Source: a virus. From it: DNA of 26,140 nucleotides. Shown here piece after piece: positions 1 to 26,140 of the stretch (positions within the stretch are counted from its first letter, which is position 1; the number at the start of each line of letters is the position of its first letter). Made by a program: the position numbers and the translations under genes. The stretch is taken from positions 1 to 26,140 of the IMG/VR virus record IMGVR_UViG_3300006077_000025, one strand, 5' to 3'. Below the pieces are notes generated by a model. The model searched no databases. It was not told where the DNA came from and was given only the letters and a program-made list of their open reading frames with translations.

Positions 1-2
1 AT

Positions 3-1613
3 ACAGTTGATTATCGAGGTCAGCCTATGACCGATATACCTAAATTGAAAGGTTCTGACGCTGTTAATTTTGAGTTGCAATTTCCTGATTCAACTACAAT
101 TGAGCTGTGGACAAAAAAAGTGTTTGATTATGAAACAGATAAACATCAATATAATTTTGAGATCGAAGTATCGAACACGATTGGGTCGAAATCAACATCT
201 ATAACATATAATGTTAGTGATGAGCTTGAAGTTCAGCAGCCAAAAATATCAGAAGGACAGATGTATATCATAGAACTTTCTGAGAATGTTATAAATACTC
301 AAATTACATTAGAACACGATGGTGGTGAAGTGCCATTTGAATGGGAGTATCGAACAATACGGTGGGATGATGGGGATAGTTATTATGGAAATCAATGGTC
401 TGACTCAACTATTAAATTGGAAGCGAACTATGATTTAACAAATGGTGTGATGTCTCATAATTTTTATGAAAAACGAAATTCATTACAAGATGATACGTAT
501 GATAATATTAGATTAAGTTCTTCACATCGTTTTATATTCAGGAGAACACCACTTGTTGAGCGATCTACTATGATGGCTGCTATTAGTTATATAGTCGAAG
601 CCCGTTGCAGAAACTCTTGGGGGTGGTCAGACTGGGAAAGTGTTCAATTTGTTTTCTTTAACACACCAGTTCCAGCAAATTTATTGTCGTCTGTTTTAAG
701 TAAGTGTGATAATGAAGACGCTACTACTTGTTTAAATACGCGGCAAGTTGAGTATTTTAATAATATTATTGGTCAGGGTGGTTATTATATAGATGATCTA
801 AAAACAACTTCTTTTCAACGTTGGAATATGGCAAAATGTAAAAGTTTAACAAATTTTACAAGACATACAAGTGATAAATTTATGAAAGTAAAGATGGATA
901 CTCAATATTGGAACCTTGATTCTCTTGACACTTCAAATTTAGTAAATCTTTATAATTTTGTTTATTGTGACAGACACGCCGCTGATAATGCTGTTATTTA
1001 TCATAGCAAGCTAGAACCATTTAAACATACATTTGATAATGCTCTTAATCTTGCCTTTAATGTCAGAGCCGGTAATGATATATACGTTACAACAGATGAT
1101 GTTGATAGTATTGGGGCTGGCGGTGCAATATCAATACTTGATCCATTATCACCGCTGCCTTCCGATGCAGGTCTATGTACACGATTTTATTTTAAAAATT
1201 TTAATGCAAAACCAAAAACACCAAGATTAGATGCTAAATATTTTGTATTTAAACCAAATTTAACAGTTGGAACCTTAGTTGACAATACTTATCATGCGGT
1301 TGTAGTTGATAGTATTTTTGCCCATGGACAAGATGTTGTTGGTGGTGAAACTACATGGTACACATATGGTACAAATCCGGGTAGAGCAATTTCTTCAACG
1401 ATCATTAGAAACCCAAATCCAAATAATGATGGTGCAATTATGCTACTTAAAGACGTTAACGCAAGTGGTATGAATATAGATTATATAGGGGGTTCATGTG
1501 ATCCTTCTGCAATGGTGAGACTATATATAGCATTTGAATATGATGGGAAAATTCTGGTTGTGAATGATTCACACTCTTTAAAATTCACTATGGTGATTGC
1601 AAAAGATGCCTAA
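3..1613 (+). CDS. Large structural/adhesin-like protein (5' end probably outside window)
   Basis: The reading frame is open to the left edge. The first ATG is at 27, with an AGGT six bases upstream, but the codons before it are also coding-like. The N-terminal part (FDYETDKHQYNFEIEVSN, then STSITYNVSDE) resembles the end of a cadherin-like repeat, a domain that normally starts tens of residues earlier, so I favour a gene cut by the window. Around codons 195-205 from the ATG is a Trp-rich WGWSDW segment like a fibronectin III strand. Near 295-310 a WNLDSLDTSNLVNL stretch recalls degenerate DUF285/BspA-type surface repeats. The C-terminal half is beta-rich and not recognised. No signal peptide is visible. 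It overlaps the next gene, a baseplate hub candidate, so a virion surface or tail adhesin role is likely. Role is inference. Confidence 0.6.
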   Translation, partial: TVDYRGQPMTDIPKLKGSDAVNFELQFPDSTTIELWTKKVFDYETDKHQYNFEIEVSNTIGSKSTSITYNVSDELEVQQPKISEGQMYIIELSENVINTQITLEHDGGEVPFEWEYRTIRWDDGDSYYGNQWSDSTIKLEANYDLTNGVMSHNFYEKRNSLQDDTYDNIRLSSSHRFIFRRTPLVERSTMMAAISYIVEARCRNSWGWSDWESVQFVFFNTPVPANLLSSVLSKCDNEDATTCLNTRQVEYFNNIIGQGGYYIDDLKTTSFQRWNMAKCKSLTNFTRHTSDKFMKVKMDTQYWNLDSLDTSNLVNLYNFVYCDRHAADNAVIYHSKLEPFKHTFDNALNLAFNVRAGNDIYVTTDDVDSIGAGGAISILDPLSPLPSDAGLCTRFYFKNFNAKPKTPRLDAKYFVFKPNLTVGTLVDNTYHAVVVDSIFAHGQDVVGGETTWYTYGTNPGRAISSTIIRNPNPNNDGAIMLLKDVNASGMNIDYIGGSCDPSAMVRLYIAFEYDGKILVVNDSHSLKFTMVIAKDA

Positions 1614-2751
1614 ACCAATTTTTGAGGTTACATCAGCTAAAATTATTACAAAAACGTCTGGATCAAAAAAACTTGATATTTCTATGTTGGGTACGTTGAG
1701 TGTTCATTCATCTTTGTTTGATCCAGTGATGACGTATTCCTTCAATTTCAATGATACAACTGATATTATTAATAGAGAAAAAGTAAAGGCTGGTGATGAG
1801 ATTGAAGTCGTTGTGAAAGAGAAAGATTCTTCTTCCAAGACCTTTAAAATTGTCATTGCAACAGTTTATCATAATGCAGGTAGTGATAAAGTCGGTCTTT
1901 TTTCTCCAGTGTTGATCAAGGGTTTTGATAAGAAAACCTATAAAATTCTTACACAAAAATCAAATATTTGTTTTTCTTCAAAACCAAAAGGGATAGATGA
2001 AATTGTTAAAAAGTTTATTTTTCCAGATATACAAATTAAATCAAAACCACAAAATAAACTAAAGCAGTTTTTATCTCATCCAAATGAAACAAAAAAACGA
2101 TCTTTAAATAGATTATTATCGATAGCGGTCTCTCAAAAGACAAAATATGGTAATGATAATATTGTGTATCAAGATTTTTTTGAAGATGGTAAAGTTTTTA
2201 TGGATTCTTTCACAAATCTTGCAAGTAAAGGTGCGAGTGGTGAACCATTAGTACTTGATGCAACAAATATTCATTATAAAAAAGCTGTTTTGGATTATAA
2301 ACTAAATGATAAAACATTTGTTGATGGTTATAAAGTGATACGTTTTAAAAATATTGAAGCTGAAAATATTGCTTTTAATCCAGATGAAAAAAAAGTTGAG
2401 AAGCAAAAGATTAAAACTGAAAATCAGGATGTGAAAAAACAACTTGGTGATTATATTTCTGAAGAGCCTATACAGAAGTTTCAAGTATTTAACGATAAAG
2501 AAACATTGAAAAAAACTGGTGGTGAACATATAGTATATAAAAATAATATTACGTTGGATTTATTGTTACCGGGTACTTTTAAAAAGGATGTAATTGGTTT
2601 GGGAAAGGTGATTAAGATCAGATTTCCAGATAAATATGAGAAGAAAAAACGAGAATCGTTAAATGGTAAATTTTTAGTTACTCATGCAGCTCTTCATGTC
2701 ATATGTGATCAAGGTTTAGCAAGAATAAAGGTTAGATTGGTCAAACTCTAA
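1606..2751 (+). CDS. Baseplate hub protein, gp27-like
   Basis: The product is about 381 aa, close to T4 gp27 (391 aa). The C-terminal part (roughly 320-381) has the layout of hub/late-control proteins: a glycine turn followed by VIKIRFPDKYE, a GKFLVTHAALHVI strand and a closing IKVRLVKL strand. This matches the OB-like end of gp27/gpD-type hub domains, which form the ring on which the tail tube starts. I take ATG 1606; an in-frame TTG at 1597 would add three residues. Both starts overlap the stop of the preceding gene. The centre (250-290) is very Lys/Glu-rich and probably an exposed linker. The gene is followed by a gp26-like gene, as expected for a hub operon. Similarity is by pattern only, so another hub-family member is possible. 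Confidence 0.5.
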   Translation: MPKPIFEVTSAKIITKTSGSKKLDISMLGTLSVHSSLFDPVMTYSFNFNDTTDIINREKVKAGDEIEVVVKEKDSSSKTFKIVIATVYHNAGSDKVGLFSPVLIKGFDKKTYKILTQKSNICFSSKPKGIDEIVKKFIFPDIQIKSKPQNKLKQFLSHPNETKKRSLNRLLSIAVSQKTKYGNDNIVYQDFFEDGKVFMDSFTNLASKGASGEPLVLDATNIHYKKAVLDYKLNDKTFVDGYKVIRFKNIEAENIAFNPDEKKVEKQKIKTENQDVKKQLGDYISEEPIQKFQVFNDKETLKKTGGEHIVYKNNITLDLLLPGTFKKDVIGLGKVIKIRFPDKYEKKKRESLNGKFLVTHAALHVICDQGLARIKVRLVKL

Positions 2752-2773
2752 CTTCATCTAAAAAGGTTAACGT

Positions 2774-3568
2774 TTGAGAAATCTACCAAATTTACGAGAT
2801 GCAGAAAAGGTTAAGGTCAAAGGTTTAATATCAGAATATACAATTCGACCGTGGTCAAACAATGATGTTATATTGTTTAATGATGAAAAAGAACAGTTAA
2901 AATACCTTCTCAATGATGGTGTGATCACTAAAGAAGTTTTTCAAAACAAAATTTTTGAAAAAGCGTTTGAAAAATTAGTACTTCCAAATATAATTCCAAC
3001 ACCAAAGAAAATCCCAAATGTATTTGATCAACGTTTGATCTTTATTGAAATGTATGCGATAAGTAGAGGGATTGAGATAGAAGTAGTTTATGAATGTCCG
3101 AATTGTTTTGATGAAAACGCTCCAGAGCATGAAAAAAATAAAGACAGTGAAGTGTCTACTTTTATTTTTGATTTGTCCGAAGACATTGATGTTAAAAACG
3201 AAGTAGAACCGAGTAAATTTGTCATTGAAGTTCAAGGCAAAGAAATTGTTTTTCATCTCAAATCTGATTTTGATTTTACATATAATGAAGATGATTCTTC
3301 TGAAATTATATCTTTGAAATACTTATGTTCTTTCGTTACATATCTTGAAATTGACGGTGTGAAAGAGTATCCTGAAATTGAGGAATTGGTCAATTGGTTG
3401 GCAAACGAAATACCAGAAATCCCCTATAATGACTTTTTAACAAAAATGGGTAGTTGTATTCCATATATACGATATGAGAAAGCTGACATAGTTTGTGAAC
3501 ATTGTGGTTATAAAAGCAAATATACTACAAATCAGTTACCGGATTTTTCTTTGCTGGGGTGGGAATAA
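2774..3568 (+). CDS. 26: gp26-like baseplate hub assembly protein (T4_baseplate family)
   Basis: A 264-aa protein with a TTG start preceded by AAAAAGG. The N-terminus has the family look: LPNLRDAEKVKVKGLISEYTI, then IRPWSNNDV, then an all-helical 50-95 region. Two CxxC pairs, C108/C111 (CPNC) and C241/C244 (CEHC), fit a zinc site assembled from distant halves, as in T4 gp26-family proteins, where the protein acts in hub assembly and is not a major virion component. The C-terminus is abrupt: six codons after PDFS the frame closes at TAA 3566, while the -1 frame stays open to 3735. It sits directly after the gp27-like hub gene with a TAACTT motif at 2749. T4 gp26 is shorter (208 aa). The extra length is mostly an acidic loop near 115-150. 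Confidence 0.65.
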   Translation: MRNLPNLRDAEKVKVKGLISEYTIRPWSNNDVILFNDEKEQLKYLLNDGVITKEVFQNKIFEKAFEKLVLPNIIPTPKKIPNVFDQRLIFIEMYAISRGIEIEVVYECPNCFDENAPEHEKNKDSEVSTFIFDLSEDIDVKNEVEPSKFVIEVQGKEIVFHLKSDFDFTYNEDDSSEIISLKYLCSFVTYLEIDGVKEYPEIEELVNWLANEIPEIPYNDFLTKMGSCIPYIRYEKADIVCEHCGYKSKYTTNQLPDFSLLGWE

Positions 3569-3735
3569 GCATTGATGACACGACCTCAGCTATTGATTTA
3601 TTGTCATCATTACGTGTAGTTGGTGTTTCAATTGATTTAGAAGAGTTGCTTAATTACTCTCCTATTCAGTTAGAACTTTATATTCATAGTCATATGAAAA
3701 TGGTTGAAAGACTGCAACAACAAGAAAATTCATAA
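3514..3735 (+). other. -1 frame extension of the gp26-like gene (possible programmed frameshift or small overlapping ORF)
   Basis: The frame at -1 relative to the gp26-like gene has its last upstream stop at 3511 and is open until TAA 3733-3735. From 3571 it encodes a plausible helical segment of about 55 aa (SIDDTTSAIDLLSS, then LEELLNYSPIQLELYIHSHMK, then a Gln-rich end). No ATG or good ribosome site opens it: the only candidates are GTG 3559 and ATT 3571. Tail assembly chaperones in many phages are extended by a -1 shift, which would suit this position. Against this, the overlap holds no canonical X-XXY-YYZ heptamer; the best sites are T-TTT-TCT at 3544 and the G run at 3556. A sequencing indel is the main alternative. 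Confidence 0.45.
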
Positions 3736-3738
3736 AAT

Positions 3739-3761
3739 TTTAAGATTGTTTGTGTTATAAT
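3739..3761 (+). promoter_or_regulatory. Promoter P1, TTTAAG-N11-TATAAT
   Basis: TTTAAG at 3739-3744 and TATAAT at 3756-3761 are separated by exactly 11 bases, with TG one base before the -10 (extended -10). It lies 46 bases upstream of the TTG start at 3808. The same arrangement occurs six more times in this window. Confidence 0.7.
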
Positions 3762-3807
3762 ATACACAACATAAAATTATATAAAAGATAAAGTAGAAGG
3801 GATATTT

Positions 3808-4128
3808 TTGAATCTAACAAAAGAAGACATATATGGTGTGTCAGACCAAGAGTATCAAAAACAGCTTCAAGAACTTGTTGAAGAAAAAATGAAAAAAGGT
3901 TTTTTCCGAAAAAAGAAAGATGTCAACATCAAAAAACTCATTGAACAGTTTGATATTGGTCTTTTAAAGGAACGGTATTTATCGATCTCAAAAACCTATA
4001 AGGTTCTGAATGAATCCTGCTTTGAAAATAATGAAGAATATTTGAAAATGATTGACAAGCTTGAAGCTCATCTTCACACAATCCAAGACAAAATTAAAAG
4101 AAAAGAAGAAAGATTGAAAACATTATGA
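3808..4128 (+). CDS. Small Lys/Glu-rich coiled-coil protein, unknown function
   Basis: A 106-aa protein with a TTG start behind a good GAAGG ribosome site. It is almost wholly helical by composition: QKQLQELVEEKMKKG, a basic RKKK patch near 35, then a C-terminal Glu/Lys heptad-like stretch from 75 on. No catalytic motif and no membrane segment. It begins a transcription unit under P1 and its stop overlaps the ATG of the nuclease gene, so the two are probably translationally coupled. A regulator or adaptor for the nuclease is possible but nothing in the sequence shows it. Confidence 0.6.
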   Translation: MNLTKEDIYGVSDQEYQKQLQELVEEKMKKGFFRKKKDVNIKKLIEQFDIGLLKERYLSISKTYKVLNESCFENNEEYLKMIDKLEAHLHTIQDKIKRKEERLKTL

Positions 4129-4901
4129 GTAAACGAAAAAAAGTATCAGCTCCAAAGAAAGTTGGTGGAATGGCTATCACACTCTCGTTGATTGTTGGAT
4201 TACTACAACTCATGGACGACGGTCGGCAGAAGAAAGAGATGATGAAGCAGGTTCAGACAACACTAAATTCTGCAAACATTGTCTGCGATAAAGTCATAGA
4301 CAAAAATCCCACAATTGATCTAAAGATATGTTATGACTACAAACATAACGGTGCTAGTATGGTTCAATATACATTGCAAGGTGATCTGGTCAACAAGCGT
4401 AACATTTCCAAAAGACCGAGATTCTACCGTGAAAAGAAGCTTTCAGAAGATCATCAAATAAGACCTTCTGACTATGTGAAAACCACAGGTTCAGAAACGC
4501 CTAGTTATTCTTACGATCTCGGTCATCTTGCACCAGATGCTGCTTTTGATCACACTAAGCGGTCACTCTTAAAGGTCTATACAATGGCAAATGTAGTTCC
4601 ACAGGAAGCATCATTTAACCGTGGTGTGTGGGCTGATCTTGAAATGCAAGAGCGTGCCGTTGCGGTTGATGAGAAAAAAGCAACGGTGACTATTTTGTGT
4701 TTGTATGGAAAGAATCATCTGGTGAAAAAAAGTGGGATGTCCATGAAGAGATATGTTGGCATCCCCGACTCTTTCATCAAGATCATAGATAGCCAGAGGG
4801 GTCGTGAGTGTTACTTTATGATGAATAAACCAACTAAAAAACCGTTTACTGCTTTTAGAGTTGATTGTGAATCGATTGTCAAGCGATTAAACTCCTTTTA
4901 A
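4125..4901 (+). CDS. Membrane-anchored DNA/RNA non-specific endonuclease (NUC1 family)
   Basis: A 258-aa protein. Residues about 15-30 (GMAITLSLIVGLLQLM) after a Lys/Arg-rich start form one hydrophobic segment, either an N-in membrane anchor or an uncleaved signal. The nuclease core follows the DNA/RNA non-specific endonuclease pattern: SYDLGHLAPDAAF with the presumed general-base His134, then NVVPQEASFNRGVWADLE with the presumed Mg-binding Asn165. The family signature is DRGH; here Arg is Leu (D131-L-G-H134). These enzymes cut DNA and RNA without sequence preference. In a phage it could degrade host or competitor DNA at the envelope, or salvage nucleotides for the ribonucleotide reductase encoded downstream. 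It overlaps the 106-aa gene by ATGA. The stop codon lies inside promoter P2. Confidence 0.8.
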   Translation: MSKRKKVSAPKKVGGMAITLSLIVGLLQLMDDGRQKKEMMKQVQTTLNSANIVCDKVIDKNPTIDLKICYDYKHNGASMVQYTLQGDLVNKRNISKRPRFYREKKLSEDHQIRPSDYVKTTGSETPSYSYDLGHLAPDAAFDHTKRSLLKVYTMANVVPQEASFNRGVWADLEMQERAVAVDEKKATVTILCLYGKNHLVKKSGMSMKRYVGIPDSFIKIIDSQRGRECYFMMNKPTKKPFTAFRVDCESIVKRLNSF

Positions 4902-4919
4902 GCCTTTCTATGATAAAAT
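4897..4919 (+). promoter_or_regulatory. Promoter P2, TTTAAG-N11-TAAAAT
   Basis: TTTAAG 4897-4902 overlaps the stop codon of the nuclease gene. The -10 is TAAAAT at 4914-4919, preceded by CTTTCTATGA as in P5-P7. It drives the cysteine-repeat gene at 4960. Confidence 0.6.
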
Positions 4920-4959
4920 CAACATAACTTTTAGAAAAATCAAAGAAGGAAAAATAAAA

Positions 4960-5760
4960 ATGGAATATTTAGAGTCAGCATACGGAAACAAGGCGACAAT
5001 CAGCAGGTACACTTCAGAAGAACACGCACAATCTATCCTAAATGACATGGACTTAGCTGGGAACACAAATTGCGTGGACTGCATCGGGTGTCGTTTGTGT
5101 GATGAGTGTATCGAATGTGATGACTGCTACTCTTCATCTTTTTGCAAGGAATCTACAAATTTACAAAATTGTGAAAAGTGCATTAACTGTCACAATCTCG
5201 TGAAGTGTGAAGAGTGTGAGAAATGTTTTGATTCAGGATTTTTGTATGATTGCAAGAACGTGAAAGACAGTGAGAAAGCCAAAAGTTGCACCGATTGTGA
5301 AGAGATGTACGATTGTGAAGACATGGAGAAGTGTGAAGATTGTACTGAATGTAAGAAATGTTATGATTGCCATGGTCTGGAGAACTGCACAAAACTTTAT
5401 GAATGCAATGGCTGTAAAGATTGTAATGATTCTGATGAGCTACTGGATTGTGAAGATTGTGACGACTGTATCAAAATCACTGAATCAACTGGACTGAGAA
5501 GTTGCGAGGGGTGTCGTTGGTGTGCAGACTGTACAAACTGTATCGATTGTGATAAATGCTCTGATTGTGAAAATTGTGAAGATGTTGCCGATTCTCAAAT
5601 GTGCAAGTATTGTACCTCAAGTCATGAGCTATACAAATGTTCAAAATGTTATGATTGTATTAAATGTAATTATGCTGACAATTGCACCAGATGCAAAAGG
5701 ATTAACGGTTGTAAGAACCTCAAAGACGAAAAGAACAAAGAGTGCGACTCCAAAAGATGA
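4960..5760 (+). CDS. Cysteine triplet-repeat protein, unknown function
   Basis: A 266-aa protein with ATG after AGAAGG. After a 37-residue leader it becomes a continuous series of three-residue units. I count 49 cysteines, and the 48 from C38 to C251 all lie at positions equal to 2 modulo 3, with no phase slip across 214 residues. Where the unit does not carry Cys, the same position is Ser, Leu, Met, Val, Ala or Ile, often in the order Ser-Leu-Cys (65-68-71, 92-95-98, 158-161-164, 176-179-182, 221-224-227). The two other positions are mostly Asp, Glu, Lys and Asn. No signal peptide or membrane segment. The strict period suggests a solenoid or extended rod with one cysteine face, able to bind metal or form a thiol ladder; this is inference. 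It starts a unit under P2 and overlaps the next gene. Confidence 0.85.
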   Translation: MEYLESAYGNKATISRYTSEEHAQSILNDMDLAGNTNCVDCIGCRLCDECIECDDCYSSSFCKESTNLQNCEKCINCHNLVKCEECEKCFDSGFLYDCKNVKDSEKAKSCTDCEEMYDCEDMEKCEDCTECKKCYDCHGLENCTKLYECNGCKDCNDSDELLDCEDCDDCIKITESTGLRSCEGCRWCADCTNCIDCDKCSDCENCEDVADSQMCKYCTSSHELYKCSKCYDCIKCNYADNCTRCKRINGCKNLKDEKNKECDSKR

Positions 5761-6173
5761 AAACATTCGGCACCAATGCTCCAACATTCGACAACGGGAA
5801 AATCGACAAAAAACAAGATGATTTTCTGACGTTCATCAAAATCGACGATCAACTCTTCAGGGTTGATTTTGTCGGTTGGCGTGGTGTCTATCAATTCTCG
5901 TTTGACCAACTCAAAGACGGTGAAGCAATCTTCGGTGAAGATGTTCATCTAAAAAACCCCAAAGACTTCATTTCAATGATCTCAACACTTCAAGAAATCT
6001 TTGAGACGTTTGTTTGGGAAAATGAGACAGTGACTGAAATCTTCTTTTCGGCTGCTACACCACAGCTTCAGTCGCTCTATGAAAAACTTGTCAAAAGAAT
6101 CAATAAAAAATCAATCCTCATCGACACTGATTTTGACAAAGAACAAAAACTTTTCATTGCAACAGTCGGCTGA
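5757..6173 (+). CDS. Hypothetical protein, 138 aa
   Basis: I choose ATG 5757, which overlaps the TGA of the cysteine-repeat gene in the ATGA manner; GTG 5742 would add five residues. The protein is soluble, mixed alpha/beta, with FRVDFVGWRGVYQFSF near 35-50, a helical middle (MISTLQEIFETF) and a C-terminal ILIDTDFDKEQKLFIATV strand pair. No family recognised. The coupling to the cysteine-repeat gene suggests related roles. After its stop lies a 134-base AT-rich gap with a weak hairpin. Confidence 0.6.
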   Translation: MKTFGTNAPTFDNGKIDKKQDDFLTFIKIDDQLFRVDFVGWRGVYQFSFDQLKDGEAIFGEDVHLKNPKDFISMISTLQEIFETFVWENETVTEIFFSAATPQLQSLYEKLVKRINKKSILIDTDFDKEQKLFIATVG

Positions 6174-6223
6174 TATTTGCTTCACTGTTGCTTCATAATT
6201 TAGTAATATCTTTTCACAAATGT

Positions 6224-6243
6224 CCCTAAAAATCGGGTTTTTT
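6224..6243 (+). terminator. Weak terminator-like element
   Basis: A CCC/GGG pairing across an A-rich loop (or an A5/T5 stem round TCGGG) is followed by six T residues in the gap between 6173 and 6308. The stem is short, so this is only suggestive. Confidence 0.3.
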
Positions 6244-6283
6244 ATTCATTTTTTGCTTCATTTTAATTAACTAAAATTAGAAA

Positions 6284-6298
6284 TAACTTTTTTATAAA
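6284..6298 (+). promoter_or_regulatory. TAACTT motif before the lipoprotein gene
   Basis: TAACTT at 6284 followed by a T run and TATAAA at 6293-6298, 24 bases before the TTG start at 6308. One of ten similar leaders in the window; a candidate late-promoter element. Confidence 0.3.
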
Positions 6299-6307
6299 GG
6301 AGAAATA

Positions 6308-6667
6308 TTGAAAAAAATAATTTATTTAGTCATTGTATCATCTTTTCTTTTGATCGGTTGTTCATCAAAACAGGAAAGTGTATCAAAGAAATATGATATT
6401 GTAAAGATTGTACCATATGGTTTTAAAGAAGCGTGTAGAAATTGTAATCCCGGATATACGACTAAAGAAGTATGTGGGAAATATTTCAATGCGTCATGTG
6501 AACGAAAGGTAAAAAGTGTGTCAATAAAAGAGCAGGTAAAAGCGACTAAACCTTTAAAAAAGAAACTTGATGTGTTGAATTTAAAACCCGGTCAAAGTCT
6601 TAAGATTTTTGTTCCTTCTGGTCGAATTGTTATAAAAGCTGAAGACATCGAAAAGAGTAAGAAATGA
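6308..6667 (+). CDS. Phage-encoded lipoprotein
   Basis: A 119-aa protein, TTG start after AAAGGAG. The N-terminus is a clear lipoprotein signal: MKK, a hydrophobic stretch IIYLVIVSSFLLIG, then lipobox L-I-G-C with the modified Cys at 18, followed by SSKQ. Ser at +2 suggests outer-membrane sorting in a Gram-negative host. Four further cysteines (CRNC near 45-50, CGKYFNASC near 57-65) could form disulfides in the periplasm. The C-terminal half is basic, with a LKPGQSLKIFVPSGRIVI strand region. It overlaps the cysteine peptidase gene by ATGA, so the two are likely co-made. It could be an outer spanin-like protein or a superinfection-exclusion lipoprotein; neither can be shown here. Confidence 0.75.
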   Translation: MKKIIYLVIVSSFLLIGCSSKQESVSKKYDIVKIVPYGFKEACRNCNPGYTTKEVCGKYFNASCERKVKSVSIKEQVKATKPLKKKLDVLNLKPGQSLKIFVPSGRIVIKAEDIEKSKK

Positions 6668-7443
6668 GCATATTCAAACATAAGAAAATTAAACAGTTTC
6701 ATGACGAAAGGCAAAAAGTAATGACGGTTGGTATAGGTTTGACAACAGCAAAGATTATTCAAGCTAACAATCTTTCAACAATCGAATGGACTGATGATTT
6801 GGTTGTATATGGAAAAGATGAAGATTGGAGGGTTCCTAAACCAAATGCATTTGGAATCAAGCAAGACGATTGTGATGGGTTCATGTCTAATGCAATGAAT
6901 GCGATCAGAAAGTTTCCAAAAGAAGTTCCAGAATACATCTTTAAAAAATATGGGACATCATATCTTCAATATAAAGATTGGAATCTTGATCCTGTATCAA
7001 TTGGGCTTTTTTATGTGTTGGTTGAGAAGGAAGAAGGTAATAATACAGATGGAACATCAAAACGCGGTGGTCATGCAATATTATGCATTCTTGATAAAAC
7101 AGGGAAAGATGCTTGGGTGATTGATAATAGACAACTTTCATATAAAAACATTGATTTTCTGACCCAAGAACAAGCTGATTATCTTAATTCGCATTCATTT
7201 CCATATTGGTTTGCGGAAAGAAATCCATTTGGAAAAGATTTTGTTGAAGCAGACACACCAAAAGTGTCAGATATTTTCAAAGAAAATGATATTGATAAAT
7301 CATATCTCTTTTTGTCTGGAAAATGTTTGGGTGATAGTAAACATTGTCAAGATTGGACTATATGGCAATCTCCAGAGTGGGAATGGATGGCTCCTATAAT
7401 TGAAAAAAGTCAAAAACAGGCAAGAAAAGAAAACCTTTTATAG
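6664..7443 (+). CDS. Transglutaminase-like cysteine peptidase (BTLCP-like)
   Basis: A 259-aa protein. The order of motifs fits bacterial transglutaminase-like cysteine peptidases: a W-R-x-P lead-in near 55, then QDDCDGF with the candidate nucleophile Cys70, then RGGHAILCI with His137, then WVIDN with Asp154, giving a Cys-His-Asp triad. Phage members exist, but their substrate is usually unknown; LapG in this superfamily cleaves a surface adhesin. There is no signal peptide, so on its own it is cytoplasmic or released at lysis. The C-terminal 70 residues hold HCQDWTIWQSPEWEW, an aromatic stretch that could bind a partner. Coupled to the upstream lipoprotein gene. An intrinsic terminator overlaps its stop codon. 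Confidence 0.7.
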   Translation: MSIFKHKKIKQFHDERQKVMTVGIGLTTAKIIQANNLSTIEWTDDLVVYGKDEDWRVPKPNAFGIKQDDCDGFMSNAMNAIRKFPKEVPEYIFKKYGTSYLQYKDWNLDPVSIGLFYVLVEKEEGNNTDGTSKRGGHAILCILDKTGKDAWVIDNRQLSYKNIDFLTQEQADYLNSHSFPYWFAERNPFGKDFVEADTPKVSDIFKENDIDKSYLFLSGKCLGDSKHCQDWTIWQSPEWEWMAPIIEKSQKQARKENLL

Positions 7444-7450
7444 GTTTTTT
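7430..7450 (+). terminator. Intrinsic terminator overlapping the peptidase stop codon
   Basis: AAAACC (7430-7435) pairs with GGTTTT (7443-7448) across a seven-base loop, and the T run continues to 7450. The stop codon lies in the loop and at the base of the 3' arm. Confidence 0.55.
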
Positions 7451-7488
7451 AACTTCTCTGTGAATTTGAGTTAGAAAGGAAAGTCAAC

Positions 7489-7926
7489 ATGGCTAAAAGA
7501 GAGTTTAGAGTTAAAGGAAACTGCTCATTCGGTTTACCAAATATCACGGGTGTTATAGCTTATTTGGAAAACGATGTTGTGGTTTATGAGGGTCTTGCAG
7601 CGACGGCAATAGATATGTATCCGGGATATTTTGAAGAGATTGTAAATCTTGATGAAACTCCTGAAGAAGTGGTAAAAATTGAGGAAGAGAAAATTGAGGA
7701 AGAGAAAATTGACGATGAAAATAGCGTCGGTGGTGATAGTGACAATGTTGATGGTGGGGTTAGCATGGGTGAACCTGACATTAGCGGTAGTGGCGATGAT
7801 ACCTCTGGGTCTGAAACTGAAAATGTTGAACAGCCAGATGTGAAAAAACCCGAAGAGGTTAAAGAAGAGAGCAAACCAAAAACAACTCGTCGAAGATCGA
7901 CCAAATCAAAAACTAAAACAAAATAA
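7489..7926 (+). CDS. Hypothetical protein with acidic linker and basic tail
   Basis: A 145-aa protein, ATG after AAAGGAAAG. Residues 1-55 form a small beta-rich domain (REFRVKGNCSFGLPN, VVVYEGLAATAIDMYPGYFEEIV). The rest is low complexity: Glu-rich with a duplicated EEEKI unit, a Gly/Asp/Ser stretch, and a Lys/Arg/Thr-rich end. Such an acidic-then-basic build is seen in minor head or DNA-associated phage proteins, but no family is recognised. It has a TAACTT motif 39 bases upstream and lies in the block leading to head genes. Confidence 0.6.
   Translation: MAKREFRVKGNCSFGLPNITGVIAYLENDVVVYEGLAATAIDMYPGYFEEIVNLDETPEEVVKIEEEKIEEEKIDDENSVGGDSDNVDGGVSMGEPDISGSGDDTSGSETENVEQPDVKKPEEVKEESKPKTTRRRSTKSKTKTK
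7675..7704 (+). repeat. Two perfect 15-bp tandem repeats in coding sequence
   Basis: The unit AAAATTGAGGAAGAG occurs twice in a row and a third, partial copy follows. It encodes the KIEEE repeat of the acidic linker. Likely a replication-slippage duplication without separate function. Confidence 0.8.
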
Positions 7927-7942
7927 AAAGAGGTAAAAAATA

Positions 7943-8263
7943 ATGCAAGCAATCGCATATAAACTAATCATGGTATTGATTCAATATTTAACATCAAAAG
8001 AGTTCATTGCTATTATTGAACAAAAAGTTGCACAATGGCTACATCAAGGTGAACGCAATCCAGATGCAATCGTTGATCTTGTGAAAAATGATAGCGAGAT
8101 TCAGCAAGAAAAACCCGGTGGTTTAAAAGACATGATTTTTGATATGGCAATCAACGCCATTACACATGAAGAGATGACAAAACGACACGTCAGAGTGGCT
8201 CCTGAGCCAACATCTACGGCTGGTAAAGCTTTGGCTAAACAAAAAGTTTCTGCTGCTAAATAA
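7943..8263 (+). CDS. Small hypothetical protein, 106 aa
   Basis: ATG after AGAGG. N-terminal half is amphipathic helix (AIAYKLIMVLIQYLTSKEFIAIIEQKVAQWL), the middle contains GGLKDMIFDMAINAI, and the C-terminus is Ala/Lys/Thr-rich. The first helix could contact membrane but is too polar for a certain transmembrane segment. Nothing recognised. It ends a transcription unit: a strong hairpin terminator follows within 15 bases. Confidence 0.55.
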   Translation: MQAIAYKLIMVLIQYLTSKEFIAIIEQKVAQWLHQGERNPDAIVDLVKNDSEIQQEKPGGLKDMIFDMAINAITHEEMTKRHVRVAPEPTSTAGKALAKQKVSAAK

Positions 8264-8275
8264 ACATTCTTAGAG

Positions 8276-8306
8276 ATGAAGAAGGGTGTAAATCCTTCTT
8301 CATTTT
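8276..8306 (+). terminator. Strong intrinsic terminator
   Basis: A perfect 10-bp stem (8276-8285 with 8294-8303) with an eight-base loop, followed by TTT. Confidence 0.75.
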
Positions 8307-8349
8307 CAAAATCTTCTATTATCTATCTTTCAATAAAAAGAAATTACAC

Positions 8350-8838
8350 ATGAGTTGGAAAACAACAATTAAGAATCCTAGAACCCAATTACATGGTTGT
8401 TTAAATGATAAAAATATTACACTTCGGTCTTCATGGGAAATGGAATTTGTTCAAATATTGGTGAAACTCAAACGCCAAGGACAAATTGTTGGTTGGGGTT
8501 GTGAAATGACTGTTTTTGAATATTTTAATCCTGTTAAAAATAGAATGGCTAGATATTTTATGGATTTTACCATTTTTACAAACTCCGATCAGGTGATATT
8601 TGTAGAAGTAAAACCAAATGCCCAAACCAAACCTCCCAGAAAAGGCAAAAATCAACGAGCTTACTTTAAACGACTTGCAACATATAAAGTGAATGAAGCA
8701 AAATGGAAAGCAGTTGAAAAATGGTGTAAAGCACAAAATGAAAAGGAAGGTCGTCAAAAATTCATCTTCACTATTCGTACAGAAAAAAATTCTGGTTTCG
8801 GGTCATTGACAAAAGCTAAGAAAAAACGAAAGAAATAA
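8350..8838 (+). CDS. 4: Head completion nuclease, gp4-like (PD-(D/E)xK fold)
   Basis: A 162-aa protein, near the 150 aa of T4 gp4. It carries the pattern of this TnsA-like nuclease family: RSSWEMEFV with Glu30, VGWGCEMTVFEYFNPV, ARYFMDFTI with Asp72, VIFVEVKP with Glu86 and Lys88 (the D...ExK active site), then the conserved end YFKRLATYKVNEAKWKAVEKWC and a FIFTIRTE strand. In T4 the protein trims or seals packaged DNA ends and completes the head before tail joining. The C-terminus is a short Lys-rich tail. It stands alone between a terminator and promoter P3. Activity is inferred from motif layout. Confidence 0.75.
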   Translation: MSWKTTIKNPRTQLHGCLNDKNITLRSSWEMEFVQILVKLKRQGQIVGWGCEMTVFEYFNPVKNRMARYFMDFTIFTNSDQVIFVEVKPNAQTKPPRKGKNQRAYFKRLATYKVNEAKWKAVEKWCKAQNEKEGRQKFIFTIRTEKNSGFGSLTKAKKKRKK

Positions 8839-8853
8839 GTTTTCTAAGTTTTA

Positions 8854-8876
8854 TTTAAGAGAGACTGTGGTATAAT
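8854..8876 (+). promoter_or_regulatory. Promoter P3, TTTAAG-N11-TATAAT
   Basis: TTTAAG 8854-8859, TATAAT 8871-8876, exactly 11 bases apart with TG one base before the -10. It lies 35 bases upstream of the clamp-like gene start. Confidence 0.7.
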
Positions 8877-8910
8877 CTTTTTACATAAAAATTAAAACAA
8901 AGGAAATTCA

Positions 8911-9651
8911 TTGAAAATAACACCATTGGGAAAAGAGTTGTATAAAAGTCTCAGTACTGTGTCTCCAACTATGAAGATTGAGAAAGACGCAATTTATGCA
9001 ATTGCTTCAGGTTTTGGGTTTGGTATTTATATACCAAATGAGTCACCACATATTGAAAACATTGATAGTACGTTTGGGGTAAGAAATGTGTCACAATTGC
9101 TTTCTGTTGTCGGTGATAATGAGGTTGATGTAAAGGTCAACACATATAGTATAGAGGTAAAGAATGGTAAACAAAAAGTCGTTCTTGGGCGGGTATTTGA
9201 CGAGTCATTAAAAGACTACAATCCTAAAAATATGGATGCTTATAATAATGGTTCAACAATTGTTAGGTTTAATTACACTCAGAGTGATCACAAAGAAGTG
9301 ACGCATATGATGTCTATATTGGGTGTAAAAGATATTAGTATTGTAAAAGATGAACAAGGAAATCTTGTTTTGAAGGTTTCCGATAGTGCGTCACCCGGCA
9401 CAAATGAGTTTCAGCATGAGTTATCTGATGCAGTGATTGGGAATGTTACATTCAATGAAATCATTGCGGTACTCGGAACTGCAAAAAGTGTTACAAGTTT
9501 TGATTGTTTACATTCAGGTGTCGATTATAACATGGAGTTTCGTTTATGCAAAGACGGTGAAGGGAATGATGTTGTCCTACAACACATTGCTGCCGATATT
9601 CCTAAAGAGGTCGGTACATTAGAATATCTATTCGCATCAGCTAAAATTTAA
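8911..9651 (+). CDS. Sliding clamp-like DNA polymerase accessory protein (gp45-like)
   Basis: A 246-aa protein (T4 gp45 is 228 aa) with a TTG start after AAAGGA. The N-terminal half follows the clamp subdomain plan: a helix (LGKELYKSLSTVSPTM), strands AIYAIASGFGFGIYIP, a second helix GVRNVSQLLSVVG, then EVDVKVNTYSIEVKNGKQKVVLGRV. A second, similar half follows (HKEVTHMMSILGV, ISIVKDEQGNLVLKVSD, FNEIIAVLGTA). The repeated strand-helix-strand pattern and size fit a trimeric T4-type clamp that tethers the polymerase and, in T4, also activates late transcription. It has its own promoter P3, unlike the portal gene behind it. Sequence match to T4 itself is weak, so confidence is moderate. Confidence 0.6.
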   Translation: MKITPLGKELYKSLSTVSPTMKIEKDAIYAIASGFGFGIYIPNESPHIENIDSTFGVRNVSQLLSVVGDNEVDVKVNTYSIEVKNGKQKVVLGRVFDESLKDYNPKNMDAYNNGSTIVRFNYTQSDHKEVTHMMSILGVKDISIVKDEQGNLVLKVSDSASPGTNEFQHELSDAVIGNVTFNEIIAVLGTAKSVTSFDCLHSGVDYNMEFRLCKDGEGNDVVLQHIAADIPKEVGTLEYLFASAKI

Positions 9652-9666
9652 CATCCACTTCATCAT

Positions 9667-9682
9667 TAACTTCTATTAAAAC
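9667..9682 (+). promoter_or_regulatory. TAACTT motif before the portal gene
   Basis: TAACTTCTAT followed by TAAAA, 25 bases before the portal ATG. Candidate late-promoter element shared with other structural genes. Confidence 0.35.
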
Positions 9683-9691
9683 GGAGAGTTA

Positions 9692-11296
9692 ATGATGGAG
9701 ACTACAACAGCCCGTCTAAAATTTACACAGGCTGATCTTGATGAAACTTTAAAAAAGAGTTTTATCAAAGAAAAATCAGATAAACTTAAATCCACAAAAA
9801 TGAGTGTTGAAGCTGCAAGAGCTATTAACACCGAGCTAGAAGACCTTCCTTCTATGAGTGATATTTTTGCTAACAAATCAGAAAAAGGTATTGATTATAA
9901 TTCTCTTGATAGAGATGCTAGAATTAATTTATATCGAAGAGCCGCTGAAGATATAGATTGTTCTTCAGCATTAGAAGAGATAATTTCAGAAGTAATACAA
10001 AACTTTGATATGCCGTCTCTTGATGTTAGTAATATTCCAGATAGTATTCTTTCAAAAACTATTATGACTTCTTTGAGTAAAGAATTTAAGAATATTCTGT
10101 CTATTATCAAATATTCAAAAGAAGCTACAAATATGTTTGAACGTTTATTTGTAGATGGGTTGATTGTCGGTGAAATTGTCTATGATAATGCAAATATTAA
10201 AAAAGGTGTAATTGATTTTTCTTTACTCTCACCATTTGGTTTCAAAGAAGCTTATGATAAAACGGGTGAATTTATTGGATATTGTTTTACCCAACAGTCC
10301 GTTTTTCATGACCCGGAAGATATAGACCGTTATGTCTTTAAAAAAGAGCAAATTGCTAAAGCAACAATGACAAAGAAGGTAAATTATAATTTTGAAGACC
10401 ATCTTCAATCAGGTGATTTACTTTCTCAGATAAAATCAGTTGATGTAGGTTATATTCATCCTATACTCAAATATGTTGAAGCTAAACAAAATCATGAATT
10501 TTCATTGGCAGTGTATAGACAATTGTTCAGTTATCCACGCTATGCTTTTTCAGTCCCTATCGGTAAATTAAATAAAACAAATGCTACAACATATATTAAA
10601 ACCGTCAGAGAACGTTTTAAAAATGATTTCAAATTCAACACACAGAATTTCAAAATGGAAGGTATGAATACGGTTGAATCTTTAAGAGATCATTTTGTTT
10701 TTCCAGTACGAAACGGAGAGAGCGTATCTGTTGATCAAGTTATGGGTGGTGATACTTCTTTTATTAAAGATCAAGAGGATATTGAATATTTTATCAGAAA
10801 AATATATCTTGGTTTGCATATTCCTGTTTCACGTTTGGATGAGTCTTCGACATTAGATTTTTCTGGTACTGATATTTTGATGTTAGAGAAGAAATTTCTA
10901 AGATATGTCAGATCATTGCAAAATAAATTTCAGCAATTTTTACTTGAAGTATTAAAATATCACGTTATTGCAAAACAAATCATCACATTGGAAGAGTGGA
11001 AAGCGATTGAAGGATCGTTGAATGTCAGTTTTCCAGAAGAGCAAAAATCAGTTTTTATCAATCATAATATAGAGATGTATGATAATGCAACTGATACTTA
11101 TTCACAAATGAAAGAAAGTGGTGTTGTTGGAAAGCTCATATCTTATGAAACTGTTATGACAAAGATTTTTAATATGAGCCTTGAAGAAGCAAAATCAGAA
11201 CTTAAAAAAATAGAGGAAGAGAAAAAATCAAAAGAGTGGGCTGACTTTTATGCCGAACCTGCCGAACCAGAAGGTGGTGGTGGGAGATACAGATGA
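9692..11296 (+). CDS. 20: Portal vertex protein, gp20-like
   Basis: A 534-aa protein (T4 gp20 is 524 aa), ATG after CGGAGAG. The central region is characteristic of T4-family portals: YRRAAEDIDCSSALEEIISEVI near 90-110, a VDGLIVGEIVYDN strand, a LSPFGFKEAYD turn, and the late segment with DQVMGGDTSFIKDQEDIEYFIRKIYLGLHIPVSRLDE. It forms the dodecameric ring at one capsid vertex through which DNA is packaged and to which the neck attaches. The C-terminal 30 residues are Glu/Lys-rich then Gly-rich. Its stop overlaps the gp25-like ATG, so portal and baseplate wedge genes share a transcript, unlike T4, where head genes 20-23 are contiguous. Confidence 0.9.
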   Translation: MMETTTARLKFTQADLDETLKKSFIKEKSDKLKSTKMSVEAARAINTELEDLPSMSDIFANKSEKGIDYNSLDRDARINLYRRAAEDIDCSSALEEIISEVIQNFDMPSLDVSNIPDSILSKTIMTSLSKEFKNILSIIKYSKEATNMFERLFVDGLIVGEIVYDNANIKKGVIDFSLLSPFGFKEAYDKTGEFIGYCFTQQSVFHDPEDIDRYVFKKEQIAKATMTKKVNYNFEDHLQSGDLLSQIKSVDVGYIHPILKYVEAKQNHEFSLAVYRQLFSYPRYAFSVPIGKLNKTNATTYIKTVRERFKNDFKFNTQNFKMEGMNTVESLRDHFVFPVRNGESVSVDQVMGGDTSFIKDQEDIEYFIRKIYLGLHIPVSRLDESSTLDFSGTDILMLEKKFLRYVRSLQNKFQQFLLEVLKYHVIAKQIITLEEWKAIEGSLNVSFPEEQKSVFINHNIEMYDNATDTYSQMKESGVVGKLISYETVMTKIFNMSLEEAKSELKKIEEEKKSKEWADFYAEPAEPEGGGGRYR

Positions 11297-11736
11297 GTTT
11301 AATCAGGCAATCATACCATTTAGATAATGAATATCTTAATATTCCAGATATTACCATCAGAGAAACTATTGTCTGGAGTGATTTGAATACAACCTTTAGA
11401 GTTAAGAACAAAGATATTATACAAGATGTAAACATTGTTGCTTTAAGAAATGCTTTGGAAAATATTATAACAACATCAAGATATGAGGTTCCCGGTTTTC
11501 CAGAGTTTGGTATGAATCTGGAACGTTTTATTGGTGAATTTAACGATGAATTGACTGTCGAGGAGATTAGTGATTTTGTTAAAGAGCAGATTGAAAGATG
11601 GGAACCAAGGGTTGTTTTTGATAAATTAGAGATGATTCCTACAAATGATCAAAATTCTTTACAGTTAAAAGTTTATTTTACAATCAAATCTTCAGATAAG
11701 CCAGACATTGTAAATATAAGGGTGAATAGAAGATGA
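11293..11736 (+). CDS. 25: Baseplate wedge protein, gp25-like
   Basis: A 147-aa protein (T4 gp25 is 132 aa). It has the family order: LNTTFRVKNKDIIQDVNIVALRNALENII, then VPGFPEFGMNLERFI, then FVKEQIERWEPRVVFDKLEM, where the EPR motif is the conserved core of the gp25/GPW baseplate family that initiates sheath assembly. Couples by ATGA both to the portal gene before and to the gp53-like gene after it. Confidence 0.9.
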   Translation: MSLIRQSYHLDNEYLNIPDITIRETIVWSDLNTTFRVKNKDIIQDVNIVALRNALENIITTSRYEVPGFPEFGMNLERFIGEFNDELTVEEISDFVKEQIERWEPRVVFDKLEMIPTNDQNSLQLKVYFTIKSSDKPDIVNIRVNRR

Positions 11737-12434
11737 ATTTTTTTGATTATTTTCCAAACGGTAATATTTTTTATAATTCTAGTTTGACGATTGAAAATGG
11801 ATTTAGTCAACTCAATAAAACTATGCTTCTTTTGTCAGAAAAAATCAATGAATATAAAAAAGATGTGACTAAATATACAGTGATACAAAACACTCAAAAA
11901 GATTATATTGATCTTGCTTATGAATATTATGATGATAAGAGTTTATGGTGGGTGATCGCATATTTCAATGATCATTTTGATATTATGAATTCTTTTGTTT
12001 TGTATGATGAAGCCGATCGTAAAGTTGAAGAGTGGTATGAAAGTGTATTATATTTTATGGGAGCGTTGTCTGAAGGTGCTCATGATGCTACTATATCAAT
12101 GGCTTTTACATATGCTTATCCTTTTTCAGATGTGATAGATATAAATGATCAGCGTGATATTGTAATGGTCATTGATTTATTGAGAGAATTTTTTGTGGTG
12201 GTGCAAAAAGAATCTATACAAAATGCAATAATTAAAGCAAATGAAGCTATAAATGAAGGTGATTTGTTTGATGATTTAGATATTGAAGAAGCTTTTAAAA
12301 GTTTCTTGTATGCTAAAGCTCTGAAATCATTGGATACATTAACAGTAAAGATTCCAGTTTTTGAAGTAGTTCAGGAAATGATTGATCTAATGGAAGAAAA
12401 TTCAGAAAATTGGAGAAAGCACAATGAAAAATAG
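11733..12434 (+). CDS. 53: Baseplate wedge protein, gp53-like
   Basis: A 233-aa protein (T4 gp53 is 196 aa). The diagnostic stretch is DYIDLAYEYYDDKSLWWVIAYFN near 50-75, the LysM-like region with the WWVIA core that occurs in gp53 of T4-type phages. N-terminus FFDYFPNGNIFYN is also typical. The C-terminal half is acidic helical and longer than in T4. In the baseplate gp53 joins neighbouring wedges. Overlaps gp25-like upstream and the tube-like gene downstream. Confidence 0.8.
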   Translation: MNFFDYFPNGNIFYNSSLTIENGFSQLNKTMLLLSEKINEYKKDVTKYTVIQNTQKDYIDLAYEYYDDKSLWWVIAYFNDHFDIMNSFVLYDEADRKVEEWYESVLYFMGALSEGAHDATISMAFTYAYPFSDVIDINDQRDIVMVIDLLREFFVVVQKESIQNAIIKANEAINEGDLFDDLDIEEAFKSFLYAKALKSLDTLTVKIPVFEVVQEMIDLMEENSENWRKHNEK

Positions 12435-12912
12435 ATCGGTGAATAATTTAGCAGATCAGGGCAATGTATATATCACATTTTCAGGAAAAAATCTTGAAGA
12501 TAGTTTATCATTTTTGAAGTATTTTGTGATAGGATTTCAAACACCATCAGTTTCGTATGAGAACATTGAAGAAAAATGGGGTGGTGAAAATCTAAAGATT
12601 CAAAGTGGAGAAAAACAATTTGGTGATTTATCGGTGGATTTTTTGGTTGATGAAAAATTGTATGTCTATGAAGATTTATTGCGACTCGGTGATCTTTTGC
12701 ATTGTACAGAAGATTCAGAGGTTATCATTGACCTTTTCATGATAGATGACTTCAAAAAACCTGTTGCAAAATTAGAGTTTTCAAGCATCATCATCAACAA
12801 TATTGAGCCATTGACCTACACTTTTCAAGATGGAATACCTCAGATTGAATTGAATGTTGACTTTGGTGTTGCTGATATGATTTTTAAACGAATTGGAGAT
12901 GATAATGATTAG
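12424..12912 (+). CDS. Tail tube-fold protein (gp19-like size, in baseplate cluster)
   Basis: A 162-aa protein, almost the size of T4 gp19 tube protein (163 aa). Pattern: VYITFSGKNLEDSLSFLKYFVIGFQTPSV, then KIQSGEKQFGDLSVDFLVDEKLYVYEDLLRL, then VAKLEFSSIIINNIEPLTYTFQDGIPQIELNVDFGVADMI. The last part, a long hairpin followed by a closing strand pair, is the tube-fold signature. Because it lies between gp53-like and gp48/54-like genes, it may be a baseplate tube ring component and not the main tube subunit; the sequence cannot decide. No sheath gene is in the window. Overlaps its upstream neighbour by 11 bases. Confidence 0.55.
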   Translation: MKNRSVNNLADQGNVYITFSGKNLEDSLSFLKYFVIGFQTPSVSYENIEEKWGGENLKIQSGEKQFGDLSVDFLVDEKLYVYEDLLRLGDLLHCTEDSEVIIDLFMIDDFKKPVAKLEFSSIIINNIEPLTYTFQDGIPQIELNVDFGVADMIFKRIGDDND

Positions 12913-13555
12913 ATTCCCCGATAATATTGCAACAATGCCATATTGTACTTTTCAAATAAAAGAGTTCAAAGGTTATGATATTAGTATGATCAACGATCCT
13001 CAAAAATTTAACATAGAAACTAATATTTCAGAAACAGTAGCGTTACCATTACCTGATCAATTACAATCTGATTTGAATGCTAGTTATGGAGAGTTTCAAT
13101 CATTATCGGGTGTACTTGGGGATGCGTTAGAGAGCGTCACTAAGTCAGTAAGTTCATGGGCTAAAGGTTTATCTGGTGCAGATGTGTATAGACCGACCGG
13201 AGCATTATTTCAAAATACATCGTCACAGACTCATATTTTTTCGTGGTCAAATTTGATACCAGAGACATCTTCCGAAGCTCAAAATATAGAAGATATTGCT
13301 TCTGCTTTAAGAAAGGCTTCTCTTCCAAATGTTGCTTCTGGTGTTTTGGCATTGTCACCAGATGTGGTATTGATAAAAATTAAAGATCAAAAATTTTTTA
13401 CATATATAGACTCGTTCATTACAAATGTTTCTTTATCAACGAATACGTCACCTGTGAATATGTATCAAGATGGTCATTTTCCTTCATACTCTTTAACAGT
13501 ACAATTTTTAGAGGTAACAGCGAGAACAAAACAAATTGAATCTAGTTTACGTTGA
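12905..13555 (+). CDS. Baseplate tail-tube junction protein, gp54/gp48-like
   Basis: A protein of about 216 aa from ATG 12905, chosen because GGAG sits six bases upstream; TTG 12893 and ATG 12899 are alternatives. The C-terminal half matches the gp54/gp48 tube-initiator style: HIFSWSNLIPETSSEAQNIEDIASALRKASLPN, then ALSPDVVLIKI, then FITNVSLSTNTSPVNMYQDGHFPSYSLTVQFLE. The IP-x-S-S-EAQ-I segment and the final dG-x-P strand are typical of tube-fold baseplate proteins that bridge hub and tail tube. T4 gp54 is 320 aa, so this one is short; the N-terminal barrel is reduced. Overlaps the preceding tube-fold gene by eight bases. Confidence 0.6.
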   Translation: MIRFPDNIATMPYCTFQIKEFKGYDISMINDPQKFNIETNISETVALPLPDQLQSDLNASYGEFQSLSGVLGDALESVTKSVSSWAKGLSGADVYRPTGALFQNTSSQTHIFSWSNLIPETSSEAQNIEDIASALRKASLPNVASGVLALSPDVVLIKIKDQKFFTYIDSFITNVSLSTNTSPVNMYQDGHFPSYSLTVQFLEVTARTKQIESSLR

Positions 13556-13560
13556 TGTCA

Positions 13561-13577
13561 TAACTTTTTTCTAAAAA
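13561..13577 (+). promoter_or_regulatory. TAACTT motif before gp6
   Basis: TAACTTTTTT followed by TAAAAA, 27 bases before the gp6-like ATG; same leader type as before the portal and capsid genes. Confidence 0.35.
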
Positions 13578-13587
13578 CGGAGTATAT

Positions 13588-16203
13588 ATGACTCAGCCAG
13601 TAGTATCACCATTTGGCAAAGATTCTCTTGATATAGAAGCAATAAAAACATCATTGATAGAAACAATCAAATCAACATCAGATCATTTCAACGATGTTGA
13701 TTTTAAAGCTTCAAATATTTCATTATTGCTAGATACTTTAGCGTATAGTGTTTTTTCTATCAACAACACATCCTCAATGTTATTCAATGAAACACAAATT
13801 TCAACTGCAACAAAAAGAAATAATATCATACAATTAGCAAAAAATCTTGGTTATCATTTAACACGTGTTATTTCTGCGAAACAACGTATTGTCTTGAAAC
13901 CAAAAAATGAAATACCTTCTGGAGCGTCGTTGATTCTTCCCAGATTTCATCGTTTTTTAGTGAATGATGTTGTTTTTTACAATGATAGTGATCTTGTGTT
14001 TACAAGTAATGACAATAATGGAAAAGAAGTAAAGATTAAAGAAGGGATCATCATTGATAAGACAATTGATGAACATCTTGCTTTTACAATTGATAGAGAT
14101 ACAATTCAAATTCGTCTTCCTTATCGAGATATTGAAGAAGATTCAATTGAAGTTTATGTGAAAAAAGCTGGGGAAAGTACATTTTTAAAATTTGATAGGA
14201 TACATTCATTATTGGATTTTGAAGACCCAAAACCATCACCGAATAAAAATGTGTATTTTGAAGATTTTGATACAGATTCAGGTTTTGTGATTTTGAGGTT
14301 TTGGTTTGCTAACACAGGAACTGTATTGAAAGATGGTGATGAGGTTGAAATTAGATTCGCTCTATCTATTGGTTCAGATGGAAATAATTTAATTGATACA
14401 TCGATTACGACTAATGATCTGTTTGACAATCTTGGAAACCCAAACTCATTAGAAATTGAACAGGTGATTGATAAATCTTATGGCGGAGCTTCTGAAGAGT
14501 CAAACTATTCTATACAAACAAACGCTCCAAGATTTTATAACTCTGCAAATCGGTGTGTAACAGAGGATGATTATGAAGCTCATTTAGAGATGAACTCATT
14601 GGTTGACAAAGCTTCGGCGTGGGGCGGTGAAACAATGCCACAAATTTTTAAAGGTCGAATCTATTTTTCAGTCATACCACAGGATAAAACTCAACTGTTT
14701 ATTGATCAAACAGGCATTACTAAATTACTTGATCAGCTTGCTAAAAAACGAATTGTCTCAACTGAAAGAGTTTATTGGCATCCGCTTTATTTTATGATTG
14801 CAGCAAAAATAAAAATACTTGGTTCTCTTTTAAATATACAAGAAAAAGAAGAAAAAATTCGTGAATTATTTACAGAATCCTACAATACAAATTTTAGAAG
14901 TTTCAAAGCAAACATATATTATGCAAAATTGGTGAGGGACATTGAAGCTGTTTTCGCTGAAGATCGACAAGCGTCGGTTGAAGTCAAACTGGATTCTAAA
15001 ATAAGAGTTCATTCAGCAAACTTTGAAGAAGGTTTATTTATAGATGATGAAGAACAATGTCATGAATTTAGTAAAGACTTTATTATTAAACCTCATGTTA
15101 TAGATATAACTGAAGATAATCAAACTGCTTTTCCTTTAATACTTTCTGGTAGTGACGAAGCTCAAATAGCATCAGTTAGACTTAATACTGGTCAATCATT
15201 ATCAAGAAATTATGTGTATAATAAAGAAGAAAACACGCTGTATATAGTTGGGGCTGATGATAAAATAAAAAGTGGTGGGTATATAGTTGTTGAGGAAGGT
15301 TTGAAAAAACCTATAATTTTGTATGTTGAAGAAGAAGGTCAACAACGATTTCAATTATTAGAGCCTTTTAAATTAGAAGAAATTTCACAACTTTCTTCAT
15401 CACAAGGTCAATCATTCTTAAAATCGCAAATAAAACTCGAAGACAATGGTACAGTATTATTTATTCAGAATGTTGAAGATGCTGCAAAACTTAAAGTTGG
15501 TCAATGGTTGGAAGTGACATTTACAAATGAGCAACAAACGGTTGTTGATGTAATGGAAGATGGGCAGACGGAATTTGTTTTACCAGACCCAAAAGGTATC
15601 AGAATAATTACAAATGTTCAAGCTTCAACTGGTCAAAGTTTAATGAAACAATATGGTGTTATTGGAAATAGTTTAACTGTCAACCCGTCTATACCATTAA
15701 AGAAGGGTGATTATGTAATTGTTGGTACGCAACGTAATGAGTATAAAGGAAATTTAATAGTAACACTCCCGGTCATTCCTTCAGAATTTTTTCTGGTTAA
15801 AAATGGGGAAAAGATTCCTGCAAATGGAAAGGACATTAAAACATATTTGTTAAATGGGTGGGAATTGATTAAGTCGATAGAAAGTATTGATGGCATGGAA
15901 ATAACCGGTGATGGAATAACGGTTGTTGATCATGGGACGATAACATTGCCTAATGGTGTTGAGATTAAATTAGATTCTGAAATATATCATGAGTCGATTG
16001 GTCAAATTGGTACTATAAATTGGAATAGTGCTGAAATGTCTTTATCACCAGAATTTTGGTTGAATTATATCCAAAAATTGTCAAATAATCCTGAAGAGCA
16101 ATTTTTTGATTTTCATTTAAAGTTTAAAAATTGTAACACACCTTTATCTTTGCAATTGAGAAGAAATCTTTTTCCAATCATTGACACAATTGCTTTTGAA
16201 TAA
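13588..16203 (+). CDS. 6: Baseplate wedge protein, gp6-like, enlarged
   Basis: An 871-aa protein, about 210 residues longer than T4 gp6 (660 aa). The N-terminus is typical of the family: DVDFKASNISLLLDTLAYSVF, a helical NETQISTATKRNNIIQLAKNLGYHLTR, then beta-rich J-like domains. Near 305-345 the NAPRFYNSANRCVTEDDYEAHL and WGGETMPQIFKGRIYFSVIP segments match the conserved core that dimerises in the wedge and forms the inner baseplate ring. From residue 503 to about 715 there are three tandem copies of a 65-75-residue module, each with a GQS turn (535, 607, 682), which account for the extra size. The last 150 residues are unlike T4. Preceded by CGGAG and its own TAACTT leader. Confidence 0.85.
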   Translation: MTQPVVSPFGKDSLDIEAIKTSLIETIKSTSDHFNDVDFKASNISLLLDTLAYSVFSINNTSSMLFNETQISTATKRNNIIQLAKNLGYHLTRVISAKQRIVLKPKNEIPSGASLILPRFHRFLVNDVVFYNDSDLVFTSNDNNGKEVKIKEGIIIDKTIDEHLAFTIDRDTIQIRLPYRDIEEDSIEVYVKKAGESTFLKFDRIHSLLDFEDPKPSPNKNVYFEDFDTDSGFVILRFWFANTGTVLKDGDEVEIRFALSIGSDGNNLIDTSITTNDLFDNLGNPNSLEIEQVIDKSYGGASEESNYSIQTNAPRFYNSANRCVTEDDYEAHLEMNSLVDKASAWGGETMPQIFKGRIYFSVIPQDKTQLFIDQTGITKLLDQLAKKRIVSTERVYWHPLYFMIAAKIKILGSLLNIQEKEEKIRELFTESYNTNFRSFKANIYYAKLVRDIEAVFAEDRQASVEVKLDSKIRVHSANFEEGLFIDDEEQCHEFSKDFIIKPHVIDITEDNQTAFPLILSGSDEAQIASVRLNTGQSLSRNYVYNKEENTLYIVGADDKIKSGGYIVVEEGLKKPIILYVEEEGQQRFQLLEPFKLEEISQLSSSQGQSFLKSQIKLEDNGTVLFIQNVEDAAKLKVGQWLEVTFTNEQQTVVDVMEDGQTEFVLPDPKGIRIITNVQASTGQSLMKQYGVIGNSLTVNPSIPLKKGDYVIVGTQRNEYKGNLIVTLPVIPSEFFLVKNGEKIPANGKDIKTYLLNGWELIKSIESIDGMEITGDGITVVDHGTITLPNGVEIKLDSEIYHESIGQIGTINWNSAEMSLSPEFWLNYIQKLSNNPEEQFFDFHLKFKNCNTPLSLQLRRNLFPIIDTIAFE
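15094..15735 (+). repeat. Three tandem protein modules inside gp6
   Basis: Modules start near residues 503, 575 and 651 of gp6 and share: an opening strand ending in E-D/E-x-Q-x-x-F-x-L, a GQS(L/F) turn at 535, 607 and 682, a short N/T-x-L strand and a closing K-x-G-x-(Y/W)-hydrophobic-V strand. They are diverged at DNA level, so the duplication is old. Likely small beta-domains decorating the baseplate rim. Confidence 0.7.
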
Positions 16204-16217
16204 ATGATTAATGAGAG

Positions 16218-16240
16218 TTTAAGTATCTTCTAGTTATAAT
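16218..16240 (+). promoter_or_regulatory. Promoter P4, TTTAAG-N11-TATAAT
   Basis: TTTAAG 16218-16223 and TATAAT 16235-16240 with an 11-base gap; here the extended -10 is AG instead of TG. It is 28 bases upstream of the primase ATG and separates primase expression from gp6. Confidence 0.65.
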
Positions 16241-16268
16241 ATGTTGTAAAATAATGTAACTAGGGGAT

Positions 16269-17378
16269 ATGATGAATCTTGTAAAACAGTTTATTAAATA
16301 CATACCTATCGAAGGTAAAATAAATTTCACACCCCAATATGCAAATTTTAGATGTCCCGTGTGCGGTGATTCACATATAGATAAATCAAAGAAAAGAGCA
16401 TACATTTTAAAAGGTGTTGGTGACAAAATTCCAACATTTTTTTGTCATAATGAGGGGTGTCATGAATTATATCCGTCATTTTATCAATTGTTAAAAGAGT
16501 ATTCCCCTCAGCACGCAAATGAATATTTATCAATGAAACAGGGGTATAAACTTCGGTCATTGGTGAAAAATCGTGAAGAACAATTAAATGAACTTCAAAA
16601 AGCTGTCATAAATGTTAAAACAAAACCAAAAAAGAAAGAGGAAAAAGAAAAACCTTTTTTCAAAGATGAAACTTTTAGACTTCGTTATGATCTAAAAGAA
16701 TTTTATCTTGGGTTTGAAGACATACCAATCAAGGTTCAAAAAGAACTTCCACAGGTTGCATTAAATTATTTATCATCACGAGGTATTGAACCCAATGATT
16801 CAATGATGTGGTCTCCTGATAAAACATCTATTTTATTTTTGTTTCGTGACCCTTCACAAACAAAAAATATTTTTGGTTATCAAAGACGCTCTGTTTTAGA
16901 AAAACGTTTTAAAATATCATTATACTCTAATCATTTTCCGAAACTTTATGATCCATCACCTGATAAGAGAAATAGGAAAAGAGTCTATTTGGTGGAATCG
17001 GTGTTTAACGCCCTTTCATTATCACTTAATGATGAGGAAGATGTTATTTCTATTATGGGAACTCATTTAACATTAGAACAACATGAATACATCCTTAAAA
17101 AACATGGAAGAGATGTTGAGATTGTGTTTGCATTAGATAATGATGAAGCTGGAAAAAAGAAAATTAAGCAAATGATCACAATAAATAGAAAAAATAAATT
17201 TGCTAAAAATTATCTTAATTGGAGTGAATGGAAATATGTTAGCTATCCTTCATGGTGGAAGGAAGGAATTGACATTAATGATGTGTTGAGGTTAAACTTG
17301 TTGACAAAAGAACAAATCACACAAACACTCAGAGACAATGCAGTGACTAAAGCTAAAGCAATCATTGCTATTAGATAA
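16269..17378 (+). CDS. 61: DNA primase, gp61-like
   Basis: A 369-aa protein (T4 gp61 is 342 aa). N-terminal zinc ribbon: C29-P-V-C32-GDS followed by C59-HNEG-C64. A Lys-rich linker spans 105-125. The TOPRIM core follows: VYLVESVFNALSL with Glu243, ISIMGTHLT, and FALDNDEAGKKK with Asp290/Asp292 for metal binding. It makes RNA primers for lagging-strand synthesis together with a gp41-type helicase not seen here. ATG 16269 follows AGGGG; a second ATG at 16272 is equally possible. The gene has its own promoter P4 and is lodged between gp6 and the scaffold gene, a replication gene inside the structural block. Confidence 0.85.
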   Translation: MMNLVKQFIKYIPIEGKINFTPQYANFRCPVCGDSHIDKSKKRAYILKGVGDKIPTFFCHNEGCHELYPSFYQLLKEYSPQHANEYLSMKQGYKLRSLVKNREEQLNELQKAVINVKTKPKKKEEKEKPFFKDETFRLRYDLKEFYLGFEDIPIKVQKELPQVALNYLSSRGIEPNDSMMWSPDKTSILFLFRDPSQTKNIFGYQRRSVLEKRFKISLYSNHFPKLYDPSPDKRNRKRVYLVESVFNALSLSLNDEEDVISIMGTHLTLEQHEYILKKHGRDVEIVFALDNDEAGKKKIKQMITINRKNKFAKNYLNWSEWKYVSYPSWWKEGIDINDVLRLNLLTKEQITQTLRDNAVTKAKAIIAIR

Positions 17379-17388
17379 TTTTCTTCTT

Positions 17389-17405
17389 TAACTTTTCATT
17401 ACAAA
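17389..17405 (+). promoter_or_regulatory. TAACTT motif before the scaffold gene
   Basis: TAACTTTTCATTACAAA, 41 bases before the scaffold ATG and very like the leader of the capsid gene (18232). A short inverted repeat TTTTCATT/AATGAAAA (17393-17400, 17404-17411) overlaps it. Confidence 0.35.
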
Positions 17406-17429
17406 TGAAAAATGAAAAGGAATATAAAA

Positions 17430-18164
17430 ATGGCAAAAAAAGAAAATGGTCATGCTTTGGACGATCTCTTCAAAGCGATTCAAACGTTAGATGAATCAAT
17501 TCTAACTGATGATTTTAAAAAGAAGTTGACTGCAAGTTTCGATAAAGCGGTTGATGAAAAAGCAGGTGATTTGGCTCAAAAACTTGATGAAAGTGTTACA
17601 GCTGTTATTGCAACAAAAATCAAAGATGATAAGGATATGTTTGACAAAGCGGTCTATGCAAAATCAAAACGTCACGAAAGACGCTTGAAAAGACACATGG
17701 ATGAAAGTGTTGAAAAAGAGATGGGTTCACTTGCTCAAAAACTTGACGACTATGCAACATATGTTGCAAAAGCATATATGAAACAAAATCGTGTGAAGCT
17801 GAAAGGTCAAGGAACAATTGCTAAAGCAAGAGCGATGGATGAAGCGTTGAAGGTGTTTGGTGCTAAAGTCGGCACAGAGACAAACACTGACCTTAGACGA
17901 CTTGTCAAAGAGAACGAGTTGATGGCTAGAGAGATGACTGATCTCAAACGTGAAAATGTTCTTATGAAAGTCACAGCCGACTTGTCGGAATCAGCAAAAG
18001 AAAAAGTGTATGATCTTTCCGAGTCGATTCCATTTGACGATAAGTTTGCAATGAAAGTGAGAAAGCTCAAAGACGGTATTGCAAATGGAACAATGACACC
18101 ATCACGCAAAACAACTCCAAAAAACACTCCAAGTCAACCTACTAAAAGAAGTTGGCAGTCATAA
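17430..18164 (+). CDS. 22: Prohead core scaffold protein, gp22-like
   Basis: About 244 aa from ATG 17430, chosen because AAAGG lies nine bases upstream as in the capsid gene; ATG 17412 has no good ribosome site. Highly charged and helical throughout, as expected for a T4-type internal scaffold (269 aa in T4) that shapes the prohead and is then destroyed by the prohead protease. Candidate protease sites of the (L/I/M)-x-E type recur: LDE22-S, LDE54-S, MDE92-S, MDE138-A, LSE187-S, LSE198-S. Two copies of a LAQKLD unit (48-53 and 101-106) suggest an internal duplication. The C-terminus is Thr/Lys/Pro-rich. It sits directly before the capsid gene. Identity follows from context and these features. 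Confidence 0.75.
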   Translation: MAKKENGHALDDLFKAIQTLDESILTDDFKKKLTASFDKAVDEKAGDLAQKLDESVTAVIATKIKDDKDMFDKAVYAKSKRHERRLKRHMDESVEKEMGSLAQKLDDYATYVAKAYMKQNRVKLKGQGTIAKARAMDEALKVFGAKVGTETNTDLRRLVKENELMAREMTDLKRENVLMKVTADLSESAKEKVYDLSESIPFDDKFAMKVRKLKDGIANGTMTPSRKTTPKNTPSQPTKRSWQS

Positions 18165-18177
18165 AATTTTAAACTTC

Positions 18178-18212
18178 GACAGGTGAATTTTATTTCACCT
18201 GTCTTTCTTCTT
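18178..18212 (+). terminator. Strong terminator between scaffold and capsid genes
   Basis: A perfect 10-bp stem (18178-18187 with 18194-18203), six-base loop, followed by TTTCTTCTT. It separates the scaffold transcript from the capsid gene, which has its own TAACTT leader. Confidence 0.75.
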
Positions 18213-18231
18213 ATAAAAAATATTTTCCCTT

Positions 18232-18250
18232 TAACTTTTCTTCGTAAATA
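18232..18250 (+). promoter_or_regulatory. TAACTT motif before the major capsid gene
   Basis: TAACTTTTC then TAAATA (18245-18250), the closest thing in the window to the T4 late -10 element TATAAATA, 30 bases upstream of the capsid ATG and just after a terminator, so some start site here is needed. Confidence 0.4.
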
Positions 18251-18279
18251 TGAAAAAATATCAAAAAGGAAAATAAAAA

Positions 18280-19749
18280 ATGGCAAAAACATTTAATCTT
18301 GATGAATCAATTGTACGAAAAATTGATGAGTCAGTAGCTACATTGAAAAAACCAATTTTGACAACAGATGATGTTGCAGAGTTGATGGATGAAAGTTTTG
18401 GCGAACCAATCACAGCAGATCGTGTTGACAGTTTTGTCAAAATGGCAAATCAAGTTGAAGACTATGTTCAAAGTGGAACTCTCGATGAGAATATGAATGT
18501 TACGGGTGATATTGCAAAATATAACAAACAACTTCTTCCACTCCTGAGACGCATGCTTCCAAAATTGGATGCGGTATATGCTCTGACATCAGTTCAGCCT
18601 GTTGACGCACCAACAAGTGAAGTGTTTGTTCTTCGTTCCAACTACACAGGAAATATTCTTACTGGTGAAAATGTAAGTCTTGTCGTTGTAGACATTGTAG
18701 ACACTGCTGACATCACACCACCTGCGGTTGGTACTGAGATCACTGGTAATGGTGGAGCAAAAGCTGAAGTTGTGTTTGTTGAAACAAATGCTTTTGGTGG
18801 AAACGCTAAAAAGCTGAGAATCCTTGCAAAAGTCACAGTAGCCGGAAATGGTTTTCAAGTTGGTGATGATGCTGGTGTTGGAACTGCTACGATTGCAAAT
18901 TCTTATACAAACGAAATGTTCTTCAAACAGATTCTTCCATCTTACAGCGGTTCAATGACCACTGCTACCGGTGAGAAACTTGGTGCAAGAAATGCAACAA
19001 CTGGAGCGATCACCAACCCATTCAATGAAGTTGGTGTGAGTATTGAAAAGATGCCTATCACTGTGAGCACAAGAAAACTGAAAGCACGTGTTTCTCTTGA
19101 ATTGCTTCAAGATTTAGAGAAGCTCTTCGGTGTTGATGGTATCAACGAGGTCAACAAAATTTTGGCAAATGAAGTTGCTTTAGAGATCGATTATACTGCG
19201 ATCGAGGAAGTCAAAAAAGTTGCAAAAGTTCAATCAAATTATACTGTTCATGCCACATCTAGCGGGAGTAGATGGTTTATGGAAGCATATCAGGGTCTGT
19301 TATCTAAAATTCTTTTTGAATCAACTGCGATCGCTGGTCGTACCAGACGTGGACGAGCAAATAAGCTCATCACCACAACTCGTGTCATCTCTTCTTTGCA
19401 AACACTCGGAATGTTGAACGGAACAGCTACAAGTGCAGGTAACGCTGTTGGAAATGGTCAGACATTCAAAGTTGGAACTTTGAAAGGTTCTAACATCGAG
19501 GTCTTTCATGACTTTTACAGTGATGAGGAATACGTTCTGTTGGAAAGAGTCGGTGAGAGTTTTGATGCTCCGATTGTCTACTCTCCATATATCGCGTTGC
19601 AGTTCTTACAAGCAACCGATCCTGATACCTTACAACCTGTACTCGGTGTCATGAGTCGTGATGCGTTTACTCCAAACACAACGTACGATCAACCGTCTGC
19701 GAGTGTCAGCTATTTTACAGTCGATTTTGCAAATACACCAATCAGTTAG
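18280..19749 (+). CDS. 23: Major capsid protein, gp23-like
   Basis: A 489-aa precursor (T4 gp23 is 521 aa), ATG after AAAAAGG. The segment LLRRMLPKLDAVYALTSVQPVDAPTSEVFVLRSNY (85-120, broken here by position only) aligns with the start of mature T4 gp23. The N-terminal 70 residues are an acidic propeptide with repeated protease-type sites: LDE9-S, IDE17-S, MDE38-S and LDE70-N; cleavage at E70 would match T4 gp23 processing after E65. Residues about 130-205 are Gly/Val/Ala-rich beta, an insertion-domain candidate. EVGVSIEKMPITVSTRKLKARVSLELLQDL is the conserved capsid core helix-strand region. Codon use has more C-ending codons than the baseplate genes. Two hairpins follow. Confidence 0.9.
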   Translation: MAKTFNLDESIVRKIDESVATLKKPILTTDDVAELMDESFGEPITADRVDSFVKMANQVEDYVQSGTLDENMNVTGDIAKYNKQLLPLLRRMLPKLDAVYALTSVQPVDAPTSEVFVLRSNYTGNILTGENVSLVVVDIVDTADITPPAVGTEITGNGGAKAEVVFVETNAFGGNAKKLRILAKVTVAGNGFQVGDDAGVGTATIANSYTNEMFFKQILPSYSGSMTTATGEKLGARNATTGAITNPFNEVGVSIEKMPITVSTRKLKARVSLELLQDLEKLFGVDGINEVNKILANEVALEIDYTAIEEVKKVAKVQSNYTVHATSSGSRWFMEAYQGLLSKILFESTAIAGRTRRGRANKLITTTRVISSLQTLGMLNGTATSAGNAVGNGQTFKVGTLKGSNIEVFHDFYSDEEYVLLERVGESFDAPIVYSPYIALQFLQATDPDTLQPVLGVMSRDAFTPNTTYDQPSASVSYFTVDFANTPIS

Positions 19750-19797
19750 TCTTTTGATTAACTGATCTATTTTACGAGAGGGGGTTAACCCCCTCTC
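19741..19797 (+). terminator. Double hairpin after the capsid gene
   Basis: First hairpin: 19741-19748 with 19759-19766 (8 bp), overlapping the stop codon. Second: a perfect GAGAGGGGG/CCCCCTCTC stem (19776-19784 with 19789-19797) with a TTAA loop, very GC-rich for this genome. The second has no long T run, so it may protect mRNA as well as terminate. Confidence 0.65.
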
Positions 19798-19838
19798 TTC
19801 CCCTAAAAATCCAAAAACTTCTATTTTTCCAAGCTATC

Positions 19839-19861
19839 TTTCAGCATTTCTATGATATAAT
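19839..19861 (+). promoter_or_regulatory. Promoter P5, TTTCAG-N11-TATAAT
   Basis: TTTCAG 19839-19844, TATAAT 19856-19861, with TTTCTATGA before and AACACTATA after the -10, closely matching P6 and P7. It drives the 92-aa gene and possibly nrdA. Confidence 0.75.
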
Positions 19862-19890
19862 AACACTATATCAAAAAGAAAGGTTTCAAA

Positions 19891-20169
19891 ATGGCTCCAA
19901 CTATTCAAACATACAAAGTATTTGCGAAAGACGGCTTCTATCAAGAGTTGAGTGACGAAACAAGGTTCATTGGTTATCTGGGCAACTACTATTATGATAG
20001 TGATAGTCAACCAAACCTCTTCGTTTCAGATGAAGCAAGAAGAAACGTCAATTTTTCAGATGTAGTATCTATTGACTCGACAATTACATATTCAGGGGAA
20101 CGATCGATGGGTGACATTGACCTTGATGTGACGCTTTTGGAATTTGTTCCTGTTGTGTTGTTTTTGTAA
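19891..20169 (+). CDS. Small hypothetical protein, 92 aa
   Basis: ATG after AAAGAAAGG, 30 bases downstream of P5. Soluble, aromatic-rich N-terminal half (FIGYLGNYYYDSDSQPN) and a C-terminal ITYSGERSMGDIDLDVTLLEFVPVVLFL ending with a hydrophobic strand. No family recognised. It heads the nrdA transcription unit and its TAA forms part of a TAACTT motif before nrdA. Confidence 0.6.
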   Translation: MAPTIQTYKVFAKDGFYQELSDETRFIGYLGNYYYDSDSQPNLFVSDEARRNVNFSDVVSIDSTITYSGERSMGDIDLDVTLLEFVPVVLFL

Positions 20170-20207
20170 CTTTCCACACAAAACCTCAACCAAAGGAAAA
20201 CCCAGAA

Positions 20208-22493
20208 ATGTCCAACTATGAAAACATCACCGTTATTCACACCGATGGAAGCCAAACCCCTTTTACCATCCATCCAATCAGAGACATGATAGAAAGAGCT
20301 TGTCACAAAACATCAGTCAAACCACATGAGATCGAATCCATCATTTCTCTGTCAATTGGGAAAAGAAAAACGATCAAAACATCAGACATCCAGACAATTC
20401 TTATCGACTCTGTCTTCAACAAGATCGATGAAGATCATCCTGAATATGCTCTGATAGCAGGAAGACTCAAACTTTCTCTTCTTCAAAAACAAGTCTTCAA
20501 AATCAGTGGAATCAGCCATGATGACCCTGATGTTCTGAAGAAGATGTACTACTTCAACAAAAAACGATACTATCGGAAAGACAAAGCTCCAGAAGACATC
20601 TTGAGTGAAAAGGAATTGAAGTCTTTCACTCAATTCATCATCAACAATAATGAAGACTTCAACAGAGACATCAATCAACTCAATGCCATGGAAAAAAAAG
20701 ACTACCTCATCAGAGACATTAAAAACAGAGTGAGAGAGTACCCATTCATCATGGATGCTCTCAATGCTCTATATCTGACAATGTACGAGAATGAAGAAGA
20801 GAGACTGGAGTTGGCAAAATACTACTTCTTAGAGTTCACGAAAGACAAGGTGTCGTTGGCAACCGCTTTGAGAAGAAACCTTCGACGACAAAGAGGAAAC
20901 CTCTCATCTTGTTTCATCGGTGAAATGCCAGACGACCTCAACGGTCTAATGAACGGCTACAAGTCAATTGCCAGAATCTCCAAACATGGCGGTGGTCTTG
21001 GTTGGTTCTTTGGAAACATCTCCCCATCATGTGCATCATCACTCAATGTCAAAAAGAGAAAACCAGTCACTGCATGGGTGAGAGTCGCAAACGCTCTCTC
21101 AATCGTCGATCAGGGTGGAACAAAGCCAATGGCTCTCACAGCTGCAATCCCATGGTGGCATTACGATGTCAGACTCTTCCTTGATATCAAAAAGGAAAAC
21201 AGTGGTGAGTTGAGAGACAAAGCCTTTGACATCTTTCCACAGATTGTCGTTGATGACTTCTTTGTCGAGAAAGCAAGGAAGAGAGAAGATGTCTATCTCT
21301 TCGATCATCATGAGGTCTATCAAAGATTTGGAATCGACATGAATGGACTGGTGCATGATGAACTCTATGAAGCTCATGAGTTTATTCAAGAGTCTATCAA
21401 AGATGGAACACTTCAACACTTCGTCAAGATCAAAGCAAATGAACTCTGGAAGATGATTTTAGAGAGTTGGTATGAGATCGGTGATTTCTATATTACGCAC
21501 AAAGATATGCTCAACATCCACAATCCATTGCTCAACAGAAAAATGACTGCAAAGTGTGCAAACCTTTGTGTTGAGAGTTTCTCTGTTTCAAAGCCAACGA
21601 TGAGTTGGAGCGAGACTGTTGAAGACGGTGATGTGGTCAACGCTGAAGCAGATGGAATGACGCACGTGTGCAATCTTGTTTCAATCAACATGGACAAAGC
21701 CTATGAGACATTAGAACACAGTGTCAAGGTTGCGATCAGAATCTTAGATGCTTCTATTGATCTCTCTACATATCCAGTGGTGGAAGCTGAAAATTCTGCA
21801 AAAGCTCTAAGGAATGTTGGTCTTGGTGGTCTTGGTTGGGCTGATCTGATGGCACGCAAGAAGCTGATGTACAACACCCCAGAAGGTCTGAACTTCATGG
21901 AAGAAACACAAGAAAGAGTTGCTTTCTACGCTTATCAAACATCAATAGAGTTGGCGAAACAAAAAGGTGCATATCCATTGTTTGATGCGACGGAGTATGA
22001 AGAGAGAGGGTTGTTTGGAAGAAGATTCAACATTCTGGAAATGGAGTCAAAAAACCATTTTCCATGGATGAAACTTGGTTTTGATATCCAGAAGTATGGA
22101 ATCAGAAATTCATGGTTACTTGCCATTGCACCAAACACAACATCAGCATTACTCATGGGTACAAGTGCTTCATATCTTCCAGTGTTCTCGAAAGAAAACA
22201 TGCAACAGACAGCGACAATGACTGCGAGTGTGATACCAAAACACATCAAGAGTCGTTACTGGTACTACAAAGGAAGGTTCAATTACACGGTTGCCGAGAT
22301 GGTTGAGGTGACGGCACGACTTCAAAAATGGGTGGACACGGGTATCAGCTTTGAAGTCAACATCAATCCAGATATACAGAATATGAAAGACATATCCGAT
22401 GCTTTCTTGAATGCCTTTTCAGAAAAACGGTTGAAAGCGATTTATTATGTTCTAGGCATCGGCAAGGGCAGTTGTGAGGATTGTGCTAATTAG
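20208..22493 (+). CDS. nrdA: Ribonucleoside-diphosphate reductase class Ia, alpha subunit
   Basis: A 761-aa protein, the same length as E. coli NrdA. An N-terminal ATP-cone (VIHTDGSQTPFTIHPIRDMIERAC) gives allosteric control. Active-site residues are in place: Cys235 in NLSSCFIGE, the N452-x-C454-x-E456 loop in CANLCVESF, and Cys488 in VCNLVSIN, matching E. coli C225, N437-C439-E441 and C462. The radical-relay Tyr pair is Y746-Y747 in AIYYVLG, and the thioredoxin-reducible tail is C756-E-D-C759. It reduces ribonucleotides to deoxyribonucleotides for phage DNA synthesis together with NrdB encoded 2 kb downstream. Codon use (CTC, ATC, AAC) differs from the baseplate genes. Uninterrupted: no intron. 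A hairpin starts at the stop codon. Confidence 0.97.
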   Translation: MSNYENITVIHTDGSQTPFTIHPIRDMIERACHKTSVKPHEIESIISLSIGKRKTIKTSDIQTILIDSVFNKIDEDHPEYALIAGRLKLSLLQKQVFKISGISHDDPDVLKKMYYFNKKRYYRKDKAPEDILSEKELKSFTQFIINNNEDFNRDINQLNAMEKKDYLIRDIKNRVREYPFIMDALNALYLTMYENEEERLELAKYYFLEFTKDKVSLATALRRNLRRQRGNLSSCFIGEMPDDLNGLMNGYKSIARISKHGGGLGWFFGNISPSCASSLNVKKRKPVTAWVRVANALSIVDQGGTKPMALTAAIPWWHYDVRLFLDIKKENSGELRDKAFDIFPQIVVDDFFVEKARKREDVYLFDHHEVYQRFGIDMNGLVHDELYEAHEFIQESIKDGTLQHFVKIKANELWKMILESWYEIGDFYITHKDMLNIHNPLLNRKMTAKCANLCVESFSVSKPTMSWSETVEDGDVVNAEADGMTHVCNLVSINMDKAYETLEHSVKVAIRILDASIDLSTYPVVEAENSAKALRNVGLGGLGWADLMARKKLMYNTPEGLNFMEETQERVAFYAYQTSIELAKQKGAYPLFDATEYEERGLFGRRFNILEMESKNHFPWMKLGFDIQKYGIRNSWLLAIAPNTTSALLMGTSASYLPVFSKENMQQTATMTASVIPKHIKSRYWYYKGRFNYTVAEMVEVTARLQKWVDTGISFEVNINPDIQNMKDISDAFLNAFSEKRLKAIYYVLGIGKGSCEDCAN

Positions 22494-22514
22494 AGAGCTG
22501 ACTAAGCTCTCTTT
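22493..22514 (+). terminator. Terminator after nrdA
   Basis: GAGAGCT/AGCTCTC, 7-bp stem (22493-22499 with 22505-22511), five-base loop, followed by TTT. It abuts promoter P6, so transcription stops and restarts within 40 bases. Confidence 0.55.
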
Positions 22515-22534
22515 AAGCCTTTCTATGTTATAAT
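22512..22534 (+). promoter_or_regulatory. Promoter P6, TTTAAG-N11-TATAAT
   Basis: TTTAAG 22512-22517 and TATAAT 22529-22534, TG extended -10, followed by AACACTATAA. Nearly identical to P7, including the upstream GACTAAGCTCTC. Confidence 0.75.
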
Positions 22535-22562
22535 AACACTATAACAAAAAAAGGAAACGCAC

Positions 22563-22817
22563 ATGACCGAAAAAGAAACAGAAATGCTGACACGACTCGA
22601 TAACGCTATTGAAAACATGATCACCATCTTTGATCTGAAACTCACTGTTTCACGTGAAGCACCAACATTTGAGCAGACAGCTCTTTTATCAACAATCAAA
22701 GAGATGAAAGCACAAATCCCACATTTGAAGACATTTAACCAAAGAGTGGTGGTGTATGAAGGTATCCACGCACTTATCACAGAGTTGAGTAATCTGATTG
22801 GTTTTGAGATTGACTGA
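22563..22817 (+). CDS. Small helical protein, paralogue of the next gene (copy A)
   Basis: An 84-aa protein, ATG after AAAAGGAAACG. Wholly helical by pattern: ETEMLTRLDNAIENM, then IKEMKAQIPHLKTF, then VYEGIHALITELSNLI. These three blocks recur in order in the 62-aa product of the next gene, which lacks about 16-20 residues between blocks one and two. No known family. Its TGA overlaps the ATG of copy B (TGATG). Confidence 0.6.
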   Translation: MTEKETEMLTRLDNAIENMITIFDLKLTVSREAPTFEQTALLSTIKEMKAQIPHLKTFNQRVVVYEGIHALITELSNLIGFEID

Positions 22818-23005
22818 TGTATCCGTTTGAACTGGAGATGATGGAACGTATTGATCGAAGCATCGAGAATCTCGACAGAGATAATGAGATTTTTGATGTG
22901 ATCATGAAGATCAGACAGCAGATTCCAGAAACCGTTGATGACGAGGAACGAAGCTTTTTGTTTGGGGCGTTGTTGTCTCTGATCTACAAATTGAGAGAAG
23001 ACTAA
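22817..23005 (+). CDS. Small helical protein, paralogue of the previous gene (copy B)
   Basis: A 62-aa protein. ELEMMERIDRSIENL matches ETEMLTRLDNAIENM of copy A; IMKIRQQIPE matches IKEMKAQIPH; LFGALLSLIYKL matches VYEGIHALITEL. Coupled to copy A by a TGATG overlap. After it comes a second version of the promoter region that precedes copy A, suggesting that gene and control region were duplicated together. Role unknown. Confidence 0.55.
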   Translation: MYPFELEMMERIDRSIENLDRDNEIFDVIMKIRQQIPETVDDEERSFLFGALLSLIYKLRED

Positions 23006-23011
23006 GCTCTC

Positions 23012-23034
23012 TTTCAGCGTTTCTATGATATAAT
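23012..23034 (+). promoter_or_regulatory. Promoter P7, TTTCAG-N11-TATAAT
   Basis: TTTCAG 23012-23017, TATAAT 23029-23034, with the same surroundings as P6 and a weakened GAGAG/CTCTC stem (22993-22997, 23007-23011) just upstream. Drives the gene at 23071. Confidence 0.75.
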
Positions 23035-23070
23035 GTCACTATAATAACAAAAAAAAAACAGAAAGGACTT

Positions 23071-23694
23071 ATGATGAAAATCGTTAAACCATTTAAAAGT
23101 ACAGATATTTGGACGAAGGAAGAAAGAGAGAGAGTCAGAGACTTTATTGTTCATGGTTTTCTTTTTAGGTATGACTCATCAAAGCAAAAAGCATTCAGTC
23201 TTAAAGACAATAGGTATTATCCAGTTGATTTAGAGACAGACAAAAACGATGGTCGTCGTCCATCATTGTTTGATGGTCAATTTTACATTGGTGATCTCAA
23301 AAGAGATGGTGATGAAATTGTCCTAACAAATAAAGAGTATCTTGATGATACAACACTCATTGCTATTCTTGAAGACATTAAAGATGATGGGGTTTATGTT
23401 GATTACATTGAATTTTTGGGTCATGAGTTTCATGTTTTGAGCGAGGTTGACGGCTACAACAATGAATTGGTTGTTGCATTTGTTTATGACAAGTTCACAC
23501 TTGGAGTCCAGTTTTCCAAATTCATTCCAGAAAATTTTGTCGATGGTTATATCGATGCTTACATCAAGGCTAATTATGTTCAAGTCAAAGACAATGTTTG
23601 GAGACACCGTAATTTAGTAAGTGATAAAGAAGATGCAACCTATGATGATCTGAAAGAATCATTGAGCGACTGGTTGGCTGGTGTATCCAAATGA
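23071..23694 (+). CDS. Hypothetical protein, 207 aa
   Basis: ATG 23071 (or 23074) after GAAAGGAC. Soluble, acidic alpha/beta protein. N-terminal helix WTKEERERVRDFIVHGFLFRYD, then repeated beta strands (YYPVDLET, GQFYIGDLKRDGDEIVL, YVDYIEFLGHEFHVL, ELVVAFVYDKFTLGVQF) and an acidic C-terminal helix. No active-site pattern and no family recognised. It heads a four-gene run leading to nrdB and overlaps the next gene by ATGA. Confidence 0.6.
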   Translation: MMKIVKPFKSTDIWTKEERERVRDFIVHGFLFRYDSSKQKAFSLKDNRYYPVDLETDKNDGRRPSLFDGQFYIGDLKRDGDEIVLTNKEYLDDTTLIAILEDIKDDGVYVDYIEFLGHEFHVLSEVDGYNNELVVAFVYDKFTLGVQFSKFIPENFVDGYIDAYIKANYVQVKDNVWRHRNLVSDKEDATYDDLKESLSDWLAGVSK

Positions 23695-23987
23695 AGACAT
23701 ATGACGAAATTCAAGATGAGTTCAAGAAACTCAATGAAAGAGCTGAAGAGATGATTGTTGGGAATTTAAGTTTGATTGAGAGACTGGTCAAAAACAACCT
23801 CATCACTAAAGAAGCTGATCGACAAAAAGTCAAAGATGATTTTGAGAACATTGGTCGTTTTCTGCAAGAGATCAGACAAGACACCAAAACAAAAGAATCA
23901 GAGAAAGCGAAACAGTTGAGGTTTGCAAGAATGAATTCAGAAGAACTGATGGAAGAAGCACTGAAGATGAATAGAAAGGAAAAATGA
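23691..23987 (+). CDS. Small coiled-coil protein, 98 aa
   Basis: Highly charged helical protein (EIQDEFKKLNERAEEM, VKDDFENIGRFLQEIRQDTKTKESEKAKQLRF, MNSEELMEEALKM). Starts with an ATGA overlap on the previous gene and its own TGA overlaps the ATG of the homing-endonuclease remnant. No family recognised. Confidence 0.55.
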   Translation: MKTYDEIQDEFKKLNERAEEMIVGNLSLIERLVKNNLITKEADRQKVKDDFENIGRFLQEIRQDTKTKESEKAKQLRFARMNSEELMEEALKMNRKEK

Positions 23988-24103
23988 AGATGGGATATAT
24001 CATGGAAAAGAAATATTCAAGAGGTCATATCGGAAAAAGACATCAGACAACTGAAGGTTACATGGTGACTGTTGTTGACGGTGGGAGTAAACCTAAAATG
24101 TGA
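23984..24103 (+). pseudogene. N-terminal remnant of an HNH/AP2 homing endonuclease
   Basis: A 39-codon frame reading KKYSRGHIGKRHQTTEGYMV then VTVVDGGSKPKM and TGA. This matches, from memory of the family, the opening of T-even-type HNH endonucleases that carry an AP2 domain (GK...NEGY.V.VVDGG.K). The rest of the family lies in another frame from 24100, and the middle region usually found between the two parts is absent, so an internal deletion appears to have joined the ends out of frame at ATGTGA (24098-24103). Confidence 0.55.
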
Positions 24104-24591
24104 CCGTTTGTGACGAATGGCTGAATTTTCAAGTCTTCGCTAAATGGTATAATGAACAATCGTACAAGCATGATGATCTGGATAAAGACATTCTCTCTAA
24201 TGGAGCTAAGATGTACTCTCCAGAAAATTGTGTTTTGATTTCAAGAGAGTTGAACGCATTCATGGCAAACGTCCATTCAAACAACACATCTGGAGTCGTT
24301 GGAGTGAGTTGGCACAAACAGCATCAAAAATGGATTACACGTATCAGTGACCCTCGGACAGGGCAAGAAAGATTTTTAGGCTACTTCAACAACAAATACG
24401 AGGGTGGTGTTGTGTATAGGAAAGCAAGACTTGAAATCTATGAGAATTACTACAAACCAAAGTTCTCTAATAGTCATGACGAAAGAATATTCAAAGCTCT
24501 TGACAAACAACTCAAAAGAGAAATAGAAGATGTTGAGAGAGACTACATAAACTCTGTTTCATTAACTTCAAAACAAAAAGGAAGACATTGA
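24100..24591 (+). CDS. C-terminal part of an HNH endonuclease with AP2 domain (likely eroded)
   Basis: A 163-aa frame from a GTG. It starts inside the family: TVCDEWLNFQVFAKWYNEQSY, LDKDIL, MYSPENCVLISRELNAF (the H-N-H-like metal-binding half), then an AP2-type DNA-binding domain NNTSGVVGVSWHKQHQKWITRI ... RFLGYFNNKYEGGVVYRKARLEIYE. Intact relatives carry about 60-80 more residues before VCDEW. The frame is otherwise clean, so a shortened protein could be made through the GTG that overlaps the upstream remnant. It lies directly before nrdB, a classical homing target in T4-type phages. DNA nicking is expected of intact members; activity here is doubtful. Confidence 0.7.
   Translation: MTVCDEWLNFQVFAKWYNEQSYKHDDLDKDILSNGAKMYSPENCVLISRELNAFMANVHSNNTSGVVGVSWHKQHQKWITRISDPRTGQERFLGYFNNKYEGGVVYRKARLEIYENYYKPKFSNSHDERIFKALDKQLKREIEDVERDYINSVSLTSKQKGRH
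24563..24582 (+). promoter_or_regulatory. TAACTT motif before nrdB
   Basis: TAACTTCAAAACAAAAAGG inside the 3' end of the endonuclease frame, 25 bases before the nrdB TTG; the A-rich part ends in the nrdB ribosome site. nrdA has the same motif at 20167. Confidence 0.3.
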
Positions 24592-25553
24592 AACAGAAGA
24601 AACTCTTCAACCCAAATGCGATCGATCAAGAAGTCAGCATCTTCGGTGGTGAAACGACAAACCTATTGGATTTGACGGAGATTGTTTATCCCAAATTTCA
24701 TGAGTTGACGGACAAGGCGTTCTCTAACAACTGGTTGCCACATCGTCAGAGCATGATGAATGACAAATATGACTATGAGAACAATCTCACTCAACCAGAA
24801 AAGGATGCGTTCAACAAGCTTGTCAGCTTCCTAACCTTCCTAGATTCGCTCCAGACAAACAACCTACAAAACATCATGGCGTACATCACTTCGCCTGATA
24901 TCGTCTATTTCCTAGCCCGTCAGACGTACGACGAGTCACTTCATTCAAGATCATATGCTCACATCTTGACATCAATCATGTCAGTGCAGGAAGCAAAAGA
25001 CCTCATCAACCTCTGGAATGACTATGAACCGTTGAAAAAGAGAAATGAATGGATTGCCGACATCTATCAAACATTCGTTGACAAACCGTCAGAGAGAAAC
25101 TTCGTCAGAGCATTGTTAGGGAATTTCATGCTAGAGGGAGTTTACTTCTGGAGTTCATTCTATTTCTTTCACAATCTTGGGTCGAGAGGGCTGATGAACG
25201 GGAGTCAAATCCAAATCAAGTACATCCAAAGAGATGAGTACGTTCATTTGCAAGCATTCATCGAAATCTTCAGAATCATCAGAGAGGAAAAATCAAACCT
25301 CTTCAATGAAATGAAGAGTGAATTGACTGATCTCTTCCAAAGAGCGGTTGAGATCGATCTGGAATTTTCCAATGATGTCATTGGTGACGAAATCTTTGGA
25401 ATCAACACGACCACAAACACAGATTTCACGTTCTACAACGCCAACACCAGAATGAAAGAGATTGGTCTTGAAGCGATCTTTCCAAAGAGTCAGAACCCTT
25501 ACAGACACTTAGACAGAATGGCGGCGTTTGATGATGAAACGACACAGCGATAA
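24588..25553 (+). CDS. nrdB: Ribonucleoside-diphosphate reductase class Ia, beta subunit (C-terminal tail cut off by TAA)
   Basis: A 321-aa frame, TTG start overlapping the preceding TGA, with AAGGAAG upstream. The di-iron site is complete: Asp86 (FLDSLQ), Glu116 and His119 (DESLHSRSY), Glu183 (MLEGVYF), Glu217 and His220 (RDEYVHL), and the radical Tyr123, corresponding to E. coli D84, E115, H118, E204, E238, H241 and Y122. The protein stops 19 residues after the NPYRHL segment, whereas class Ia beta subunits continue with a flexible tail that carries the relay Tyr and docks in NrdA. The missing tail is present in the same frame right after the TAA (25554-25622). As written, the product should bind iron but not transfer the radical. 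Confidence 0.95.
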   Translation: MKQKKLFNPNAIDQEVSIFGGETTNLLDLTEIVYPKFHELTDKAFSNNWLPHRQSMMNDKYDYENNLTQPEKDAFNKLVSFLTFLDSLQTNNLQNIMAYITSPDIVYFLARQTYDESLHSRSYAHILTSIMSVQEAKDLINLWNDYEPLKKRNEWIADIYQTFVDKPSERNFVRALLGNFMLEGVYFWSSFYFFHNLGSRGLMNGSQIQIKYIQRDEYVHLQAFIEIFRIIREEKSNLFNEMKSELTDLFQRAVEIDLEFSNDVIGDEIFGINTTTNTDFTFYNANTRMKEIGLEAIFPKSQNPYRHLDRMAAFDDETTQR

Positions 25554-25622
25554 AACCAATTTGAAGTTTCATCGACTACATATAAACAAGCAAACACAAT
25601 TGATGGATGGGATGAAATATGA
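25554..25622 (+). pseudogene. nrdB: In-frame nrdB C-terminal tail after the TAA
   Basis: Same frame as nrdB, 22 codons to TGA 25620-25622. It reads NQFEVSSTTYKQ... and ends DGWDEI. The spacing Glu-x5-Tyr (E326, Y332 counting the stop as 322) equals E. coli Glu350-Tyr356, and E-V-S-S is shared with E. coli EVEVSSY. Its TGA overlaps the ATG of the next gene as ATGA, the usual junction in this genome. This shows that nrdB ended at 25622 in a recent ancestor, or still does through readthrough. Confidence 0.75.
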
Positions 25623-26137
25623 AAAACTACATAGGTGTAAAAGAGATAAGAGCAAAGAAAATGAGTAGAGGTGAGTACAACACCTTAAGGGGTTGGGAAC
25701 TTCCAAAAGATGAAGACCCGACTGATGAAGGATACTTGGTAGAGTATCTTGATAGCAACACAACTGTTCACCCCGACTTTGAAAACTACATCAGTTGGTC
25801 TCCAGCCGATGTGTTTGAGCGTGCATACAGACAAACCGATGGAATGAGCTTTGGTTTGGCTATTGAAGCTATGAAGATGGGCTATAAGCTTGCTAGAAAA
25901 GGTTGGAACGGAAAAGACATGTGGATTGTTTATATGAGTGGTATGAAACTACCGCCATATAACACACAAGGCACCAATAGAAAAGTAAACGATAGAACGG
26001 CTAAACTGATAGGTGAAGACACCCCACTTGTAACACTCCCTTATATAGCAATGTGGACTGCTGATAAAAAGTGGCTACCCGGATGGCTTGCAAGTCAAAC
26101 AGATATATTGGCTGATGATTGGATGATCGTTGAGTAA
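25619..26137 (+). CDS. Fusion of N4 gp49/Sf6 gene 66-like domain with DUF2829 (Tad2-type anti-Thoeris) domain
   Basis: A 172-aa protein. Residues 1-71 match the N4 gp49/Sf6 gene 66 family: YIGVKEIRAKKMSRGEYNTLRGWELP, DEGYLVEY, YISWSPADVFERAYR; function unknown. Residues 76-172 match DUF2829: MSFGLAIEAMKMGYKLARKGWNGKDMWIVYM, a variable loop, LPYIAMWTADKKWLPGW and SQTDILADDWMIVE. DUF2829 includes Tad2, which binds the cyclic ADP-ribose isomer used by Thoeris defence and so blocks it. ATG 25619 overlaps the TGA of the nrdB tail, so it belongs to the nrdB operon. Whether this protein has Tad2 activity is inference. The stop lies three bases before the window end. Confidence 0.8.
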   Translation: MKNYIGVKEIRAKKMSRGEYNTLRGWELPKDEDPTDEGYLVEYLDSNTTVHPDFENYISWSPADVFERAYRQTDGMSFGLAIEAMKMGYKLARKGWNGKDMWIVYMSGMKLPPYNTQGTNRKVNDRTAKLIGEDTPLVTLPYIAMWTADKKWLPGWLASQTDILADDWMIVE

Positions 26138-26140
26138 TTA

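What the first reader, a model, noticed from the sequence alone, without database searches (positions are those of the whole stretch)
25551..25622. nrdB is interrupted by an in-frame TAA that separates the catalytic core from its own radical-transfer tail
The beta subunit frame stops at 25551-25553, but the same frame continues for 22 codons with FEVSSTTY and DGWDEI. The Glu-x5-Tyr spacing equals E. coli Glu350-Tyr356, residues needed to pass the radical to NrdA. The TGA ending this tail forms an ATGA overlap with the next gene, so gene order still assumes nrdB ends at 25622. All iron ligands and Tyr123 remain intact, so decay is not general. Either the stop is read through or suppressed, or a recent nonsense change (for example AAA to TAA) or a sequence error occurred. 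A split or regulated beta subunit would be new.
Basis: partly seen in the sequence, partly recalled or inferred. Interest (0 to 1): 0.85.

Follow-up and report, generated by a model that had tools for sequence, protein, structure and literature searches.

The report
Phage nrdB with premature stop codon
An uncultivated T4-like phage contig carries a DNA-precursor enzyme gene (nrdB) cut short by one stop codon just before its essential tail; the tail is still readable and every relative has it uninterrupted, so this is most likely a recent single-base inactivation or a contig error rather than a new kind of split enzyme.

Summary
The nrdB frame (TTG 24588) stops at TAA 25551-25553 after 321 aa. 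The next 22 codons are a genuine class I NrdB C-terminal tail: against a profile of relatives they score 46.8 bits, versus -3.1 for the next best of 19,091 stop-free 22-codon words in the window. The TGA ending the tail overlaps the start of a Tad2-like gene. All 167 homologues examined keep the tail; none has a stop there. The stop sits in one alignment column held by Ser, Ala, Thr or Gly in nearly all relatives, so nothing is inserted. TAA ends 15 of 31 window ORFs, so a code change is unlikely. The tail has no start codon, so it cannot be a separate subunit. No suppressor tRNA, intron or readthrough structure was found in this 26-kb contig. NrdA keeps its catalytic and Tyr-Tyr motifs. Tail conservation says the stop is recent, or the tail is still translated. 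Best reading: a one-lineage nonsense substitution that leaves NrdB unable to pass its radical. A contig error is the main rival and cannot be excluded without reads. Readthrough has no positive support. Split and broken RNR genes are already documented in phages.

The parts
24588..25553 (+). nrdB as delimited by its stop: 321-aa class I RNR beta subunit body (TTG start, TAA stop) with all metal ligands and the radical Tyr
   Evidence: (PF00268, 227 bits)
25551..25553 (+). in-frame TAA occupying exactly one alignment column that is Ser/Ala/Thr/Gly (rarely Glu, Val, Asp, Gln) in homologues
25554..25622 (+). remaining 22 codons of the NrdB C-terminal tail (Glu-x5-Tyr radical-transfer and alpha-binding tail) plus TGA; no ATG/GTG/TTG in frame
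25619..26137 (+). Tad2-like (Thoeris anti-defence) gene; its ATG overlaps the TGA that ends the tail
   Evidence: PF11195, 8.1e-24
24100..24591 (+). remnant of an HNH homing endonuclease; matches only positions 251-404 of a 420-position family and lacks the conserved block before VCDEW; ends overlapping the nrdB start
23984..24100 (+). possible N-terminal fragment of the same endonuclease in another frame (MKMGYIMEKKYSRGHIGKRHQTTEGYMVTVVDGGSKPKM); tentative
   Evidence: no profile match on its own
20208..22493 (+). nrdA, intact alpha subunit with SSC, NLCVE, YY and C-terminal CEDC motifs

Best explanation
A T4-like phage with an ordinary class I ribonucleotide reductase (intact NrdA, NrdB with a normal metal site) has suffered a recent single-substitution nonsense change in nrdB, one codon before the conserved tail. 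Translation ends at residue 321. The truncated protein should still fold and bind its metals (inferred), but it lacks the Glu/Tyr and terminal residues that dock on NrdA and carry the radical, so this copy would be inactive. The phage would then depend on host reductase or another copy. Shown here: the stop, the homology of the tail, and the absence of the stop in relatives. Inferred: that the stop is really in the phage, and loss of activity (from the literature on E. coli E350/Y356).
For: Tail homology is decisive. All 167 homologues examined keep the tail: 163 were matched directly, and one search shows it in L019, in L125/L131 once TGA is read as sense, and behind an insert in L006. Twelve phage contigs at 42-51% identity read R/K-[S/T/A/V]-[N/G]-x-F-E-x-[T/S]-S-x-x-Y-K with no stop. 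The stop fills one column, so there is no insertion. The tail is as conserved as the body (0.41-0.73 vs 0.42-0.51), and all five tail residues invariant in relatives are kept; 10 random substitutions would keep them only 7% of the time, so the change is recent. TAA ends 15 of 31 ORFs. No tRNA, no Rfam RNA or intron, fold z = -0.9. E350 and Y356 are essential for turnover in E. coli (PMC8463856). The neighbouring endonuclease is also broken.
Against: Only one contig carries the stop and no sibling record was found, so a base error in the contig would look identical. The intact tail and the kept ATGA overlap would also fit readthrough.
Confidence: 0.54

Rival explanations
1. Sequencing or assembly error, or a rare strain variant taken into the consensus. 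The phage population has an intact nrdB of about 344 codons.
For: Single metagenomic contig, a linear IMG/VR fragment. The stop lies 590 bases from the contig end. The tail shows no decay, and the gene arrangement (ATGA overlap) assumes a full-length gene. No relative has the stop.
Against: No other conserved structural or replication ORF in the window looks cut by a simple nonsense error (profile matches), so the contig is not generally error-ridden. No direct evidence either way.
Confidence: 0.36
2. The TAA is read through or suppressed at some rate, giving a short and a full-length beta subunit, perhaps to regulate reductase activity.
For: The tail keeps every residue invariant in relatives and the ATGA overlap; PMC7918605 argues that in-frame stops in prokaryotic genes are sometimes read through. 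Only 26 kb of the phage is known, so a suppressor tRNA elsewhere cannot be excluded.
Against: TAA is the commonest terminator here (15 of 31), and PMC7918605 describes TGA, not TAA, as the leaky stop. No downstream structure. No tRNA in the window. The stop is not conserved in any relative, and conserved position is the usual hallmark of programmed readthrough.
Confidence: 0.06
3. Recombination near the 3' end of nrdB (co-conversion linked to the upstream homing endonuclease) joined a foreign body to a resident tail, and the stop arose at or after that junction.
For: GC3 falls from 0.55 in the body to 0.18 in the tail; the best change point is 25527, reached by 6 of 1000 shuffles. An HNH remnant lies directly upstream; nuclease genes mark boundaries of exchange in phages and often lie near RNR genes (PMC10448857).
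Against: The tail also holds the translation start region of the next gene, which tends to be AT-rich; other overlapping genes in the window also end at GC3 0.14-0.45. Recombination between homologues would not itself make a stop.
Confidence: 0.04

Closest known systems
Class I ribonucleotide reductase beta subunit (NrdB/NrdF, PF00268; closest curated model NF007184)
   Same: Complete metal site, radical Tyr, N-terminal KLFNP and GG-x-x-TN motifs, and a conserved F-E-x5-Y-K tail
   Different: The reading frame ends one codon before the tail; both the truncated (295.9 bits) and the read-through form (304.1) fall just below the model cut-off of 310
Aeromonas phage Aeh1 split nrdA (genes-in-pieces RNR, functional)
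   Same: A phage RNR gene interrupted, with a homing endonuclease in the neighbourhood (PMC2988022)
   Different: Aeh1 has two separately translated pieces split by an inserted endonuclease gene; here there is a single stop codon, nothing inserted and no second start
T4 mobE and I-TevIII homing endonucleases beside or inside nrdB
   Same: HNH-type endonuclease between nrdA and nrdB; T4 I-TevIII is likewise inactivated by a deletion (PMC2988022)
   Different: Here the endonuclease is a remnant just upstream of nrdB; its family relation to mobE was not tested
Degenerating phage RNR genes (e.g. nrdA of Campylobacter phages)
   Same: Loss or interruption of an auxiliary reductase gene in a phage lineage (PMC3653736)
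   Different: Those involve inteins and insertions in related phages; here one nonsense codon in one contig

Membership tests
Class I RNR beta subunit (NrdB) | Ferritin-like small-subunit domain with the carboxylate/His metal ligands | tested here: met
   PF00268 227 bits; D86, E116, H119, E183, E217, H220 invariant
Class I RNR beta subunit (NrdB) | Radical-site Tyr and radical-path Trp in the body | tested here: met
   Y123 and W49 invariant with phage homologues
Class I RNR beta subunit (NrdB) | C-terminal tail with the Y356 equivalent translated with the body | tested here: not met
   The tail is present in frame but behind TAA 25551-25553; present uninterrupted in homologues
Class I RNR beta subunit (NrdB) | Partner alpha subunit with catalytic Cys and Tyr-Tyr dyad | tested here: met
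   NrdA 20208-22493 keeps SSC, NLCVE, YY and a C-terminal CEDC, aligned to solved alpha subunits
Genes-in-pieces (split) RNR such as Aeh1 nrdA | Second piece has its own translation start | tested here: not met
   No ATG, GTG or TTG in frame between 25554 and 25619
Genes-in-pieces (split) RNR such as Aeh1 nrdA | Intervening inserted sequence | tested here: not met
   The stop occupies a single alignment column; no Rfam intron in the window
Stop-codon reassignment in phages | The recoded codon is avoided as a terminator | tested here: not met
   TAA ends 15 of 31 window ORFs, including the neighbouring Tad2-like gene
Stop-codon reassignment in phages | Phage suppressor tRNA | tested here: inconclusive
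   None in the 26 kb held; the rest of the genome is not available
Programmed stop-codon readthrough | Stop conserved among relatives, with a stimulatory context or structure | tested here: not met
   No relative shares the stop; fold z = -0.9
Nonsense-mutated gene (recent pseudogene) | Stop truly present in the phage population | not testable with these tools
   Needs reads; no sibling contig found

The most novel reading that the evidence does not exclude
The ochre codon is read through at a controlled rate, so that the phage makes a majority of tail-less, radical-loaded but uncoupled beta subunits and a minority of full-length active ones: a translational throttle on phage ribonucleotide reductase.
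Probability: 0.04. Interest if true: 0.8.

Novelty: new member of a known kind. Interest (0 to 1): 0.2.

Why it matters
If the stop is real, it is a clean natural example of a phage losing its own reductase through loss of the radical-transfer tail alone, with alpha and the metal site still intact: a snapshot of the first step in decay of an auxiliary metabolic gene. If it is an error, it matters only for annotation. Only the unlikely readthrough reading would be new biology.

Tried and rejected
Alternative genetic code: rejected as a general explanation, TAA is a normal terminator here. Intron, intein or bypassed insert: rejected, no extra residues relative to homologues and no Rfam hit. Separate translation of the tail: rejected, no start codon. 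Relatives that naturally end at about 321 aa: none; the four homologues that at first seemed to lack the tail are explained by a longer C-terminus (L019), TGA-recoding Gracilibacteria-type genomes (L125, L131) and an HNH-bearing insert in nrdB (L006). Readthrough hairpin: not found. Searches for sibling contigs with NrdB, NrdA, the portal protein and a DNA pattern spanning the stop found none. A short imperfect direct repeat at 24642/25527 was considered as a recombination seed and set aside as probable chance.

Full report
WHAT IS THERE. The window is itself a whole IMG/VR record of 26,140 bases, a linear fragment. Its genes are those of a T4-like myovirus: portal, baseplate wedge, tail tube, scaffold and major head protein. 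nrdA (20208-22493) and nrdB (24588-25553) lie about 2 kb apart. nrdB starts with TTG at 24588 and stops at TAA 25551-25553 after 321 residues; the same frame then runs 22 sense codons to TGA 25620-25622, which overlaps the ATG of the next gene. That next gene is Tad2-like (PF11195, E = 8.1e-24).

IS IT MORE THAN CHANCE. An open run of 22 codons after a stop is ordinary here: 7 of 30 ORFs have one at least that long. The sequence of the run is not ordinary. Against a profile built from ten relatives the tail scores 46.8 bits; the next best of 19,091 stop-free 22-codon words in all six frames scores -3.1. In 163 homologues whose tail was matched directly, Glu to Tyr is six positions in 157, as in E. 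coli Glu350-Tyr356.

RELATIVES. Single-protein searches found no close sibling, nor did a DNA pattern spanning the stop. An alignment query gave 80 viral and 80 genomic loci. With seven annotated phages this makes 167 homologues. All keep the tail: 163 were matched directly, L019 has it with an extension, L125 and L131 have it once TGA is read as in the Gracilibacteria code, and in L006 it lies beyond an insert that carries an HNH reading frame. None has a stop at the window's position. The column is Ser 52, Ala 40, Thr 39, Gly 24, Glu 4, Val 2, Asp 1, Gln 1. The twelve nearest phage contigs (42-51% identity) read, for example, RSNQFEVTSITYK where the window reads R-stop-NQFEVSSTTYK.

HOW OLD. 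Tail identity to eleven relatives is 0.41-0.73 against 0.42-0.51 for the body, and all five tail residues invariant among them are kept. Random substitution of 10 of the 66 bases would keep those residues and an open frame in only 7% of trials, 15 in about 1%. So either the stop is recent or the tail is still translated. This test cannot separate these two, nor either of them from a contig error.

MECHANISMS EXCLUDED OR UNSUPPORTED. A general code change is not supported: TAA ends 15 of 31 ORFs, TGA 11 and TAG 5. An intron or insert is excluded by the one-column fit, and Rfam finds none. Independent translation of the tail is excluded by the lack of any in-frame ATG, GTG or TTG. No tRNA gene lies in the window, though most of the genome is probably missing. 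The RNA around the stop folds no better than shuffles (z = -0.9). Programmed readthrough would normally be conserved among relatives; it is not. A survey of in-frame stops describes TGA, not TAA, as the leaky stop (PMC7918605).

CONSEQUENCE. In E. [quoted passage not shown] A 321-residue product would lack all of this. The partner NrdA keeps SSC, NLCVE, the YY dyad and a CEDC end, aligned to solved alpha subunits, so the enzyme was probably complete until recently. Loss of activity is an inference, not shown here.

SURROUNDINGS. The ORF directly upstream of nrdB (24100-24591) matches only positions 251-404 of a 420-position HNH endonuclease family (phrog_953) and lacks the conserved block that precedes VCDEW in three relatives. 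A possible N-terminal fragment lies in another frame at 23984-24100; it gave no profile match alone and remains tentative. T4 carries mobE between nrdA and nrdB, and its intron endonuclease I-TevIII is inactive through a large deletion (PMC2988022), so a broken endonuclease beside nrdB is not unusual. GC3 drops from 0.55 in the body to 0.18 in the tail, best change point 25527, reached by 6 of 1000 shuffles. This may mark a recombination junction, or only the AT-rich start region of the Tad2-like gene.

VERDICT. Observation confirmed. Best reading: recent nonsense change in one lineage (0.54), with contig error or rare variant the main rival (0.36); readthrough 0.06; recombination-linked origin 0.04. 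Interrupted RNR genes are already well documented in phages (16 of 128 genomes in PMC3653736; Aeh1 in PMC2988022), so this adds a case, not a kind. Reads over the position would settle it.

Noticed in passing
23984-24591: HNH homing-endonuclease remnant between nrdA and nrdB, with an internal loss and apparent frame change; its stop overlaps the nrdB start codon.
   Followed up: partly
25527-25619: Sharp drop in third-position GC at the 3' end of nrdB (0.55 to 0.18), best change point 25527; recombination junction or start region of the next gene.
   Followed up: partly
25619-26137: Tad2-like Thoeris anti-defence gene directly after nrdB; Tad2-like matches also lie within a few kb of nrdB in L049 and L050.
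   Followed up: no
L006:3995-5838: Alicyclobacillus phage KKP_3916 nrdB is annotated as 221 aa, but its C-terminal part including the tail lies about 820 bases downstream, behind an insert with an HNH reading frame; probably an unannotated intron, though Rfam finds no match.
   Followed up: partly
L125, L131: Two bacterial MAG contigs (L131 titled Gracilibacteria) whose NrdB has an in-frame TGA and a normal tail when TGA is read as Gly (code 25).
   Followed up: yes
4960-5760: Cysteine-rich 266-aa ORF with repeated C-x-x-C motifs, matching phrog_15341 of unknown function.
   Followed up: no
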